Shown piece after piece: positions 1 to 64,000 of a stretch of 64,000 nucleotides of DNA (its first letter is position 1; each line of letters opens with the position of its first letter). The stretch is from contig NZ_AKKF01000205.1 in NCBI RefSeq assembly GCF_000281955.1, positions 1-64,000 on the forward strand, in the 5' to 3' direction. The notes beneath the pieces are model-generated. The model made no database searches. It worked only from the letters and a program-made list of their open reading frames with translations, and was not told where the DNA came from. A program made the position numbers and the translations under genes. Source of the DNA: Caulobacter sp. AP07 (GTDB lineage: Bacteria > Pseudomonadota > Alphaproteobacteria > Caulobacterales > Caulobacteraceae).

Positions 1-888
1 GGCGGCATGTCCGCCTGCGGCGGCGACGCCTGGCGTCGCAACTACGAGCCGCTGATGCCCGGCTTCCTGAACGTGGAGTCCCCCAACCTCTACCGTCCGC
101 CGTTCGACGTCGACGCCGAGACGCTGTCGCAGATGTGCGCGACCCTGATGGAGCGGGAGATCCTGTTCCAGGGTCCTGACACCATCGCCGCCCTGATCGC
201 CGAGCCGATCCAGGGCGCCGGCGGGGTCAACGTCCCGCCCGCCAGCTACTGGCCCAAGCTGCGTGAAATCTGCGACCGGTACGGCATCCTCCTGATCGCC
301 GATGAGGTCATCACCGGCCTTGGCCGGTCGGGCGCCCTGTTCGGCGTCCGTAACTGGGGGGTCAAGCCCGACATCATGTGCTTGGCCAAGGGCATCACCT
401 CCGGCTACATCCCGCTGGGCGCGACCTTGATCAATGAACGCGTGGCCAGCGCCTGGGAGGCCCAGGGTCCGCGCGCGGTCGTCATGCACGGCTACACCTA
501 CAGCGGCCACCCGGTGGCCTGCGCCGCCGGCCTGGCGGCCATCGACCTGACCCTCAACGAAAACCTGGCGGAAAACGCCCGCGTCGTGGGCGACTACTTC
601 CTGCAGAAACTGCAAGGGCTGAAGGATCGCCACGAGGTGATCGGCGACGTCCGCGGCAAGGGCCTGATGATCGCCGTCGAACTGGTCAAGGATCGGGCGA
701 CCAAGGAGCCCTTCACGCCGCTCGACAGCTATCCCGGCCGGGTTTCGGACGCCTGTCTCGATCGCGGGGTCATGCTGCGGACCATCGTCAACAAGTTCAT
801 CATCTCGCCGCCGCTGATCTTCACCAAGGCGCACGTCGACGAGGTGGTCTCCGCGCTCGACGACGCCCTGAGCAAGACCCCCCGCTAG
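1..888 (+). CDS. Class III PLP-dependent aminotransferase, 5' end outside window
   Basis: This is the C-terminal 295 codons of a fold-type I class III (omega-amino acid:pyruvate type) aminotransferase. The frame is open from base 1, so the true start lies upstream. Visible hallmarks are the cofactor aspartate in LLIADEVITGLGR and the Schiff-base lysine in LAKGITSGY (codon at 388-390), followed by the GHPVACAAGLA segment. Such enzymes move a terminal or beta amino group to pyruvate or 2-oxoglutarate; the substrate cannot be read from the sequence. The aldehyde dehydrogenase 86 bases downstream would suit oxidation of the semialdehyde product, and the alanine racemase and D-amino acid dehydrogenase further on would suit recycling of alanine made from pyruvate. 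That link is inference. Confidence 0.93.
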   Translation, partial: GGMSACGGDAWRRNYEPLMPGFLNVESPNLYRPPFDVDAETLSQMCATLMEREILFQGPDTIAALIAEPIQGAGGVNVPPASYWPKLREICDRYGILLIADEVITGLGRSGALFGVRNWGVKPDIMCLAKGITSGYIPLGATLINERVASAWEAQGPRAVVMHGYTYSGHPVACAAGLAAIDLTLNENLAENARVVGDYFLQKLQGLKDRHEVIGDVRGKGLMIAVELVKDRATKEPFTPLDSYPGRVSDACLDRGVMLRTIVNKFIISPPLIFTKAHVDEVVSALDDALSKTPR

Positions 889-900
889 GCCAAAAGCCAC

Positions 901-925
901 GGCGCCCGCCCCAAGGGCGGGCGCC
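901..925 (+). terminator. Strong hairpin after aminotransferase
   Basis: A perfect 11-bp inverted repeat (GGCGCCCGCCC / GGGCGGGCGCC) with a three-base loop lies 12 bases after the aminotransferase stop. There is no T tract, so it may be a weak or Rho-assisted terminator, or an mRNA-stabilising hairpin. Confidence 0.5.
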
Positions 926-974
926 CTCCGGCCGCCCCGACGCGGGGCGCCTCTCGCGCAGTTGGAAACCGATC

Positions 975-2486
975 ATGACGGCGAACCTCTTCAAACACGA
1001 CCTTTCGACCATCGACCCGGCTGTCCGCGCGGTGCTGGCGCGCAAGCCCGCCTTCTACATCGACGGCCAATGGACGCCGGCCGCCAAGAGCTTGCCGGTC
1101 ATCGACCCCTCGTCGGGCGAGACGGTGGCGGCGATCGGCGCCGGCGGCGGCGATGAGGTCGACGCCGCGGTCAAGGCCGCCAAACAGGCCCTGTCGTCGC
1201 CCGAATGGGGCAAGCTTGGACCGGTGGGCCGCGAACGCCTCCTGCATCGCCTGGTGGCGCTGATCGAGGAAAACGCCGCGGTGCTGGCCCAGGTCGAGAC
1301 GATCGACAACGGCATGCCCAGCTGGTTCGCCTTTGGTCCGACCATCCTGGGGGCCGCCGACGTCTACCGCTACTATGCAGGATGGCCCAGCAAGCTGGCC
1401 GGCGAGACCATGCCGGTCGAGGGTCCGCCCGGGGCCGGCGTCTTCACCGGTTTCACGCGCCGCGAGCCGGTGGGCGTCGTCGCCGCGATCATTCCCTGGA
1501 ACGTGCCGTTCATGATGGCGGCCTGGAAGCTGGCGCCCGCCCTGGCCGCCGGCTGCACCGTGGTGCTCAAGCCGGCCGAAGACACCAGCTTGACCGCCTT
1601 GATGCTGGCCGATCTGGCCCAGCAGGCCGGCTTCCCCAAGGGCGTGATCAATGTCGTCACCGGCCGGGGCGCCGAGGCGGGCGAAGCCCTGGTGTCGCAT
1701 CCCGACGTCGCCAAGATCAGCTTCACCGGCTCGACCGTCACCGGACGGCGCATCGGCGAGATCGCCGGACGCAATCTGAAGAAGCACACGCTCGAGCTGG
1801 GCGGCAAGTCGCCCACCCTGGTGTTCGACGACGCCGATCTGGACGCCGCGGTGCCCGGGGCGGCCAATTCGATCTTCGTCAATTCCGGCCAGATCTGCGT
1901 CGCCGGCTCCAGGCTCTATGTCCAGGCCGGGGTCTATGACGCGGTCGTCAAACGCCTGGGCGAACACCTGGCCTCCGTGCGGGTCGGCGCGGGCCTGGTG
2001 CCGGACGTGTTCATGGGACCGCTGGTCAACGCCGCCCAGAAGCAGCGGGTCGAAAACTATCTCGACGCCGCCGCCAAGGCGGGGTTCCAGGTGCTGCGCG
2101 GCCCGCCCGTGAGCGCCGAGGCGGGCTACTTCGTCAGTCCCGCCGTGGTGATCGGAGCCGGTCAGCAGGACGCGATCACCCAGGAGGAGGTGTTCGGCCC
2201 GGTGTTGTCGGTCTATCGCTTCGCCGACGAGGCCGAGGCGATCGCCCTGGCCAACGACTCCGCCTACGGACTGGCCGCGACGATCTGGTCGCAGGACGTG
2301 GGCCGGGTGATGCGCGTCTCGGCCGCGCTCGAATGCGGCAAGGTCATCGTCAACAATTCGGGCTTTCCCTATGCCGGCTTGCCCGAAGGCGGCGTCAAGG
2401 GCTCGGGCCATGGCCGCGACCTGGGACGCGAAGGCGTCGAGGCCTGCCTGCGCACCAAGACCGTCATGATGCGGATCTCCGACTAA
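975..2486 (+). CDS. NAD(P)-dependent aldehyde dehydrogenase
   Basis: A full-length 503-residue aldehyde dehydrogenase, oxidising an aldehyde to the acid with NAD(P)+ in the cytoplasm. The N-terminal cofactor region has the PWNVPFMMA motif. The general base is Glu about 274 in LELGGKSP and the nucleophile is Cys about 308 in [20 protein letters not shown] follows near the C-terminus, so all catalytic elements are present. It lies 86 bases after the aminotransferase and points the same way, so oxidation of the semialdehyde from that transaminase is a reasonable guess. A hairpin after its stop may separate it from the leuCD-like genes. Confidence 0.93.
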
Positions 2487-2498
2487 CCCTTCGCAAGA

Positions 2499-2529
2499 GC
2501 CCCGGCGCGTCATCAGGCGCGGCCGGGGC
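2499..2529 (+). terminator. Hairpin between aldehyde dehydrogenase and leuC-like gene
   Basis: Inverted repeat GCCCCGGC / GCCGGGGC with a short inner GCG/CGC extension begins 13 bases after the aldehyde dehydrogenase stop. It has no T tract. It is plausibly a terminator or attenuator. Confidence 0.4.
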
Positions 2530-2640
2530 CGACGGAAATTCAGTGATCTATTTTCGCGCCCTAGCCGCCCGGACCCGCGAGGTCAGGCGCGGCCTCGTCC
2601 TGTCGTGCGGCCAGCCAGCGTCCTTGCCAGGAGCGGCCCG

Positions 2641-4065
2641 GTGAGCGCCCGCGCGCCCCGGACCCTGTTCGAGAAGGTCTGGCGAAACCACCAAGTGCGC
2701 CGCGCGTCCGCCGACGCCCCCGCCATCCTCTATATCGACCTTCACCTGGTCAACGAGGTGACCTCGCCCCAGGCCTTCAGCGAGATCGCCGAGCGCGGTC
2801 TTGCGGTGCGCCGCCCCGACCTGACGCTGGCGACCATCGACCACGCCATCCCCACGCTGCCGCCCGGCCTGGACGGCTTGCGGCCGTTCGTCAGCCGAGC
2901 CGCCCGCGATCAGGTCGATCGCCTGCAGGCCAACGCCGCGCGCCACGGCATCGCGTTTCTGGGCTGGGACGATCCCCGTCGCGGGATCGTCCATGTGATC
3001 GGTCCCGAACTGGGTGCGACCCAGCCGGGCATGACCATCGTCTGCGGCGACAGCCATACCTCGACCCATGGCGCGTTCGGGGCCCTGGCGTTCGGGATCG
3101 GCACCTCCGAGGCGGCCGGCGTGCTGGCTTCGCAATGTCTTCCGCAGCGTCCGCCCCGCCAGTTGCTGGTCGATGTCCAAGGCGTCCTGCCGCGCCACGT
3201 CACCGCCAAGGACCTGACCCTGGCGATCGTCGGCCGGCTGGGCGCCAGCGGCGGCTCGGGGTTCGCCATCGAGTATGGCGGACAGGCGATCCGCGCGCTC
3301 TCGATGGAAGAGCGGATGACGGTCTGCAACATGACGATCGAGACCGGCGCCAAGACCGGCATGATCGCCCCGGACGAGACGACCCTGGACTATCTTCGTG
3401 GGCGCCCGTTGGCGCCGTCCGCGTCCGAGTGGGCGGAAAAGAGCCGGCGATGGCTGGAACTGCGCTCCGACGACGACGCCGTCTTTGATCACCGCGTGAC
3501 CCTGGACGCGCGAGGTCTGGCCCCCATGGTCACCTGGGGAACCACGCCCGACACCGCGATCGCCGTGGATGCGATCGTGCCGGCCCCGGCCTCGGCCGAC
3601 GCGCGGCGCGCGCTCGACTACATGCGTCTGGAAGCGGGACGGCCGATCGCCGGCCAGCCCGTCGACTGGGTGTTCCTGGGCAGTTGCACCAACGGCCGTC
3701 TTTCGGACCTGCGTTCGGCGGCCGAGGTCCTGCGCCGCGGCGGCCACATCGCCCCAGGCGTGCGGATGTTGGTGGTTCCCGGCTCCGAACAGGTCCGGCG
3801 CGAGGCTGAAGCCGAGGGTCTCGACCAATTGTTCTTGCAGGCCGGGGCCGAATGGCGCCTGCCCGGCTGTTCGATGTGTCTGGGCATGAACGGCGACGTG
3901 ACGCCGCCTGGCCAACTGGTGGTGTCGACCTCCAACCGCAACTTCGTGGGACGACAGGGTCCCGGCGCGCGCTCGATCCTGGCCAGTCCGGCGACCGCCG
4001 CGGCCTGCGCCCTGGCCGGCGCCATCGCCGATCCCCGCGACTATCTGGAGCGCCCGGCCCCATGA
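2641..4065 (+). CDS. leuC: Aconitase-family dehydratase large subunit (3-isopropylmalate dehydratase type), copy 1
   Basis: The 474-residue large subunit of an isopropylmalate isomerase-type hydro-lyase, which interconverts hydroxy diacids through the dehydrated intermediate using a [4Fe-4S] cluster. Cluster cysteines are visible in GSCTNGR (about 349) and CSMC (about 410 and 413). [11 protein letters not shown] is the family signature. I chose GTG 2641 because AGGAG at 2629-2633 sits seven bases before it; an upstream GTG at 2605 has no such support. The stop overlaps the small-subunit ATG (ATGA). A second, diverged pair lies at 24.6-26.6 kb and no other leucine gene is visible, so a catabolic substrate such as a methylated malate or citraconate is as likely as leucine synthesis. 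Confidence 0.9.
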
Positions 4066-4676
4066 GCGCCCCGAACTTCCCCCCGCTGATCCGATACACC
4101 GCCCCGATCGTCGCCTTGCCGGCGAGCGGCATCGACACCGACCAGCTTTTCCCCGCGCGCTTCATGACCACGACCAGCAGGGCGGGTCTGGGCGAGTTGC
4201 TGTTCCATGACTGGCGTCATGACGCGGCGGGCGCCAAGACCAGCCACCGGCTCAACCGCATGCCCCCTGGCGGCCCGGCCATTCTCGTGGCCGGGGCCAA
4301 TTTCGGCTGCGGCTCGTCGCGCGAACACGCGGTCTGGGCCCTGGCCGACTTCGGGGCGCGTGTGGTGATCTCCAGCGTCATCGCCGAGATATTCGCCGGC
4401 AACGCGGTACGCAACGGGGTCCTGCCGATCGTGGTCGAGGAGGCTGTCGTCCAGCGCCTGATGGCTTGCGACGGCGGCGATCTCACCGTCGATCTCGAAC
4501 ACCAGCGCCTGACCACGCCTGGGCTCGAGGACATGCCCTTCGCGGTCGATGGCTTTGCCCGTCGCTGCCTGATGGAGGGCGTCGACGCCCTGAGCTGGCT
4601 GCTCGGCCAGGCCCAAGACATCGACGCCTTTGAACGCGATCGCCGGAACGGTCGCGGGGGAGGCGGCGGATGCTGA
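4062..4676 (+). CDS. leuD: 3-isopropylmalate dehydratase-type small subunit, copy 1
   Basis: The 204-residue swivelling domain of the hydro-lyase; it completes the active site of the large subunit. The family signature [14 protein letters not shown] is in the middle and [11 protein letters not shown] near the start. The start is fixed by a four-base overlap with the large-subunit stop, which implies translational coupling. The glycine-rich C-terminal tail (GRGGGGGC) is probably disordered. Its last codons overlap the start of the alanine racemase gene. Substrate is unknown, as for its partner. Confidence 0.9.
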
Positions 4677-5842
4677 TGGACGAGACCTTGCGGGACGCGG
4701 CCGGGGCGAGATTGACGATCGACCTGATGGCGCTCGTCGACAACTACCGGGCCATCGCGCGGCGCGTGGCGCCGGCGGCGGTCGCCGCCGTCGTCAAGGC
4801 TGACGCCTACGGCCTGGGCGCGCGGGTGGTCTCGCGCGCCCTGGAGGCGGCCGGCTGCGCCGACTTCTTCGTCGCCACCCTGGGCGAGGCGATCGACCTG
4901 AAGCCCGCGCTCGGCGCGGCCTCGCGGGTCTTGGTGCTCAACGGCTTGCAGCCGGGCGCTGAACGGGTCTGCGCGGCCGCAGGCGCCATCCCGGTGATCA
5001 ACGCCCTGGAGCAGGCCTGGCGTTGGCGCGACCTGACACTGGAACTGGGCCACGCCCTGCCCGTCGCCCTGCAGGTCGACAGCGGCATGTCGCGCCTGGG
5101 GCTCTCGCCAGACGAGGTGGAGGTTCTAGCCGGCGATGAGCTGTTCCTCGCCCAGGCGCCGCCGATCCTGGTCATGAGCCATCTGGCCTGCGCCGACGAA
5201 CCGGAAAACGGCTACAATCGCACTCAAGCGATCCAGTTCGCCAAGCTGGCCGACGCCTTGCCGCCGGCGCCGCGTTCCCTGGCCAATTCCGGCGCGGCCT
5301 TCCTCGATCCAAGCTTCCACGGCGATCTGGTTCGCGCCGGCGTTTGCCTCTACGGCGCCGCGCCCAACGCCGCCCGCCCCAATCCGATGAAGCCCGTGGT
5401 CAGGCTGGAGGCCCGCGTCGTCCAGATTCGCCAGATCCCCGCCGGACAAGGCGTCGGCTACGGCCTGACCTACACGCCGACCGCGCCGACCGCGATCGCC
5501 ACGATCAGCCTTGGCTACGCCGACGGCTGGCCGCGAGCCCTGAGTAACATCGGGGCTGCCTACTATCAGGGCGTTCGCCTGCCGATCGCCGGACGGGTGT
5601 CGATGGACAGCATCACCCTGGATATCAGCGCGCTGGCCAAGACAGGCCTTGCCCTGCGCCTGGGCGACGCGGTCGAGTTGCTGGGCGCTCACCAGACCCT
5701 GGAAGACGTCGCCGAGCAGGCCGGCACCATCGCCTACGAAATCCTGACCGGTCTGCGACACCGCTATCACCGAACCTATGTGGAGAGTTCCTTGGCCCAA
5801 GACCGCCTGGCCGCGCCTAAGCCCGTGGGCGCGGGCCGATGA
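4670..5842 (+). CDS. alr: Alanine racemase
   Basis: A 390-residue fold-type III PLP racemase interconverting L- and D-alanine. The cofactor lysine is about residue 43 in [10 protein letters not shown], and the second catalytic base is the tyrosine near 264 in [15 protein letters not shown] near the C-terminus belongs to the same fold. GGAGG at 4659-4663 gives a six-base spacing to ATG 4670; ATG 4676 is an alternative. It overlaps leuD upstream and dadA downstream (ATGA), so the three are co-translated. Pairing with dadA is the classic catabolic alanine arrangement (dadAX), so this is probably the catabolic racemase rather than the cell-wall one. Confidence 0.93.
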
Positions 5843-7095
5843 GAGTCGCCGTTCTGGGAGCCGGCGTCGTCGGCGTGACCACGGCCTATTATCTGGCCAA
5901 GGCCGGGCATGAGGTGACGGTGATCGACCGCCAACCGGGTCCGGCGCTGGAGACCAGCTTCGCCAACGCCGGTGAGATATCGCCAGGTTACGCCTCGCCC
6001 TGGGCCGCGCCGGGCATTCCGCAAAAGGCGATCAAGTGGCTGATGATGGAGCATGCGCCGCTGATCCTGCAACCGACCCTGGATCGCGAGACGCTGAGCT
6101 GGCTGCTGGCGATGCTGGGCAATTGCACGGCGGGCCGGTACGCGATCAACAAGGAGCGCATGGTCCGTCTCGCCGAATTCAGTCGCGACCGCCTGATGGA
6201 CCTGCGCGCCGACACCGGCATTCAATACGACCAGCGCATGCGGGGCACCTTGCAGTTGTTCCGGGACCGCCGACAGCTCGACGGCGTGGACAAGGACATC
6301 GCGGTGCTGCGGGCCGGCGGCGTGCCTTTCGACGTCCTGGACCGCGCCGGCTGCGTGGCGGTCGAGCCCGGCCTGGCCGCGGCCAGCGAGGATTTCGTCG
6401 GCGGGCTGCGGCTGCCCAATGACGAGACCGGCGATTGTTTCAAGTTCACCAACGCCCTGGCCGACCTGGCCGAAGGCCTGGGGGTGGACTTCCGGTTCGG
6501 GACGCAGATCCAAGCCATCGAGATGCTGGGCGACCAGGTCGCCCAGGTCCAGACCTCGGGAGGGCCGGTCGCGGCGGACGCCTATGTGGTGGCCCTGGGC
6601 AGCTACTCGGCAAGACTGTTGCGGCCCCTGGGCCTCGGGTTGCCGGTCTATCCGGTCAAGGGCTATTCGATCACGGCCAAGATCGTCGACGCCGGCCGCG
6701 CTCCGGTCTCGACCCTTCTGGACGAGACCTACAAGGTCGCCATCACCCGTTTGGGGGACCGTATCCGGGTCGGCGGCATGGCGGAGATCTCCGGCTACAA
6801 CAACCAGCTTCCGCCGCGACGTCGCGCGACGCTCGAACGCTCGGTGGGCAGTCTCTTTCCGGGCGGCGGCGATCTCGAAGGGGCGCAATACTGGTCGGGC
6901 CTGCGGCCGATGACCCCCGACAGCACCCCCGTGGTCGGCCCCACGCCGATCGCCAATCTCTATTTGAACACCGGCCACGGCACCCTGGGCTGGACCATGG
7001 CCTGCGGTTCGGCCCATGTGCTCAGCGACCTGATCGGCGACAAGGCTCCGGCCATCCGCGCCGACGATCTTTCGATCGCCCGTTATCGACGCTAG
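5839..7095 (+). CDS. dadA: D-amino acid dehydrogenase
   Basis: A 418-residue FAD enzyme of the DAO superfamily that oxidises D-amino acids, classically D-alanine, to the keto acid and ammonia, passing electrons to the membrane quinone pool. The N-terminal dinucleotide motif [17 protein letters not shown] is followed by the DadA-type stretch [13 protein letters not shown]; the C-terminus has [15 protein letters not shown]. It overlaps the racemase by four bases. With the racemase and the downstream RidA-type protein it forms a D/L-alanine to pyruvate module. Confidence 0.94.
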
Positions 7096-7126
7096 TCGCC
7101 CCTTTTCAACCGAGAGAGATGCTCCC

Positions 7127-7474
7127 ATGACGATCACACGCCTTCACGCCGGCCCACGCATGAGCCAGGCCGTCATTCACGGCGACACCGTCTATCTGGC
7201 TGGACAGGTCGGCGCGCCCGGCGCCAGCGTCGCCGAACAGACCAAGGCCATCCTGGCGCAGATCGAAACCCTGCTGGCCGAGGCGGGCAGCGCCAAGGCC
7301 AAGATCCTCTCGGCGACCATCTGGCTCGCCGACATGGCCGACTTTGGCGAGATGAACGCCGTCTGGGACGCCTGGCTGGGCGGGCAGGACGCACCGGCCC
7401 GCGCCACCGGCGAAGCCAAGCTGGCCACGCCCGCCTACAAGGTGGAGATCATCGTGGTGGCCGCGCGCGACTAG
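7127..7474 (+). CDS. RidA/YjgF-family enamine/imine deaminase
   Basis: A 115-residue RidA-family protein. Members hydrolyse reactive 2-aminoacrylate and related imines released by PLP enzymes and flavin oxidases. The conserved arginine is in PARATGEAKLA, with YKVEIIVVA at the C-terminus. It starts 31 bases after dadA with AGAGAGAT just upstream of the ATG. Its place after a transaminase, a racemase and an amino acid dehydrogenase fits scavenging of their imine by-products. A strong hairpin follows and separates it from the convergent fur gene. Confidence 0.9.
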   Translation: MTITRLHAGPRMSQAVIHGDTVYLAGQVGAPGASVAEQTKAILAQIETLLAEAGSAKAKILSATIWLADMADFGEMNAVWDAWLGGQDAPARATGEAKLATPAYKVEIIVVAARD

Positions 7475-7496
7475 GGTTGGCGACCGGGTTTGCGGC

Positions 7497-7535
7497 CGCG
7501 GCGAGCGGATCTCAAGCCCGGTCCCGCTCGCCGCG
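7497..7535. terminator. Bidirectional hairpin between ridA-like gene and fur
   Basis: A 12-bp perfect stem (CGCGGCGAGCGG / CCGCTCGCCGCG) with a 15-base loop lies in the short gap between two convergent genes. It could end transcription from both sides. There is no clear T tract on either strand. Confidence 0.55.
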
Positions 7536-7542
7536 CGCCTGA

Positions 7543-7962
7543 CTAGTCGGCAACAGAGCGCGGCAAGGGCTGCGCGTAGAGCTCGAGGCGATGGCCGACC
7601 AGCCTGTAGCCGAGACGCCGCGCGACCGCCTCCTGCAGCGCCTCGATCTCCTCGTCCAAGAACTCGATGACCAGGCCACTGGTCAGGTCAATGAGGTGGT
7701 CGTGGTGATTGGCGGGCGTTTCTTCGTAGCGCGAACGTCCATCCCGGAAGTCATGTCGCTCGACGACGCCGGTTTCCTCAAGCAGCCGCACGGTGCGATA
7801 CACCGTGGCGACGGAAATCTGAGGATCCAGCAAGAGCGCGCGCCGATGGACCTCGACGACGTCGGGATGATCGTCGGCGTCCGACAGGACCTCGGCGACG
7901 ACCTGTCGCTGCGCCGTCATCTTCACGCCCTTGGCCCGGCACTTCGTCACCAGCGCGTTCAA
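7543..7962 (-). CDS. fur: Fur-family metal-dependent repressor
   Basis: A 139-residue Fur-family regulator. The N-terminal winged helix contains SVATVYRTVRLLEETGVV, and the metal-binding region has ETPANHHDHLIDLTSGLVIEF. The CxxC zinc motifs of enterobacterial Fur are absent, as is usual in alphaproteobacterial members, so iron (Fur) or manganese (Mur) sensing cannot be told apart from sequence. It would repress uptake genes under metal-replete conditions. It is convergent with the ridA-like gene. A palindrome of the TGC-N9-GCA type at 8621-8635 is a possible target. Confidence 0.9.
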   Translation of the reverse strand: MNALVTKCRAKGVKMTAQRQVVAEVLSDADDHPDVVEVHRRALLLDPQISVATVYRTVRLLEETGVVERHDFRDGRSRYEETPANHHDHLIDLTSGLVIEFLDEEIEALQEAVARRLGYRLVGHRLELYAQPLPRSVAD

Positions 7963-8008
7963 ACCGGCTTCCTCCTGAACAAAAGGACCTGAGCGCCGCG
8001 CGTCGAGG

Positions 8009-8368
8009 TCAAGGCCGATCCAGCCGAGCGAGATAGTCGCGCAGCGCGGCGCGTTGCGTCTCCAGGTTCCCGGCCAGCACCTCCAGGCGCTTGCGAAGCT
8101 TGCGTTCAGCGTCGGGCGCCTCGGCGATCAGGATCGCGATCTCCGATATCCGCAAGCCGAGGTTTTTCAGCGCGACGATCTTCGCAAGCCGGGCCTTGGT
8201 GGCCGGCGTCAGGAACCGCGCGTTCTTGGGGCCGCGTTCGCAGGAGATCAGGCCGACCATCTCGTAGTGGCGAATGGCGCGCATGGTCAGCCCTGTCTGG
8301 CGACTGACCTCATGGATCGAGGACGAGAACTCGGCCGTCGGGGCGGCGGGAGAGGAATTGGCGAACAT
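8009..8368 (-). CDS. MerR-family transcriptional regulator
   Basis: A 119-residue MerR-family regulator. The N-terminal winged helix is recognisable in VSRQTGLTMRAIRHYEMVGLI and is followed by a long dimerisation helix (residues about 75-118) rich in Arg and Leu. There is no obvious effector-binding cysteine cluster, so it is not a typical metal sensor. It sits 46 bases upstream of fur on the same strand and may be co-transcribed with it. Its target is unknown; about 500 bases of gene-free DNA with two dyads lie upstream. Confidence 0.85.
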   Translation of the reverse strand: MFANSSPAAPTAEFSSSIHEVSRQTGLTMRAIRHYEMVGLISCERGPKNARFLTPATKARLAKIVALKNLGLRISEIAILIAEAPDAERKLRKRLEVLAGNLETQRAALRDYLARLDRP

Positions 8369-8620
8369 GTCGTCTCGTGGTTGCGACGTCCGGTCTTAGG
8401 GGCGACGGCGCGCCAGGACCTTGGCCAGATTTGCCGGTCCGGCGGGTTCACCGCGCCATCGCCGCTCCTGGCCGGCGGATCGCGGTCGGGACCAAGATCT
8501 GAACGCCCGTGGAGGGTGACAATGTCGCCAACCTCCGATCACCGGGCTCTACCCTTGGAGGGGGACGCGCCCAGCGCCGAGAGGCTATTAAAGGCGATCG
8601 GTGCAAATCCAACTTGCATA

Positions 8621-8635
8621 TGCGACTTAGTCGCA
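8621..8635. promoter_or_regulatory. TGC-N9-GCA palindrome, possible Fur-family operator
   Basis: TGCGACTTAGTCGCA is a perfect 7-1-7 palindrome. The TGC-N9-GCA outline resembles operators described for alphaproteobacterial Fur/Mur proteins, and a fur gene is 660 bases away. The nearest start it could control is the MerR gene at 8368. Function is inferred only. Confidence 0.4.
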
Positions 8636-8710
8636 GTAAATATCACATGACGTCGAGGCCCCCACCGGGGACGCTCGGCGGCAGCGGCTTCACGTGGCGA
8701 CAGGTCGGGG

Positions 8711-8728
8711 GGAGTGTCGTCACACTCC
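8711..8728. repeat. Short perfect hairpin
   Basis: GGAGTGT / ACACTCC with a four-base CGTC loop, in gene-free DNA. It could be an operator or a small structure at the end of a transcript. Confidence 0.35.
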
Positions 8729-8864
8729 GAACTCCCTGACTCCCGTGAAGCCGTTGCTATCGACACCCTTCGGGTCGCGACCCATCCGGCAGTCCGCGAC
8801 CTCCCGGTCATCCGCCCACGCAAGCGCGGGGGCGTGGCCGAAGAGCGCCAGCGCCGAGGATGAT

Positions 8865-9428
8865 CTATTTAACGCCTCGGGACAGATCCAGCAGGGTCTT
8901 GCGCAGCCGGAACGCGTCGATGCCGTGGGCCGCCCCGGAAATCTGCGCCAGCCAGGCGCCGTCGACCGCCAGGCGGATGACCTCGAAGAGCGGCGCGGCG
9001 TCCGTGTCGGCATGGCGTCGCAATCTCGCGTCCATCCAGGCGGTCCAGCGCGGGGTGAGGGAGCTGTCGATCGCCAGCGAGCCTCCCAGCGCCGTCCAGG
9101 CGCGGCGCGGCCGCTCGTCCATGGTCAGGGTCGCGCTGACATAGGCGCGCGTGAACCGGCCTGGCGCGGTCGGCTCATCGTCCATCTCCTGATCGATCTG
9201 CTGGTCCAGGCGTTCCAGAAGATCGTCGACCATGGCCTCGACCAGGGCCTGCTTGCTGGCGAAGTGGTGAAAGAGCCCGCCCTTGGTGACGCCGGCCGCC
9301 ACGGCCACGGCGCTGACCGTGACATTCGCCAGGCCCTGCTCGGCGGCGATGTCGATCGCGCAGTCGAGCAAGGCGCGGCGAACACGTTGCGGCTCCTTCT
9401 TTCGGGTATGGGCCGATCCGCTCGTCAA
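8865..9428 (-). CDS. TetR-family regulator coupled to SMR pump gene
   Basis: A TetR-family repressor of about 187 residues. The helix-turn-helix spans residues about 25-60, with VSAVAVAAGVTKGGLFHHFASKQ as the recognition region (the printed motif core is VTKGGLFHHF). The C-terminal ligand domain is TetR_C-like. I placed the start at TTG 9428, which overlaps the stop of the efflux gene as TTGA; the open frame continues further upstream but that part is inside the efflux gene. The coupling implies it controls the pump, probably through the ATACC/GGTAT dyad upstream of the pair. Confidence 0.85.
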   Translation of the reverse strand: MTSGSAHTRKKEPQRVRRALLDCAIDIAAEQGLANVTVSAVAVAAGVTKGGLFHHFASKQALVEAMVDDLLERLDQQIDQEMDDEPTAPGRFTRAYVSATLTMDERPRRAWTALGGSLAIDSSLTPRWTAWMDARLRRHADTDAAPLFEVIRLAVDGAWLAQISGAAHGIDAFRLRKTLLDLSRGVK

Positions 9429-9769
9429 TGGCTCACCGATTTGGAGAAGCCGTTGACGACCACCACGCCCGCGACGATCAGGCCAATGCCGAACAGGGCG
9501 GTCGGGTCGAGCCGCTGCTTGAAGACCACCACGCTGATGATCGCGGTCAGCACGATGCCAAGACCACCCCAGACCGCATAGGCGACTCCGAGCGGAACGC
9601 TGCGAAGGGCCTGGGCCAGAAGGAAAAACGAGCTGGTGTAAAACAGCGCCGAGGCCAGGGTCGGCCAGAGTTTGGTGATGTGCTCGGACTTTCCCAGGAA
9701 GGTCGTTCCGGCCACTTCGCACAGGATCGCGCCGCCGAGCGCCGCCCAGGACAAAAGCGTGGTGTTCAT
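9425..9769 (-). CDS. Small multidrug resistance (SMR/QacE-type) efflux protein
   Basis: A 114-residue inner-membrane protein with four hydrophobic helices and the family pattern CEVAGTTFLGKSE (essential membrane glutamate in the first helix), SFFLLAQALRSVPLGVAYAVW and GIGLIVAGVVVV. Such proteins exchange protons for quaternary ammonium or guanidinium compounds as antiparallel dimers. I chose ATG 9769 because it gives the usual SMR length; an upstream start would add 30 residues of unlikely sequence. It is the first gene of a two-gene unit with the TetR repressor. Confidence 0.92.
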   Translation of the reverse strand: MNTTLLSWAALGGAILCEVAGTTFLGKSEHITKLWPTLASALFYTSSFFLLAQALRSVPLGVAYAVWGGLGIVLTAIISVVVFKQRLDPTALFGIGLIVAGVVVVNGFSKSVSH

Positions 9770-9806
9770 GGCGGGCCTTTTCTCATTGATGGGAACAGCC
9801 GATAAG

Positions 9807-9824
9807 ATACCTACTGCGCGGTAT
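9807..9824 (-). promoter_or_regulatory. Inverted repeat, likely TetR operator
   Basis: ATACC-N8-GGTAT lies 38 bases before the efflux gene start, in a position suited to repression. This is the spacing and base pattern common for TetR-family operators next to efflux genes. Confidence 0.5.
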
Positions 9825-10015
9825 GTTTCAAGGGTCACACATCGAAAATCACCGGCCATATTAAAAATCAGCCGCTTCAGCCGTCGGATCAGCGCCCTGC
9901 CAGGCGCCTTCCCGCGGGGTTGCGATGGGGTCGGGATGGGGGCTTCCGCGTCACGGTTTCGACGCCATCGACCCTGACCACGGACTCAAGATCACGCCCC
10001 GAGCGCCGGCGGCGT

Positions 10016-11002
10016 TCATTTCAGGCGTCGACGCCGATAGTCCCGCGGGCTGGCGCCGAAGGCGGCGCGAAAGGCGCGCGCGAAATAGCCCTGGTCGTTG
10101 AAGCCCGCGTCCGCGGCGATGTCGACGATCTTGCCGTCCGTGGTCTCCAGCGTCTGCGCCGCCCATGACAGCCGACGCGCCAGGATGTAGGCCGAAGCCG
10201 TCGTGCCCTTGGCCGCGAACAGCTTTTGCACGGATCGCGGACAAAGCCCCGACGCGGCGGCGATATGTCGGACGCCATAGTCCGCCGCCGCGAAATTCCG
10301 GTCGGCGAGGGCGAAGACTTCGCGCTCCAATCGCGAGACGGTCAGGCCAAAGCCCGGACGGCAGGCCGGCGACAGGCAGGCGATGGCCATGTCGACGACG
10401 ATCGGCTCCAGGTCGCTGCCGTGCTCGGGGTCGGAGACCTGGTCGCTTTCGCTCCAGATCGCCTCGACGAACGACCGCAGCAGCCCGGTGCGGCCAAGTT
10501 CGGGCGTGAGGCGGACCGCCACGGCGTCCTCCAGGCGCGGAAGGCGGCGCTTCATCACGCCGGCGGGCAACCGCAACACCAGAAAGCTGGCGCTGTCGTC
10601 GAACTCCAGACTGTAGGGCCGGGTGGTGTCGCAGATCGCCAGGTCGCCCGGGGCGAGCAGAGCCTCGCGTCCCGCCTGACGATTGACGCTCTTGCCGGTC
10701 ATCTGGAGGTGAACCAGGAAATGCTGGTCGCGACCCTGCTGCGCCACATGTTCGCGTGTATGGTAGATCGTCGAGGCCGACGAATGAGCCTTCGCCAGCC
10801 GGACGGCGCCGATGCCCAATCGATCGAGCTGGGCCGAATAGGTCACATCCGAAGCCGCCTGGACCGTCAGTCCAGTAAAGGTCTCGTTGTTCAGAGCGTT
10901 CCAGAATTCAAGGCGTTTGTCGGCATGAATTCCATGGGTCGAGAAGCGCTCAACACCAAATTGAGACGGCTGTGTCGATCGGGAAACAACGCCCTGTTCC
11001 AT
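10016..11002 (-). CDS. AraC-family transcriptional regulator
   Basis: A 328-residue activator-type regulator. Residues about 1-200 match the AraC-binding-like N-terminal domain (THGIHADKRLEFWNAL at the start), and the C-terminal 100 residues hold two helix-turn-helix motifs with GFNDQGYFARAFRAAFGASP, the family signature. ATG 11002 is preferred because a GGGGGCGGG stretch precedes it and the upstream extension is low quality. It is divergent from the TonB receptor-PQQ dehydrogenase-aldehyde dehydrogenase-Rieske gene run starting at 11315, so it probably senses the substrate or an intermediate of that set. Confidence 0.9.
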   Translation of the reverse strand: MEQGVVSRSTQPSQFGVERFSTHGIHADKRLEFWNALNNETFTGLTVQAASDVTYSAQLDRLGIGAVRLAKAHSSASTIYHTREHVAQQGRDQHFLVHLQMTGKSVNRQAGREALLAPGDLAICDTTRPYSLEFDDSASFLVLRLPAGVMKRRLPRLEDAVAVRLTPELGRTGLLRSFVEAIWSESDQVSDPEHGSDLEPIVVDMAIACLSPACRPGFGLTVSRLEREVFALADRNFAAADYGVRHIAAASGLCPRSVQKLFAAKGTTASAYILARRLSWAAQTLETTDGKIVDIAADAGFNDQGYFARAFRAAFGASPRDYRRRRLK

Positions 11003-11314
11003 CCCGCCCCCAATGTTCGTGAGGCGTATCTTCGACGCCCCTTGAGGAATCCATAGTCCGAAAAACATGGGTCGGCAAATCACCACCGCCAGCCGTTGGC
11101 GCGCCCAAAGGCGCCGCGCACGGCCTTGGCGAGCCGAGACTCGACCGTCCGACAAGGAGGCGGGCGGCCGCGGGCTGGCGCGCGCCGCCGCCGGCCTGAA
11201 TCGGGAAGAAATTTTCGCGCCAGTCCCAAACCTGGTCGGGCCAGTCCAAGCAGGCCCTTCGCTGCCGACCGTAAGCTGTCCGCCAAAGACTTAAAAAAGT
11301 CGGGGGAGGACACC
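11003..11314. other. Divergent promoter region, AraC gene / TonB receptor operon
   Basis: No gene is supported here. It must hold both promoters and any AraC sites, but I see no clear -35/-10 pair. A small dyad GACTT-AAAA-AAGTC at 11288-11301 lies just before the strong ribosome binding site GGGGAGGA (11303-11310) of the receptor. Confidence 0.5.
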
Positions 11315-13732
11315 ATGAATATTTCCAGGAACGCGCTCTACGTCTCGGCCGCGGTCGCCGCCTTGAGCGTCTCGGCCTCGCCAAGCCGGGCGCAGGACAA
11401 CCCAGCGGCCAAGCCGCCGGAAAACGCCCTGGCCGAGATCGTGGTCACCGCGCGCCGGCGCGCAGAGAACGTCCAGACCGTGCCGCTGGCCGTGTCGGCG
11501 CTCAACGGCGACGTCCTCAAGGCGCGCGGCATCAGCAGCACGCTGGAGCTGTCCAGCGCGGTGCCGAACGTCCAGTTCGACTCGACCTCGTCCTTCTCGG
11601 GCGTGTCGTCGTCCTTCCAGGGCTTCATCCGCGGCATCGGTCAGTCGGACTTCGCGATCAACACCGACCCGGGCGTGGGCGTCTATATCGACGGCGTCTA
11701 TCTGGCCCGCACCGTGGGCGGGGTGGTCGATCTGATGGATGTCGAGCGCGTCGAAGTGCTGAAGGGACCTCAGGGGACGCTGTTTGGCCGCAACAGCATC
11801 GGCGGCGCCGTCAACGTCACCACGCGCGACCCCAGCTCCGACCTCGGTTTCCGGGGCCAGGTGCAATATGGCCGCTTCAACCAGGTCAATACCGGCGGCG
11901 TCCTGAACCTGCCGCTCGGCGACAACCTGGGCGCCACGGTGTCGTTCTCCACCCGGGCGCGCGACGGCTATCAGAGCCGCATCGCGTTTCCGGGCTTCGT
12001 GGGCCAGACCGGCGCCACCCTCAGCCAGACGATGGTCGCCGACAAGAACCAGGGCGGCAAGCCCGGGGCGGAAAACAACCAAACCCTGCGGGTGAAGCTG
12101 AAGGGGACGCACGGCGATCTGTCGGCCACTCTCTCGGCGGACTACTCCCATATCCGGGACGCGGCCGCGCCCGGCACCTTGCTGACCGCCGATCTGGATC
12201 CGGTCAATTCGCTGTCGGCGCTCTATAACGGTTGCGTCCTGGGCCTCGCTCCGCGGGCAATTTGCGGGGTTTCGCAATATCTGCCCTACGGCGCCAACGC
12301 CGACGCCAACCCCAACAACAATCTGCCCCTCTACGACAACCGGTTCGTGACCGGCAATCGCGACACGACCTACGCCACGGGGGCCAATTTCTCCAACATC
12401 GACTCCTACGGAACCTCGCTCACCCTGGAATACGCGCTATCGGACAACGCGACGGTCAAGTCGATCAGCGCCTACCGCAAGATGAACGCCAAGTTCGGCC
12501 GCGACATCGACGGCTCGCCGCTCGACATGGACCAGACCTCGTTCCAAGTCAGCCAGAACCAGCAGAGTCAGGAACTGCAGTTGAACGCGCGGGCGTTCGA
12601 GGCCCTGAAATATACGCTGGGCGCCTACTACTTCCGGGAAAGCGCCCAGCAGAACGACATCGTGCCGCTGGGGCAGGGGATCTTGCAGATCGCCGGTCCC
12701 AACACCCAGCGCACCAACGCCTGGGCGCTCTTCGGCGAGGCCAACCTCGAGGTCACCAGCCGCCTGAGCCTGCTGTTTGGGGGCCGTTACACCGAGGAGC
12801 GCAAGCGGATCAATCTTGACTCGCGCAGCCTGACCTCGTTCTTCAACCTGGTCCTGCCGCCCGGCGCGTTCCCGCGGGCCGACACCAGCTACCTGGCGCC
12901 CGAGGATCCGCAGCGGGCCAAGTTCACCGATTTCTCGATCCGCGCCGGCGCCAACTACAAGATCAACGACGACGCCTTCGGCTATTTCACCTATTCGCAG
13001 GGCTTCAAGTCGGGCGGCTTCACCACCCGCCTGACCGCGCCCTACAACCCCGCCTTCCCGGGCAATTCGGAGCTTCCCTCCCTGGCGTTTCAGCCGGAGA
13101 GCGCCAACAATTACGAGATCGGCCTGAAGACCCAGTTCGCCCAGCGGCGCGGGCGGCTGAACCTGGCGGCGTTCTGGGACGACTACAGCAACATTCAGGT
13201 GGTGGTGCAGCGGGGCATAACCCCCTCGAACGAAAACGCCGCCAAGGGACGCATCCGGGGCTTCGAAGCCGAGCTGGACGCGCGGGTGACCTCGCGGCTG
13301 CGCATCGGCGGCGCGCTGGGCTATACGGACGCCAAGTACACCGCGCTCAATTTCCCGCCGGCCGCCGCGCCCTTCGGCCTGGACGCCAAATTCCAGAACA
13401 CGCCTGAGTGGACGCTCAGCGCCTCGGCCAACTATTCGCTGCCGCTCGACAGCGGCGCCGTCGTCGATCTGAACGTCAACGACAGCTATCGCTCGGCCCA
13501 GTACAAGGACGCGGCCAACACCCCCCTGCTGCGGCAGGGGCCGGTGAACCTGGTCAATGCGTCGGTGGCCTATACCGCCCCCAACAAGGCCGTGACCTTC
13601 ACCGTCGGCGGCAAGAACATCTTCGACAAGCGCTACATCATGTCCGGCTTCGCCACCTCGAGTATCGGCTTTGTCGAGGCCACCTACGCCCGGCCGGCCG
13701 AATGGTACGCGCGCCTCGATTTCAGCTTCTAG
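11315..13732 (+). CDS. TonB-dependent outer-membrane receptor
   Basis: An 805-residue TonB-dependent receptor importing a substrate through the outer membrane with energy from TonB-ExbBD. It has a signal peptide (residues about 1-26, ending SPSRAQ), a TonB box-like EIVVTARRR near residue 40, the plug domain with EVLKGPQGTLFGRNSIGG, and a beta barrel ending in the aromatic residue of RLDFSF. ATG 11315 has GGGGAGGA immediately upstream. It leads an operon with the quinohaemoprotein, aldehyde dehydrogenase and Rieske genes, so it probably imports their substrate, possibly an alcohol-bearing aromatic. It resembles sphingomonad/caulobacter catabolic receptors rather than siderophore receptors. Confidence 0.93.
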   Translation: MNISRNALYVSAAVAALSVSASPSRAQDNPAAKPPENALAEIVVTARRRAENVQTVPLAVSALNGDVLKARGISSTLELSSAVPNVQFDSTSSFSGVSSSFQGFIRGIGQSDFAINTDPGVGVYIDGVYLARTVGGVVDLMDVERVEVLKGPQGTLFGRNSIGGAVNVTTRDPSSDLGFRGQVQYGRFNQVNTGGVLNLPLGDNLGATVSFSTRARDGYQSRIAFPGFVGQTGATLSQTMVADKNQGGKPGAENNQTLRVKLKGTHGDLSATLSADYSHIRDAAAPGTLLTADLDPVNSLSALYNGCVLGLAPRAICGVSQYLPYGANADANPNNNLPLYDNRFVTGNRDTTYATGANFSNIDSYGTSLTLEYALSDNATVKSISAYRKMNAKFGRDIDGSPLDMDQTSFQVSQNQQSQELQLNARAFEALKYTLGAYYFRESAQQNDIVPLGQGILQIAGPNTQRTNAWALFGEANLEVTSRLSLLFGGRYTEERKRINLDSRSLTSFFNLVLPPGAFPRADTSYLAPEDPQRAKFTDFSIRAGANYKINDDAFGYFTYSQGFKSGGFTTRLTAPYNPAFPGNSELPSLAFQPESANNYEIGLKTQFAQRRGRLNLAAFWDDYSNIQVVVQRGITPSNENAAKGRIRGFEAELDARVTSRLRIGGALGYTDAKYTALNFPPAAAPFGLDAKFQNTPEWTLSASANYSLPLDSGAVVDLNVNDSYRSAQYKDAANTPLLRQGPVNLVNASVAYTAPNKAVTFTVGGKNIFDKRYIMSGFATSSIGFVEATYARPAEWYARLDFSF

Positions 13733-13743
13733 GACCCGCCCTC

Positions 13744-15933
13744 ATGAGCAAGCACCCAGCGGCGTTGGCCGCGATGCTCCTGGCCGGCGCCCTGGCGATC
13801 GCCGGGTGCGGCGGGCGGGGCGACGCGCCGTCCGACCAGGGCGGCGCGAGCGTCGCGGCGGCGACGGCCAACGATCCGACCGGACAGCGGATCATCGACG
13901 CCGCCGCCCACGGCGACGACTGGCTCAGCCATGGCCGCGGCTATGACGAGGCCCGCCACAGCCCCGCCAGCCAGATCAATACGAGCAACGTCAAGACCCT
14001 CGGACTTGCCTGGTCATATGATCTGGACACCAATCGCGGCCAGGAGGCCACGCCGCTCGTGGTCGACGGGGTGATCTACACCACCAGCGCCTGGTCGAAG
14101 GTCCAGGCGCTGGACGGGCTGACGGGCAAGCTGCTCTGGCAGTTCGATCCCAAGGTGCCCGGGGCGACCGCGGCCAAGGCCTGCTGCGACGTCGTCAACC
14201 GCGGCGTGGCCTATTGGGGCGGCAAGGTGTTCGTCGGCGCGCTCGACGGACGCCTGATCGCCCTGGACGCCAAGACGGGCCAGACGCTGTGGTCGGTCGT
14301 CACCGTCGACCAGGCGAGGAACTATACGATCACCGGCGCGCCGCGCGTCATCAAAGGGCGGGTGATCATCGGCAATGGCGGCGCGGAGTTCGGCGTGCGC
14401 GGCTATGTCAGCGCCTATGACGCCGACAGCGGCAAGCTGGTCTGGCGCTTCTACACCGTCCCCGGATCCGACCGAAAGGACGGCGCGGCCTCCGACCCGG
14501 TGATGGCCATGGCCCGCAAGACCTGGACCGGCGACTGGCATGATCGCGGCGGGGGCGGGGGCGGCACCGTCTGGGACTCGATGGCCTATGATCCGGCGCT
14601 GGACCTGCTCTATCTGGGCGTCGGCAACGGCTCCTATTGGCGACGCACCGCCCGCAGTCCCGGCGGCGGCGACAATCTCTTCATCGCCTCGATCCTGGCC
14701 CTGCGCCCCGAGACCGGCGAATATGTCTGGCACTACCAGCAGACGCCCGGCGATCAGTGGGACTACACCTCGACCCAGCACATGATCCTGGCCGACCTGC
14801 AGATCGGCGGCCAGCCGCGCAAGGTTCTATTGCAAGCTCCCAAGAACGGCTTTTTCTACGTGCTCGATCGCGTCACGGGCAAGCTGATCTCGGCCAAGCC
14901 GTTTTCGAAGGTCAACTGGGCCAAGGGCGTGGATCCGGCGACCGGTCGGCCGATCGTCACCCCCGAGGCCGACTATTCCAAGACCGGCAAGCCCTTCGTG
15001 GCCATGCCCGGCCCGCTGGGCGCCCATGACTGGATGCCGATGGCGATGAACCCGGCCACCGGCCTGGTCTATATTCCCGCCCAGGAAATGGGTTTTGTCT
15101 ATCAGGCGGACGCGGCGTTCAAGCCGATGCCCAAGGGCGTCAATCTCGGCGTCGATCTGGGCGCGGCCACCGTGCCCGACGACCCCAAGATCAAGGCCGC
15201 GATCCGCAAGAGCATGAAGGGCTACCTGCTGGCGTGGGACCCGCGCCTGAACAAGGAGGTCTGGCGCGCGCCTCACGCCGGATCCTGGAACGGCGGCGTC
15301 CTGTCGACGGCCGGAAACCTGGTCTTCCAGGGCGACGGCGACGGCCAGCTCAACGCCTATGACGCCAAGGTCGGGACCAAGCTCTGGTCTTACGACGTCC
15401 AGACCGGCATCGTCGCCGCGCCGGTGAGCTGGTCGCGCGACGGCAAGCAATACATTACCGTGGTCGCCGGCTGGGGCGGGGCGTTCCCGCTCCTGGGCGG
15501 CGAACTGGCCTGGGGCCGGGACGGCCCGCGCCGCAATCTCAGCCGCGTGCTGACCTTCGCCCTGAACGGGGCCGCCAAGCTTCCTCCGCCGCCACCGGCC
15601 AGGCCTCGCGGCGACCTGCAACTGCCGTCCAAACCGATCGCCGCCTCGGTGATCGAGACGGGCCGGTGGGCCTTCGACCGCACCTGTTCGGGCTGCCACG
15701 GCCCGGCCGCGGCCAGCGGCGGCATCGCCCCGGATCTGCGCTATTCCCCGGTGACCGGCGATGCCGACACCTGGCGTCAGGTGGTCTCCGAAGGCGTCCT
15801 GGCCGACAACGGGATGGTCAGCTTCAAGGAAAACTTCTCGCCCGCGCAAATCGAGGCCATCCGCGCCTACGTCCTGAGCCGCGCGGCGCAGAAGGCCCAG
15901 GAGGACGCAAGGCCGCCCCCTGGCGGCCGTTGA
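13744..15933 (+). CDS. PQQ-dependent quinohaemoprotein alcohol dehydrogenase (lipoprotein)
   Basis: A 729-residue type II quinohaemoprotein alcohol dehydrogenase. Residues about 40-620 form the eight-bladed PQQ propeller, with the vicinal cysteines of KACCDVV (about 147-148) that contact PQQ and the catalytic aspartate in GDQWDYT. Residues about 635-715 form a cytochrome c domain with haem motif CSGCH (about 648-652). It oxidises a primary or secondary alcohol in the periplasm. The N-terminus reads LAIAGC, a lipobox, so it is probably anchored as a lipoprotein, which is unusual for this class. It starts 11 bases after the receptor gene; aldehyde produced would suit the next gene. Confidence 0.92.
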   Translation: MSKHPAALAAMLLAGALAIAGCGGRGDAPSDQGGASVAAATANDPTGQRIIDAAAHGDDWLSHGRGYDEARHSPASQINTSNVKTLGLAWSYDLDTNRGQEATPLVVDGVIYTTSAWSKVQALDGLTGKLLWQFDPKVPGATAAKACCDVVNRGVAYWGGKVFVGALDGRLIALDAKTGQTLWSVVTVDQARNYTITGAPRVIKGRVIIGNGGAEFGVRGYVSAYDADSGKLVWRFYTVPGSDRKDGAASDPVMAMARKTWTGDWHDRGGGGGGTVWDSMAYDPALDLLYLGVGNGSYWRRTARSPGGGDNLFIASILALRPETGEYVWHYQQTPGDQWDYTSTQHMILADLQIGGQPRKVLLQAPKNGFFYVLDRVTGKLISAKPFSKVNWAKGVDPATGRPIVTPEADYSKTGKPFVAMPGPLGAHDWMPMAMNPATGLVYIPAQEMGFVYQADAAFKPMPKGVNLGVDLGAATVPDDPKIKAAIRKSMKGYLLAWDPRLNKEVWRAPHAGSWNGGVLSTAGNLVFQGDGDGQLNAYDAKVGTKLWSYDVQTGIVAAPVSWSRDGKQYITVVAGWGGAFPLLGGELAWGRDGPRRNLSRVLTFALNGAAKLPPPPPARPRGDLQLPSKPIAASVIETGRWAFDRTCSGCHGPAAASGGIAPDLRYSPVTGDADTWRQVVSEGVLADNGMVSFKENFSPAQIEAIRAYVLSRAAQKAQEDARPPPGGR

Positions 15934-15935
15934 CC

Positions 15936-15968
15936 CCGGTCGCCGGCGGCCAGTCCGCCAGCGACCGG
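15936..15968 (+). terminator. Hairpin after quinohaemoprotein gene
   Basis: CCGGTCGC / GCGACCGG with an inner GGCGG/CCGCC stem starts two bases after the stop. As the next gene follows in the same direction, it may be an attenuator or an RNA-stabilising structure instead of a full terminator. Confidence 0.4.
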
Positions 15969-16022
15969 CCCAGGTCCATGGCGGACCGGTTTGAACATGT
16001 TCCCGATTAGCAGGAGGCCCGC

Positions 16023-17426
16023 ATGGGCGATCATCGCGTGACGACGGACGGCGGGGCGGCGCAAGGCGGCCGGCTGATCAGCATCCGCAATCCCTCGACC
16101 GGCGAGGTCGTCGGGGTCTGTCCCGCCGCGACAGTCGCCGACCTGGAGGCCGCGGTGGCCGCCGCCAAGGCCGCCTTCGCCTCATGGTCGGCCACCAGCC
16201 CGGCCGAGCGCCAGGCCGCCTGCGTCGCCATCGCCGAAACCCTCGAGCGCCACGCCGAGGAACTGGCCCAATTGCTCACGCGCGAACAGGGCAAGCCCCT
16301 GAACGGCCTGGGATCACGCTTCGAGGTCGGCGGGGCGGCGGCCTGGGCGCGCTACAACGCCAGCATCGATCTTCCCGTGAAGATGGTTCGGGACGACGCC
16401 GAAGGGCGGATCGCCATCCACCGCAAGCCGGTGGGGGTGGTCGGCTCGATCACGCCTTGGAACTGGCCGCTGATGATCGCGGTCTGGCATGTGGTTCCGG
16501 CCCTCCGCGCGGGCAACACCGTGGTGATCAAGCCTTCGCCGCTGACCCCGCTGAGCACCCTGCGGCTGGTGGAACTGCTTAATCAGGTGCTGCCGCCCGG
16601 GGTGCTCACCTGCGTGGTGGGCGGCGACGAGATCGGCCCCTTGCTGGTGGCTCACCGCGACGTGGCCAAGCTGGTCTTCACTGGATCGACGAGCACGGGC
16701 CGCAAGGTCATGGCCGGCGCCGCCGAGGGCCTCAAGCGACTGACGCTGGAACTGGGCGGCAACGACGCGGCTATCGTGCTGCCCGACGTCGATCCCTCGG
16801 CGATCGCCGAGGGCCTGTTCTGGGGAGCCTTCGTCAACAACGGCCAGACCTGCGCCGCGCTCAAGCGGCTCTACGTCCATGACGACATCTACGAGGCGGT
16901 GTGCGCGGCCCTGGTGGCCTACGCCGCCACGGTGAAGACCGGCGACGGGCTCAGCGAGGACAATGTCCTGGGTCCGGTGCAGAACGCCATGCAGTTTGCG
17001 AAGGTGCGCGACATGGTCGATCAGGCGCGGGCGCGCGGCGCGCGCATCCTGGTCGGCGGAACCCCGCAAGGGGAGGGCCTGTTCTTCCCGGTGACGCTGA
17101 TCGCCGACGCGGCCGAAGGCATGGACATCGTCGACCTGGAGCAGTTTGGCCCAGCCCTGCCGATCCTGCGCTACCGAGACATCGAGGACGCGATCGCCCG
17201 CGCCAACGGGCTCGATTTCGGGCTTGGCGGTTCGATCTGGACGGCGGATCTCGCGCTCGGCCGCGCGCTCGCCGCGCGGCTGGAATGCGGCACGGCCTGG
17301 ATCAACAAGCACGGCGCCCTACGCCCCGACACCCCGTTCGGCGGCGTCAAATCGTCCGGGATCGGCGTCGAGTTCGGCCCCCAGGGGCTGGAGGAATACA
17401 CCACCATCCAGGTCGTTCACGAATAG
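16023..17426 (+). CDS. Aldehyde dehydrogenase
   Basis: A 467-residue aldehyde dehydrogenase. It has PWNWPLMIAVWHV in the cofactor domain, the general base in LELGGNDAA and the catalytic cysteine in NNGQTCAALKRLYV. AGGAGG at 16013-16018 precedes ATG 16023. It lies between the PQQ dehydrogenase and a Rieske oxygenase, so the simplest reading is oxidation of the aldehyde made from the imported alcohol. It is not close to the aldehyde dehydrogenase at 975-2486 beyond family features. Confidence 0.92.
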   Translation: MGDHRVTTDGGAAQGGRLISIRNPSTGEVVGVCPAATVADLEAAVAAAKAAFASWSATSPAERQAACVAIAETLERHAEELAQLLTREQGKPLNGLGSRFEVGGAAAWARYNASIDLPVKMVRDDAEGRIAIHRKPVGVVGSITPWNWPLMIAVWHVVPALRAGNTVVIKPSPLTPLSTLRLVELLNQVLPPGVLTCVVGGDEIGPLLVAHRDVAKLVFTGSTSTGRKVMAGAAEGLKRLTLELGGNDAAIVLPDVDPSAIAEGLFWGAFVNNGQTCAALKRLYVHDDIYEAVCAALVAYAATVKTGDGLSEDNVLGPVQNAMQFAKVRDMVDQARARGARILVGGTPQGEGLFFPVTLIADAAEGMDIVDLEQFGPALPILRYRDIEDAIARANGLDFGLGGSIWTADLALGRALAARLECGTAWINKHGALRPDTPFGGVKSSGIGVEFGPQGLEEYTTIQVVHE

Positions 17427-17468
17427 CCCCGCCGCCCGCCCAATCGCCATCGGCCAGGAACAGACAAG

Positions 17469-18557
17469 ATGACCAGCGTTTCACAAAAAATGATCGACGC
17501 GTCGCAACGGGCCCAGAAGCGGCTGGCGGGGCGCGATACGCCGTTCGTGACCAATTGCTGGTATGTGGCCGGCTTTTCCTGGGAATTTTCCCGCGCCCTG
17601 CGCGCGCGCACCATCCTGGGACGACCGCTCGTGCTCTACCGCACCGCGGCCGACAGGCCCGTCGCGTTGTCCGATCGCTGCGTCCACAGATCCTATCCGC
17701 TCAGCGCCAGCACCCTGGACGGCGACACCATCGTCTGCGGCTATCACGGCCTGCGCTATGACGCCGATGGGCAGTGCGTCGAGGCTCCGGCCCTGCAGAC
17801 CTGTCCGCGCGGCGTCGGCGTGCGGTCCTATCCCGTGCGCGAGCAGGGACCTCTGGTGTGGATCTGGATGGGCGAGGCGCCGGCGGACGAGGCCCTGCCG
17901 ATCGGCGACTGGGTCAGCGACCCAGCCTGGCCAGCCAGCCAACAGTCCTACCATCTGCCGGCCAGCTATATCGCGCTGCACGAGAATCTCCTCGATCTGA
18001 CCCATCTGTCGTTCCTGCACGCCAACAGTTTCGGCACGCCCGATTTCGCCTCTGCGCCCTACGAAGTGGATCTGGAATCGACGCCGGGGCGGTTTGTGCT
18101 GACCCGTTCGGTCATGCCCACGCGCCTGCCGCCGGTGTGGGCCGAGCCGACCGGGCTGACGGGCCGGGACGCGGCCCGCATCACCACGTCCGAATTCCTG
18201 GCGCCATCGGCCCATGTCGTCAGCGCGCGGTTCTATGGCCTGGATGTTCCAGAGCAGGAGCGGGCCGACACGCGGATCATGACCGCCCACCTGGTGACGC
18301 CGGAAACCGCCGCCAGCACGCACTATTTCATCCATCACGCCCGCAACTTCGCCCAGGCCGATCCCGGCGTCACCCAGTTCATGAACGATCAGCTGGCCGT
18401 CGCCTTCACCGAGGACGTGGTCGGGCTCACCAAGGTCGAGCAGATGATCGCCGCCACCCCGGACGGGGACTTCTACGAGATATCGCTGAACTCCGATCGC
18501 GCGGGCCTGGCCATGCGCCGCTGGCTGTTCCAGGCCGCGCACGGCGCCGCCGACTGA
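17469..18557 (+). CDS. Rieske oxygenase, vanillate O-demethylase (VanA) type
   Basis: A 362-residue oxygenase component. The Rieske [2Fe-2S] ligands are Cys71, His73, Cys90 and His93 (CVHRSY and CGYHG). The mononuclear iron site is visible in HENLLDLTHLSFLH near residue 180. The layout matches the VanA/PobA-like group, which removes methyl groups from methoxy-aromatics or hydroxylates aromatic carboxylates. No reductase or ferredoxin gene is next to it; the ferredoxin reductase at 33.5 kb is a candidate partner. It is the last gene of the TonB receptor run, 42 bases after the aldehyde dehydrogenase. Confidence 0.92.
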   Translation: MTSVSQKMIDASQRAQKRLAGRDTPFVTNCWYVAGFSWEFSRALRARTILGRPLVLYRTAADRPVALSDRCVHRSYPLSASTLDGDTIVCGYHGLRYDADGQCVEAPALQTCPRGVGVRSYPVREQGPLVWIWMGEAPADEALPIGDWVSDPAWPASQQSYHLPASYIALHENLLDLTHLSFLHANSFGTPDFASAPYEVDLESTPGRFVLTRSVMPTRLPPVWAEPTGLTGRDAARITTSEFLAPSAHVVSARFYGLDVPEQERADTRIMTAHLVTPETAASTHYFIHHARNFAQADPGVTQFMNDQLAVAFTEDVVGLTKVEQMIAATPDGDFYEISLNSDRAGLAMRRWLFQAAHGAAD

Positions 18558-18845
18558 GCGACGCGGGAACGTGGCTGTCTTGCCTGATCACCTTGGACGA
18601 AACGCTGGACGGTCTGCGGATGGTGATTGCGCCGGAGGAATAGGTCAAGGGCCGACCCGTGCCAATCTAACCCAGCGGCGTGCGAGCAACCCGAGACGCC
18701 GATCGATCACGACAAGGTCTCCAAGGCGTGCTCCACTCCAGTTGCGGAGCTCGGTCTGGGATGTGGACCTCCAAAGGCGCCGGACCAGCCCGGTTGGCCT
18801 CTATCGCGGGAGTCGCGGGAAGGTCGGGCCATAGCGTCCCAACGC

Positions 18846-19265
18846 CTAACCGCGCGCGAAAAGCCGGTCGGCGCCCAACCAGGTCACGCGCCAACCCTCG
18901 GCGGTGTTTCGAAGCGTCGCGCCATAGGCGTCCAGAGCCAGGGGCGGGGCCATGGGCGAAGCAAGGCCGGCGACCGGATGGTCGTCGCTGAGCGCCAGCG
19001 CGCGAAAGGTCACCTCCGCGGTCGCGCCGTCGCAAGCCACGATGATCAGATTGCTGATCAGGTGCTGGATCCGGCGGCCTGGCGGTCGCCGCCCCATCTC
19101 GTCGATGATCGCGCCTTGCCCCACGCGCTCGCCGTCGCGCCGGCGCCAGACCCCGTCGGTGCAGAACAGGCCGGCGACCTGGTCGGCGTCCTCGGCGTCG
19201 ATGTAGGAAAAGAGGCGAAGGATCGCCTGTTCGATCAGTTGCCGATCCTCACGATCACAAGACAT
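18846..19265 (-). CDS. SnoaL-like (NTF2 fold) protein
   Basis: A 139-residue protein of the SnoaL-like alpha/beta cone fold, seen in IEQAILRLFSYIDAEDADQVAGLF near the start and in the pattern of a short C-terminal sheet ending GWRVTWLGADRLFARG. Such proteins can be ring-hydroxylating oxygenase small-subunit relatives, isomerases, dehydratases or simple binding proteins, so the reaction is unknown. It follows the flavodoxin-fold reductase by 54 bases on the same strand and is probably co-transcribed with it. Confidence 0.8.
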   Translation of the reverse strand: MSCDREDRQLIEQAILRLFSYIDAEDADQVAGLFCTDGVWRRRDGERVGQGAIIDEMGRRPPGRRIQHLISNLIIVACDGATAEVTFRALALSDDHPVAGLASPMAPPLALDAYGATLRNTAEGWRVTWLGADRLFARG

Positions 19266-19319
19266 TGGCGGTCCTCGAGATTTTCTAGGCGCGGCGATCG
19301 TGCGGGCGGCCCGGCCGGC

Positions 19320-19880
19320 CTATGCGCCGGCGGCGCCAAGCGCCTCCACCTTCTCCAGCCAGCGCGCCCGGTCGGCGGCGAAGACATTGCCCAGGGCCAG
19401 GGTCCGGATCGGCTTGAACCCACTGGTCCACAGCACCCCGCGCCGAAGCCATTTGACGCCTTGGGCGAACATCAGGTGGAAGACGAAGGCGGGAATGATC
19501 ATCGTGACGATGATCCGGGCCGACCGGCCGCCCAGCAACGGCTTGTGGCTGTCCTTCTCGAAGCTGAAGCCGTACCGGCAAATCTGTTCGAAGAAGCTCT
19601 TGAGCAAGGCCGGCGGCCCGCCGATCCACAGGGGAAAGACAAGGACCATGTGGTCGCACCAGGTGATCAGGTCCTGGGCCTGACGGATGGCTTCGGGCGG
19701 CTCGCCTTCGAGTTCCAGGCCGGTGATCACCGGCGGAAACAACAGCGCCCCCAGATCGAGCCGGCGAACCTCGCGCCCGCTTCGCGCGGCGCCCCTGGCG
19801 TAGGCGTCCGACAAGGCGGCCGCCAGCCGTTCGGCGCTGGCGTCCGGGTGCCCGTTGATGATCAGGATCTTGCGAGACAC
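19320..19880 (-). CDS. NAD(P)H:quinone oxidoreductase-like flavoprotein
   Basis: A 186-residue flavodoxin-fold reductase of the NAD(P)H dehydrogenase (quinone)/KefF-MdaB group. The FMN/FAD phosphate loop is NGHPDASAERLAAAL after strand 1, and VLVFPLWIGGPPALLKSFFEQ is the typical second flavin loop and dimer helix. It would reduce quinones formed from catechols or hydroquinones in two-electron steps. I use GTG 19880, with GGGGGCG before it; upstream sequence is not family-like. A TACCC-N6-GGTGA site lies 123 bases upstream. Confidence 0.88.
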   Translation of the reverse strand: MSRKILIINGHPDASAERLAAALSDAYARGAARSGREVRRLDLGALLFPPVITGLELEGEPPEAIRQAQDLITWCDHMVLVFPLWIGGPPALLKSFFEQICRYGFSFEKDSHKPLLGGRSARIIVTMIIPAFVFHLMFAQGVKWLRRGVLWTSGFKPIRTLALGNVFAADRARWLEKVEALGAAGA

Positions 19881-20407
19881 CGCGCCCCCGAATGAAAACG
19901 CGAGCCAGCCGAACGCCGCTCTCCGCCTGGAACAAAGGCTTGGCGACCAAGATCGCGGGGCCTTGCCGGACCCGTATAGATCGCGGCGGCCCAGGATCAC
20001 CAATACCCCGTCTTGGTGACCTGCACGGTTGGTCCGTGAACGGTCGGGCCGCGCCCGTGATCGGCCTCAACGTGGCCCTGACATGGACCGAACGCCTCCG
20101 CCCGATCGCGTCAGGCTGTAGGGAAGGGCGGCCGATGGCTCAGCCCACTTCGAACTCCAACCCCGGAAAATGCAGCTGATACATTTCGCAAGGACTGATC
20201 ACGGTGAAGGCCGCGACACCGACGTCGCCGTCGCGTCGGCCGCCTGGTCCATCGCCGGCCGGGTTGGCCGCCGCCGAAGACTCAAGCGAGCGAGATCTGG
20301 TCGCGACGGGATTTGAAGCGGCGGGCGCGTGTGGCGCCAAGGCGGACGAGGAGGACGAGAGCGCCATTGAGCAATACCTCATGGACGCGGCTTGATAAGC
20401 CAGGACC
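19881..20407. other. Gene-free stretch between reductase and LuxR gene
   Basis: No gene is convincingly supported. It holds the promoter side of the reductase with a shared-motif site at 20004-20019. A short 63-codon frame from GTG 20204 has weak support and is not called. Confidence 0.5.
20004..20019 (-). promoter_or_regulatory. Shared operator-like site 1 (TACCC-N6-GGTGA)
   Basis: Sits 123 bases before the quinone reductase gene. On the gene's strand it reads TCACC-N6-GGGTAT, with GGGTA facing the gene as at the other sites of this set. Confidence 0.6.
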
Positions 20408-21232
20408 TTAGGCGGCTTGAGGCGCGCTAAGGCGGGTGACGGTGCGGAAGTAGCGGGAGAAGAGTTCGTTCTGGCTGCTGATGCCCAGCTTGGCGTAGGC
20501 GCGCTTGCGATGGGTGCAGATGGTGTTTTCGGAGATGCCGAGGTTGAGGCTGATGGCCAGGGTGCGAAAGCCCAGCACGATGCTGGCGCAGATCTGGGCC
20601 TCGCGCGGCGTCAGGCCGTGACCCTCGGCCATCAGCACCGCCGACAGGTGCTCCAGAACAGGGCGTCCGGCCCCGGATTCAACCGGTCGCGGGCTCACCG
20701 GGTGTTCGTAGTCGGGATCAGCCCGATTGAGCTCCATGTGCCGAAAGAGCACCGGCAAGGAAACCCGAGCCAGCAGCTGCGCGCGCTCCAGGTCGGCGGG
20801 CGTGAAACAGCTCTTGCTGGCGCAGCGGTAGAACCCGATGCTGAAACGCCTGCGGCCAAAAAAGCCGAGCACGCTGATTTCCGAAGCGATATGGGGCTCG
20901 TCGTAATAGTGACGACGATAGGATTCGTCGCTGATCGCCTCGGGCACGACCAACCGCGCCTGTAGGTCCGAAACGCTGTAGAGGTCCTTGATCGCCGGGT
21001 CGCTGCGGAAGCCGTTCTCGACATAGGCCGAGCCGAGCGCCTTGGTGATCGCGCGCCGCGCCGGGCCAAGACCTTCTAGTACGATTGGCGAAGGCTCATC
21101 CGTTTCCGAAAAGACGAAGGCTGTACAGTTGCTCACGTCTAGCGTCTTGCGGGCCAAATCAAAATAGGCCGCATCGAAACCAGACCGCCCGATATTAACG
21201 ATCAACCGGGAAAGCGCGTCGGTGTCGAGCAT
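20408..21232 (-). CDS. LuxR-type regulator, paralogue A
   Basis: A 274-residue regulator with a C-terminal GerE/LuxR helix-turn-helix (about residues 205-265: LTPREAQICASIVLG, then ISENTICTHRKRAYAKLGIS). The N-terminal 190 residues match no sensor domain I recognise and do not show the usual acyl-homoserine lactone pocket pattern. Its paralogue at 47699-48526 has a nearly identical DNA-binding domain and a clearly diverged N-terminus. Upstream DNA carries a CACCAT/ATGGTG palindrome 25 bases from the start and two TGGACA-type sites further up, also conserved at the paralogue. It may control the surrounding catabolic genes; this is inference. Confidence 0.9.
   Translation of the reverse strand: MLDTDALSRLIVNIGRSGFDAAYFDLARKTLDVSNCTAFVFSETDEPSPIVLEGLGPARRAITKALGSAYVENGFRSDPAIKDLYSVSDLQARLVVPEAISDESYRRHYYDEPHIASEISVLGFFGRRRFSIGFYRCASKSCFTPADLERAQLLARVSLPVLFRHMELNRADPDYEHPVSPRPVESGAGRPVLEHLSAVLMAEGHGLTPREAQICASIVLGFRTLAISLNLGISENTICTHRKRAYAKLGISSQNELFSRYFRTVTRLSAPQAA
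20433..20656. repeat. 224-bp near-identical repeat, copy A (LuxR DNA-binding domain)
   Basis: By eye this 224-bp block differs from 47721-47944 at five positions. It encodes the helix-turn-helix domain and adjoining linker. The rest of the two genes is far less similar, which suggests recent gene conversion or strong constraint. Confidence 0.85.
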
Positions 21233-21256
21233 GTTTTACTCTCCCTAGTGATACCG

Positions 21257-21270
21257 CACCATTGATGGTG
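21257..21270 (-). promoter_or_regulatory. CACCAT/ATGGTG palindrome upstream of LuxR A
   Basis: CACCATTGATGGTG, exact inverted repeat with a two-base centre, 25 bases before the LuxR start. The same 14 bases lie 25 bases before paralogue B, so position and sequence are conserved. Confidence 0.55.
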
Positions 21271-21365
21271 TCTGTTGTACTTTCGCCGCAAGCCCGTGAT
21301 CCGAGTCGCGACGCCTTTGACTTCAATTGACGCCATATCGCGCGGTCGACTTGGCGCCTGCCCGC

Positions 21366-21387
21366 AATTTGGACATTCGACCAGATT
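21366..21387. promoter_or_regulatory. TGGAC..GACCA site, distal pair, LuxR A
   Basis: AATTTGGACATTCGACCAGATT; counterpart at 48662-48683. It lies 99 bases from the second site of the pair. Confidence 0.5.
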
Positions 21388-21464
21388 GAGAGATGAGCTC
21401 GCTCCGGTCCTGGATCGCCCCCTCGCCGCAAGGGCGACAGGTCAACCAAAAGGCTTATCGCAGG

Positions 21465-21487
21465 AAATTGGACATCTGTCCAGATTT
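21465..21487. promoter_or_regulatory. TGGACA-N2-TGTCCA site, LuxR A
   Basis: TGGACATCTGTCCA flanked by AAAT and GATTT. The counterpart at 48760-48781 is a perfect 14-bp palindrome. Likely a regulator-binding site. Confidence 0.55.
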
Positions 21488-21643
21488 GAAGGTTGGCGGA
21501 GCCTGCGGCCGACCGACGCAGTTCTCCCGTGGCGGCGCGGCGCCCTTGGCCGGGCCCAGGAACGACCGTCATGGCGGCGGGCTCACGCTCCACGACCCAG
21601 GTCGCAAAGGATGCGGATCGAGCAGCGCCAAACCCCTCGGCGG

Positions 21644-21659
21644 TCCCCCAGGGCGGGTA
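21644..21659 (+). promoter_or_regulatory. Shared operator-like site 2 (TCCCC-N6-GGGTA)
   Basis: Sits 52 bases before the gene at 21712, with GGGTAT on the gene side. Confidence 0.6.
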
Positions 21660-21711
21660 TGGCGGCGTCCGGGTCGATGGCTAGGGTTCTCCGCCTTGGA
21701 GAGACCCGCCC

Positions 21712-21990
21712 ATGACCTTCTTCCTCATCGTCAAAGTGTCGCTGATCCAGCCCTTCGATCACTGGGTGAAGCTCTTCGACGCCGACCGCGAACCCCGGGA
21801 AGCCAGCGGCACCCACGTGGTGTTTCGCCATCCGGTCATCGGTGAGCAGGCCGCGGTGTTCGGGGTCAGAACCCAATCGCCGCGACTGGTCCACGACATG
21901 ATGTACCACCCCGAGGTGCGGGCGATGATCGAGGCGTCGGGCCTGGTGGTCGGCAGCGAGCAGATCATCGTCTGCGAAGCCGTCGACTGA
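21712..21990 (+). CDS. Small conserved-looking protein, function unknown
   Basis: A 92-residue protein with alternating strands and helices (FFLIVKVSLIQPFDHWVKLFDAD, then VVFRHPVIGEQAAVFGV, helix, and GSEQIIVCEAVD), a pattern typical of a ferredoxin-like alpha/beta fold such as small monooxygenase-like or DUF3764-like proteins. I do not recognise it with certainty. ATG 21712 follows GGAGAGA by six bases. A shared-motif site lies 52 bases upstream, which groups it with the catabolic genes of the window. It is followed by 340 bases before the hydrolase gene. Confidence 0.7.
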   Translation: MTFFLIVKVSLIQPFDHWVKLFDADREPREASGTHVVFRHPVIGEQAAVFGVRTQSPRLVHDMMYHPEVRAMIEASGLVVGSEQIIVCEAVD

Positions 21991-22330
21991 GTTGGGAGGA
22001 TCGCGTCGGCGACGACGCCGGCGTCCAGCGCAACACGGGGGAAGCGCCGCGTGTCGATGCGGCGGCCCCCGCATCCGGACCTGTCCCCCCGCGCGCTCGG
22101 CGAAGAGCGCGGACGGTTTGACCTTCAACATCAGCCATTTCGACCGGCCATCATCGCGTGCGAGCGTGGCGACGCGCGCCCTTGGCGCGACCCGCCATCG
22201 CTGGGAATCTCCGTTCGGCGGGGGCGTGCGGCGCCGCTCCAACGTCATGGGTCACATTGAGAGGGGATGCCTCAGACCTCGGCCCTCCCACTAGGTTGAG
22301 CGCCAAGATCGTTTTTGGAGGCTGATCCTG
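21991..22330. other. Gene-free stretch before alpha/beta hydrolase operon
   Basis: No gene seen. It presumably holds the promoter of the hydrolase-monooxygenase-leuCD run. A degenerate relative of the shared motif, TCACA-N6-GGGGA, is at 22252-22267, 63 bases before the hydrolase start. Confidence 0.45.
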
Positions 22331-23134
22331 ATGTCCGAAGCCAAGTTTGCAGACTATCGGGAAGCATCGTTCATCGAGGCGGGGGGCGTTCGCACCGCCT
22401 ATCGCCGCCAAGGCTCGGGTGAGCCGGTGCTGTTCCTGCACGGCGCGGGCCTGACCCGCCGCTGGTTCCCGTTCTATGAAGCCCTGTCCAAGCATGGTGA
22501 TCTGATCGCGCCCGAGCATCCGGGATTTGGCGAAAGCGACCTGCCCGACTCGCTGACCGACTTCACCGACATGGCCGTGCATTACGCCGACCTGCTCAAG
22601 GCCCTCGACCTGGAGGCCGTGCATCTGGTGGGCCACTCCTATGGCGGCTGGATCGCGGCGGAATTCGCCGCGCTCTACCCCGAGAAGATCAAGAGCCTGA
22701 CCTTGATCGCGCCGATGGGTCTGCGGCCGCCGCCCGAAGTGAAGATGGCCGACATGTTCCGCTTCGCGCCGCAGGATGGTCTGCGCGCCCTGCTGGGCGC
22801 CGACGGCGACAAGTGGTTGCCCTATTTCGATGAAGGCGACGCCGGCGCCCAGGCCATCCAGGACTATCAGGAAGTCTCGGCCTTTGGCCGCCTGACCTGG
22901 AACCCGCGCTACAGCCTGAAGCTGGAGACCCGGCTTCGCCGGATCACCGCGCCGACCCAGATCATCCTGCCCGAGCACGACGGCGTCGTCCCGGTCGAGA
23001 TCGGCCAGCGCTACGCCGAGCTGATTCCGAACGCCAAGCTGGTGACGCTGAAGGGCGCCTCCACCCCGACCGAACATCTGCTCAGCCTTCAGGAGCCTCA
23101 GCGCCTGGCCGACCAGATCGCCGCTGTGATTTGA
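22331..23134 (+). CDS. Alpha/beta hydrolase
   Basis: A 267-residue alpha/beta-fold hydrolase. The oxyanion region is LFLHGAG, the nucleophilic serine is in GHSYGG (about residue 102), and the acid and base follow as PEHDGVVP and PTEH near the C-terminus. Family members cleave C-C bonds of meta-cleavage products, esters or lactones; the substrate is not readable here. It starts an apparent four-gene unit, ten bases ahead of the flavin monooxygenase, so hydrolysis of an ester or lactone made by that oxygenase is an attractive idea. GGAG precedes the ATG. Confidence 0.9.
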   Translation: MSEAKFADYREASFIEAGGVRTAYRRQGSGEPVLFLHGAGLTRRWFPFYEALSKHGDLIAPEHPGFGESDLPDSLTDFTDMAVHYADLLKALDLEAVHLVGHSYGGWIAAEFAALYPEKIKSLTLIAPMGLRPPPEVKMADMFRFAPQDGLRALLGADGDKWLPYFDEGDAGAQAIQDYQEVSAFGRLTWNPRYSLKLETRLRRITAPTQIILPEHDGVVPVEIGQRYAELIPNAKLVTLKGASTPTEHLLSLQEPQRLADQIAAVI

Positions 23135-23144
23135 GGATTGATCG

Positions 23145-24503
23145 ATGACCCACTTCAGCACTGAAATCCAGCAACCCGGCCCCGAAAGCGATCGTCGCCT
23201 GGAGTTCGGCCTCTTCATGGGCGGGCAGAACGGCTTCTATCCCCACGTCGGCGAGAACCGCACCAACTATGTGGACCTGCCCAACGGCGAGTTCAGCGAG
23301 CCGTCGCTGAGCGCGATCAAGGTCGAGAAATACCTGCGCAACCTCATCGAAGGCGAGCGCCTGGGCTTCGACATGATCATCAGCATGGAGCAGCGCTGCC
23401 CCGCGCCCTACAATAGCGCCATGATCATGGCCAGTTGGCTGCTGGCCAAGACCAACAAGATCCAGGTCGGCGCCATCGGCCCGGTGATGAACACCTATCT
23501 GAACCCGCTGCGCCTGGCCGAAGAGATCGCCCTGCTCGACATCATGTCCGGCGGCCGCCTGTCGGTCGGCCTGCCGCTCGGCATCGGTCCGGCCTATCAC
23601 CACATGGGCGTCAAGCCGAACGAAGCGCGCGGCCGTTTCAAGGAAGGCGTCGAGCTGATCAAGCGCGCCTTCAGCGAGCCGGGTCCGTTCGACCACCGGG
23701 GCGACTATTTCAACCTGCCGGTCTGCAACCTCTATCCGCGCCCGCACCGCACGCCGGAGTTCTGGCTGCCGGCGTCGGGGTCGCTGGAGTCGATCGAATT
23801 GGCGGCCGAACACCACCTGACCTACCTGGCGATCATGAACCCCATGAAGGCGCTGATCTCCAACACCCAGCGCTTCCGCCAGACCGCCGAGGAAAAGTAC
23901 GGCTACACGCCGGGCCGCAACCAGGTGGGCTGCATGGCCCTGGTCCACGTCGCCGAGACCGACGCCCAGGCTCGCAAGGAGGCCGAGGCCCACATCCTCT
24001 GGTACAATCAGAACCTGATGCGCTCGGTGATGCACGACTTCCTGCCCCCCGGCTATTCGGGCATGGAGACGGTCAAGCGCATCTTCGGCGGCGGCAACTA
24101 CCGCGCCAAGCCCCCCGAGCAGATGAGCTTCGATGAGACGGTCGAGCAGGGCTGGGCCTTCGTCGGTTCGCCCGACACCGTCGCGCGCGGCATCGAGGAA
24201 ATGACCGATAAGCTGGGCGCGGGGAAGCTGCTGATCATGGGCGACAACGGCAGCATGCCCGACTGGATGATCCAGAAGAGCCTGACGATGTTCGCCTCGG
24301 AGGTCATGCCGCGCTTCCGGCCCGCGCGCGGTCGGCCGGTTTGGGCCGATCGACCCAAGGCCGGTTTCGAGACGGTGTCCGAAGCCTCGGCCCTGGCGGT
24401 CAAGCCGCCGCGCACGCCCATCGCGGTGTTCGAGGGCCTGGGCAAGATCGACATCCGGACCGCCCACATCGACGAGTTGCGCACCCCGGTCAAAGAGGGC
24501 TGA
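23145..24503 (+). CDS. LLM-class (bacterial luciferase-like) flavin-dependent monooxygenase
   Basis: A 452-residue luciferase-like monooxygenase with a TIM-barrel fold, using reduced FMN supplied by a separate flavin reductase. Recognisable parts are the first strand FGLFMGGQNGF, the SIEL-region EFWLPASGSLESIELAA and PDTVARGIEEMTDKLGAG near the C-terminus. It is longer at the C-terminus than typical 350-residue members. Ten bases separate it from the upstream hydrolase. A flavin reductase gene at 34.9 kb could supply FMNH2. A long hairpin lies between it and the following leuC-like gene. Confidence 0.9.
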   Translation: MTHFSTEIQQPGPESDRRLEFGLFMGGQNGFYPHVGENRTNYVDLPNGEFSEPSLSAIKVEKYLRNLIEGERLGFDMIISMEQRCPAPYNSAMIMASWLLAKTNKIQVGAIGPVMNTYLNPLRLAEEIALLDIMSGGRLSVGLPLGIGPAYHHMGVKPNEARGRFKEGVELIKRAFSEPGPFDHRGDYFNLPVCNLYPRPHRTPEFWLPASGSLESIELAAEHHLTYLAIMNPMKALISNTQRFRQTAEEKYGYTPGRNQVGCMALVHVAETDAQARKEAEAHILWYNQNLMRSVMHDFLPPGYSGMETVKRIFGGGNYRAKPPEQMSFDETVEQGWAFVGSPDTVARGIEEMTDKLGAGKLLIMGDNGSMPDWMIQKSLTMFASEVMPRFRPARGRPVWADRPKAGFETVSEASALAVKPPRTPIAVFEGLGKIDIRTAHIDELRTPVKEG

Positions 24504-24508
24504 CCCCC

Positions 24509-24543
24509 TCCGGGAGGCCGATCCCAGGATCTGGCCTCCCGGA
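24509..24543 (+). terminator. 11-bp hairpin between LLM monooxygenase and leuC-like gene
   Basis: TCCGGGAGGCC / GGCCTCCCGGA with a 13-base loop, six bases after the monooxygenase stop. It has no T tract. As genes continue in the same direction it may reduce, not stop, read-through. Confidence 0.5.
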
Positions 24544-24596
24544 CGCTGGTCCGATCGCGGGCCCACGACGACCAAAGAGCGGGATGACAGATCCAT

Positions 24597-26000
24597 ATGT
24601 CTTCGGGGATGAGCCTCTTCGACAAGCTGTGGCGCCAGAATCTGATCGAGGATCTGGGCGAGGGACGCGGCCTGATCCACATCGACCGCCACCTGCTGCA
24701 CGAGCTCTCCAGTCCACAGGCCTTCGCGGGCCTGCGCCAGGCTGAACGCGTGGTGCGCTCCCCCGACCTGGCCTTCGCCGTTCCCGACCACATCGTCGAC
24801 ACCGGCCCTGGCCGCGGCGACCGCACCGTCCCGGGCGGCGAGGCGATGATCAGGGCCCTGCGGGCCAACGCCAAGGCCGCCGATATCGCCCTGTTCGACG
24901 TCGGCGATCCGCGCCATGGCATCGTCCATGTCGTGGCCGCCGAGCAGGGGATCGCCCTGCCGGGCATGGCCATCGCCTGTGGCGACAGCCACACCTGCAC
25001 CCTGGGGGCCCTGGGGGCCTGGGCGTTCGGCATCGGGACAAGCGATGTCGAACACATCCTGGCCACCCAGACCCTGGTGATGCGCAAGCCGGCGAGTTCG
25101 CGCCTGACCGTGACGGGGACCCGCGCGCCCGGCGTCTCGGCCAAGGATCTGGCCCTGGGGATCATCGCCCAGATCGGCGTCAACGCCGCCAAGGGCGGCG
25201 TCCTGGAGATCGCCGGCCCCGCCATCGAGGCCCTGACGATGGAGGAGCGGTTCACCCTGTGCAACATGGGCATCGAGGCAAGCGCGCGCTCGGCGATCAT
25301 CGCCCCGGACGCGACGACCTTCGCCTATGTGGCGGCGCGGCCAAACCCGCCGGTCCCCTTGGCGCCCGCCATCGCCGCCTGGCGCGCGCTGCGCAGCGAT
25401 CCGGACGCGCGCTTCGACGCCGAATTCGCCTTCGACTGCGACGATCTGGCCCCGCAGGTCAGTTGGGGAACCAATCCCGGCCAGACCATCGGCGTGAACC
25501 AGGCCGTCCCCGACGCGCCGTCGGACGCCGCCCCGCGCGAGCGCGACGCGGCCCTGCGCGCCCTGGCCTATATGGGTCTGGAAGCCGGCCAGCCGATCCT
25601 GGGATTACCCGTCAGCGTGGTGTTCATCGGCTCCTGCACCAACAGCCGCCTGTCGGACCTGCAGGTCGCCGCCCGCGTGGTCGAGGGCCGCAAGGTCGCC
25701 CCCGGGGTGCGGGCCCTCGTCGTGCCCGGATCGGCGCGCGTCAAGGCCGAGGCCGAGGCGCTGGGCCTGGACGCAATTTTCGTGGCGGCCGGCTTCGAGT
25801 GGCGCGAAGCGGGCTGTTCGATGTGCGTGGGCATGAATTCGGACCGTGTCGCCCCCGGCGAGCGCAGCGTCTCGACCTCCAACCGCAATTTCGAGGGCCG
25901 CCAAGGCCCAGGGGCCCGCACCCACCTGGCCAGCCCGGCGACGGCCGCGGCGAGCGCCATCGCCGGCGCGATCGCCGATCCGCGGGCGTATCTGCGATGA
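24597..26000 (+). CDS. leuC: Aconitase-family dehydratase large subunit (isopropylmalate dehydratase type), copy 2
   Basis: A 467-residue large subunit related to copy 1 at 2641-4065 but clearly diverged. Cluster cysteines are in GSCTNSR and CSMC; CGDSHTCTLGA is the family signature. ATG 24597 is used; ATG 24609 is an alternative. The stop overlaps the small-subunit start as ATGA. Its place behind a hydrolase and a flavin monooxygenase points to a catabolic hydration or dehydration step, not leucine synthesis. The true substrate is unknown. Confidence 0.9.
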   Translation: MSSGMSLFDKLWRQNLIEDLGEGRGLIHIDRHLLHELSSPQAFAGLRQAERVVRSPDLAFAVPDHIVDTGPGRGDRTVPGGEAMIRALRANAKAADIALFDVGDPRHGIVHVVAAEQGIALPGMAIACGDSHTCTLGALGAWAFGIGTSDVEHILATQTLVMRKPASSRLTVTGTRAPGVSAKDLALGIIAQIGVNAAKGGVLEIAGPAIEALTMEERFTLCNMGIEASARSAIIAPDATTFAYVAARPNPPVPLAPAIAAWRALRSDPDARFDAEFAFDCDDLAPQVSWGTNPGQTIGVNQAVPDAPSDAAPRERDAALRALAYMGLEAGQPILGLPVSVVFIGSCTNSRLSDLQVAARVVEGRKVAPGVRALVVPGSARVKAEAEALGLDAIFVAAGFEWREAGCSMCVGMNSDRVAPGERSVSTSNRNFEGRQGPGARTHLASPATAAASAIAGAIADPRAYLR

Positions 26001-26620
26001 AGGCCGTCAGCATCGTCGCCGGCGTCGCCGCGCCGCTCAACAGGGCCGACATCGACACCGACGCGATCATTCCGCAGAACTGGCTGATCACCACCGAGCG
26101 CGAAGGCCTGGGCAGGGGCCTTTTCTCCAATTGGCGCTATCTGCCCGGCACGGAAGTCCCCGATCCCGCCTTCGTGCTCAATCAGCCGGCCTTCGCCGGC
26201 GCTCGCATCCTGGTGGCGGGTCCCAACTATGGCTGTGGCTCTTCGCGCGAGCACGCCGTCTGGGCCCATCTGGACTTCGGCATCGAGGCCGTGGTGGCGG
26301 CCAGCTTTGGTCCGATCTTCCGCGACAACGCCCTGAAGAACGGCCTGCTGACCGCCGAGGTCGAGGCGGATGTCGCCGCCGACATGCTGGCGCATCTGCA
26401 AACCCGCTCGCCCCGGACGATGACCATCGACCTGGCCGACACCCAATTGGTCGGGCCCGACGGCCGCCGCCACGGCTTCCGGATCGATCCCGAGCGTCGC
26501 AACGCCCTGCTGGAGGGCCGCGACGACATCGCCTCGACCCTGGATCGGTCCCAGGTGATCAGCGCGTTTCAACGACGCGACCGCCAGCGCCGGCCTTGGA
26601 TCTGGGGCCAATCCTCATAA
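25997..26620 (+). CDS. leuD: 3-isopropylmalate dehydratase-type small subunit, copy 2
   Basis: A 207-residue small subunit with DIDTDAIIPQNWL near the start and [14 protein letters not shown] in the middle. Length is close to genuine LeuD of proteobacteria. The four-base overlap with the large-subunit gene fixes the start. The C-terminal ISAFQRRDRQRRPW region matches the LeuD tail (compare the shorter, glycine-rich end of copy 1), so of the two pairs this one looks nearer to true LeuCD. It closes the hydrolase-monooxygenase run. Confidence 0.9.
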   Translation: MKAVSIVAGVAAPLNRADIDTDAIIPQNWLITTEREGLGRGLFSNWRYLPGTEVPDPAFVLNQPAFAGARILVAGPNYGCGSSREHAVWAHLDFGIEAVVAASFGPIFRDNALKNGLLTAEVEADVAADMLAHLQTRSPRTMTIDLADTQLVGPDGRRHGFRIDPERRNALLEGRDDIASTLDRSQVISAFQRRDRQRRPWIWGQSS

Positions 26621-26666
26621 GGACCGGGCTCGCCGGCCTGGTCGGCCGGAGGAGGGGACCCCGCGA

Positions 26667-26695
26667 TTGACATTTTTGTAGCGACCACTAATTAT
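26667..26695 (+). promoter_or_regulatory. Sigma70-like promoter overlapping a TAGCG operator
   Basis: TTGACA at 26667-26672, a 17-base spacer and AATTAT at 26690-26695 form a good promoter. TAGCGACCACTA at 26679-26690 lies inside it and matches the palindrome TAGCGTTCGCTA at 28255-28266. The predicted start of transcription falls near the ATG at 26701, so the mRNA may be leaderless. Confidence 0.5.
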
Positions 26696-26700
26696 GCCTC

Positions 26701-27318
26701 ATGTCCGATCGTTCGAGCAAGCCGCTGGGTCGACCGCGCGGCTTTGACCGCGGCGTAGCCCTGCATCAGGCGCTGCACGAGTTTTGGCGTCACGGCTATC
26801 AAGCCACCTCGATCGCCTCCCTGACCTCGGCGATGAACATCCAGCCTCCGAGCCTCTACGCGGCGTTCGGCGACAAGAGCTCGCTGTTTCGCGAATGCGT
26901 CGGCCTCTACCGGCGGATCTATGAAAACGATGTCACCGAGGCGTTCCAGGAAGAGCCGACCGCGCGCCGGGCTATCGAGCGCATGCTCGGGGTGCTTGCC
27001 GTGCAATATACAGATCCGACCCATCCGCCCGGCTGCCTGATCATCAGCGCCACGGCGGCGCATGGCGCGGACGCGGCCGAAGTGGCCGAGGAACTGCGCC
27101 AATTGCGGGAAGGCTTCAAGGCGGGCCTGGCCGCTCGCATCGCCCATGACGTCGGCGCGGGCATACTGCCGCCGAAGACCGACGCCAAGGCGCTGGCCGT
27201 GTCCTTCGCGGCGACCATCCAGGGCATGTCGTGCCAGGCTCAGGACGGCGCCAGCCGAGAGGACCTGCAGGCGATCGCGAGATTGGCGATGGCCGCCTGG
27301 CCGACTGCGCAAGCCTGA
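26701..27318 (+). CDS. TetR-family regulator
   Basis: A 205-residue TetR/AcrR regulator with the N-terminal helix-turn-helix in GYQATSIASLTSAMNIQPPSLYAAFGDKS (core PPSLYAAFGDKS, residues about 50-62) and a PPGCLIISATAAHG loop common in the YcdC/TetR_C_16-like group. The promoter overlaps a TAGCG dyad also found between the two following genes, so it probably represses itself and the divergent hydrolase and Rossmann-protein genes. Ligand unknown. Confidence 0.9.
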   Translation: MSDRSSKPLGRPRGFDRGVALHQALHEFWRHGYQATSIASLTSAMNIQPPSLYAAFGDKSSLFRECVGLYRRIYENDVTEAFQEEPTARRAIERMLGVLAVQYTDPTHPPGCLIISATAAHGADAAEVAEELRQLREGFKAGLAARIAHDVGAGILPPKTDAKALAVSFAATIQGMSCQAQDGASREDLQAIARLAMAAWPTAQA

Positions 27319-27425
27319 GGCCGAACGCCTCGACGATTTGATCGCGGTCTCGCGCGCCTGGACCGAGACGAAAGGATCGGCGGTCGGAGGGTTCGAGAAC
27401 CGGCCGGCCGCCGCCGAGGAAATCG

Positions 27426-28202
27426 CTAGGCGCCGACTTCGTCGAGGAAGGCTGTGGCCAGTTTCAGCCATTCCTCGGGACTTTCGAGGAACAGCAGGTG
27501 GCCGGTGGGGAAGTCGACCATTCGCGCGCCGGGGATCTGGGCGGCCATGCCGCGCTGGAGCCCGATGGGCGTCAGGCGGTCCTCCGCCGTTCCGACCACC
27601 AGGGTCGGAGCCTTGATCTTGCCGAGGTCCCCACGAACGTCGATCCGGCCAAAGAGTTCGGCCTGTTCCGGCGCCCCCGGCGAGAGGCCCGCCGCCGCGC
27701 CGCTGGCGATCGCGCGAACCATGTCCATCGGCATCGCCGCCACCGCGGCCGGGCTCAGCGACAGCAAGGCGGCGATCTTGCCAAACAGCATGGGGTTGCT
27801 GGCCAGGAGTTCGCCCGAAGCCTCGGTCGCCAAGGTCATGTAGTTGTCGAGGCAGGGGTAGGCGGCGTTGAGAACCAACGCCGAGATGCGATCGGGGTGG
27901 CGCGCCGCGGCCCGGATGGCCACGGGTCCGCCCATCGAAAAGCCGATCAGCGCGAAGGTCTCCAAGCCCTCGTCGACGGCGGCGGCGACGATCTCATCAG
28001 CCAGTTGGTCCAGCGACAGCGGCGTGGAGGACCGCGGCGTGTCGCCGCTGCCCGGATAGTCGACGCCCACGACCGTGCGGCCGGACGACAGACCCGCGAG
28101 CACCGGACCGTAGTGCGCGGCGATGCTACCGCCCATGCCATGCGCAAGGGCGACGCCGGGGCCAGCGCCCAGAACCGTACGGGCGAAGGTTGGTTTCGAC
28201 AT
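27426..28202 (-). CDS. Alpha/beta hydrolase
   Basis: A 258-residue alpha/beta hydrolase with the nucleophile elbow GFSMGG (about residue 90), the acid in GTAEDRLTP and the histidine in PTGHLLFLE. The oxyanion loop is LAHGMGGS. It is close to the 3-oxoadipate enol-lactonase and haloperoxidase-like group, but substrate is uncertain. It reads away from the Rossmann-protein gene, and the region between them has three TAGCG-type elements, so both are likely controlled by the neighbouring TetR. Confidence 0.88.
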   Translation of the reverse strand: MSKPTFARTVLGAGPGVALAHGMGGSIAAHYGPVLAGLSSGRTVVGVDYPGSGDTPRSSTPLSLDQLADEIVAAAVDEGLETFALIGFSMGGPVAIRAAARHPDRISALVLNAAYPCLDNYMTLATEASGELLASNPMLFGKIAALLSLSPAAVAAMPMDMVRAIASGAAAGLSPGAPEQAELFGRIDVRGDLGKIKAPTLVVGTAEDRLTPIGLQRGMAAQIPGARMVDFPTGHLLFLESPEEWLKLATAFLDEVGA

Positions 28203-28220
28203 GGGATCCGACTCTTTCTG

Positions 28221-28266
28221 TAGTGATCAATAAGAAATCCATAGCGATCATTCATAGCGTTCGCTA
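28221..28266. promoter_or_regulatory. Cluster of TAGCG-type operator elements
   Basis: TAGTGATCAATA (28221-28232), TAGCGATCATTC (28242-28253) and the near-perfect palindrome TAGCGTTCGCTA (28255-28266) lie in the AT-rich gap between divergent genes. The same pattern overlaps the TetR promoter at 26679-26690. Confidence 0.5.
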
Positions 28267-28355
28267 CAGAATTATGGGGCGGAGGCCGTGTCGCTCGCAC
28301 GGCGCGCCTATCGCCTTGGATGGCCGAGCGCCCTGAATTGGATCTGGAGGTTTGG

Positions 28356-28982
28356 ATGCGAGTTTTGCTGATCGGCGCGGCGGGCATGATCGGAAGCCGC
28401 GTGGCCCTCGAGGCGCGGACCCGGGGACACGTCGTCACCGGAGTCGGGCGCACGGGTCGGGACCATATCATCGGCGCCGACGCGTCCGATCCCCACGCCC
28501 TTGCGGCGCTTGCGGCCGACCATGACGCCATTGTCCTGGCCGCGCGGGCGATGCGGACCGACGTCGCCCCCCACGACGGTCTGCTGGCCATCGGGCGAGC
28601 GGTCACGGCGGCCATGCGCGAGACGGGCGTCGAGCGCCTAGTGGTGGTCGGCGGCGCGGGCAGCCTGGAGGTGGCCCCAGGGGTGCGGTTCCTGGACCAG
28701 GCCCTGAACCTCCCGGACGCGATCAGGGAGGAAGCCAATGCCCAGGCCGCCTTGCTCGCGTTCCTGCGCCAGACGGCCGGCGACCTGTCCTGGACCTATG
28801 TTTCGCCCGGCGGGATGATCGCCCCTGGCCAGCGCACCGGCAAATTCCGGATCGGCGGCGACCAGGTGCTGGTGGACGGCGGCGGCAAGAGCTTCATCAG
28901 CGCCGAGGACTACGCGATCGGGCTTGTCGACGAACTGGAGACGGCCGCCAACGTCGGTCGCCGCATCAACCTTGGCTATTGA
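28356..28982 (+). CDS. NAD(P)-binding Rossmann (epimerase/NmrA-like) protein
   Basis: A 208-residue atypical short-chain dehydrogenase with the cofactor loop LIGAAGMIGSRVALEA at the N-terminus. It lacks the YxxxK catalytic pair of classical members, fitting the NAD(P)H-binding/anti-sigma-like or NmrA group (similar to YwnB-type). The start at ATG 28356 is chosen because GGAGG at 28346-28350 gives a five-base spacing; an earlier ATG at 28320 has no such site. It is divergent from the hydrolase. Confidence 0.85.
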   Translation: MRVLLIGAAGMIGSRVALEARTRGHVVTGVGRTGRDHIIGADASDPHALAALAADHDAIVLAARAMRTDVAPHDGLLAIGRAVTAAMRETGVERLVVVGGAGSLEVAPGVRFLDQALNLPDAIREEANAQAALLAFLRQTAGDLSWTYVSPGGMIAPGQRTGKFRIGGDQVLVDGGGKSFISAEDYAIGLVDELETAANVGRRINLGY

Positions 28983-29083
28983 TCCAACCGCCAGCGCATG
29001 CGGGAGGGGCGTCTCGGAGCCATTGGCCTGGATCGAATCCCCCGACCCTCCGAGGCCGCGCGGGCGCTTTTAACAGCCGCGCG

Positions 29084-29308
29084 TCAGACGCTCCACGGCT
29101 TGATCGCCCAGGCCGCCAGCGGCGCCGCGATCACCAGGCCCGCGACGGCCGCGACCTGATCGGTGACGCCCGGAACCAGCGTGAAGAAACCGGCCAGCAT
29201 GTAGGCCGGAAGACTGGCGCTGAAGATCCAGGCCAACCACGGCAGCACCCTGCGTTCGATCGGACCGAGCGGACGCTCCTCATCGTCGGGCCACCTGTTC
29301 GCCATCAT
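29084..29308 (-). CDS. Small membrane protein
   Basis: A 74-residue protein with an acidic N-terminus and two hydrophobic segments (about residues 23-45 and 50-68, for example WLAWIFSASLPAYMLAGFF). I do not recognise a family. GGGAGGGA precedes the start. Coding bias is acceptable but the length is short, so it could be spurious. Confidence 0.55.
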   Translation of the reverse strand: MMANRWPDDEERPLGPIERRVLPWLAWIFSASLPAYMLAGFFTLVPGVTDQVAAVAGLVIAAPLAAWAIKPWSV

Positions 29309-29652
29309 TCCCTCCCGCGAGCGCCCAACTCTGGCGAAGATGACGAGAACAACGACGGTTTTCGTTGAGACCCCGCGGCCTGGAAGATCAGCCTGAACTC
29401 GTACATCGGGGGCTTGAAATTGTCATCGACGGGGCCTGGAGAGACGGCTTGGCGAGCACGATCCGCTCTAACGCCGTCAACTGACCCCGGCGCCTGGCCC
29501 TCAGGATCGGCGGATTGAGCGCCTCGATAGAGGCTTGGATCCTGGCAGATACACCAGATTCATGCCCAGGCCGGTTGCTCGCCGATCGGCAGATCGAAAA
29601 GCGCCTCGCCGACTGGCGGACCCATGGCGACGACCCGTTGGCCGGCCTGGTT
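29309..29652. other. Gene-free stretch before Rieske 3' end
   Basis: No convincing gene. A short frame encoding PVGEALFDLPIGEQPAWA can be read on the minus strand near 29565-29620; it might be the remnant of a C-terminus but has no upstream part. Confidence 0.4.
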
Positions 29653-30669
29653 TCAAGAGACCGGCTGCAACGGGGAGCCGGCCGTCGCCTCGGCGCGCTC
29701 GCGTTCGATCATGGCGTTGAGCTTGCGTCGCACCCGAACGCTGCTGGCGTCGATCGACAGCAGGATCGGCTTGAGATCGAACAGCTCGCGCTGGCCCATC
29801 CGCCGCTGGACCGCCTCGATCATCGGCTTGTCCTCGTGATCGAACACCTGGGTGAGCGAGGCCAGGAACGCCTCGCTGCTGACCGGCGAATCCTTGGGCA
29901 GGGCAGAGGCCCAGAAATAGTGCGTGCTGGTGGCGGTTTCCGGCGTGACGATATGGGCGGCCGGCATTTCGGCCGCCTGAAAGGCCGCATCCTTCGGCGT
30001 CACCCGCGTCAGCAGCGAGTGGATGCCCGGCGCGCGCCAGCGAATGGTGTCCACGCCGGTCACCGGCGTATCGCCGACCAACATCGAGCTGGGCGCCTCG
30101 GAAGTATATTCGGAGACGACGTCGTCGCCTTCCTCCCAGGATCTGAACTTGGGCTGGTAGTTGAGGCCGCCAAACAGCGGATGGAGCATGGCCGTGTGGG
30201 TCAGGTCCATCAGGTTGTCGGAAAACAGGCGATAGTCGGCCTTGGCGGCCGAGACGCCGAACACCGGGCGCAAGGCCGAATCGGTGTGGAACGGAAAGCG
30301 GACGATGGCCTCGGTCGGCCCGGCCGGGCCCGGACCCATCCAGATCCAGATGATGTTGTCCTGCTCGAAGACCGGGAAGGTGCGGACCCGCGCCGCCTTG
30401 GGCGCGACGACATTGATGCAACTGCCGACACAGGCGCCGTGTTCGTCGAATTCCAGGCCGTGATAGCCGCAGCGCACCTTGCCGTCGACCAGCACGCCCA
30501 TCGACAGCGGCGCGAAGCGGTGAGGGCAGGCGTCCTCCATCGCCACCACCTGCCCGTCGGGCTTGCGATAGAACAGGACCGGAAGGTCCAGCAGGGTGCG
30601 GGTGAAGAACGTCTGGTCGATCTCGTGCGCCCAGGCCGCCACGTACCAGGCGTTGTAGAGATAGGGCAT
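29653..30669 (-). CDS. Rieske oxygenase, VanA type, paralogue of 37.9 kb gene
   Basis: A 338-residue oxygenase with Rieske ligands Cys48, His50, Cys67, His70 (CPHRFAP and CGYHG) and the iron site in DNLMDLTHTAMLH. It belongs to the vanillate O-demethylase oxygenase group. It is clearly paralogous to the protein at 37895 (shared YNAWY start, identical Rieske spacing and SWEEGDDV motif). GAGGTGA precedes ATG 30669; an upstream start would add a poor extension. A shared-motif site lies 97 bases upstream. No ferredoxin gene is adjacent. Confidence 0.93.
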   Translation of the reverse strand: MPYLYNAWYVAAWAHEIDQTFFTRTLLDLPVLFYRKPDGQVVAMEDACPHRFAPLSMGVLVDGKVRCGYHGLEFDEHGACVGSCINVVAPKAARVRTFPVFEQDNIIWIWMGPGPAGPTEAIVRFPFHTDSALRPVFGVSAAKADYRLFSDNLMDLTHTAMLHPLFGGLNYQPKFRSWEEGDDVVSEYTSEAPSSMLVGDTPVTGVDTIRWRAPGIHSLLTRVTPKDAAFQAAEMPAAHIVTPETATSTHYFWASALPKDSPVSSEAFLASLTQVFDHEDKPMIEAVQRRMGQRELFDLKPILLSIDASSVRVRRKLNAMIERERAEATAGSPLQPVS

Positions 30670-30766
30670 GGTCACCTCTTGGGAGCTGGCGCGCGGCCCG
30701 ACGGGGTCGCTGGCGGATGAGCCGGACAAGTCTCCAATCCCTACCAAGCCGGCGCCCCTCGACCTG

Positions 30767-30782
30767 TACCCTGGGCTGGTGA
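30767..30782 (-). promoter_or_regulatory. Shared operator-like site 3 (TACCC-N6-GGTGA)
   Basis: Sits 97 bases before the Rieske gene and reads TCACC-N6-GGGTAC on its strand. Confidence 0.6.
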
Positions 30783-30806
30783 CGGGGCGCGACGCCGGCG
30801 CGTCCC

Positions 30807-31925
30807 TCAGCGGGCCCGGATCCAGTCGGCGATGGTGTCGGCGCTGAAGGCGATCAGCTCGGGCTGGCGAACCAGATAGTGGTCGCCGTGCTTGACCGGG
30901 ACATGGGTCACGCGGTCGCCGGCGGCGGCCTTCCAGGCCTCGCGGGTGCTGGGATAGGTCGACTGGTCGGCGGTGTGCTCCATCAGCAGGACCGGGACGC
31001 TGGTGGCGGCTAGGTTCTCGGGGCCTCGAGCCTGGGAGCGCGACGACAATTGCGAGCGGAAGGCCCGGATGCTGGTCAGGCGGCCAAAGGCGTTGGCCGC
31101 CAGGTTGACGACGCGCGGGTCGCCCCAGACGCTGCCGGCGGCGCGGTCGTTGGCGTCCAGGCTCAGATCCAGGAAGCGCGGATCGGCATGGGTGCGCTGG
31201 ATCAGGAAGAACTTGTCGGCCGGCGCGCCGGGCGTGCGCCTCAGTTGCTCGGCCTGGTCCTCGACCCAGGCCTCGATGCGATCGCGGCGCGCCAGCTGCG
31301 CCGCCTTGAACCGCTGCACGAAGTCGGCGCTGTAGGGCGGCTTGATCGGCCCGTCATAGAGGTCGAGCTCGAGATCGACCTTGCTGGGGTCGCCTTCGTC
31401 CAGCACCGCCGGATCGATCCATTCGGAAAAGATCTTGGCCCGGCCCAGATGGGCGGCGCTGAGGACGATGCCGTCGGCCGCCGGAAGATCGTCGGCCGAC
31501 AAATGCGTGGGCTCGCCGCTGACGAAATGGGTCGCCGTCAGGTTTTCGGCCTGAGACTGGTAGAAGGCGGCCAGGGAGGCGCCGCCGGAATTGCCGATCA
31601 GATAGACTTTCTCGACCCCGCGGCGGCGCAGTTCGGCCACGCCGGCCCCCAGATCGACAATCACCCGCTCCATCTCGAGCAGGCCGTCATTGCCGACATA
31701 GCGCGAATTGAGGGCCAGGCAGGCCACGCCGCGCTCGGCCAGGGGCGTGAGCAGATAGTGGCCCATATAGTTGGACGTCGGGTGCATCAGGATCGCGCCG
31801 ACCTTGGCGCCGCCTGGCGGCATGGCCAGGGCGCCGAAGATGCGCGGGCGCAGGTTCTGCAGCCCCGACTGGCTTTCCATGACGACGCCGGGACGGACGT
31901 CGATCGCAACGTGTTCGATGATCAT
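30807..31925 (-). CDS. Alpha/beta hydrolase, large form
   Basis: A 372-residue alpha/beta hydrolase. The nucleophile lies in GNSGGAS (about residue 114), the acid in EHTADQSTYP and the histidine in HGDHYL. The long middle insertion (about residues 130-300) distinguishes it from the smaller hydrolases in the window. It may cleave an ester or a ring-fission product. It starts 16 bases after the VOC dioxygenase-like gene, so the two are probably co-transcribed. Ring cleavage by the VOC protein then hydrolysis by this one is possible but unproven. Confidence 0.85.
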   Translation of the reverse strand: MIIEHVAIDVRPGVVMESQSGLQNLRPRIFGALAMPPGGAKVGAILMHPTSNYMGHYLLTPLAERGVACLALNSRYVGNDGLLEMERVIVDLGAGVAELRRRGVEKVYLIGNSGGASLAAFYQSQAENLTATHFVSGEPTHLSADDLPAADGIVLSAAHLGRAKIFSEWIDPAVLDEGDPSKVDLELDLYDGPIKPPYSADFVQRFKAAQLARRDRIEAWVEDQAEQLRRTPGAPADKFFLIQRTHADPRFLDLSLDANDRAAGSVWGDPRVVNLAANAFGRLTSIRAFRSQLSSRSQARGPENLAATSVPVLLMEHTADQSTYPSTREAWKAAAGDRVTHVPVKHGDHYLVRQPELIAFSADTIADWIRAR

Positions 31926-31941
31926 GATCTGGAAGCGGAAC

Positions 31942-32475
31942 CTAGCTGGAAACGGTGTGGGCGCGATGCCAGGAGACGTCGGGCGCGCGCTTGGTGCGAT
32001 CCCATTCGGCCAGCAGGGCCTGGGCGTTGGCCTCGAACTGAGCGCGCGTTTCGTCCGACATGGTCTCGCAGGTGATCTCGATGCGGTGACCGCTGGGATC
32101 GTGGAAATAGATCGACTTGAAGATGGCGTGATCGGTGACGCCCAGGACGTCCAGACCGGCCGCCTTCAGCTTCTGCCGATAGGCCTCGACCTCGGCTTCG
32201 GAATCGACGCGGAACGCCAGGTGCTGGACCCAGGACGGGGTGTTGGGATCAAAACCCATCGGCTCGCCGTCGGCCAGTTCGAAGAAGCCCAGATAGGAGC
32301 CGTCGCCGTTCTCCAGGAAGATATGGATGTGCGGATAGACCGCGCCGGTCGATGGGACCTTATTCTCGGCGACGGCGTAGCTGTACCGGAGGCCCAGAAG
32401 TTCGGTGTAGAACTTCACGGTCTCGGCGGCGTTGACGCATCGATAGGCCACATGGGACAGGCCGTTGATCTTCAT
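31942..32475 (-). CDS. VOC-fold protein (glyoxalase / extradiol dioxygenase type)
   Basis: A 177-residue vicinal oxygen chelate protein. Metal ligands expected for the fold are visible: His in LSHVAYRC, His in VQHLAFRV and Glu in HRIEITCE. These can support an extradiol ring-cleavage, isomerase or lyase reaction. GGAGGA lies nine bases before ATG 32475. It leads a two-gene unit with the large hydrolase. A degenerate shared-motif site is 103 bases upstream. Confidence 0.88.
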   Translation of the reverse strand: MKINGLSHVAYRCVNAAETVKFYTELLGLRYSYAVAENKVPSTGAVYPHIHIFLENGDGSYLGFFELADGEPMGFDPNTPSWVQHLAFRVDSEAEVEAYRQKLKAAGLDVLGVTDHAIFKSIYFHDPSGHRIEITCETMSDETRAQFEANAQALLAEWDRTKRAPDVSWHRAHTVSS

Positions 32476-32578
32476 GGTCTTCACTCCTCCAGGGCAGAGG
32501 CTTCCCGGCGACGTGCTGGCCGGCGACGCACTGGCGACGTTTCGTCGCGATTGGAGCCGGCCGAGCCGCCTTGGGCCA

Positions 32579-32594
32579 TCCCCCCCGCTTGTGA
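32579..32594 (-). promoter_or_regulatory. Degenerate shared-motif site (TCCCC-N6-TGTGA)
   Basis: Both halves match the weaker variants seen elsewhere, with one mismatch in the right half. Distance to the VOC start (103 bases) is in the range of better sites. Confidence 0.35.
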
Positions 32595-32678
32595 CCGCGC
32601 AAGGGCCGCAACGTTCGGGCGCCACGATCCCAGGCCGCGGCGCGGGACCGATGGGCCATGCGGACGGGCCGTGGCCGC

Positions 32679-32710
32679 TTGATTTTGCCGAAAATGTCGT
32701 AACCTAAGTA
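32679..32710 (+). promoter_or_regulatory. TTGATT-N15-TAACCTAAGTA promoter-like block
   Basis: Shares GTCGTAACCTAAGTA and the same spacing from a TTGA box with 37775-37806. It reads toward the hypothetical gene at 32802. Confidence 0.5.
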
Positions 32711-32801
32711 GACACCGACACGATCCTGCGTGTTTCCCCGCCGCGTCGCCAGGTCCCCTCGGCCCCCGCGAGCGGGGCTGACGGGAGCCGCAACGGTGAG
32801 C

Positions 32802-33338
32802 ATGAGCAATGGATCCAAGGCCCGGCGGGCGGGCTTGTCGGGTGAGCCGCCCGGGCCGGGGACGATCGAGGACCCGCCGGCGTGGAGCCGGCGGTTCGGC
32901 CATCATCACGACGCCCGATACCGCTGCGTCTTCGGAGTCAGCAACGGGTTTCCGGACCCGGTCGTTCTCAGCCGCCTGCTCGTCGACCTGACGCACCTGG
33001 TCGTCGTGTCGGCCCCGTCGGGCGCCCAAGCCCCTTACCGCTGGAGCGTGGCCGTCAGGGCCACGAGCACGCTTGCCGACCAGGCGGTTGGCCGCTGTGT
33101 CCAGCTGGCGGTCGGCGCCGCCGCCGGGAACGACTGGCGTCCGGACGCTCTGCTCGAGGAAATCGATCTGTGGGACGCAGACCCCATCGTCGTGACGTTC
33201 GAGACCGTCAGCGTCTGGCTGCGTCGCCCGGCGCCGCCCTGGACCGTACCCCAGCCAGGGTATGACGCCGCGGTGTCGCCGATGTTAGGCCAAGGAGCGG
33301 CTGGACCGCTCGGCGAGGCGCTCCGTCCGTCACCCTAG
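32802..33338 (+). CDS. Hypothetical protein
   Basis: A protein of about 178 residues with no family I recognise. Codon third positions are strongly G/C and there are no disfavoured runs, so it looks like real coding DNA. Central residues [15 protein letters not shown] and the [11 protein letters not shown] strand suggest a mixed alpha/beta protein; there is no signal peptide. GGGAG precedes two possible starts, GTG 32796 and ATG 32802. A promoter-like block lies 90 bases upstream. A shared operator-like site overlaps its 3' end, which slightly weakens the case. Confidence 0.5.
33247..33262 (+). promoter_or_regulatory. Shared operator-like site 4, fully symmetric (TACCC-N6-GGGTA)
   Basis: Both halves are perfect. 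It lies 254 bases before the ferredoxin reductase start, inside the 3' end of the hypothetical gene. Confidence 0.55.
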
Positions 33339-33516
33339 GCCAGCCAGATCGGCGCCCCCGCTCGCGACACCGCTCCCCCGGTTCGTCGCGCGCGCCGATC
33401 ACGAAACGGGGCAGGGGGCGGCGGGGACGCCGCCTCCTGCGCTTGTCCTCCAGACCGCCGCGCCGGCCCGTCGGCGCCATTGGCCAGGCGCTTCCGCCTT
33501 GAACCCGGAAATCAAC

Positions 33517-34761
33517 ATGAACCGTTCCTTCGATGTGCTGATTGTCGGCTCTGGCCATGCCGGAGCCCAGGCCGCGATCGCGCTGCGCCAGCGCCATTTC
33601 GAGGGCTCGATCGCCATCGTCGGCGAGGAGACCGAAATCCCCTACGAGCGTCCGCCGCTCTCCAAGGAATTCCTTGCGGGCGAAAAGACCTTCGAGCGCC
33701 TGCTGATCCGGCCGGCGGCCTTCTGGGTCGAGCGCCGTGTCGAGCTCCTGCTGGGCGAGGCGGTCATATCGGTCGATCCAACCGCCCGCGCCGTCGGCCT
33801 CAGCGACGGCTCGACCATCGAATACGGCCAGATGATCTGGGCGGCTGGCGGCCACGCACGCCGCCTGACCTGCCAGGGACACGACCTGGCCGGCGTCCAC
33901 TCGGTGCGCAACCGCGCCGACGTCGAACGGATGATGGCCGAGATGGCGGCCGCCGCCAAGGTGGTGGTGATCGGCGGCGGCTACATCGGTCTGGAAGCCG
34001 CCGCGGTGATGACCAAGCAGGGCAAGTCCGTGACCCTCCTGGAGTCCCTGGACCGGGTGCTGGCGCGGGTCGCCGGCGAGCCGCTGTCGCGCTTCTACGA
34101 GGCCGAGCACCGCGCCCATGGCGTCGATCTCAGGCTTGAGGTTCAGGTCGACGGCGTCGAGGCGCGCGATGGCAGGGCCAGCGGTGTCCGGCTGGCCGAC
34201 GGACGCGTGCTGCCCGCGGACATGGTGATCGTCGGCATCGGCATCATCCCCGCCGTTGGCCCCCTGATCGCGGCGGGCGCGGCGGGCGGCAACGGGGTTT
34301 GGGTTGACGACCACTGCCGCACGAGCCTGACCGACATCTTCGCGGTCGGCGACTGCGCGCTGCACGCCAACGGCTTCGCCGACGGCCAGAAGATCCGCCT
34401 GGAGTCGGTGCAGAACGCCAACGATCAGGCGACCACGGCCGCCCTGGCCATCCTTGGGGCGCCCGAGCCCTATCGGGCCGCGCCCTGGTTCTGGTCTAAC
34501 CAGTACGACCTGAGGCTTCAGACCGTCGGTCTGTCGACCGGCCACGATGACCTGGTGGTTCGCGGCGACGTCGCTTCGCGCAGCTTCTCGGTCGTCTACC
34601 TCAAGCAGGGACGGGTGATCGCGATCGACGCGGTCAACGCCACCAAGGACTTCGTGCAGGGCAAGGCGCTGGTCGTGGCCGGGCATCGCCCCGACAGGGC
34701 CCTGCTGGCCGATCTGGCCACGCCGCTCAAGAGCTTGATCGGCCGCGAGGTGGCGGTTTGA
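33517..34761 (+). CDS. FAD-dependent ferredoxin--NAD(P) reductase of oxygenase systems
   Basis: A 414-residue two-dinucleotide reductase of the rhodocoxin/putidaredoxin reductase group. The FAD loop is [10 protein letters not shown] near the N-terminus, the NAD(P) loop [12 protein letters not shown] lies near residue 150, and IFAVGDCAL marks the FAD-binding C-terminal motif. A reductase-like C-terminal domain follows. It would pass electrons from NADH to a [2Fe-2S] ferredoxin serving oxygenases such as the four Rieske proteins here. No ferredoxin gene is in the window. ATG 33517 is preferred over TTG 33499. Confidence 0.92.
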
Positions 34762-34781
34762 GCCCGCGGTCGCCGCGCCCG

Positions 34782-34797
34782 TCCCTAGGAGAGGGTA
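34782..34797 (+). promoter_or_regulatory. Shared operator-like site 5 (TCCCT-N6-GGGTA)
   Basis: Sits 128 bases before the flavin reductase start. Confidence 0.5.
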
Positions 34798-34925
34798 GGG
34801 CAGGGGGCCAGGCTTGAGCCTATCAAAACAAGGCCCGAGAGCAGCGACGCCGTCACTCTGGCGACACGCTTTCCGCCTGGACGCGAGGCCTTTGGGTCCG
34901 ATTGTCCGTCAAAGAGGATCTGGGA

Positions 34926-35405
34926 ATGGATAGCCTCAAACAAGCCCTGCGGCGACTGGCCAAGGCGGTCGTCGTCATCACGACCGCCAAGGACGGGGTG
35001 CGCTATGCGATGTCGGCGACGGCGGTGAGCGAGTTGAGCATGGACCCGCCGTCGATGCTGATCTGCGTCAACCGCTCCGCCTCGCTCTATCCGATCCTGG
35101 CCCAGCAGGCCCCGTTCGCCATCAACATTCTGCACAATTCGCAGATCGACATCGCCCGACGTTGCGCCGGCGAGGTCAAGGGCGAGGCGCGGTTCGAGCA
35201 GGGCGATTGGCGCGAACTGGACCTGGGCGTTCCCGGACTGGTGGGCGCTCAGGCCACGATCCTGTGCCGCAACGCCAAGCAGGTCGATCATGGCACCCAT
35301 GGCATCTTCATCGGCGACGTCAGCGAGGTGTTCCTTGAGGGGCAGCCCGAGCCGCTGGTCTATGTCGATGGTCGCTTCACCAAGGCGCTCGAAGGCGCCT
35401 TGTAG
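34926..35405 (+). CDS. Flavin reductase (HpaC/ActVB-like)
   Basis: A 159-residue flavin reductase domain protein with the split barrel pattern AVVVITTAKDGVRYAMSATAVSELSMDPPSMLICVNRSAS (core MSATAVSELSMDPPS) and DHGTHGIFIGDVSEV near the end. Such proteins use NAD(P)H to make free FMNH2 or FADH2 for two-component monooxygenases. The LLM monooxygenase at 23.1 kb is a possible consumer. ATG 34926 is used; TTG 34902 is an alternative. It lies 164 bases after the ferredoxin reductase with its own shared-motif site. Confidence 0.9.
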   Translation: MDSLKQALRRLAKAVVVITTAKDGVRYAMSATAVSELSMDPPSMLICVNRSASLYPILAQQAPFAINILHNSQIDIARRCAGEVKGEARFEQGDWRELDLGVPGLVGAQATILCRNAKQVDHGTHGIFIGDVSEVFLEGQPEPLVYVDGRFTKALEGAL

Positions 35406-35523
35406 GACGACGCGCCCGGCGCGCCAAAGCGCCCGCCTTCGCCGTCTCGCGGGTTTGACCGGGGCTCGCGAGAGGGCCGCGCCTCCGCCGCGCCGACGGC
35501 GCCGTCACCGCGCTGGCCCGACC

Positions 35524-36987
35524 TCATGAATGATAGGCAAGCTTGCCGCCGTCGGTGAAGCGCGACATCCGGTAGCCGCCCAGATCGAAGCTTGGCGCGC
35601 GGCCCGTGGCGAGGTCGGCCAGGGCCTCTCCCGCCGCCGGGCCAAACGTCAGGCCGTTGGCGAAGCCGCTGCCGATGAACAGGCCCGGGACCCGCGGAGC
35701 CTCGGAAATCACCGGCATGTTGTCGATCGTCGTGCTGATCGCGCCGGCCCAGCGGTCCCGGATCTGGGCCGCCGCGAAGACCGGGAACCGCTCGATCAAC
35801 TTGGCCAGGGCCTCGGCCGGAGGCCTGGCCCAGTAGATCGGCTCCAGGATGCGCCGCGCCTCGAAGGGCGAGGGGCGATCAAGTTTCCACCGGCGGGGCG
35901 ACATCATCTCGTCCCACGCGCGGCTTGCCGAAAAGCCCAGGCGCGCCTGGGGCATCAGCGCCTGGACCGTGGACGGCGCCGAGAGCGCCGCAGCGATCAG
36001 ATCGCCATCGAGCGGGACGGCCATCTCGACGACCCCGACCGAATAGCCGCCGTCGATCTGTCGGCGAAAGCCGAAGGCCTCCGACGACAGCGAAACCTCC
36101 GGCCCGGCGACCGGCGACAGCGAGAGCATCGACAGGAAGACATCGACTTGCCGAAATCCCGCCCCGACGCTGCGGGCGAACATCGGCGACCAAGCCCCAC
36201 CGGCCAGAATGACCGCCTTGCAGGCGATCACGCCGCGTTCGGTGACGACGCCCGAGACGCGGCCGGCCGAGGTTTCCAGCCCTCGAGCGGCGCAGTTCTG
36301 CAGGACGATCGCGCCCTTGCGCTGGGCGGCCTCGGCGATGGCGGGCGCGGCCAGAACCGGCTCGACCGACGCGTCGGTCTGGCTCAGCAGCGCCTGATCG
36401 GGCGGGTCGCGCATGGCCGGAAAAAGCCGCGCGATCTCGGATTTGGAAATCACCCGCCCATCGACGCCGGGCGCGCCGGCGACCGAGGCCAGCCAGGCCT
36501 CGGCATAGGCCGCCTGCTCGGGCCCGGCCAACGGCGCGACGACGCCGGTGCGACGATAGCCCGTCTCCAGGCCGGTTCGCGCGTTCATGGCCGCCCAAAG
36601 GGTCTTGGAGCGCTCCAGCAGGCCCATCTTCGCCGGATCGGCCCACTGGCTGTAGACAAAGCCCATCGATCGGCCCGAGGCTTCCCCGGCGACCACGCCC
36701 TTTTCGCACAGCGCCACCGACACGCCGCGCTCAGCCAGGGTTAGGGCCGCGCTGGCCCCGACGAACCCGCCGCCGATCACCACCACGTCCACCGCGGCCG
36801 GAAGACGGTCGGCGCCGACCAGGCTCCGAGCGCGCGATCGGCCCAACGCGACGCCGACCTCGGTTCGCGACAGAACCAGGGCGCCGGCCGCCCCGCCGGC
36901 TCCCGCCGCGAGAGCGCCGCCGATCAGAAGCCGGCGGGAAAACCCGCCGCGCGTCGGCTTGCCGCCGTCAGAATCCGTTTTTGGCAT
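35524..36987 (-). CDS. FAD-dependent oxidoreductase (DAO family) with Tat signal
   Basis: A 487-residue DAO-superfamily flavoenzyme. The N-terminus has a twin-arginine signal (FSRRLLIGGALAAGAGG), so a folded, flavin-loaded protein is exported to the periplasm. The FAD loop VVIGGGFVGASAALTLAERG follows near residue 70 and GLFIGSGFANGLTFGP is near the C-terminus. It would oxidise a C-N bond (an amino acid, amine or similar). ATG 36987 is chosen because AGGGA precedes it and the Tat motif is then correctly placed. A shared-motif site lies 69 bases upstream. Confidence 0.9.
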   Translation of the reverse strand: MPKTDSDGGKPTRGGFSRRLLIGGALAAGAGGAAGALVLSRTEVGVALGRSRARSLVGADRLPAAVDVVVIGGGFVGASAALTLAERGVSVALCEKGVVAGEASGRSMGFVYSQWADPAKMGLLERSKTLWAAMNARTGLETGYRRTGVVAPLAGPEQAAYAEAWLASVAGAPGVDGRVISKSEIARLFPAMRDPPDQALLSQTDASVEPVLAAPAIAEAAQRKGAIVLQNCAARGLETSAGRVSGVVTERGVIACKAVILAGGAWSPMFARSVGAGFRQVDVFLSMLSLSPVAGPEVSLSSEAFGFRRQIDGGYSVGVVEMAVPLDGDLIAAALSAPSTVQALMPQARLGFSASRAWDEMMSPRRWKLDRPSPFEARRILEPIYWARPPAEALAKLIERFPVFAAAQIRDRWAGAISTTIDNMPVISEAPRVPGLFIGSGFANGLTFGPAAGEALADLATGRAPSFDLGGYRMSRFTDGGKLAYHS

Positions 36988-37056
36988 GTCCGTCCCTTGG
37001 CCCCGCGTCCGGTCTTCACCGCCGCCGATGTCGCCGTGCTCCACGGCCGCGGGCTA

Positions 37057-37072
37057 TACCCGCGCCGTGGGA
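37057..37072 (-). promoter_or_regulatory. Shared operator-like site 6 (TACCC-N6-TGGGA)
   Basis: Sits 69 bases before the Tat-exported flavin oxidoreductase, GGGTAT on the gene side. Confidence 0.6.
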
Positions 37073-37136
37073 CTTTTGGCCGCGCGCCGTCGGGAGACGT
37101 CCGTCCTGGGCGATCGAGAACCGCCGTCCTCGCGGA

Positions 37137-37508
37137 CTAGGCGCTGGGCGACTGCTGCAACAGGTAGAGATTGCCGTGGAGGTCCTTGAAGATCGCCATC
37201 ACGCCGTAGGAACGCGACTCCGGCGCCTGGACGAATTCCACGCCCCGCGCCTTCAACCGCTCGTAGGACCGGCGGCAGTCCTGCGTGCGCAGGACGACGG
37301 CGGCGTTGGTTCCCACCTGTTCGGGAAACCAGTCGGGGAGGGCGAAGCTGACCTGGTCGTCGGGCGAGGCCACCGTGATCCAGCGCTGGTCGCCGACGAC
37401 GTGGTCCTCGCGCTTCTCGAACTGCAGCTTGTCGATGAACCAGGCCAGGGCTTGTTCCTGATCGCGCACCGCGACGACGATCGTGGCCACCTGGACGGCT
37501 TCGGACAT
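37137..37508 (-). CDS. Small VOC-family protein
   Basis: A 123-residue VOC-fold protein with the pattern VATIVVAVRDQEQALAWF, then DQVSFALPDWF, and DLHGNLYLLQQ at the end. The first metal histidine of enzymatic members is not obvious, so it may be a binding or resistance protein. ATG 37508 is used; ATG 37520 is possible. It has its own shared-motif site 110 bases upstream. A relic with a very similar end (DLHGNLIRI) lies at 59.9 kb. Confidence 0.85.
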   Translation of the reverse strand: MSEAVQVATIVVAVRDQEQALAWFIDKLQFEKREDHVVGDQRWITVASPDDQVSFALPDWFPEQVGTNAAVVLRTQDCRRSYERLKARGVEFVQAPESRSYGVMAIFKDLHGNLYLLQQSPSA

Positions 37509-37618
37509 GGCGGATCCCATAGAGTGCTGCGAGGCGTGCTGAACACGGTCGACCAAAGCCGCTTCAGCGCCGCCAAGACTGGTTCGATCACAGTAAACTC
37601 GCGGCTCGCCGGGCCAAA

Positions 37619-37634
37619 TACCCTTTCCTGGTGA
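37619..37634 (-). promoter_or_regulatory. Shared operator-like site 7 (TACCC-N6-GGTGA)
   Basis: Sits 110 bases before the small VOC gene and reads TCACC-N6-GGGTAT on its strand. Confidence 0.6.
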
Positions 37635-37774
37635 CAACAAGGACGCCGACAACGGACTGGCCGGCGTCCATGAACAGTCAAGATAGGCGAGATCTGCTCG
37701 CAACGTCGCTCGCGGTCGGGTCGGCGAGCGTTCCGCGGCCGTCGAGCACTATCGGAATTCTTAAGAACGGCGGC

Positions 37775-37806
37775 TTGACACCTGCGAAAAAGTCGTAACC
37801 TAAGTA
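37775..37806 (+). promoter_or_regulatory. TTGACA-N15-TAACCTAAGTA promoter-like block
   Basis: A consensus TTGACA box, then GTCGTAACCTAAGTA, 90 bases before the Rieske start. The same arrangement is at 32679-32710. Confidence 0.55.
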
Positions 37807-37894
37807 TGACCCATCGCGATTTTGTGACGGATCGCCGGCAGCGACTGGAGCTCTCCTGAGCGCCCATGCCGGGATCGTGAATGGGGCCGAAACC

Positions 37895-38905
37895 ATGACC
37901 TACATCTACAATGCCTGGTATCCCGCCGGTTGGGTCCACGAATTAGAAAAGGGCCCTATCGCCCGGAAATTCCTGGATATTCCGGTGATGATCTATCGCC
38001 TCTCGACCGGCGTCCTGGCGGCGCTTCACGATCGTTGCCCGCACCGCTTCGCGCCGTTCTCCTACGGCACGATCGTCGAGGACAAGGTGCGCTGCATCTA
38101 TCACGGCCTGGAATTCGACAGCGCCGGCAGGTGCGTTGGCAACGCGCTGTGTTTCGCCGCGCCCAAGGTCGCCAAGGTCCGCAGCTTCCCGGTGTTCGAA
38201 CAGGACAACGTGGTCTGGATCTGGATGGGCGAAGAGGAGCCCGCCGACACCTCGACGATCCCTCGCTACGCCTACCACAACGACCCGAAATACCGCTGCG
38301 TCTACGGCAACAACTACACCAAGGCCGACTACCGCCTGCTGTGCGACAACCTGATGGACCTGACCCACATCGTGCTGCTGCATCCGGTGTTCGACGCCCT
38401 GCACCGCAAGCAGAGCTTCAAGTCCTGGGAGGAAGGCGACGACGTCCTGGCCAGCTACAGCGCCGTCGAGCCGCACGAGGAATATCACACGATCAACACC
38501 ATCCGCTGGGCCGCTCCGGGCAACCACGACCTGGAAATGCACATCATCCCCGACTTCGGCAAAGGGCCGGTGATCCAGGAATGGTCGGCCAACCTGCTGA
38601 CCCCGGAGACCAAATACACCTCGCACTACCTGTGGAGCGTGGCGGTGTCGGTGGATTCCCCCGAGACCGACGAGCAGATCTACGATCGCATGATCCAGGT
38701 CGTCGACCGCGAGGATTCCTGGATGATCGAGGGCGTCCAGGACCGCATGGGCGAGGCCGACCTGTTCGATCTCGACCCGGTGCTGATCGCCACCGACGCG
38801 GCCGGGGTGCGCATGCGCCGCAAGCTGGCCGCCATGGTCGAGAAGGACGCGGCCAGGCGGGCCGCCCGGGCCGCCAGCCGCGAAGCGGCGCCGGTGAGCG
38901 CCTAG
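37895..38905 (+). CDS. Rieske oxygenase, VanA type, paralogue of 30.7 kb gene
   Basis: A 336-residue oxygenase with Rieske ligands Cys48, His50, Cys67, His70 (CPHRFAP and CIYHG) and iron site DNLMDLTHIVLLH. Shares YNAWY, NLMDLTH and SWEEGDDV blocks with the protein at 29653-30669, so the two arose by duplication but have diverged in the substrate-binding half. Both belong to the vanillate O-demethylase oxygenase group. Start at ATG 37895; an in-frame GTG six codons earlier is less likely. It has no partner reductase next to it. Confidence 0.93.
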   Translation: MTYIYNAWYPAGWVHELEKGPIARKFLDIPVMIYRLSTGVLAALHDRCPHRFAPFSYGTIVEDKVRCIYHGLEFDSAGRCVGNALCFAAPKVAKVRSFPVFEQDNVVWIWMGEEEPADTSTIPRYAYHNDPKYRCVYGNNYTKADYRLLCDNLMDLTHIVLLHPVFDALHRKQSFKSWEEGDDVLASYSAVEPHEEYHTINTIRWAAPGNHDLEMHIIPDFGKGPVIQEWSANLLTPETKYTSHYLWSVAVSVDSPETDEQIYDRMIQVVDREDSWMIEGVQDRMGEADLFDLDPVLIATDAAGVRMRRKLAAMVEKDAARRAARAASREAAPVSA

Positions 38906-38914
38906 ACCGTCCTG

Positions 38915-38938
38915 CCAGGGGGCTCCTCCGCCCCCTGG
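38915..38938 (+). terminator. Hairpin after Rieske gene
   Basis: A nine-base stem (CCAGGGGGC / GCCCCCTGG) with a six-base loop begins 10 bases after the stop. Confidence 0.6.
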
Positions 38939-38974
38939 AAGGCCGGAGGAGCCCGCGGGGACAAAACCCTTGGC

Positions 38975-39005
38975 GAAGCGCGCGCGGCGGCCCCGCGCGC
39001 GCTTC
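38975..39005. terminator. Second strong hairpin in convergent gap
   Basis: A 13-bp stem (GAAGCGCGCGCGG / CCGCGCGCGCTTC), very stable. It lies in the gap between convergent genes. Confidence 0.5.
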
Positions 39006-39087
39006 TTGCCGTCCGGTCCAGGCCGGGCCAACGCCGTGCGGACTCGCCGCGCCGGCCTTGACCCCCGGGCCCAGCGCCCCGGACGCA

Positions 39088-39118
39088 AAAGGGCCGCGCT
39101 CCCAGGGGAGGCGCGGCC
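39088..39118 (-). terminator. Intrinsic terminator of the O-demethylase gene
   Basis: On the minus strand GGCCGCGC pairs with GCGCGGCC around a TCCCCTGGGA-type loop and is followed by CTTTTGCG, a short T tract. It lies 36 bases after the demethylase stop. Confidence 0.65.
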
Positions 39119-39153
39119 AGTTGGCAGGGAGGTTCAGGCCGTGAAGGGTCTGG

Positions 39154-40530
39154 TCAGGCGTCGAGCGCCACCGCGCCAGCCAGGCGCGGAATAGCGCTCA
39201 CGTCGATATGCTCGTTGCGCGGCAGGTCGAAAATCGGGAAGCGGGCGACCGTGGCGCGGATCTTCTTCTGCCGAGCTCCCGGCTCGCCCCAGACGATCTC
39301 GACCTCGCCGCCCAGATCGGCATGGGCGATGTCGATCGGGCAGAGCGAGATCATCGCCCGATAGTAGTAGCTATAGACCCGGCCCATCGACAGACCGACG
39401 CGGACGCCGTCCTTCAACACCTCGTCGACATGGCTGACCATGCCGTTCTTGCTCCAGATCGTGTCGGCCTGGAACGTCATGAAGTCATGGGCCGGCCCCT
39501 TCTCGAAGAACGAGGCGTAGACGTCCAGGATGTCCTGAACGTTCCAGATCAGGGTGACGACCGCGCGCCGCGGCGCGGCCACCAAGGCGGCAAGGGCCTC
39601 GCGGCCGATGAAGTCGTGGTCGAACTTGACCACATGGCTCCAGCCCAGGTCGATCGGATTGGAATAGCGGGCGGCCAGATCCGGCCCGGCGCTGCCTTCC
39701 AACTGGGCGAAGTGTCCGGCGTAGTAGTCCATGGCCTCGCCCAGATAGGCGATGAAGTCGGGGTCCTGATGCCAGGCGGCCATGAAATGGATGGCCACCT
39801 GGGGAAAGCCGTTCTCGGTGTGGTTCATGCCGTAGACCAGCATGCCGATCCGCTCGACCCCGAACGGCTGACCCGCCTGCAGGATCTTGGCATAGACGGG
39901 CAGGGCGTCCTCGATCCTGCCGTGGACCTCGTAGGCCAGACTACCGGCCATGCCGATGCGCAGGACCTTGATGTCCACGACCTGGCCGCTCTCGACCGTG
40001 ATCTGGGCCGGCCGGTGGCGCAGGAACTTGATGTCGTGCAGATCTTCCTGCAGCGCCGCTTCCAGGATTTCCAGCGAACGCGGCCCCGCGACCTGGAACA
40101 TGAACACCTGGCCCGTCAGGTCCTCGCCCTTGACGTCGTACTTACCGGAATCGACGAAGTAGTTGATGTAGGGCGACAGGTAGAAGGTGATGAACTCGTC
40201 TTCGCCGGTGCGCAGCAACATGCCGTGGGCCATGATATTGCCCTGGGCGTTGCACATCACCGCATGCTTGGAGCCGCCGATCGAGAACTTGGCGAAGCTG
40301 TTGACGCAGGTGTCCGCAAACAGCTTCATCGCGTCGGGGCCGGAGATCTTATAGGGATAGGTGGGATTGAGCCCCGCGTGCAGATAGGCGGTGTCCTTCC
40401 AGGACATCACCTCCTTTTGCCAGCCGGCGAACTCCCAGGGGGTCAGATGGCCCGACGTCGAATTGTACGCGGCGACCTCGGGGTCCAGCGGCAGGTAGGG
40501 ACTGTGGGGGATCTGGCCTGGATCGTTCAT
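39154..40530 (-). CDS. Aminomethyltransferase (GcvT)-family protein, LigM/DesA-like O-demethylase candidate
   Basis: A 458-residue GcvT-fold protein (FAGWQKEVMSW at the start, GMAGSLAYEVHG in the folate-binding half, GVRVGLSMGRVYSYYYRA later). Glycine-cleavage T protein is about 370 residues and is found with gcvH and gcvP, which are absent here. Length and context fit the tetrahydrofolate-dependent O-demethylases LigM and DesA, which move the methyl of vanillate or syringate to tetrahydrofolate. folB, folD and purU lie just upstream on the same strand and would handle the C1-folate. A dimethylglycine or sarcosine demethylase is the main alternative. Confidence 0.85.
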   Translation of the reverse strand: MNDPGQIPHSPYLPLDPEVAAYNSTSGHLTPWEFAGWQKEVMSWKDTAYLHAGLNPTYPYKISGPDAMKLFADTCVNSFAKFSIGGSKHAVMCNAQGNIMAHGMLLRTGEDEFITFYLSPYINYFVDSGKYDVKGEDLTGQVFMFQVAGPRSLEILEAALQEDLHDIKFLRHRPAQITVESGQVVDIKVLRIGMAGSLAYEVHGRIEDALPVYAKILQAGQPFGVERIGMLVYGMNHTENGFPQVAIHFMAAWHQDPDFIAYLGEAMDYYAGHFAQLEGSAGPDLAARYSNPIDLGWSHVVKFDHDFIGREALAALVAAPRRAVVTLIWNVQDILDVYASFFEKGPAHDFMTFQADTIWSKNGMVSHVDEVLKDGVRVGLSMGRVYSYYYRAMISLCPIDIAHADLGGEVEIVWGEPGARQKKIRATVARFPIFDLPRNEHIDVSAIPRLAGAVALDA

Positions 40531-40662
40531 CGACTGTCTCCTCGAGCGCTCGGCCCTGATGGAATGGGAAGGGTGGCGGGGTCAGGACCGGTCCGCGAAC
40601 CGGCGGCGACTTGACGGCGCCTTGGCTGAACGGACGCTAGCAACTCGCCGTGCGCCCAAATA

Positions 40663-40678
40663 TCACCCCGGCTTGGGA
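40663..40678 (-). promoter_or_regulatory. Shared-motif variant before O-demethylase (TCACC-N6-TGGGA)
   Basis: Both halves are the weaker variants seen singly at other sites. It lies 132 bases before the demethylase start. Confidence 0.45.
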
Positions 40679-40688
40679 CGAAGCCGGG

Positions 40689-41117
40689 TCAGACGTTGCG
40701 CCCCATGGCTGGAGCGACGCGCGCCACGACCACCCGCGCGCCGGCCAGGGCCTCGCGCAAGGCGGCCGGCTTCTCGACCGCCACCTCGGCCGCCAGCACG
40801 ACCGCATGCTCCAGGCAGGCCAGGGCCAGACGCCGCGCGAAGGTCTCGATCAAGCCGATGCGCTCGCCGGCCAGCGACTGGGCGTGAACGACGATTTGGT
40901 TGTAGTCGATCGTCTCGCCCAACTGATCGACCAGGACCGGAGACACCTCCAGCACCACGTCGATATCGAGCCGTTGCCTTTGGCCGATCTCGTGGTCGTG
41001 GACGCCGATGTCGGCCTCGACTCGCAGGCCGCGCACCATCACCTCGGCCCGGACGACCTGGGCCGAGGCTTCGGCGACCAGCGCCCGTTCAGGCGTGACC
41101 TTGGCGATCGCGTTCAT
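40689..41117 (-). CDS. folB: Dihydroneopterin aldolase
   Basis: A 142-residue FolB-type aldolase/epimerase, cleaving dihydroneopterin to hydroxymethyl-dihydropterin for folate synthesis. Recognisable parts are ADIGVHDHEIGQRQ, TIDYNQIVVH, the glutamate of IGLIETFARRLA and the lysine of VEKPAAL. It has an N-terminal extension of about 20 residues. Its start overlaps the folD end by 29 bases, so it is in one operon with folD and purU. Presence in this catabolic setting suggests boosting the tetrahydrofolate supply. Confidence 0.9.
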   Translation of the reverse strand: MNAIAKVTPERALVAEASAQVVRAEVMVRGLRVEADIGVHDHEIGQRQRLDIDVVLEVSPVLVDQLGETIDYNQIVVHAQSLAGERIGLIETFARRLALACLEHAVVLAAEVAVEKPAALREALAGARVVVARVAPAMGRNV

Positions 41118-41967
41118 CCGACAGGCTCCTTGCGGCTTTGACGGTGTTGGCCAGCAGGCAGGCGATGGTCATCGGGCCCACGCCGCCGGGGACCGGCGTG
41201 GCCGCTCGGGCGTGGCCGAGTTCCTCGGTGGCGGTGTCGCCCACCAGGCGCGCGCCGCCATCGGATTGATGAACCCGGGTGATGCCGACGTCGATGACCA
41301 CGCAGCCGGGCTTGATCCAGTCGCCCCGCACCAGGCGCGGACTGCCGGCGGCGGCCACGACGATATCGGCGCGGCGGACGATGTCGGGCAGGTCGCGCGT
41401 ATGGATATGGGTGATGGCCACGGTGCATTCGCGCTCGAGCAGCAGCAGCGAGACCGGCTTGCCGACGATGTTGGACTTGCCGATGACCACGGCGTTCAGG
41501 CCGCGGTAGTCGTCGATGACCGAGTCCAGCAGCATCATGCAGCCCAGCGGCGTGCAGGGCACCAGCCCGCCGGTCCCGGTCGATAGTCGCCCGACATTGA
41601 CCGGGTGAAAGCCGTCGACATCCTTGCTGGGCTTGATGCTCTGCAGGACCTTGCCCGCGTCGATCTGCGGCGGCAGGGGCAGTTGCACCAGGATTCCATG
41701 GACGTCGGGATCGGAGTTCAATCGCGCCACCAGGATCAGGAGATCCGCCTCCAGGCAATCGCGCGACAGGCGGTGTTCCTGCGACACGATCCCAACCTGG
41801 CTGCACTTGGCGACCTTGCGGCGGACATAGACCTCGCTGGCCGGGTCGTCGCCGACCAGCACCACGGCCAACCGCGGCGTGAGACCCGTCGCCGTCAGGG
41901 CCGCGACGTCCTGGGCAAGGCTTGCGCAGAGCCGTTCGGCGATCGCCGCGCCGTCGATCAGTTGCAC
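41089..41967 (-). CDS. folD: Methylene-THF dehydrogenase / methenyl-THF cyclohydrolase
   Basis: A 292-residue bifunctional enzyme that oxidises 5,10-methylene-THF to methenyl-THF (NADP) and hydrolyses it to 10-formyl-THF. The catalytic lysine is in YVRRKVAKC, the folate motif QLPLPPQID follows, and the NADP motif is GKSNIVGKPV. PVPGGVGPMT is the second signature. It starts at GTG 41967, four bases after purU, and overlaps folB. Here it would oxidise the C1 unit taken from methoxy groups. Confidence 0.93.
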   Translation of the reverse strand: MQLIDGAAIAERLCASLAQDVAALTATGLTPRLAVVLVGDDPASEVYVRRKVAKCSQVGIVSQEHRLSRDCLEADLLILVARLNSDPDVHGILVQLPLPPQIDAGKVLQSIKPSKDVDGFHPVNVGRLSTGTGGLVPCTPLGCMMLLDSVIDDYRGLNAVVIGKSNIVGKPVSLLLLERECTVAITHIHTRDLPDIVRRADIVVAAAGSPRLVRGDWIKPGCVVIDVGITRVHQSDGGARLVGDTATEELGHARAATPVPGGVGPMTIACLLANTVKAARSLSDERDRQGHA

Positions 41968-41971
41968 CGCC

Positions 41972-42832
41972 CTAGTCCTGGAAGACGACGGTCTTGGCGC
42001 CGTTGAGCAACACCCGGTCCTGCAGATGGAAGCTGACCGCCCGGGCCAGAACCCGGCGCTCGATATCCCGGCCCTTGCGCACCAGATCGTCGGGCGCGTT
42101 GGCGTGGCTGACGTGCTCGATGTCCTGAGCGATGATCGGTCCTTCGTCCAGGTCCCCGGTCACGTAGTGGGCCGTCGCGCCGATGATCTTGACGCCGCGG
42201 GCGTGGGCCTGATGGTAGGGCTTGGCGCCCTTGAAGCTGGGCAGGAAGCTGTGGTGGATGTTGATGCAGCGCCCGCTGAGAAAGCTGGCCAGATCGTCCG
42301 ACAGGATCTGCATGTAGCGCGCCAGGATGATGAGCTCGGCGCCGGTGTCCTCGACGATGGCCTTGATGGCCGCTTCCTGCTCGGCCTTGGTCTCCTTGGT
42401 GATCGGCAGGTGGTGGAACGGGATGTCGCCGAAGTCGGCCCCGCCATAGGTGGCCCGCGCGTGGTTGGAGACGATCCCGACCACGTCCATCGCGATCTCG
42501 CCGATGCGGTGGCGGTAGAGCAGGTCGACCAGGCAGTGGTCGAACTTCGAGGCCAGCAGCAGAACCTTGCGCAAGGTGTTCTTGGGCCGCACCGTCCAAT
42601 GGGTGGCGAACGCCTGGACCGCTTCGCCGAAATTGCGCCCCAGCTCGGCTTGGTCCACCCCCGCGGGAAGGTCGAACTCGATCCGAGTGAAGAACATCCC
42701 CGTTTCGACGTCGTTAAACTGGTGCGCCTCCAGGATGTTGCCGCCGCAAGCGAACAGATATCCCGTCACGCGCGTCACGATGCCCGCCTGGTCTGGGCAT
42801 GAAAGGGTAAGGAGATAAGGTGTCCGCGACAT
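41972..42832 (-). CDS. purU: Formyltetrahydrofolate deformylase
   Basis: A 286-residue PurU with an N-terminal ACT domain ([20 protein letters not shown]) and a formyltransferase-fold hydrolase domain with [21 protein letters not shown] (core [14 protein letters not shown]) and the aspartate of [12 protein letters not shown]. It releases formate from 10-formyl-THF and regenerates THF. ATG 42832 gives the usual family length. It leads purU-folD-folB. The AT-rich stretch 42840-42870 is a likely promoter and a shared-motif site lies 135 bases upstream. Confidence 0.93.
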
Positions 42833-42967
42833 GTGACTTCTCGCACGATTTATATATTGTCGGTATCTGTACAAACTGCACCGTCATCGGCTCGCCGAAC
42901 AGGTGTTTACAGATGCGATGCAGAGATCGACTTCACCTGTATTTGCGCAGTGCGTCGTTTCGGGCAA

Positions 42968-42983
42968 TACCCGTAGGATGGGA
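42968..42983 (-). promoter_or_regulatory. Shared operator-like site 8 (TACCC-N6-TGGGA)
   Basis: Sits 135 bases before purU, the first gene of the folate/C1 unit. Confidence 0.6.
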
Positions 42984-43052
42984 CTTTCAAAGACCAAAAA
43001 AATAAGCGCCGACGGCGAGGCGGTCCGCTGAGCCGGCGCGGGCCTCCTCAAG

Positions 43053-43068
43053 TCCCCTCGCAGGGGTA
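43053..43068 (+). promoter_or_regulatory. Shared operator-like site 9 (TCCCC-N6-GGGTA)
   Basis: Sits 61 bases before the cupin gene at 43130, with GGGTAT on the gene side. It is 70 bases from site 8, which faces the other way. Confidence 0.6.
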
Positions 43069-43129
43069 TGGGTCGGCTCCCCGGTCTGGACGACCCTTGG
43101 GCTTGGCCCGTCGCCGAAGGATCTCCGCC

Positions 43130-43474
43130 GTGAACGTCACGCGTTTCGAAACCGCCACGGAATATTTTCCGCCCAATCACCACGACATGCGCTGCCTGCG
43201 CCTGCAGGGCCACGAGGCGGGGCCGGCGGATTCGCTTTGGCTGGGGGTCTCGGTAATCGCACCGGGCGGCCATGTCGAAAGCTCGGCTTCGCCGCTGGAA
43301 AAGCACTATGTGGTCCTCGAAGGCGAGTTGACCTTGAGCACCGGCGCGGAGACCGCGGTCCTGAAAGCCTTCGACTCCTGCCGCATGGCCCCGGGCGAGC
43401 CGCGCGAGATCCGCAACCATAGCAGCCAGCCCGCAAAGATCCTGCTGGCCATGCCGTTTCCGCCGGTCGTCTGA
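43130..43474 (+). CDS. Cupin-domain protein
   Basis: A 114-residue single-domain cupin. The barrel is visible in SVIAPGGHVESSASPLEKHYVVLEGELTLSTG (core EKHYVVLEGELTL) and GEPREIRNHSSQPAKILLAM. Only one of the usual motif-1 histidines is clear, so metal binding is uncertain. Such small cupins are often isomerases, lyases or accessory sensors next to aromatic degradation genes. GTG 43130 has AAGGA before it. It is divergent from purU across a gap with two opposed shared-motif sites. Confidence 0.82.
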   Translation: MNVTRFETATEYFPPNHHDMRCLRLQGHEAGPADSLWLGVSVIAPGGHVESSASPLEKHYVVLEGELTLSTGAETAVLKAFDSCRMAPGEPREIRNHSSQPAKILLAMPFPPVV

Positions 43475-43531
43475 CGCCGGCGCCGGGAGGTGGGGGGCAA
43501 GGAGCCCGGCTCATGCCAAGGTCCTGCGATG

Positions 43532-43909
43532 TCAGGCCCACGGCGTTAGCGGGCGCACGGCCGTTTGCGCGCGCAGCCCTTCGGCTTGGACAAATTCCCA
43601 CACCGAACGATAGTCGACCTTCAGGTCTCAGACGATCCGCAGTTCGGCCACCAGCCCGCGAAAGGTGAAGGGCTTCTCCCGGCAGCGCGCGATCAGCCAC
43701 ACGGCGTGCTCACCCCGGATCGTTCTGAGCTTGTAGCCGCCGACCTTGCGAGGCGCCGCGCTCCCCGTCGCCCCGAACCGCGCCACCCAGTTGATCGCCG
43801 AGCTTGGCGAGACGCCAAAACGTGCAGCCGCCTGACGGCGTGACATCCCGCCCGTCACGACGGCCGAGATCACGCGATGTCGTAAATCCAGCGAATAGGA
43901 TTTCGCCAT
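43532..43909 (-). pseudogene. IS630-family transposase relic
   Basis: The frame begins as an IS630 transposase (MAKSYSLDLRHRVISAVV, then MSRRQAAARFGVSPSSAINW, a helix-turn-helix of residues about 20-60). An in-frame TGA at 43628-43630 interrupts it. The same frame then continues with DLKVDYRSVWEFVQAEGL, the typical next block, and ends at a stop at 43532. The catalytic DDE part is missing. It is therefore a decayed and truncated element. I could not define its terminal inverted repeats. Confidence 0.8.
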
Positions 43910-43991
43910 CCTGTCGCCCCCTCCGATCATGGAGCACCTTGCCCATGGCGACGCCCAAAGAGGTCGAGGCGCCATGGGCCGCGGCGGAGCG

Positions 43992-44738
43992 TCAGACCAG
44001 GAAGCGCCCGCCATCGACGACAATCCGAACACCGGTCGAGGCCGTCAGCAGGGTGGCGCAGGCCAGGACGGCGCGGGCGACGTCCTCGGGCTCGACGATC
44101 TTCTTCAAAGGCGTCGACTGCGCGATCTTGGCCAGCGCCTCGCGACCACGCCCGGCCACGAAATCGGTGGCCACCGCGCCGGGCGACACGCAAAGCACGC
44201 GGATCTCCGGTCCCAGGACGCGCGCCAAGGACAGGGTCATGGTGTCCAGGGCGGCCTTGGAGGCGCAATAGGCCACGTTGCTGCCCGAGCCGGTGAATCC
44301 CGAGATCGACGAGATATTGACGATCACGCCGTCGCCCGAGGCCTTGAGCAGCGGCGCGAAGGCGCGAACGGCGGCGAACGGGCCCCTGGTGTTGCCAAGC
44401 AGAATCTGGTCGATCAACGCGTCGTCGAGCGCGTCCAGATCGCCATGCGGCACGGGACGGGTGGTTCCCGCGGCGTTGATCAGGATGTCGGCCCGGCCGT
44501 ATCGCGCCTCGACGGCCTTGGCCGCCGCCTGCAGCGAAGCCGAATCGTCGATCTGGATGGCCATCGCCTGGTGACCGCCGCCGGGCAGCGCCGCAACCAC
44601 ACCGTCGGCCTTGTCCCGGTTGCTGTTGTAGCCGACCACCACGGTCGCGCCCGCCGCCGCCAACTGCTGGGCGGTGGCCGCGCCGATGCCGCCGCTGGCG
44701 CCGATCACCACGGCGACTTTTCCCGTCAGACTGTCCAT
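43992..44738 (-). CDS. Short-chain dehydrogenase/reductase
   Basis: A 248-residue classical SDR, NAD(P)-dependent. The cofactor loop is GASGGIGAATAQQL, NAAG follows near residue 88, and the catalytic serine, tyrosine and lysine are in ISSISGFTGSGSNVAYCASK (core VAYCASK). It overlaps the fumarylacetoacetase stop (TGATG) and GAGGGA precedes the ATG, so it is the third gene of the homogentisate operon. The reaction is unknown; there is no maleylacetoacetate isomerase in the operon and this SDR is not one. Confidence 0.9.
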   Translation of the reverse strand: MDSLTGKVAVVIGASGGIGAATAQQLAAAGATVVVGYNSNRDKADGVVAALPGGGHQAMAIQIDDSASLQAAAKAVEARYGRADILINAAGTTRPVPHGDLDALDDALIDQILLGNTRGPFAAVRAFAPLLKASGDGVIVNISSISGFTGSGSNVAYCASKAALDTMTLSLARVLGPEIRVLCVSPGAVATDFVAGRGREALAKIAQSTPLKKIVEPEDVARAVLACATLLTASTGVRIVVDGGRFLV

Positions 44739-46042
44739 CAATTTCCCTCGACTGTTCGCGCGGCGGAAATGGTCCCGCGACACACACCAAAACCAATGCC
44801 GACAAAGCCGTCCCGCTCGCAGCGGCCGGTCATCACCACCTCGTCGCCGTCCTCCAGGAACCGGCGGATCTCGCCCTCGGCGAGGGTGATCGGCTCACGG
44901 CCGCCAGAGGTGATCTCCATCAGGCTGCCAAACCCGCCGACGCCCGGGGAGGACACCGTGCCGGTGCCCAGAAGATCGCCGGCTTCCAGGTTGCATCCCC
45001 CGACCGTGTGGTGCGCCACCAACTGGGCCGGCGTCCAGTAGAGGTCGGTGGCCCGAGCTCGCCCGACCACGCGCGGCGCCTGCCCCCCGGCCCGCATCGC
45101 CGGACTGCGGATGGCGACCTCCAGCGCGATGTCCAGAGCCCCGCCGGCCTGATCGGCCGCGCAGTCCAGATAGGGCAGCAGCGCGGGCGCGTCGCTCGGG
45201 CGCGCCGGCTGGGCCGACCGGAACGGCGCCAGCGCCTCCATGGTGATCACCCAGGGCGAGACGGTGGAGGCGAAGTTCTTGGCCAGGAAGGGCCCAAGGG
45301 GCTGATATTCCCACGCCTGGACGTCGCGGGCCGACCAGTCGTTGAGCAGGCTGACGCCGGCCAGGCGCGAGGCGGCGTCCTCGATGCCGATCGGCTCGCC
45401 CTGCGCGTTGCCCTGGCCCATCCACAGGCCCAGTTCCAACTCGTAGTCCAGACGTTGCGAGGGCTTGAGCACGGGGGGTGTGTCGCCGTCCCGCACCTGC
45501 CCCCAGGGCCGGCGCACGACATCGTCGGACACCCGCACCGAGGAGGCGCGACCGTGATAGCCGATCGGCACGTAGCGGTAGTTGGGCATCAACGGATTGT
45601 CGGGCCGCAGCAGCCGTCCGACATTGGTCGCGTGGATGATCCCGGCATAGAAGTCGGTATAGCCGCCGATCCGCGCGGGCAGGTGCATGACGCAGTCGCC
45701 AGCCGCGCGCAGGTGAGGCCGCAGCGCGGCCTCGCCCGCGCCGCCTTCCAACAGCAGATCGAACAATACATGGCGCAGGGCCAGACGCGCGGACGCGTCC
45801 AGCGCGAACAGACCGTTGAGCCTGGGCTTGGCGACGACGGCGGCGACCGGCGCGGGCAACAGGCCCGCCTGGGCCAGACCCGCCAGATCGACGATCTCGT
45901 CGCCGATGGCCACGCCGCAGCGCGGCGGCCCTGAATCGTCCGAAAACACGCCCAAAGGCAGGTTCTGGATCGGGAAGTCGCGATGGGTGTTGGCCGAGCT
46001 CACCCAACTGCGGGCGGCCGAATCGTGAGTATGGTCGATCAT
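44738..46042 (-). CDS. fahA: Fumarylacetoacetase
   Basis: A 434-residue fumarylacetoacetate hydrolase, which splits fumarylacetoacetate into fumarate and acetoacetate, the last step of homogentisate breakdown. FAH N-terminal domain features are [11 protein letters not shown] and the C-terminal barrel has [12 protein letters not shown] (metal ligands), [21 protein letters not shown] (core [14 protein letters not shown]) and [10 protein letters not shown]. Length matches full FAH rather than the shorter FAH-domain hydrolases. It overlaps hmgA by four bases and the SDR by one. Confidence 0.94.
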
Positions 46043-47334
46043 CGCGGCGGCGCGCCCTTCTCGAAACCTTGCCAGCAGGCGTCGTAGTCGTCCTGAAGCT
46101 GCGGGCTGGCCATCGCGCAGAGGGTGGGGCGATAGGTCCAGCGGCTTTCGAACATGAAGGCGATGCTACCGGCCAGCCGTCGCGGCTCCAGCTCGGCGGC
46201 GATCGCCATGCCGTAGGCGGTGCGGTCGGGACCGTGGGCCTGCATGCGGTTGTGCAGCGAACTGCCGCCCGGCACGAAGCCGCCTTCCTTGGCGTCATAG
46301 GAGCCGTAGATCAGCCCCATGTACTCGCTCATCACGTTGCGATGGAACCAGGGGGGACGGAAGGTGTCCTCGGCCACCAGCCAGCGCGGAGGAAAGATCA
46401 CGAAGTCCATGTTGGCGGTGCCGGCCACCTCGCTCGGGCTGGTCAGAACCGTGTAGATCGACGGATCGGGATGGTCGAAGGAGATGGCGCCCACTGGGCA
46501 GAAGCGCGACAGGTCGTAGCGATAGGGCGCCAGGTTGCCGTGCCAGGCGACCACGTCGAACGGTGAATGATCCAGCACCGTGCTCCAGAGCGCGCCTTCG
46601 AACTTCTGGACGCAGACGGTCGGCTGATCGACATCCTCATAGGCGGCGACCGGGGTCTCGAAATCGCGGGAATTGGCCAGGCCGTTGGCCCCGATCGGCC
46701 CCAGTTCGGGCAATCGCAGAGCCGCGCCGTAGTTCTCGCAGATATAGCCGCGGATCGGCCCGTCGATCAGCTCGACGCGGATCTTCACGCCGCGCGGTAT
46801 CACGACGATGAAGCCGGGCTCGGCCTCGATTCGCCCGAACTCGGTGACGAAGCGCACCGCGCCCGACTGCGGCACGATCAGCATCTCGCCATCGGCGTTG
46901 TAGAACACCCCCCCCATCGAGCGATTGGCGACATAGAGATGGACGGCGCTGCCGGTTCCCATCGAGACGTCGCCGTTTCCGGCCATGGTCACCAGGCCCT
47001 CGACGAAGTCGGTCGGCGTCTCGGGGACGGGAAGGGGATCCCAGCGCAGGCGGTTGGGCGAGGGCGGGGTCTCGACGAATGGTCCCGAGCGCAGGGTCGG
47101 GTGCGGCCGCGCCAGTTCGAACGGTCCGTGGCCGGCCGAGGGCCGCAGGCGGTAGAACCAGCTGCGCAGGTTTTCGGCGCGGGGGGCGGTGAACGCCGTC
47201 CCGGAAAGCTGCTCGGCATAGAGGCCAAAGGCGGCCTTCTGCGGAGAATTGCGCCCGATCGGCAGGGCGCCGAGCCTCGCCTCGGTGGCGAACTGGTTGC
47301 CAAAACCGGACAGGTAGTCGGTCGAGCGGGTCAA
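46039..47334 (-). CDS. hmgA: Homogentisate 1,2-dioxygenase
   Basis: A 431-residue iron(II) dioxygenase that opens the ring of homogentisate to maleylacetoacetate. It starts with the family sequence [16 protein letters not shown]. Iron ligands expected are His331, Glu337 ([13 protein letters not shown]) and His367 (RMQAHGPD). I placed the start at TTG 47334, six bases after a strong GGAGGAG; the frame is open further upstream but that part is not family-like. First gene of hmgA-fahA-SDR, with a fully symmetric shared-motif site 204 bases upstream. Confidence 0.95.
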
Positions 47335-47698
47335 TCTGGTCTCCTCCAAACAGCATCGCCTTGGATCCGTCCCGCAGGTGGACGGCCTGGCCGGCGAGTT
47401 GGGTGTCTGGCGGCGGGGACGGCGCGCGGCCGCGCGAACGCGACCAGATCCGCCGTCTTGTTCAAAGCCGCTGACAACCTGCTGGTCTCGCCTGGAAAAT
47501 CGATAGGGCGACACTATCGGCGCGCCCTTGGCGGCCAATACCCGTGCGAGGGTACGAAAGGGGGGCGGGGCCCGCCGAGGCCCGCGAGGGGAGCCAGCAG
47601 GGGCGGGGCCCGGGTGGTCCCGGCGGCCGGCGGGCCTGACGCGCGCCGGCGAATGATAAACCGCCGACGACGTCTACGGGCGCGCGCCGACCCCGCGC
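47335..47698. other. Gene-free stretch between hmgA and LuxR B
   Basis: No gene supported. It holds the hmgA promoter region with the symmetric shared-motif site at 47539-47554; the rest is very GC-rich. Confidence 0.6.
47539..47554 (-). promoter_or_regulatory. Shared operator-like site 10, fully symmetric (TACCC-N6-GGGTA)
   Basis: Both halves are perfect, with ATACCC on the gene side, 204 bases before hmgA. One of two perfect palindromic members of the set. Confidence 0.65.
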
Positions 47699-48526
47699 CT
47701 AGGCGGCCTGGTTGGTGAACCGGGTGACGGTGCGGAAATAGCGGGAGAAGAGTTCGTTCTGGCTGCTGATGCCCAGCTTGGCGTAGGCGCGCTTGCGGTG
47801 GGTGCAGATGGTGTTTTCGGAGATGCCGAGGTTGAGGCTGATGGCCAGGGTGCGGTAGCCCAGCACGATGCTGGCGCAGATCTGGGCCTCGCGCGGCGTC
47901 AGGCCGTGCCCCTCGGCCATCAGCACCGCCGACAGGTGCTCCAGCACCGGTTTGCCCGCCGCGGCCCCGGGCGCGACCGGCGTGTCGACGGGCGCGTCCT
48001 GGTATTCCGGATCCGCGCGACTGAGCTCCAAATGGCGCGACAGCACGGGCAGGGAGATCTTGGCCAGCATGCGCGCGGCCTCGAGATCGACCTCGCTGAA
48101 GCTCTTCTTTCCTGAGATCCGATAGAAGCCGATATTGAAGCGCTTGCGGCCGACCCGGCCAAGAACGTTGATCTCCGAGACGATGTCGAGATCCTCGTAG
48201 TAGTGCTTGCGGTAGCCGTGATCGCCGATGCCCTGAGGCGACACCAGCCGCACATAGAGATCGGAGATGGCGCCGATGCTTTTCAGGAAGGGGTCGTCGC
48301 GAAAGCCGGATTCGACATAGGTCGAGCCAGCGTCCTTGGTCTTGCTGCGATGCTCCTCGCCAAACCCCTCCAGAACGATGGGCGCCGGGTTGGCTGTGTC
48401 TGAAATAAAGAACGCGCTGCAGCTGCTGACGTCCAGAGTCTTGCGCGCCAATTCCAGGTACGCCGCGTCGAATCCCGTTCGGCCGATGTTCGCGATTACG
48501 CGCGCAACAATATCGGTGTCGAGCAT
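47699..48526 (-). CDS. LuxR-type regulator, paralogue B
   Basis: A 275-residue paralogue of the protein at 20408-21232. The C-terminal 80 residues (GHGLTPREAQICASIVLG onward) differ at only one or two positions, while the N-terminal 190 residues are about half identical, so the two probably bind the same DNA but sense different signals. No sensor family is recognised. Upstream DNA repeats the layout at paralogue A: CACCAT palindrome 25 bases from the start and two TGGACA-type sites. It lies beside the homogentisate operon and the second TonB receptor. Confidence 0.9.
   Translation of the reverse strand: MLDTDIVARVIANIGRTGFDAAYLELARKTLDVSSCSAFFISDTANPAPIVLEGFGEEHRSKTKDAGSTYVESGFRDDPFLKSIGAISDLYVRLVSPQGIGDHGYRKHYYEDLDIVSEINVLGRVGRKRFNIGFYRISGKKSFSEVDLEAARMLAKISLPVLSRHLELSRADPEYQDAPVDTPVAPGAAAGKPVLEHLSAVLMAEGHGLTPREAQICASIVLGYRTLAISLNLGISENTICTHRKRAYAKLGISSQNELFSRYFRTVTRFTNQAA
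47721..47944. repeat. 224-bp near-identical repeat, copy B (LuxR DNA-binding domain)
   Basis: Partner of 20433-20656; five differences by eye. Confidence 0.85.
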
Positions 48527-48550
48527 GTCGCACTCTCCCTACTGACGCCG

Positions 48551-48564
48551 CACCATTGATGGTG
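48551..48564 (-). promoter_or_regulatory. CACCAT/ATGGTG palindrome upstream of LuxR B
   Basis: CACCATTGATGGTG, 25 bases before the start, identical to copy A in sequence and distance. Confidence 0.55.
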
Positions 48565-48661
48565 TCTCTTGTACTTTTGTCGCAAGCGCCAGATCCACGG
48601 CGCGACGCCTATTGACTTCTATTTACGCCATAATCGCGGGGCCGGCCCGGGGCCTGCCTAC

Positions 48662-48683
48662 AATTTGGACGACCGACCAGATT
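48662..48683. promoter_or_regulatory. TGGAC..GACCA site, distal pair, LuxR B
   Basis: AATTTGGACGACCGACCAGATT; counterpart of 21366-21387. Confidence 0.5.
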
Positions 48684-48759
48684 GGGAAATGGGCCCGCTC
48701 CGGTCATTGGATCACCCTCGCCCGAGGACGGCAGGCTGATCGAGATCCTTGTTAGCGAA

Positions 48760-48781
48760 AAATTGGACATATGTCCAGATT
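48760..48781. promoter_or_regulatory. TGGACATATGTCCA palindrome, LuxR B
   Basis: A perfect 14-bp palindrome flanked by AAAT and GATT; 98 bases from the first site of its pair, almost the same spacing as at copy A (99). Confidence 0.6.
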
Positions 48782-48972
48782 GCGACGAGGACGGAGCATG
48801 CGCAGGCCCGCGACCGACCGTCGCGGCGCAAAGCGAGCTCGATCAAAACATGATTTCGGTCCCCCCGTGGGGCGCCGACAGACCGGTCCCCGCGTGGCCG
48901 GCCGCGCCGTCAAATCGACGAGAAGCCCGGACGTCGCCCCCACCGGACCGGGCGCGCCCCAAACGACGACGA

Positions 48973-48999
48973 CGCCCCTCGGGACTGACCCGAGAGGCG
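48973..48999 (-). terminator. Hairpin after TonB receptor gene
   Basis: CGCCCCTCGGG / CCCGAGAGGCG with one mismatch and a five-base loop, 30 bases past the receptor stop on the minus strand. Confidence 0.5.
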
Positions 49000-49028
49000 A
49001 CGCCGCTCAATCTTGAGAACCGCTAGGG

Positions 49029-51296
49029 TTACCAGCGGTAGCTGAGGTCCAGGCCGTAGGTCCGGCCGATATCGAAGTATTTCAGGAAATAGCCCGGGGC
49101 CAGGCCAAAGCCCGACGCCAAAGCCCGCTTGTCGGTGATGTTGTTGGCGTAGAAGGCCAGCGCGAAACCCGAGCCCGAATGCGGATCGAAGCCGACGCGC
49201 AGGTTGCCGGTCGTCAACGGCGCGCCGCTGAGCACGGGGTCGTTGGCGGAGTCGAAATAGACACGACTGCGATAGGACCAGGTGGTGTTGGCGCGCAGGT
49301 CGTAGTCGCCGGTGACCGGCAGGGTGTAGGTCGCCGAGAGGTTGGAGCCCCATTTGGCGGCCTGGATCAGTCGATTGCCCGAATAGTCCGCGCCGATGAA
49401 CGGATCGCTATACTGGTCGTAGCGGCCGTCGGTGTAGCTGAGCGTGCCGCGCAGCTCCAGCCGGTCGCTGACCAGGGCGGTCAGTTCGGCCTCGGCGCCG
49501 TCGACCTTGGCCGCCGACGCGTTGGCCGTGGTCACCAGGCCGTTGTTGTAAACCGTGACCTGCTGGTTGCTGTAGTCGTAGTGATAGACGCCGGCGTTGA
49601 ACCGGACCCGGTTGTCGAACAGGCTGCTCTTCAAGCCCAGTTCGTAGGCCTTGACGGTCTCGCCCTCGTAGGGGTCGGGCACCGGAGCCGGCAAGCTGGC
49701 GGCCGCGAACACCGTGGCCCCGGGGTTGAAGCCGCCGGAACGGAAGCCCTTCGAGATCCGCGCGAACAACATCACCCGCTCGGCCGGCTTGTAGTTGATC
49801 GTGGCGTCCCACGTCCAAGGCGTCGACTTTTGCCGCAGGTTATAAATCAGCGCCTGCGACGGCGCGACCGGCGGCGGCCCGTCGAACACGATGTTGGTCT
49901 GGTCCCAGTCGTAGTTGCCGTCCTGGAAATAGAGCTTGGAGCCCGCCTGCTTCTTGCTTTCCGAGGACTTGCGCAGCCCACCGGTCGCCGAGATCTGGTC
50001 GGTGAACTTGTAGGTCAGATTGGCGAACACCGCGTAGGTGGTGGTGCGGGTGTCATAGCGGCTCAGATTGTTGAAATCGGCGCCGAGCCCAAACAGCGTC
50101 GAACTTTCGGTGCCGACCTCCTTGGTCTCGTCCTTCTGGAAATAGAGCCCCACCAGGCCGCTCAGCCGGCGACCGGCGTCGGACGCCACGCGAACCTCCT
50201 GGCCATACTGCTCGGTCGAGGCCTTCGAGGTGTAGAAGAAGATGTCGTTGGCCGAACCGTCGAGGTCCTGGTCGTTGTCGGTGTCGGTCTTGCGGTAGTG
50301 GGTGATGGACGTGAGGTTGAACGCGCCCAGCGCCTGCTCCAGGCGCAAGGTCGCGCCGTTGTTGTCGAAGTTGTCGTAGAAGCGATAGTCGCTCAGGCTG
50401 ATGTACTTGCCGTCTTGCGCGGCCGGCAGCACCTGGGCGCGTCCCAGCGGCGTATCGCCCCGCTCGCGAGTGCTGAACACCGTCAGGTTGGCGACGGTGC
50501 CGTCCCGCGGCGTCCACCGCAGTTGGAAGCGGCCCGACTGGGTTTCGGCCTCGCCGCGCTTGAAGCGATTGGCCTGATCATAGAGGTAGCCGCTTTGGCT
50601 ATCGAGCTTCAGACTGAAGCGCATGGCCAGGATGTCGTCGATGACCGGGACGTTGACCGCCGCTTCCAGATAGCGCTCGGGACGGGCGCCCGCGCCGACC
50701 CGGCCGTTGACATAACCGCCCAGTTCATTGGTCGGGGTCTGCGAGAAATAGGCGACCGCGCCCCCGGTGGTGTTCTTGCCGAAGGTCGTGCCCTGCGGAC
50801 CACGCAGGATCTCGACCCGCTGAATGTCGAACAGACCCGCCGTGATCCCGAACTGCGAAGCCTGGTAGACGTCGTCGATATAGGTCGCGACGGCGGCCGA
50901 GCCGGTCGGCAGGGTGTCGGTCGTCGTCAGGCCGCGCAGCGTGAAACGCGGCGAACCGGCCGAGACCGTATTGAGAACATAGAGGCTGGGCGACAGGGTC
51001 GACAACTGGGCGGCGCTGGTGACGCCTTCCTTGCGCAGCGTGTCGGCGCCGACCGCGGTGAGGGCGATCGGCACGCTCTGGGCGCTGGCCGACTGACGGG
51101 TCGCCGTGACGATCACTTCCTCGATCTGCACCGAGCCGGCGTCCGAGGGCGCCTGCGCGGCGGGAGGGACGGGCGTGGCCACCTGAGCGTGGGCGGCGCT
51201 CGCCACCGCCCCCATCGCCGCGATCATGGAAACCAGTCCGCTGTATCGCAGGGCGATAAGCCGGACCGACGGTTTGCAACTCTTGATATCGGTCAT
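49029..51296 (-). CDS. TonB-dependent outer-membrane receptor
   Basis: A 755-residue TonB-dependent receptor. It has a signal peptide ending VASAAHAQ (about residue 38), a TonB box-like EEVIVTATRQ, a plug with EILRGPQGTTFGKNTTGG, and a barrel ending in a C-terminal aromatic (GLDLSYRW). ATG 51296 follows GAGGAGG by seven bases. Its substrate is unknown; it is not linked to siderophore genes here, and catabolic genes surround it. A 16-bp dyad CTGCAA-N4-TTGCAG lies 109-124 bases upstream. Confidence 0.93.
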   Translation of the reverse strand: MTDIKSCKPSVRLIALRYSGLVSMIAAMGAVASAAHAQVATPVPPAAQAPSDAGSVQIEEVIVTATRQSASAQSVPIALTAVGADTLRKEGVTSAAQLSTLSPSLYVLNTVSAGSPRFTLRGLTTTDTLPTGSAAVATYIDDVYQASQFGITAGLFDIQRVEILRGPQGTTFGKNTTGGAVAYFSQTPTNELGGYVNGRVGAGARPERYLEAAVNVPVIDDILAMRFSLKLDSQSGYLYDQANRFKRGEAETQSGRFQLRWTPRDGTVANLTVFSTRERGDTPLGRAQVLPAAQDGKYISLSDYRFYDNFDNNGATLRLEQALGAFNLTSITHYRKTDTDNDQDLDGSANDIFFYTSKASTEQYGQEVRVASDAGRRLSGLVGLYFQKDETKEVGTESSTLFGLGADFNNLSRYDTRTTTYAVFANLTYKFTDQISATGGLRKSSESKKQAGSKLYFQDGNYDWDQTNIVFDGPPPVAPSQALIYNLRQKSTPWTWDATINYKPAERVMLFARISKGFRSGGFNPGATVFAAASLPAPVPDPYEGETVKAYELGLKSSLFDNRVRFNAGVYHYDYSNQQVTVYNNGLVTTANASAAKVDGAEAELTALVSDRLELRGTLSYTDGRYDQYSDPFIGADYSGNRLIQAAKWGSNLSATYTLPVTGDYDLRANTTWSYRSRVYFDSANDPVLSGAPLTTGNLRVGFDPHSGSGFALAFYANNITDKRALASGFGLAPGYFLKYFDIGRTYGLDLSYRW

Positions 51297-51404
51297 GAAG
51301 TGCCTCCTCACACTTTCTGATTTCGAACTGTCGCAATTCCCGGCTAAACTAATCGCATTCACGCATGCAAATCGCCTAGTTGTACGAGAACCTATTCACA
51401 GTTT

Positions 51405-51420
51405 CTGCAAGTTATTGCAG
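51405..51420 (-). promoter_or_regulatory. CTGCAA-N4-TTGCAG dyad upstream of TonB receptor
   Basis: An inverted repeat in AT-rich DNA, 109 bases upstream of the receptor start; probable operator of unknown regulator. Confidence 0.4.
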
Positions 51421-51675
51421 CCATTACGCTGGTCTTAGCCTCTACTTGAGACGACAACTGAAGCCATAAGGCGTGGAGAGGACTTTCCGACCGTCCCATT
51501 TTCTTGAACGACGAGGCGAAAGCACCAAGTATAGAATTCCCGCCGCATCGCCCCCAAAGGCCTCGCCGCAAAGAAGCTCAAATCTCGCGCCGCCGCGACA
51601 TACCCCTCGCTTGGGACCACCGTCGCCGTGGCGTCTGGCCGCGTCGCTGGACGATCGGCCAAGCCGAACGACGGG

Positions 51676-51691
51676 TAACAACGCAAGGGTA
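51676..51691 (+). promoter_or_regulatory. Weak shared-motif site 11 (TAACA-N6-GGGTA)
   Basis: Only the gene-side half is intact. It lies 53 bases before the oxygenase start at 51745. Confidence 0.35.
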
Positions 51692-51744
51692 GTGCCCGGC
51701 CCGGCCCGGCGACCTAGCCTGGGTCGTCAATGTTGGGAGCGGCC

Positions 51745-52953
51745 ATGAAATATTCCGGCGACATCAGCGAGCAGGAAATCCTGGCGTCTCACCTGACCGC
51801 GGTCGAGGTCGAGAACGTCACCAAACCGCTCGAGCAGGCGTCCGTCATGCCGCTCAAGGTCTACAGCAACCGGGCCTATCACGAGCGCGAGGTCGAGAAG
51901 GTCTTGCGGCCCAGCTGGCATGCCCTGGCGCGGGTGCACGAGGTGGCCGAACCGGGCGCCTTCGTCACGTCCGCGATCTTCGGCGAGCCGGTGCTGATCA
52001 TCCGCGGCAAGGACGGGGTGCTGCGCGCCCTGTCGAACGTCTGCCGCCACCGCGGCACCCAGTTGATGACCGACTGCGGCGTGGCCAAGGCGCTGGTCTG
52101 CCCCTACCACTCCTGGACCTACAACATCGACGGTGGGCTGCGCGGCGCGCCGCAGATGAACAAGATCGAAGGGTTCGATCCCAAGACGGTGCGCCTGCCG
52201 GAGTTCAAGCTGGAGGTGTGGAACGGCTTCGTCTTCGTCAATCTCGATCCCCAGGCCGAACCGCTGGCCGGGCAGATCTCCGCGCTGACCGAGAAGCTCG
52301 CCGTCTACAAGCTCGACGACTGGGTGTCGGTGCCGTGGAAGGAATTCGAGTTCGACTGGAACTGGAAGATTTCCCTGGAGAACTTCTCCGAGGCCTATCA
52401 CCACATCGGCGTCCACAAAAATAGCATCGGCAAGGTCTCGCTGGCCGAGAACGCGCTCTACGAAGACACCAACAACAACTACTCGCTGTTCTTCGTCCAT
52501 ATCGGCGGCCACGACGACGAGTATCTGCCGGAGGCGGGCCACCCGTTCCCCAACATCCCCAACCTGCCGCCGTTCTTCCACGAATATTCGCCGGTCGTAA
52601 ACATCTATCCCACCTTCCACATGGTGATGGGCCCCAACTTCATGCTCTGGCTGCGCATCGAGGTCGAGGCGGTGGACCGGCATCGCCTGATCTGGCGCTG
52701 GATGGTCGCCCCCGAAAGCGCGCAGCTGCCCGATTTCGAGGAACGGCTGAAGGAACTGGACGCGATGATGGCGCCGATCGTCGCCGAAGATGTCGGCTTC
52801 ATGCCCCGCGTGAAGGCCGTGGTGCGCTCGCAGGTGTTCGAGCCGGGACGCTACTGCGACCAGGAGCGCGCGCTGCACCAGATGCACCAGTGGCTGCTGG
52901 CCAAGATGGGCGCGGCCGCCGACGCCCTCCTGCCCAAAACTCAGACGGCCTAG
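51745..52953 (+). CDS. Rieske ring-hydroxylating oxygenase alpha subunit
   Basis: A 402-residue oxygenase of the aromatic ring-hydroxylating family. Rieske ligands are Cys100, His102, Cys119, His122 (CRHRG and CPYHSW). The iron site is in NFSEAYHHIGVH. It is of the alpha-only type (glycine betaine, stachydrine, carnitine or phthalate-like oxygenases), as no beta subunit gene follows. Start ATG 51745 has GGGAG five bases upstream. Substrate could be a small quaternary amine or an aromatic acid. It precedes an enolase-superfamily dehydratase. Confidence 0.92.
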   Translation: MKYSGDISEQEILASHLTAVEVENVTKPLEQASVMPLKVYSNRAYHEREVEKVLRPSWHALARVHEVAEPGAFVTSAIFGEPVLIIRGKDGVLRALSNVCRHRGTQLMTDCGVAKALVCPYHSWTYNIDGGLRGAPQMNKIEGFDPKTVRLPEFKLEVWNGFVFVNLDPQAEPLAGQISALTEKLAVYKLDDWVSVPWKEFEFDWNWKISLENFSEAYHHIGVHKNSIGKVSLAENALYEDTNNNYSLFFVHIGGHDDEYLPEAGHPFPNIPNLPPFFHEYSPVVNIYPTFHMVMGPNFMLWLRIEVEAVDRHRLIWRWMVAPESAQLPDFEERLKELDAMMAPIVAEDVGFMPRVKAVVRSQVFEPGRYCDQERALHQMHQWLLAKMGAAADALLPKTQTA

Positions 52954-53088
52954 CTGTCTGACCGTCGTCGGCCGGCCGCCACAGGGCCGGTCGGCGGCGT
53001 CTGCTTTCCAAACCGTCTCGCCGTGCGCGGGGGTGCGCCCGATGCGGTCTGCGCGCCGGTCGCGTCGTCATAGCCAGGAAACGTCGCT

Positions 53089-54246
53089 TTGAAGATCGTC
53101 GATATTCGCCAAATCAGCGTCCCGCTCGAGGGGGCCGTCTCCAACGCCGTGGTCAGCTTCGCCGAACACGACGTCTCGCTGGTCGCGGTCATCACCGACG
53201 TCATCCGGGCCGGAAAGCCCGTCGTCGGCTACGGCTTCAACTCGATCGGGCGCTTCGCCCAGAGCGGCATCCTGCGCGATCGACTGATCCCGCGACTGCT
53301 GAGCGCCGATCCCGCGTCGCTGTTGGGGGCGCAAGGCTTTGACTGCGAGGCCGTCGCCAGGACCGCGTTGCGCAACGAGAAGCCCGGCGGCCATGGCGAC
53401 CGCGCCGCCGCCCTCGGCGCTCTGGAACTGGCCTTCTGGGACCTCAACGCCAAGCTGGCGGACGAACCGGCCTACGCCACCATCGGCCGGGCCTTCGGGC
53501 GCACCCCCTCGGACAAGGCGGCGGTCTACGCCGCCGGCGGCTACTACTACCCCGAGGACGGCCTGGATCGATTGAAGGCCGAACTGGAAGGCTACATCGC
53601 CGCCGGCTTCGACGCCTTCAAGATCAAGATCGGCGGGGCGAGCCTAGCCGACGACATGAAGCGGATTCAAGCGGCGCTGCAGGCCTGCGGGACCGGGGCC
53701 CGCCTGGCCGTCGACGCCAATGGCCGCTTCGATTTCGACACCGCCATGGCCTATGGCCGCGAGATCGAACCGCTGGGCCTTCGCTGGTACGAGGAGATCG
53801 GCGATCCGCTGGACTATGCGCTGAACGCCAAGATCAGCGCCAACTATGCCGGGGCGATCGCCACGGGCGAGAACCTGTTCTCCACCGCGGACGTGCGCAA
53901 CCTGCTCAATTTCGCCGGGATGCGTCCAGGCAAGGACATCTTCCAGATGGACGCGGGCCTCAGCTACGGCCTGACCGAGTTTGGCCGCATCATCGCGTTG
54001 ATGGAGGCGCACGGCTTCGATCGCGCCGCGTCCTATCCGCACGGCGGGCACCTGATTAATCTGCACATCGTCACGGGCATGAACCTGGGCGGCTGCGAGG
54101 CCTATCCCACGGTCTTCCAGCCCTTTGGCGGCTACTCGCCGCAATGCGAGATCGGCGGCGGGTTCATCCGCCCGGCCGACCATCCGGGCTTTGGCCTGGA
54201 AGCCAAGCCCAACCTCAAGCCGCATCTCGACAAGATCAGCGCCTAG
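53089..54246 (+). CDS. Enolase-superfamily dehydratase, D-tartrate dehydratase-like
   Basis: A 385-residue enolase/mandelate racemase superfamily enzyme. The catalytic lysine motif is AFKIKIGG, metal ligands follow in VDANGRF, WYEEIGDP and TGENLFS, and the histidine of SYPHGGH near residue 308 completes the site. The C-terminal FQPFGGYSP resembles D-tartrate dehydratases. It would dehydrate an acid sugar or a hydroxy acid by proton abstraction. It starts at TTG 53089, with AGGAA nine bases upstream, and follows the Rieske gene by 135 bases. Confidence 0.85.
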   Translation: MKIVDIRQISVPLEGAVSNAVVSFAEHDVSLVAVITDVIRAGKPVVGYGFNSIGRFAQSGILRDRLIPRLLSADPASLLGAQGFDCEAVARTALRNEKPGGHGDRAAALGALELAFWDLNAKLADEPAYATIGRAFGRTPSDKAAVYAAGGYYYPEDGLDRLKAELEGYIAAGFDAFKIKIGGASLADDMKRIQAALQACGTGARLAVDANGRFDFDTAMAYGREIEPLGLRWYEEIGDPLDYALNAKISANYAGAIATGENLFSTADVRNLLNFAGMRPGKDIFQMDAGLSYGLTEFGRIIALMEAHGFDRAASYPHGGHLINLHIVTGMNLGGCEAYPTVFQPFGGYSPQCEIGGGFIRPADHPGFGLEAKPNLKPHLDKISA

Positions 54247-54265
54247 CAGAAGAGGGCCTAAAGCC

Positions 54266-55180
54266 ATGAAGATTTGCGTGGTCGGATGCGGCGCGATGGG
54301 CTCGATCTATGCGGGCCTGCTCGCCGATGCGGGACATCAGGTGCTGGCGCTCCATACCGGCCAGGCTCATGTCGACGCGATCAACGGCGTCGGCCTGCGC
54401 GTCGAAGGCGCCTCGGGCGACCGGACCGTCCAGTTGGAGGCGGTCACGCAGGCCCCCGATCGGGTCATGGACCTGGTCATCGTGGCGGTGAAGGCCGCCC
54501 AGGTCGAGGCCGCGGGGCGAGCCCTGGGTAAGTTGATCGGTCCCGACACCATGGTCCTGACCATCCAGAACGGCGTCGGCAGCGCCGACGTCCTGGCCCG
54601 GTTCGTCGATCCCGATCGCCTGTGCATCGGCATCGCCGCGGCCTTCGGCGCCATCATGCGCGGGCCAGGCCATGTCTTCCACAACGGCATGAGCCTGATC
54701 CGCATCGGGCCCTATGCCGACGCGCCGATGAGCAAGGTGGAAGCCGTCGCCGAGGTTTGGCGTCAGGCCGGGTTCAAGACCGAGGCCAGTGCGGACGTCC
54801 TGGCCATGCAGTGGGAAAAACTGATCTGCAACGTCGCCTATAGCGCGCCCTGCGCCCTGACGGGCATGACCGTCGGCGAGGTCCTCGACGACCCGGAGAT
54901 CGGGCCGATCAGCCGCGCGGCGGCCATCGAGGCCTGGACCGTGGCCCGCGCCCTGGGGATCGCGATCAAGGTCGACGACCCCATCGCCCACGTCCGGGCC
55001 TTCGCGGCCGGCATGCCCAACGCCCGGCCATCCTTGCTGCAGGATCTCGAAAACCGCCGCCACGGCGAAATCGACGTCATCAACGGCGCGATTCCCGCCG
55101 CCGCCGCCAGGGCCGGCCTGGCCGCCCCGATCAATCAGACCCTGACCGCCCTGGTGCGGCAGCGCGAACGCGGCTTCTAG
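54266..55180 (+). CDS. Ketopantoate reductase (PanE/ApbA)-family protein
   Basis: A 304-residue NADPH-dependent 2-dehydropantoate reductase-like protein: N-terminal Rossmann fold with GCGAMGSIYAGLLADAG, then the helical C-terminal domain with MQWEKLICNVAYSAPCALTG and PSLLQDLENRRHGEIDVING (the typical substrate and lysine region). It may make pantoate, but a place in a catabolic run suggests reduction of another keto acid, perhaps one made by the neighbouring dehydratase. It follows that gene by 19 bases. Confidence 0.88.
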   Translation: MKICVVGCGAMGSIYAGLLADAGHQVLALHTGQAHVDAINGVGLRVEGASGDRTVQLEAVTQAPDRVMDLVIVAVKAAQVEAAGRALGKLIGPDTMVLTIQNGVGSADVLARFVDPDRLCIGIAAAFGAIMRGPGHVFHNGMSLIRIGPYADAPMSKVEAVAEVWRQAGFKTEASADVLAMQWEKLICNVAYSAPCALTGMTVGEVLDDPEIGPISRAAAIEAWTVARALGIAIKVDDPIAHVRAFAAGMPNARPSLLQDLENRRHGEIDVINGAIPAAAARAGLAAPINQTLTALVRQRERGF

Positions 55181-55231
55181 GCCATGGAGGCCAGCGACGG
55201 CGAGAATCCGCCGCCGCGCTCGCCCCATGGT

Positions 55232-55250
55232 CCCGTCAGGCCCTGACGGG
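55232..55250. terminator. Short perfect palindrome at convergent gene ends
   Basis: CCCGTCAGG / CCTGACGGG around a single base, overlapping the 3' end of the TetR gene, 51 bases after the reductase stop. Could terminate the reductase transcript. Confidence 0.35.
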
Positions 55251-55835
55251 GCCGGCCGCCAGCGCCAGCTCGAAGCCGATCAGGGTCCGGATATGGGCGA
55301 GAATGTCGTCCGATCCGATCCGCAGGTCCGGCGCGACGGCGAACGAGGTCACGCCCACCGAGAAGGACATCAGCCGCCAGGCCGCCTTTGTCGCGGCGTC
55401 GTGGTCGAGCTTGCCGCCCGCCTCCAGGATCAGCAATTGCCGGACCCGGTCCAGCCAGATCTCGGTCAGGGACGAGTAGAGCTGGCCAAACTCCTCATCC
55501 CGCGCCGCTTCCTCGACCGCCGACATCCAAAGGCGCCGGGTCGACAGCTCGGTGTCGAGAGCCGGCATGAGCAGGTAGGTGATCAGCCGCTCCTCGGGCG
55601 GCAATTCCTGGGCCGAAGCGTCCAGGCGGGCGACCTCGTGCTCGGCGAAGCGGCGAAACGCCTCGCGCTTGAGATCGGACGCCGAGGCGAACAGATGGTG
55701 GATGTTGCCCGAAGCGATCCCGAGTTCCTGGCTGACGCGACGGACCGACGCGGACGCGAACCCGTCCTCTCCGGCGATGCGTACAACCGCGTCGAGGATT
55801 TCGATGCGCCGTTCGTTCCGCGACAGATAGGCCAT
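55236..55835 (-). CDS. TetR/AcrR-family regulator
   Basis: A 199-residue TetR-family protein. The recognition region is VRRVSQELGIASGNIHHLFASASDL (core ASGNIHHLFAS, residues about 38-48), in a group with BetI-like C-terminal domains. ATG 55835 is preferred because the upstream extension is low quality. It follows the amidase by 67 bases on the same strand and is convergent with the reductase; it may control the amidase, the MFS gene or the Rieske run. Ligand unknown. Confidence 0.88.
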   Translation of the reverse strand: MAYLSRNERRIEILDAVVRIAGEDGFASASVRRVSQELGIASGNIHHLFASASDLKREAFRRFAEHEVARLDASAQELPPEERLITYLLMPALDTELSTRRLWMSAVEEAARDEEFGQLYSSLTEIWLDRVRQLLILEAGGKLDHDAATKAAWRLMSFSVGVTSFAVAPDLRIGSDDILAHIRTLIGFELALAAGPVRA

Positions 55836-55902
55836 GGTCAGGTTCCCGTTGGCTCGGAGGCCGATGGAGTTGCGATACCGCGTTCGACTCGACGCGGCGA
55901 CT

Positions 55903-57369
55903 CTAGTCGTGATCGCGACCAAAGCGGCGAACATGGATCGGCGGAACGCGATCCGCCCACGGATTGGCCGATTCAAGTTGCGAGGCCAATCGCAGAAGCA
56001 TCGCCTCCTGGCCCAGTCCCGCGACGAAGTGACTGCCGATCGGCAAGCCGGACTTGCCGTGGACGAGCGGAACCGACATCGCCGGCACGCCCGCCATGTT
56101 CACCGAGGCGGTGAACGGGCAGAACTTCATCATCTCGATGTACCAGTCGTAGAAGGTGTCGGCCTTGATCGCCGTCAACGCCCCCAGATCCGACGGCTCC
56201 CTGGAGCCGGTCGGGGTGAGCATGACGTCGTAGCGCGAGAAATAGTCGCCATAGGCCCGCGAAATCATGTTCAGGCTGGCCAGGGCGCCCTGCAGGTCCG
56301 CCGCCGTCATGGCCTCGGCGGCGTGGAAGGCGGCCAGATTGTGCGGCTCGATGGTGTCGGGCGAGGGAGCCAGGCCCACCAGGGTGCTCAGATCCAGCAC
56401 GCCCCGCCGGATGCCGCTGGCCCAGATCACGTAGTTGGCCTGGAGCAGCGCTTCGTGGTCGAACTCCAGCTTGGCCTCTTCGACCTGATGCCCCAGGGAT
56501 TCGCACAGTCTGGCCGCCTCGAGCGTGGCCTCCACGACCGTCGCCTGCAGGGGCGTGGGCGGAAAGTTCGTATGGAGATTCAGGCCGATCCGCAGCTTCC
56601 CCGCCGGGCGCATGGTCTCGGCCAGATAGGAGCCGGAAAGACGGGGCGTGTAGCACCAGGGCCCGGCGTCGGGCCCTGCGGTGGCGTCCAGCATGGCCGC
56701 CGAATCGCGCACGGTGCGCGACACGATGTGTTCGGCCGCGTAGCCGTTGACCGGCAGGCCGGCGTCGGGGCCGACCGGGTTGAGGTTGCGGCTTGGCTTG
56801 AGGCCGAAGAGCCCGCAGCAGGCGGCGGGCCAACGGATCGAGCCGCCCGCGTCGTTGGCGTGGGCGATCGGCGTCATGCCCGAGGCGACGGCGGCGGCCG
56901 CGCCGCCCGACGAGCCGCCGGGCGACTTGCTCAGATCCCACGGATTGAGCGTCGGACCGTAGAGCAGCGGCTCGGTCGTGCAGGAGGTGCCAAGCTCGGG
57001 AATGTTGGTGCGTCCCAGGATCGTCACGCCGGAGCCTCGAAACCGGTTGACCAGTTCGGAGGCGAAGGGCGGCGCGTTCAGGCCTTTGGTCAGCCGGCTG
57101 CCCAGCTCATGCTTGACGTCGGCGTCATGCGAACCGATGTCCTTGAGCAGGAACGGCACGCCAAAGAAAGGGCGATTTTCCAGGTCCGGTCCGTCGTCCA
57201 GCTTGGCCACGGCATAGTCATAGACTTCGATCACGGCGTTGAGCGTGGAGTTCATGGCGGTGATGGCGTTGAGGCCGCAGCGCGCGACTTCGCGACGACT
57301 GATTTGGCGTCTCTTGACCAGGTCGGCCAGGCCCAAGCCATCGAAACTGGCGTATTCATGCAGTTGCAT
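55903..57369 (-). CDS. Amidase (amidase signature family)
   Basis: A 488-residue amidase. The Ser-cisSer-Lys triad is visible as the lysine of PFLLKDIG, the cis-serine in SPGGSSGGAAAAVASG and the nucleophile in DAGGSIRWPA. Active, as all three parts are intact. It hydrolyses an amide to acid plus ammonia or amine; substrate unknown. A shared-motif site lies 260 bases upstream, opposite one for the divergent MFS gene, suggesting a linked uptake-hydrolysis function. Confidence 0.92.
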   Translation of the reverse strand: MQLHEYASFDGLGLADLVKRRQISRREVARCGLNAITAMNSTLNAVIEVYDYAVAKLDDGPDLENRPFFGVPFLLKDIGSHDADVKHELGSRLTKGLNAPPFASELVNRFRGSGVTILGRTNIPELGTSCTTEPLLYGPTLNPWDLSKSPGGSSGGAAAAVASGMTPIAHANDAGGSIRWPAACCGLFGLKPSRNLNPVGPDAGLPVNGYAAEHIVSRTVRDSAAMLDATAGPDAGPWCYTPRLSGSYLAETMRPAGKLRIGLNLHTNFPPTPLQATVVEATLEAARLCESLGHQVEEAKLEFDHEALLQANYVIWASGIRRGVLDLSTLVGLAPSPDTIEPHNLAAFHAAEAMTAADLQGALASLNMISRAYGDYFSRYDVMLTPTGSREPSDLGALTAIKADTFYDWYIEMMKFCPFTASVNMAGVPAMSVPLVHGKSGLPIGSHFVAGLGQEAMLLRLASQLESANPWADRVPPIHVRRFGRDHD

Positions 57370-57629
57370 TGGATTTCCCCTGTCCCGAGGTCCGCGCCCC
57401 GGGACCCTGTCCGGCTAAGGACGCGGCCTATCGATCAAATTCGGCGCCGTGATCGGCGAGGTGCGGGGCGCCGACGGGACTTGCGCTGGCGCCCGCGCCG
57501 CCGCCAAGCCAGAGGGCTTTCAGGTACGGCATGGTGACTCCCTTTGTCGCATGGCCGACGCGAACCACCGGGGATCGATCGACACGAAACTGATCATCGA
57601 CGCTAGCAAGTCTCGTGGCCGCCGCCTGA

Positions 57630-57645
57630 TACCCTCTGCTGGTGA
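57630..57645 (-). promoter_or_regulatory. Shared operator-like site 12 (TACCC-N6-GGTGA)
   Basis: Reads TCACC-N6-GGGTAT toward the amidase, 260 bases from its start. Confidence 0.6.
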
Positions 57646-57685
57646 CCGGATCCGCCAGGCGCCCGCGCGCCGCGATCGGCGCTCA

Positions 57686-57701
57686 TCCCATGCAAAGGGT
57701 A
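57686..57701 (+). promoter_or_regulatory. Shared operator-like site 13 (TCCCA-N6-GGGTA)
   Basis: Reads toward the MFS transporter, 212 bases from its start. Confidence 0.6.
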
Positions 57702-57913
57702 TGGCGGCTTGCCGCGGCGGCGGCATGATCAAGCCAAGCGTCTGGCGCGACGCCGCGACCTCCGCCCCATGGCCCTCGACGGCCAAGCGGCGCAGTTTCG
57801 GCGGGACCTATTTGCGATCTGAGCTGACGACGGCGGACACGGACTAAGACAAGCCTTTAAACCTTCAGGCCCACGGCCCGCGTCACCAGACGGGCGATTC
57901 AAAGGGGACGATC

Positions 57914-59119
57914 TTGGCGTTTAACTACCGGCGAACCGAATATGTCGCCCTGGCCGTCGGGGCCGCCTCGGGATCTCTCGTTTTTGGGGCCTTGCCGCTG
58001 ACGGTCGGCGCCGCGACGACTGTGTTCGGCGGCGCCGGCGCCGGCGGCACCGCCGCGGCGGCCGAACTGCTGGCCATGGGCCTGGCGTCGATGATCGTCA
58101 GCGCCAAGCTTGCCGCCTTGCCGGGCCGGGTCACCGCCATGATCGGCGGCTTGCTGTTGCTGCTGGGTCAATTGCTGAGCTGGTTCGCGATCGTTCACGC
58201 CAACTGGCCGCTCTTTCTGGCCGCCCGGCTGATCGCCGGAGCCGGGGAGGGGGGCCTCTACACGGTGTCGAACGCGTTCGCCGCCAAGGCGCCCCGTCCC
58301 GACCGGGCCTTCACGATGATCGCCTTTGGTCAGACGATCTTCAACGCCCTGTTCTTCACCGGCATGGCCATCCTCAACGCCGCCTACGATCCGGTCCGGG
58401 TCCTGGTGTTCTTCAGCGTCTTCGCCGGCGTCGCCTGTCTCACGCTGATCGGGGCCCCAAACTACCTGATCTCCGCCGACCAGGGGCTGGACTTCGATGT
58501 CGAGAAGAAGGCGTTCACGCCGCTGGTGCGGCGGGTGCTGATCGGGTTTGGGGTCTACAGCGTGGCGCTGTTCTTGCTGTTTCCCTATGCCGAGAGCGTG
58601 GGCCTGGCCAATGGCCTGAGCCATGCCCAGATCGCCGCGGTGTTCGGCTTCAGCGCGCTTTTCGCCTTGCTGGGCCCGGCGATCACCGCCTCGCTTGGCG
58701 TACGGTTTGGTCGTCTCGCGCCGATCCTGGTGGCCATCGCCTTCCAGATCGCCGCCATCGTCGCCGTCGTCTATTCGCGCCACATCATCATCTGGGGCGG
58801 CGGCGAGCTGACCTCGATCATGATGCTCTATCTGCTGACGCCGTTGATGTTCAGCCTGATCTCCGAACTGGAGCCCAGCGGTCGGGCCGCCGCGGTGGCC
58901 ACCGCGGTCATGGCGATCACCGCCGCCATCGGTCCGGCCATCGGCGGGGCGATCATGTCGGCGACCGGCAGCTACGCGGCCTTGGGCTGGGTCAACGTTC
59001 TGGCCTACGTCCTGATGGCCGCCCTGGTGTGGAAGCCGTTGCTCGTGGCCGGCCGCAACCTCAAGGCCAAGATCACGCCGCTCGCGGATTCGGTCCAACA
59101 CGCGCCGGCTGGCGAGTAG
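57914..59119 (+). CDS. MFS transporter
   Basis: A 401-residue membrane protein with about twelve hydrophobic segments and an MFS-type arrangement: a first helix from residue 8 (EYVALAVGAASGSLVFGALPL), a central loop near residues 185-205 (DFDVEKKAFTPLVRR) and helix 5-region GAGEGGLYTVSNAFAAKAPRPDRA. Likely imports or exports a small organic compound with protons or sodium; the specificity is unknown. It starts at TTG 57914 with GGGGAC before it. It is divergent from the amidase and shares a two-site regulatory gap with it, so uptake of the amide is plausible. Confidence 0.85.
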   Translation: MAFNYRRTEYVALAVGAASGSLVFGALPLTVGAATTVFGGAGAGGTAAAAELLAMGLASMIVSAKLAALPGRVTAMIGGLLLLLGQLLSWFAIVHANWPLFLAARLIAGAGEGGLYTVSNAFAAKAPRPDRAFTMIAFGQTIFNALFFTGMAILNAAYDPVRVLVFFSVFAGVACLTLIGAPNYLISADQGLDFDVEKKAFTPLVRRVLIGFGVYSVALFLLFPYAESVGLANGLSHAQIAAVFGFSALFALLGPAITASLGVRFGRLAPILVAIAFQIAAIVAVVYSRHIIIWGGGELTSIMMLYLLTPLMFSLISELEPSGRAAAVATAVMAITAAIGPAIGGAIMSATGSYAALGWVNVLAYVLMAALVWKPLLVAGRNLKAKITPLADSVQHAPAGE

Positions 59120-59128
59120 GGGGTCGGC

Positions 59129-59161
59129 GCGCGAGAGGCGGCGGCATCCGCTCTCTCGCGC
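59129..59161 (+). terminator. Hairpin after MFS gene
   Basis: A nine-base stem (GCGCGAGAG / CTCTCGCGC) with a 15-base loop begins nine bases after the stop. Confidence 0.5.
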
Positions 59162-59254
59162 CCATGCCGAGCGCTTGACGCCCCAGCCGCGACGCCAAGG
59201 GCGCCGCGACGGATCCTGGCATAGTCTTCGTGCTTCGAATCGCCGAGATTGAAA

Positions 59255-59827
59255 ATGCTCGCCAACGATCCCTTCGCGCCCCTGCTGGCGGTTCTGGCCT
59301 CGGCGCTGCCCTACGCGCCCGTTGTCGGTTTGGCGGGCGCCGCGGTGACGGCGGGTTGGTTTGGACCGGCGCGGGTCACGAGTGGTCGCGGTTGGGCCGC
59401 GCGAATTTTCACGACCTTCGGTCTGCTATGGCTGGGCGGCGCAGTTGTGTACGCCGGCGCAATCGTCGTGCTGTTGTGGGCGGGCGTCTCGCCCGCCGTG
59501 TTCGCGTTCGCCCTGACGCCCCAGGCCGGGTTGGCGACGGTCGCGCTCGGCCTGGCTCTTGTCGCGATCAAGGGCCGCTGGCTGTTTGTCTACGGGGTGA
59601 TCGAGGTGATCTGCGCCTTGACCGTCCTGTTCGCCAAGGCCGTTCATCCGGAAGACGATGTGATGCTTCGCTTCGCCAGTCTGGTGGTGGCGATGTATTT
59701 CCTGGTGCGCGGCGTCGAGAACATGACCCTTGGTGCGCCCGAGGCTTGGCGTTCGAGGCTGAGGCCGTGGTTTCGGCTCTTCGCGCCCAAGCTCGATCCC
59801 GAGCGGCCGCGCGCGCCTCCCCGGTAA
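59255..59827 (+). CDS. Hypothetical multipass membrane protein
   Basis: A 190-residue protein with about five hydrophobic segments (for example FAPLLAVLASALPYAPVVGLAG, LLWLGGAVVYAGAIVVLLW, ATVALGLALVAI, LFVYGVIEVICALTVLFA). No family recognised. A basic C-terminus (RSRLRPWFRLFAPKLDPERPRAP) would lie in the cytoplasm. ATG 59255 is used; TTG 59249 is an alternative. It follows the MFS gene by 135 bases across a hairpin. Confidence 0.7.
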   Translation: MLANDPFAPLLAVLASALPYAPVVGLAGAAVTAGWFGPARVTSGRGWAARIFTTFGLLWLGGAVVYAGAIVVLLWAGVSPAVFAFALTPQAGLATVALGLALVAIKGRWLFVYGVIEVICALTVLFAKAVHPEDDVMLRFASLVVAMYFLVRGVENMTLGAPEAWRSRLRPWFRLFAPKLDPERPRAPPR

Positions 59828-59838
59828 GCAGTGGGCGG

Positions 59839-59854
59839 TCCCTTGGACAGGGTA
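59839..59854 (+). promoter_or_regulatory. Shared operator-like site 14 (TCCCT-N6-GGGTA)
   Basis: Has a good sequence match but lies 313 bases before the next gene (pabB), so it may be an orphan of a lost gene. Confidence 0.5.
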
Positions 59855-59876
59855 TGGGAACCCAAGGCGGCCGCGC

Positions 59877-59990
59877 CTAGCCATAGGCGGGCCACAAGAT
59901 CCTGATGAGGTTCCCGTGCAGATCACCGGCAGCGTCCTGACGCCGCACGCCATCCGCCGCCCCCAGCCGAGGCGCGAGCCCTGGTGCATG
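59877..59990 (-). pseudogene. Relic of a VOC-family gene 3' end
   Basis: The minus strand ends with DLHGNLIRILWPAYG and a stop, a VOC C-terminus like DLHGNLYLLQQ of the gene at 37137. Just upstream the matching sequence continues in another frame (GRRMACGVRTLPV), as expected after a frameshift. No N-terminal half was found. Probably a remnant, though the matching region is short. Confidence 0.4.
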
Positions 59991-60167
59991 TGTGCAATGA
60001 GGCTTTCGACCCTGCTGGCGGCGGCGTGGACACAGTATCGCCCGCCGGGCTGGCGACCGGAAAGCAGCCGACACCAGCCTCAAGATCTGTCCGGTCGGAG
60101 GCGCCTGATGGTCTCGCCCGCCCCGCGCTTGCCGGGAGTCTAGACCCTGCGCCCGCGACATTCGACC

Positions 60168-61541
60168 ATGCGGCATACCGCGATCCTGCAGGCGCCATGG
60201 CGCGAGCCGGTCGACGCGCTTTCGCCCTGGCGGGACGAGGCGTTCGCCTGCTTGCTGATCTCGGGCGGCGGGCGCTGGTCCTACCTGCTGCGCAAGCCTG
60301 ACGCGGTCTTGACCGTGCCCCCGGACGATCAACGCGACCCGTTCGTCCTGCTGGCCGACTTGATCGGACCCCGGCGCGACATCGACCCGGCGGGACCGCC
60401 GTTCCAAGGCGGGGTGGTGGGCCTGGCCAGCTACGAACTGGGCGATCGGGTCGAGCGGCTCGGCCTGGCGCGATCCGACTGGCCTGATCTGGTGTGCGCT
60501 CGCTACCCCGCCCTGCTGGCGTTCGATCATGTCGGCCGCTGGGTCGTCGCCGTCGGTCGGGGCGAGAACCAGCGCGCCGCGCAGCAGCGCGCCGCTGGCG
60601 CGTTGACGTGGCTGAAGACGCCTGCTCGCGAGCGGTTCGATGACCGGCTGTGCACGGATTTGGTCGCTGACCGGCCCGAGCGCTACGAGGCCGCGGTCGG
60701 CGCCGTGGTGGCGCGGATCGAGGCTGGCGAACTGTTCCAGGCCAATATCGCGCGTAGCTGGACGGGACGGCTGGTGAGCGGCGCCGCGCCCTTTGATCTT
60801 CTCGCCCGGCTGGCCACGAGCCCCGCGCCGTTCGCCGCCTATCTGCGGCTCGGCGATCGCGCCCTGGTTTCCAACTCTCCTGAACGGTTCGTCCAGGTGG
60901 CCAGCGACGGCGCGATCAACACCCGGCCCATCAAGGGAACCCGTCCGCGAGGCGCCGACGCGGCGCAGGATCAGGGCCTGGCCGCCGAACTGCTGTCCAG
61001 CGACAAGGACCGCGCCGAAAATCTGATGATCGTCGACCTGATGCGCAACGACCTGGCCCGCGTCAGTCCGGCGGGCAGCGTGCGCGTTCCGGAACTCTTC
61101 CGCGTCGAGACCTACTCGAACGTCCATCATCTGGTGTCGACCGTCACCGCGACGCTCCGCCCAGGGCTGACCGCCGCGGATCTGCTGAAGGCCAGCTTCC
61201 CGCCAGGATCGATTACGGGCGCGCCCAAGGTGCAGGCAATGAGTGTGATCGCCAACTTGGAAACGCCGCGAGGGCCTTATTGCGGATCCCTGTTCTGGGC
61301 CGGGGTCGACGGGGCGTTCGAGTCCAGCGTCCTGATCCGCACCGTCGCGTTCACGCGGGACGACAAGGGTTGGCGATGGGAAGCCCGGGCCGGAGCCGGG
61401 ATCGTCGCTCAGAGCGCGCCGCGCGCGGAACGATTGGAGACCGAGGCCAAGATCGGCACCCTGTTGAACGCCCTTACAGGGACGGGCCGTCCGTCCAACC
61501 ACGCCTCACTGCTGGCGTCGATAGCGAATGTCGACCCCTAG
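60168..61541 (+). CDS. pabB: Aminodeoxychorismate synthase component I
   Basis: A 457-residue chorismate-using enzyme of the PabB/TrpE/MenF family. The motif PIKGTRPRG near residue 250, with lysine instead of the PIAGT alanine of TrpE, marks it as PabB, which makes aminodeoxychorismate for p-aminobenzoate and folate. C-terminal conserved blocks are SNSPERF, ENLMIVDLMRNDL and SITGAPKVQAM. No pabA or pabC is next to it. With folB, folD and purU it adds to the folate theme of the region. Its end overlaps the convergent downstream gene by 36 bases. Confidence 0.92.
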   Translation: MRHTAILQAPWREPVDALSPWRDEAFACLLISGGGRWSYLLRKPDAVLTVPPDDQRDPFVLLADLIGPRRDIDPAGPPFQGGVVGLASYELGDRVERLGLARSDWPDLVCARYPALLAFDHVGRWVVAVGRGENQRAAQQRAAGALTWLKTPARERFDDRLCTDLVADRPERYEAAVGAVVARIEAGELFQANIARSWTGRLVSGAAPFDLLARLATSPAPFAAYLRLGDRALVSNSPERFVQVASDGAINTRPIKGTRPRGADAAQDQGLAAELLSSDKDRAENLMIVDLMRNDLARVSPAGSVRVPELFRVETYSNVHHLVSTVTATLRPGLTAADLLKASFPPGSITGAPKVQAMSVIANLETPRGPYCGSLFWAGVDGAFESSVLIRTVAFTRDDKGWRWEARAGAGIVAQSAPRAERLETEAKIGTLLNALTGTGRPSNHASLLASIANVDP

Positions 61542-61847
61542 CTGGATCAGCGTCAGGCTCGCCGCGTGCTCGATAAGACGCTGGCCGGCGTCGTCGAGAG
61601 CATGGCGCGTCACCACGTCGATGCGACGCGACCGTCCCGCGGCGTCAGGATAGTTCGCCTCCAGGTCCACGATAAAGGCGATACAAGCGTCGAGCTTGTT
61701 CTCCAAGGTCCTCAGGCTGCGGTCGGCGTCTTCCCAGCGGCCGGGGTCGAGGATCGTCAGAACGACCATGTCGCTGACGGGCTCCAGGTCCACCGCATCG
61801 ATGAGATCGCCGAGATCTAGACCGTCGCCGGACGGGCAGGCGCTCAT
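61506..61847 (-). CDS. DUF6572-like protein
   Basis: A 113-residue protein whose core (MVVLTILDPGRWEDADRSLRTLENKLDACIAFIVDLEANYPDAAGR) resembles the DUF6572 family, function unknown. The pattern WED..., then ...KL..CIAFI...YPDA is characteristic. It is convergent with pabB and overlaps its 3' end by 36 bases. It starts four bases after the FAH-domain hydrolase stop and is probably co-transcribed with it. Confidence 0.7.
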   Translation of the reverse strand: MSACPSGDGLDLGDLIDAVDLEPVSDMVVLTILDPGRWEDADRSLRTLENKLDACIAFIVDLEANYPDAAGRSRRIDVVTRHALDDAGQRLIEHAASLTLIQLGVDIRYRRQQ

Positions 61848-61851
61848 CGGA

Positions 61852-62694
61852 TCAACACTCCGAGGCGATGGTGTTGGCCAGCAGGCCAACACCGGTGATC
61901 TCCACTTCGACCAAGTCGCCCGAACGCAGCCACACAGGCGGCTGGCGCTTGGCGCCGACCCCGAGGGGCGTGCCCGTGAGGATGAGATCGCCGGGCGACA
62001 GGGCGCTGAAGGTCGACAGATAGGCGATGATGGCGGGGAGGGGGAAGATCAGCTCGCTCAGGCCCCCTTGCTGCATCGTGGCGCCGTTGAGCCGAGTGGT
62101 GATCGTGGCGGTCGCGATGTCGGCGATCTCGTCAGGCGTAACCAGCCAGGGTCCAAGGCCGCAGGTGGCGGGGAAGTTCTTTCCAGGCGTGAACTGCGGC
62201 GTATGGGATTGCCAGTCCCGGACCGAGGCGTCGTTGGCGCAGGTAAAGCCGGCGATATGGTCCATGGCCTCGGCCGGCGCTATGGCGCGCCCGCCCTTTC
62301 CCACCACGACCGCCAGTTCGCCTTCATAGTCCAGGCGCGTTGAGACCTTCGGGAGGAGGATCGAACCGCCGTGGCCCACCAGGGTGTCGGCAAAGCGCGT
62401 GAAGATCGACGGATATTCAGGGGCCGGCGCGGCGACGGGTTCGCCAGGCGCGCGATAATTGGCGCCCACGCAGAAGATCTTTCCGGGATTGACGACCACG
62501 GGCGTCAATTCGACGTCGTTCAGGGCGATGTGTGTTTCGGCCGCCGCGTGCAACGGGGCGATCAGACCCAGCCGCAAGGCGCCGACGAGATCTGGCGCAG
62601 GATTGCCGGCGACGGCGCCGAAATCGGCCACCCGGTCGCCGACGACAGCCCCATAGCTGGCGACGCCGCGGTAGCGGAAGCTGATCAGTTTCAT
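61852..62694 (-). CDS. Fumarylacetoacetate hydrolase-domain protein
   Basis: A 280-residue FAH-domain protein. Metal ligands and fold markers are in FCVGANYRAPGEP, LDYEGELAVVVGKGGRAI and LTGTPLGVGAKRQPPVWLRSGD. This group hydrates or hydrolyses 2-keto acids such as 2-oxo-hept-3-ene-dioate or acylpyruvates. It lacks the long N-terminal domain of the full-size fumarylacetoacetase at 44.7 kb. A shared-motif site lies 112 bases upstream, so it belongs to the same apparent regulon. Confidence 0.9.
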   Translation of the reverse strand: MKLISFRYRGVASYGAVVGDRVADFGAVAGNPAPDLVGALRLGLIAPLHAAAETHIALNDVELTPVVVNPGKIFCVGANYRAPGEPVAAPAPEYPSIFTRFADTLVGHGGSILLPKVSTRLDYEGELAVVVGKGGRAIAPAEAMDHIAGFTCANDASVRDWQSHTPQFTPGKNFPATCGLGPWLVTPDEIADIATATITTRLNGATMQQGGLSELIFPLPAIIAYLSTFSALSPGDLILTGTPLGVGAKRQPPVWLRSGDLVEVEITGVGLLANTIASEC

Positions 62695-62806
62695 CGGCGT
62701 TTCATTTGGCTTGTGGAGGGCGGTGACGCTGAGTGCGCCAGAAAATCTGGGACGGCGCGCGGGCGCGCCGACACCCCGCGTTTAGTCGCCTGCCGGCGCT
62801 TTCCCA

Positions 62807-62822
62807 TACCCTGCGCAAGGGA
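62807..62822 (-). promoter_or_regulatory. Shared operator-like site 15 (TACCC-N6-AGGGA)
   Basis: Sits 112 bases before the FAH-domain hydrolase and reads TCCCT-N6-GGGTAT on its strand. Confidence 0.6.
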
Positions 62823-62964
62823 CGGCGCGCCGTCACGGCCGACATCCTTCGGTGACGACGTCCTTGGCGAGCCCCGGGAAAGCTGCTTGTCAGACGCGCG
62901 CATCGCCGGAACACCTCAAACGCGGCGACGCCAAGAACCCCAACGCCCGTGTCGGGCGCGGTCT

Positions 62965-63567
62965 TCAAGCCGTGGCGTTAGCGGATGGCTGAGTCGGACG
63001 AAACCAGTTTGCAAGTTGACCGTCGAACGCGCCATCTACCAGAATGAAGGCCATGCGGCAGACCTTGTCCGAGCGATTGTCCCAGGCATGGTTCGTGCCG
63101 CGCTGGACGACGATGTCGCCGGCCGTGAGACGGGTTTCGTCCGCGTCGAGGACAAGGTGGATTTCGCCTTCGAGCACGATGCCGTAGTCGATGGACTCCG
63201 TGCGGTGCATGCCCGGATGGGGGGAGTCGGATCTCCAGGTCGAAGCGGTCGCGTCGCCGTATTTGGCGAAGCTCTGCTGAAGATCGGCCTGATCGCCGCC
63301 TCGGTTCTTGCCGGGGCCGCCGGGATGGAAATCGACCAACCGGATGATCGAACCGTTGTGTCGCGGAGAGATTTTGACCGGGCGGGCGGTCGGCTCGGCC
63401 TCGGTCGCAGCGACGGGAGCCGGCGAGGCGTTGGTGTTCCAAATCTCGAAGAAGGCGGTCTTGGACGCCTCGTCGGAAAGATGAACCGGCGGCGCACCAT
63501 CCGAAACGATGACGGCCCTGCCGTCCTGATTGTGGCCGGTGACGACGCGACGAGCGGTTCTGTCCAT
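62965..63567 (-). CDS. Cupin-domain protein
   Basis: A 200-residue protein with one C-terminal cupin barrel: MHRTESIDYGIVLEGEIHLVLD and TRLTAGDIVVQRGTNHAWDNRSDK (core DIVVQRGTNHAW) hold the metal-binding His and Glu residues. The first 100 residues are unassigned. Such cupins occur beside aromatic degradation genes as dioxygenase-like or regulatory proteins. I use ATG 63567; upstream the frame is open but not family-like. It reads away from the FAH hydrolase in the same direction. Confidence 0.8.
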   Translation of the reverse strand: MDRTARRVVTGHNQDGRAVIVSDGAPPVHLSDEASKTAFFEIWNTNASPAPVAATEAEPTARPVKISPRHNGSIIRLVDFHPGGPGKNRGGDQADLQQSFAKYGDATASTWRSDSPHPGMHRTESIDYGIVLEGEIHLVLDADETRLTAGDIVVQRGTNHAWDNRSDKVCRMAFILVDGAFDGQLANWFRPTQPSANATA

Positions 63568-63646
63568 GTGCTTCCCTGTCCCTTTTTTTAGCGGGCGACT
63601 TCGCACCACGCATTTCGAAGGTCGCTTCGAAGACCGGGCCGGCCTC

Positions 63647-64000
63647 CTATTCGACTGGCTGCGTCCTGTCGGTGATCCGCTTACGGTGCTCGGGCGGCGC
63701 GAAGCCCAGCAGGATGATGACCAGGCTGTTTGCGACTACAGCCCGGAACTGGTTGTCGGTCAGCCCCTCGGCGACCCAAAGGGCGAGGGCGCCCCGGAAC
63801 GAGACGACCGCCTGCTGCGGCAGAAGCACCCTCCACAAGGACTCCCGATCGGCGAGAAAGGGCGCGCCATCTTGCAGCGCCAAGCGCCAGAGGAACTCGT
63901 TGTTTCGGCGCAATCCGACGTGCGATTGCGCCTCGGTCGCGGTGAGCAGCGAGCCCGCGACGAACTTCGACAGCCTCGGATTCTGCAGCAGGTAATCGAC
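63647..64000 (-). CDS. Probable TetR-family regulator, 5' end outside window
   Basis: The minus strand has an open frame from the window end to a stop at 63647 (118 codons), so the gene begins outside. The visible part is helical (VDYLLQNPRLSKFVAGSLLTATEAQSHVGL, then LQDGAPFLADRESLWRVLLPQQAVVSFRGALALWV, core RESLWRVLLPQQAVVSFRG) and ends FAPPEHRKRITDR. It resembles a TetR-type ligand domain. The DNA-binding part is not visible, so this is an inference. Confidence 0.55.
   Translation of the reverse strand, partial: VDYLLQNPRLSKFVAGSLLTATEAQSHVGLRRNNEFLWRLALQDGAPFLADRESLWRVLLPQQAVVSFRGALALWVAEGLTDNQFRAVVANSLVIILLGFAPPEHRKRITDRTQPVE

Follow-up and report, generated by a model that had tools for sequence, protein, structure and literature searches.

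The 64,000-nt stretch of Caulobacter sp. AP07 DNA analysed here (the window) carries four minus-strand genes in the order purU-folD-folB-GcvT-fold enzyme (39154-42874), which we lean, by a modest degree, towards reading as a one-carbon (C1) disposal unit: a demethylenase-type enzyme would produce methylene-tetrahydrofolate (methylene-THF), and the carbon would leave as formate without MetF. The next sections discuss the gene identities, the branch of the enzyme family involved and the neighbourhoods of its relatives.

The cluster and its counterparts elsewhere in the genome

All four genes proved real when the open reading frames were checked, and their families are those named in the first-pass annotation. 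The formyl-THF deformylase gene purU (41972-42874) encodes a Formyl_trans_N domain and scores 328 bits against TIGR00655 (cut-off 286); its listed TTG start is probably too early, the ATG lying 14 codons further in. It is followed by folD (41089-41967), a second copy of the methylene-THF dehydrogenase/cyclohydrolase gene, with the Pfam domains THF_DHG_CYH and THF_DHG_CYH_C and 403 bits against NF010785 (cut-off 396). The third gene, folB (40689-41117), is a second dihydroneopterin aldolase copy that is above the Pfam cut-off (FolB, 1.1e-18; 68.2 bits vs 31.8) and under the NCBIfam equivalog cut-off (59.6 bits vs 72.15); its product may supply the THF precursor. The last gene (39154-40530) encodes a GcvT/LigM-fold, THF-dependent enzyme of 458 aa, recognized by its Pfam GCV_T domain (98.7 bits), its match to LigM and the signature and tree position described below.

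The gap between purU and folD is 4 nt, folD and folB overlap by 29 nt, and 158 nt separate folB from the enzyme gene. Third-position GC in the four genes is 0.87-0.89, like that of the neighbouring genes. A minus-strand hairpin directly 3' of folB (40667-40688) is a possible terminator or attenuator at chance level, as the cluster region holds three terminator-like sites vs 2.3 in shuffled sequences; because of this hairpin, co-transcription of the enzyme gene with purU-folD-folB is not certain.

Elsewhere in the genome there are one further folD and one further folB over their cut-offs (contigs C191 and C135), three further Formyl_trans_N matches, in frames of 196, 340 and 660 aa, and a single MTHFR gene (C308), which is located near an S-methyltransferase gene. 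The suggestion that the 458-aa protein lacks glycine-cleavage partners was borne out, since a full-length gcvT (292 bits) stands beside two P-protein genes (gcvP) on contig C148, away from the cluster. Identity with the glycine-cleavage T-protein, or with a paralogue of it, was accordingly rejected and has a negligible chance of being correct: the GCV_T domain and the database annotation of the enzyme's relatives as aminomethyltransferases agree with it, but the genome has its gcvT on C148, and the enzyme reaches 49.5 bits against the GcvT profile NF001567, where 300 are needed.

Fold, branch and residue signature of the enzyme

The best PDB sequence match of the enzyme is LigM (5x1i, E 1.2e-40), and LigM also gives the best folds for its structure model (Z 31.0, rmsd 2.8 over 390 residues), with the T-protein fold nearly level by Z (30.0) in the same model. 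The pLDDT of the model is 70 overall and under 50 across most of residues 231-274, too weak around H237 for this residue to be placed in three dimensions or for the pocket to be assessed. LigM, the vanillate/3-O-methylgallate O-demethylase (5x1i/5tl4), is like the query in its fold, in 28-31% sequence identity and in its adjoining C1-folate genes. Nevertheless, the enzyme stays below the equivalog cut-offs of LigM (206 of 580 bits) and of DesA, the syringate O-demethylase of the same superfamily (NF047633, 199 of 800 bits), and in the family tree it does not fall on the LigM side. It shares the LigM fold but, in the narrow sense, is no LigM/DesA-type enzyme. Of the THF-dependent O-demethylation unit that had been proposed, the THF-dependent C1 removal and the predicted exit of formate via FolD and PurU are kept here, whereas the vanillate/syringate enzyme of the LigM/DesA type is not supported.

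Clustering with dimethylglycine or sarcosine enzymes, named at the outset as a result that would speak against O-demethylation, was not seen, as LigM leads both the sequence and the fold matches. The enzyme has no fused flavin domain and no adjacent oxidase subunits, and it scores 57.3 bits against the soxA profile, which requires 1164. A related alternative is that the enzyme removes an N-bound C1 group together with the FAD oxidoreductase at 35524-37044, in the manner of dimethylglycine and sarcosine oxidases. This DAO-family flavoprotein is encoded 2.1 kb downstream on the same strand, a methylene-THF product would likewise need no MetF, the plasmid-borne best matches of the window purU (68%) stand beside a sarcosine oxidase gamma gene, and a xanthine-dehydrogenase-type enzyme is encoded near the copy in R. 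lusitanum. We consider this very improbable, because the two proteins are not fused and their genes are separated by a VOC-family gene and, on the opposite strand, a Rieske gene, and because sequence and fold put LigM ahead of DMGDH and sarcosine oxidase.

Another comparison is with the GcvT-like, THF-dependent demethylenases SesA (sesamin, Sinomonas sp. no. 22) and BrdA (berberine). As described in PMC5547118, BrdA enzymes are 429-463 aa long; the expected proton donors of SesA are R81, H82, R100, R179 and H225, all of which except R81 are conserved in every tested BrdA, and D95, E189 and Y221 are near THF. The query is a stand-alone GcvT-like protein within the length range of this type (about 430-460 aa), and SesA numbering maps onto it at offsets of +7 and +12, giving K88, H89, R107, R191 and H237 (the BrdA pattern) along with H102, E201 and Y233; this map rests on the residue numbers published in that paper and not on an alignment with SesA or BrdA sequences. 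The query deviates from SesA in having His at the D95 position and Lys in place of R81.

The distribution of these residues was followed in 102 family rows, namely LigM and 101 proteins from collected stretches; these included regions from 21 of 83 plasmid records and stretches from 20 of 28 genomes with matches. The row counts cover proteins of at least 300 aa, the fragments L058 position 49 and L084 being shorter, and a second enzyme of R. erythropolis R138 (L218) stands outside them. Both SesA histidines (the H82 and H225 equivalents) occur in 14 rows, the query included, two of which (L056 and L057) share one protein accession. His at site 237 is found in none of the 88 remaining rows, and the SesA spacing is matched in 13/14 signature rows and in 0/88 others. 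Single marks are not exclusive: His appears at site 89 in 5/88 rows of the LigM side, and Arg at site 107 in 18/88. LigM itself has Q, Y and T at the positions of H89, R107 and H237, and H and R where the query has P56 and L118; the latter two we take to be the substrate-pocket residues H60 and R122. The histidine is kept in 87/88 LigM-side rows and in 0/14 signature rows (13 other letters and one gap), which speaks against the LigM/DesA-type identity first assigned to the enzyme, and the arginine in 63/88 vs 2/14. The LigM tyrosine aligned with Y233, presumably the catalytic position, is present in 88/88 LigM-side rows vs 9/14 signature rows.

Since possession of the two histidines is what defined the signature rows, their coherence as a group is tested by the trees alone. 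A quick tree covered 79 rows selected without regard to the signature; 12 grouped with the query and 62 with LigM (support 84 and 96), and both histidines were present in 12/12 rows of the query's side and in 0/62 of the other. A more careful tree separated 13 signature rows from 31 of the 88 LigM-side rows by one branch with 100/100 support, and placed the query with enzymes of Deinococcus, Psychrobacter and an actinobacterial genome (97/92). A single-protein scan of genome contigs gave eight loci, of which seven belong to the LigM side and L006 to that of the query. L006 carries the complete set of eight SesA letters, spaced as in SesA itself, and was the SesA look-alike placed in the careful tree. 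When viral contigs were scanned with a pair of degenerate patterns, no relative was confirmed.

The missing metF and the predicted carbon flow

No metF, the expected neighbour of a LigM/DesA enzyme in the narrow sense, was found beside the enzyme or elsewhere in the window (tblastn at 1e-3). The neighbours of the relatives were scored by blastp of their open reading frames with the window PurU and FolD, two FolB (one of them from the window) and three MetF. Among the rows with purU or folD, metF is present within 6 kb in 0/7 signature rows vs 29/31 LigM-side rows (Fisher 2.9e-6), or 0/7 vs 27/29 when counted by locus, a contrast that represents one evolutionary split and not seven independent ones. 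One signature row (L061) does have a metF nearby, but this gene directly follows a LigM-side enzyme. At six of the 13 signature loci that lack a LigM-side enzyme there is no folate gene within 6 kb, some of these stretches being short.

The purU-folD-folB set had been described as different from the known partners of such enzymes. This was correct with regard to the missing metF; the set itself is not unprecedented next to such an enzyme, as purU, folD and a folB homologue adjoin a LigM-family enzyme on plasmids of Novosphingobium pentaromativorans US6-1 (pLA3) and Sphingobium TomTYG72. These cassettes, unlike that of the window, also carry metF and have their enzyme on the LigM side. The window folD has its best matches (70-73%) in folD of LigM-side loci, with 41-49% to loci of its own branch, and the window purU is 69% identical to that of a LigM-side locus (L096) from the same taxonomic family and 63-64% identical to those of two own-branch loci. 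It is also 55% identical to a plasmid purU of Methylorubrum extorquens CM4, whose chloromethane utilisation cluster reportedly differs from the window in having corrinoid methyltransferases and metF.

One explanation is that the enzyme is a genuine O-demethylase that acts on a new substrate, producing 5-methyl-THF that the general MetF would oxidise or methionine synthase would use, while FolD and PurU would act as in LigM-type units. This is a possibility that we hold tentatively. LigM is the closest solved relative, the folD of the window is closest to that of LigM-side loci, the genome does contain one MTHFR, the tyrosine at what we take to be LigM's catalytic position is retained as Y233, and two of the 31 LigM-side rows with purU or folD likewise lack metF. 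It is opposed by the metF contrast, by the absence of the LigM histidine from all 14 signature rows and by the presence of the SesA-type histidines. Dicamba demethylases (Dmt, Dmt50 and Dmt06) are also THF-dependent and 466-475 aa long, and their product is 5-methyl-THF, unlike the one proposed here, a likeness drawn from their description in PMC9404685 and not from sequence.

In the demethylenase-type reading that we prefer, the GcvT-fold enzyme would pass a C1 group from a probably aromatic substrate to THF. Because the enzyme falls in the branch with the SesA/BrdA residue set, the group would most likely be taken up at the methylene level. This would give 5,10-methylene-THF, which is the product of SesA according to a passage in a review (PMC9560768). 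FolD, as a dedicated second copy, would then convert 5,10-methylene-THF to 10-formyl-THF, from which PurU would release formate and regenerate THF, and the second FolB may help to keep the THF pool large. The cassette would lack metF because no MetF is needed from methylene-THF. A literature search for THF-dependent demethylases with purU/folD returned only work on dimethylsulfide, and one for LigM or O-demethylases with purU or dihydroneopterin aldolase returned nothing on such a unit by title. Matches on C1 genes concerned, by title, chloromethane and general C1 topics.

Relatives on plasmids and wider meaning

None of the genes around the cluster in the window points to a methylenedioxy substrate, and the literature search on demethylenase/methylenedioxy returned nothing. 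The homogentisate genes at 43992-47538 were considered as a downstream path, and nothing was found tying them to the cluster. In R. erythropolis R138, two signature enzymes occur with folD, purU, folP, a catechol-type dioxygenase and a maleylacetate reductase, and without metF in two stretches that together measure 34.6 kb; hydroxyquinol can derive from a methoxy compound too.

In Deinococcus wulumuqiensis and two Psychrobacter, the closest relatives are plasmid-borne and stand directly beside SMR and TetR genes; the actinobacterial relative adjoins TetR and MFS genes. It is conceivable, though we regard it as unlikely, that the enzyme's immediate subclade constitutes a mobile module for detoxifying cationic methylenedioxy plant alkaloids of the berberine/sanguinarine kind, in which the demethylenase would destroy the ring of compounds that the TetR-controlled SMR or MFS pump would otherwise expel, that the genome of the window has coupled this enzyme to a formate-exit cassette that had lost metF, turning detoxification into catabolism, and that the presence or absence of metF would report a methyl- or methylene-THF product in uncharacterised members, all of these together. 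Among the matches listed, no title linked a berberine demethylenase to SMR efflux. The window has its own SMR-TetR pair (8865-9859), 29 kb from the enzyme. SMR copies at least 57% identical to that of Deinococcus are present in nine other genomes of the genus, and none of the eight of these that were examined had a match to the enzyme (thresholds 0.001 and 1e-15); the pair, which at first resembled the linkage seen on the plasmids, is therefore given little weight.

To our knowledge, folate-based bacterial removal of methylenedioxy bridges is known from very few enzymes, and homologues of the enzyme described here carry annotations such as vanillate demethylase or aminomethyltransferase. Should both the two-histidine signature and the metF rule hold true, genome reading would suffice to divide a large, misannotated protein family into members that produce methyl-THF and members that produce methylene-THF.

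Gene cluster and its genomic setting

The cluster (39154−42874) consists, in this order, of purU, folD, folB and the gene of the 458 aa GcvT-fold enzyme (39154−40530), all four on the (−) strand, with a hairpin after folB and a gap of 158 nt between folB and the enzyme gene. The family assignments of purU and folD are firm and that of folB is good, the enzyme falls in GCV_T, and the gene set observed in the first-pass annotation is confirmed. The genome (326 contigs, 5.6 Mb) possesses a further folD copy on contig C191 and a further folB copy on C135; its one MTHFR gene is on C308, sharing contig and strand with a homocysteine S-methyltransferase gene, and gcvT occurs with two P-protein genes on C148, separate from the cluster. 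Because these counterparts are located elsewhere, the cluster is an added set and not the housekeeping one. Within a genus-heavy sample of 101 genomes, the enzyme was matched at E 0.001 in 12, its own genome counted, and the identity was just 23−29% in 9 of these 12. The sparse matches among the sampled genomes would fit an accessory and probably acquired gene.

Three Rieske oxygenases of the VanA type and a ring-hydroxylating alpha subunit (17469−18557, 29653−30747, 37877−38905, and 51730−52953) are also encoded in the window, as are reductases of the ferredoxin (33499) and flavin (34902) kinds, and together these genes are perhaps part of an aromatic or steroid degradation region. Directly adjoining a VanA-type oxygenase is a 372 aa frame (30807−31925, (−) strand) of coding-like composition, for which neither a Pfam family nor a PDB relative by sequence was found. 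A 134 aa HTH_23/HTH_28 protein (43628−44032, (−) strand), located between the folate and the homogentisate genes, looks like the N-terminal portion of an IS630-type transposase. SDR, fumarylacetoacetase and homogentisate 1,2-dioxygenase genes are arranged in a row (43992−47538) and adjoin a LuxR-type regulator.

Family placement and active-site residues

LigM is the nearest solved protein both by sequence (E 1.2e-40) and by fold (Z 31.0, 2.8 Å over 390 residues), with the T-protein close behind (Z 30.0 over 338 residues), so that the fold alone does not decide the family. The NCBIfam scores are below the cut-offs (206 bits vs 580 needed for LigM, 199 vs 800 for DesA), and therefore the enzyme is in the LigM/DesA superfamily as an equivalog of neither. 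Relatives were collected from plasmids, named contigs, the order, class and phylum to which the window's genome belongs, and the order that includes a Microbacterium genome, and flanking DNA was taken along. A quick tree of 79 rows, built with no residue-based selection, separated a group of 12 rows, the query among them, from a LigM group of 62 rows (support 84 and 96).

PMC5547118 gives R81, H82, R100, R179, and H225 of the sesamin demethylenase SesA as expected proton donors, a set conserved, R81 excepted, in all tested berberine demethylenases (BrdA), and D95, E189, and Y221 as predicted THF-binding residues. The query counterparts are K88, H89, H102, R107, R191, E201, Y233, and H237, mapped from the published SesA numbers at steps +7 and +12 and not by alignment with SesA; this map was checked by an actinobacterial member (L006), which has all eight SesA letters across SesA's own 145-residue span. 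Histidines at sites 89 and 237 occur in 12/12 rows on the query's side of the 79-row tree vs 0/62 on the other. In the enlarged set of 102 rows, both are present in 14, and this defines the signature group; the other 88 (the LigM side) have His at site 89 in 5 rows, Arg at site 107 in 18, and His at site 237 in none. Conversely, where LigM has its histidine (query site 56), 87 of the 88 have one as well, whereas the 14 have none (13 carry another letter and one a gap); the tyrosine of LigM, Y233 in the query, is kept in 88/88 vs 9/14. We take these LigM residues to be H60 and Y247. Signature rows are at least 35.2% identical to the query and the others at most 33.7%. In a careful tree built from 44 rows (13 picked by signature, 31 out of the 88 others), one branch divides the two sets with support 100/100.

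Neighborhoods of the relatives

The closest kin of the query is a protein of the Deinococcus wulumuqiensis plasmid pDrdI (53%), followed by a single protein accession shared by two Psychrobacter plasmids (52%) and by a homologue from the Microbacterium order (49%; L188:8240−9700, (−) strand), which has one in-frame TAG early in its frame and, beside it, genes for a TetR regulator and a 510 aa MFS transporter. A SMR multidrug exporter and a TetR regulator adjoin the enzyme gene on the large Deinococcus plasmid and on both Psychrobacter plasmids (L055, L056, and L057). The same pair, exporter then TetR_C_28 regulator, is present in the window (8865−9859, (−) strand; 62−65% to the plasmid SMRs), and similar SMRs are encoded by 9 further genomes of the window's genus. 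The Deinococcus copy is near a Tn3-family transposase gene; both Psychrobacter plasmids are small and mobilizable, from Canada and, as PMC10457243 indicates, Antarctica. The same paper terms the Psychrobacter pA3H8 copy a predicted glycine-cleavage T-protein, judged rather non-functional since the strain does not use glycine; its branch position offers another reading.

Rhodococcus erythropolis R138 has two signature enzymes amid folD, purU, folP, maleylacetate reductase, P450, and Rieske genes and a catechol-type dioxygenase (classed by the GO term of the record), and metF is absent from the two stretches, which together span 34.6 kb. Hydroxyquinol released by demethylenation of a methylenedioxyphenol would suit these neighbors; a methoxy compound could supply one too.

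On the LigM side, homologues on haloarchaeal plasmids (L141, L142) are basal within that part of the tree, with no metF, purU, or folD within the stretches examined, and one Halobellus limi plasmid carries such homologues at six places. A Rhodococcus opacus plasmid (L143:2261−9311) has two LigM-side enzymes with metF, purU, folD, pabB, and a Mur-ligase-family gene, again a case of folate biosynthesis genes accompanying a demethylation set.

Absence of metF and affinities of the cassette

LigM-type O-demethylases yield 5-methyl-THF, and ligM, metF, and ligH form one operon in SYK-6, according to PMC6888825; PMC9560768 gives 5,10-methylene-THF as the SesA product. An enzyme delivering the methylene level needs no MetF ahead of FolD, and therefore the presence of metF was compared between the two sides, scoring each enzyme having purU or folD within 6 kb. 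Among these, metF is nearby in 29/31 on the LigM side vs 0/7 in the signature group (Fisher 2.9e-6, a value that overstates the independent evidence, given that the rows share ancestry and that the contrast reflects a single split of the tree). Counted by locus, excluding the one with both kinds, the figures are 27/29 vs 0/7, and without the purU/folD condition 45/88 vs 1/14. A laxer tblastn search of the signature-group stretches found metF in one locus only (L061), directly after a LigM-side enzyme.

With this contrast and the shared histidines, we lean toward an enzyme that makes a methylene-level product in the manner of SesA and BrdA. A new O-demethylase with a methyl-level product, to which the kinship with LigM might point, appears less likely given the metF counts. 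The earlier proposal of THF-dependent O-demethylation with formate exit holds in outline, as folate-dependent C1 removal leaving as formate, but its LigM/DesA methyl-THF step is probably wrong. Nor could the purU-folD-folB set be upheld as new in the form proposed, because all three genes also occur beside LigM-side enzymes.

For the window folD, the six top matches, 70−73% identical, come from LigM-side loci (same family, same order, and sphingomonads); folD at loci of the enzyme's own branch reaches just 41−49%. Among LigM-side purU genes, the one most similar to the window's (69%) is that of L096, from the same taxonomic family; those of two own-branch loci (L059 and L138) also reach 63−64%, and the best plasmid matches of the window purU (68%) adjoin a sarcosine oxidase gamma gene. 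Sphingobium TomTYG72 shares the purU-folD-folB order, with metF in front. What is informative in the gene set is the lack of metF, and the likeliest arrangement, as judged from these sequence comparisons, would be a LigM-type cassette that, without metF, stands next to a SesA-type enzyme.
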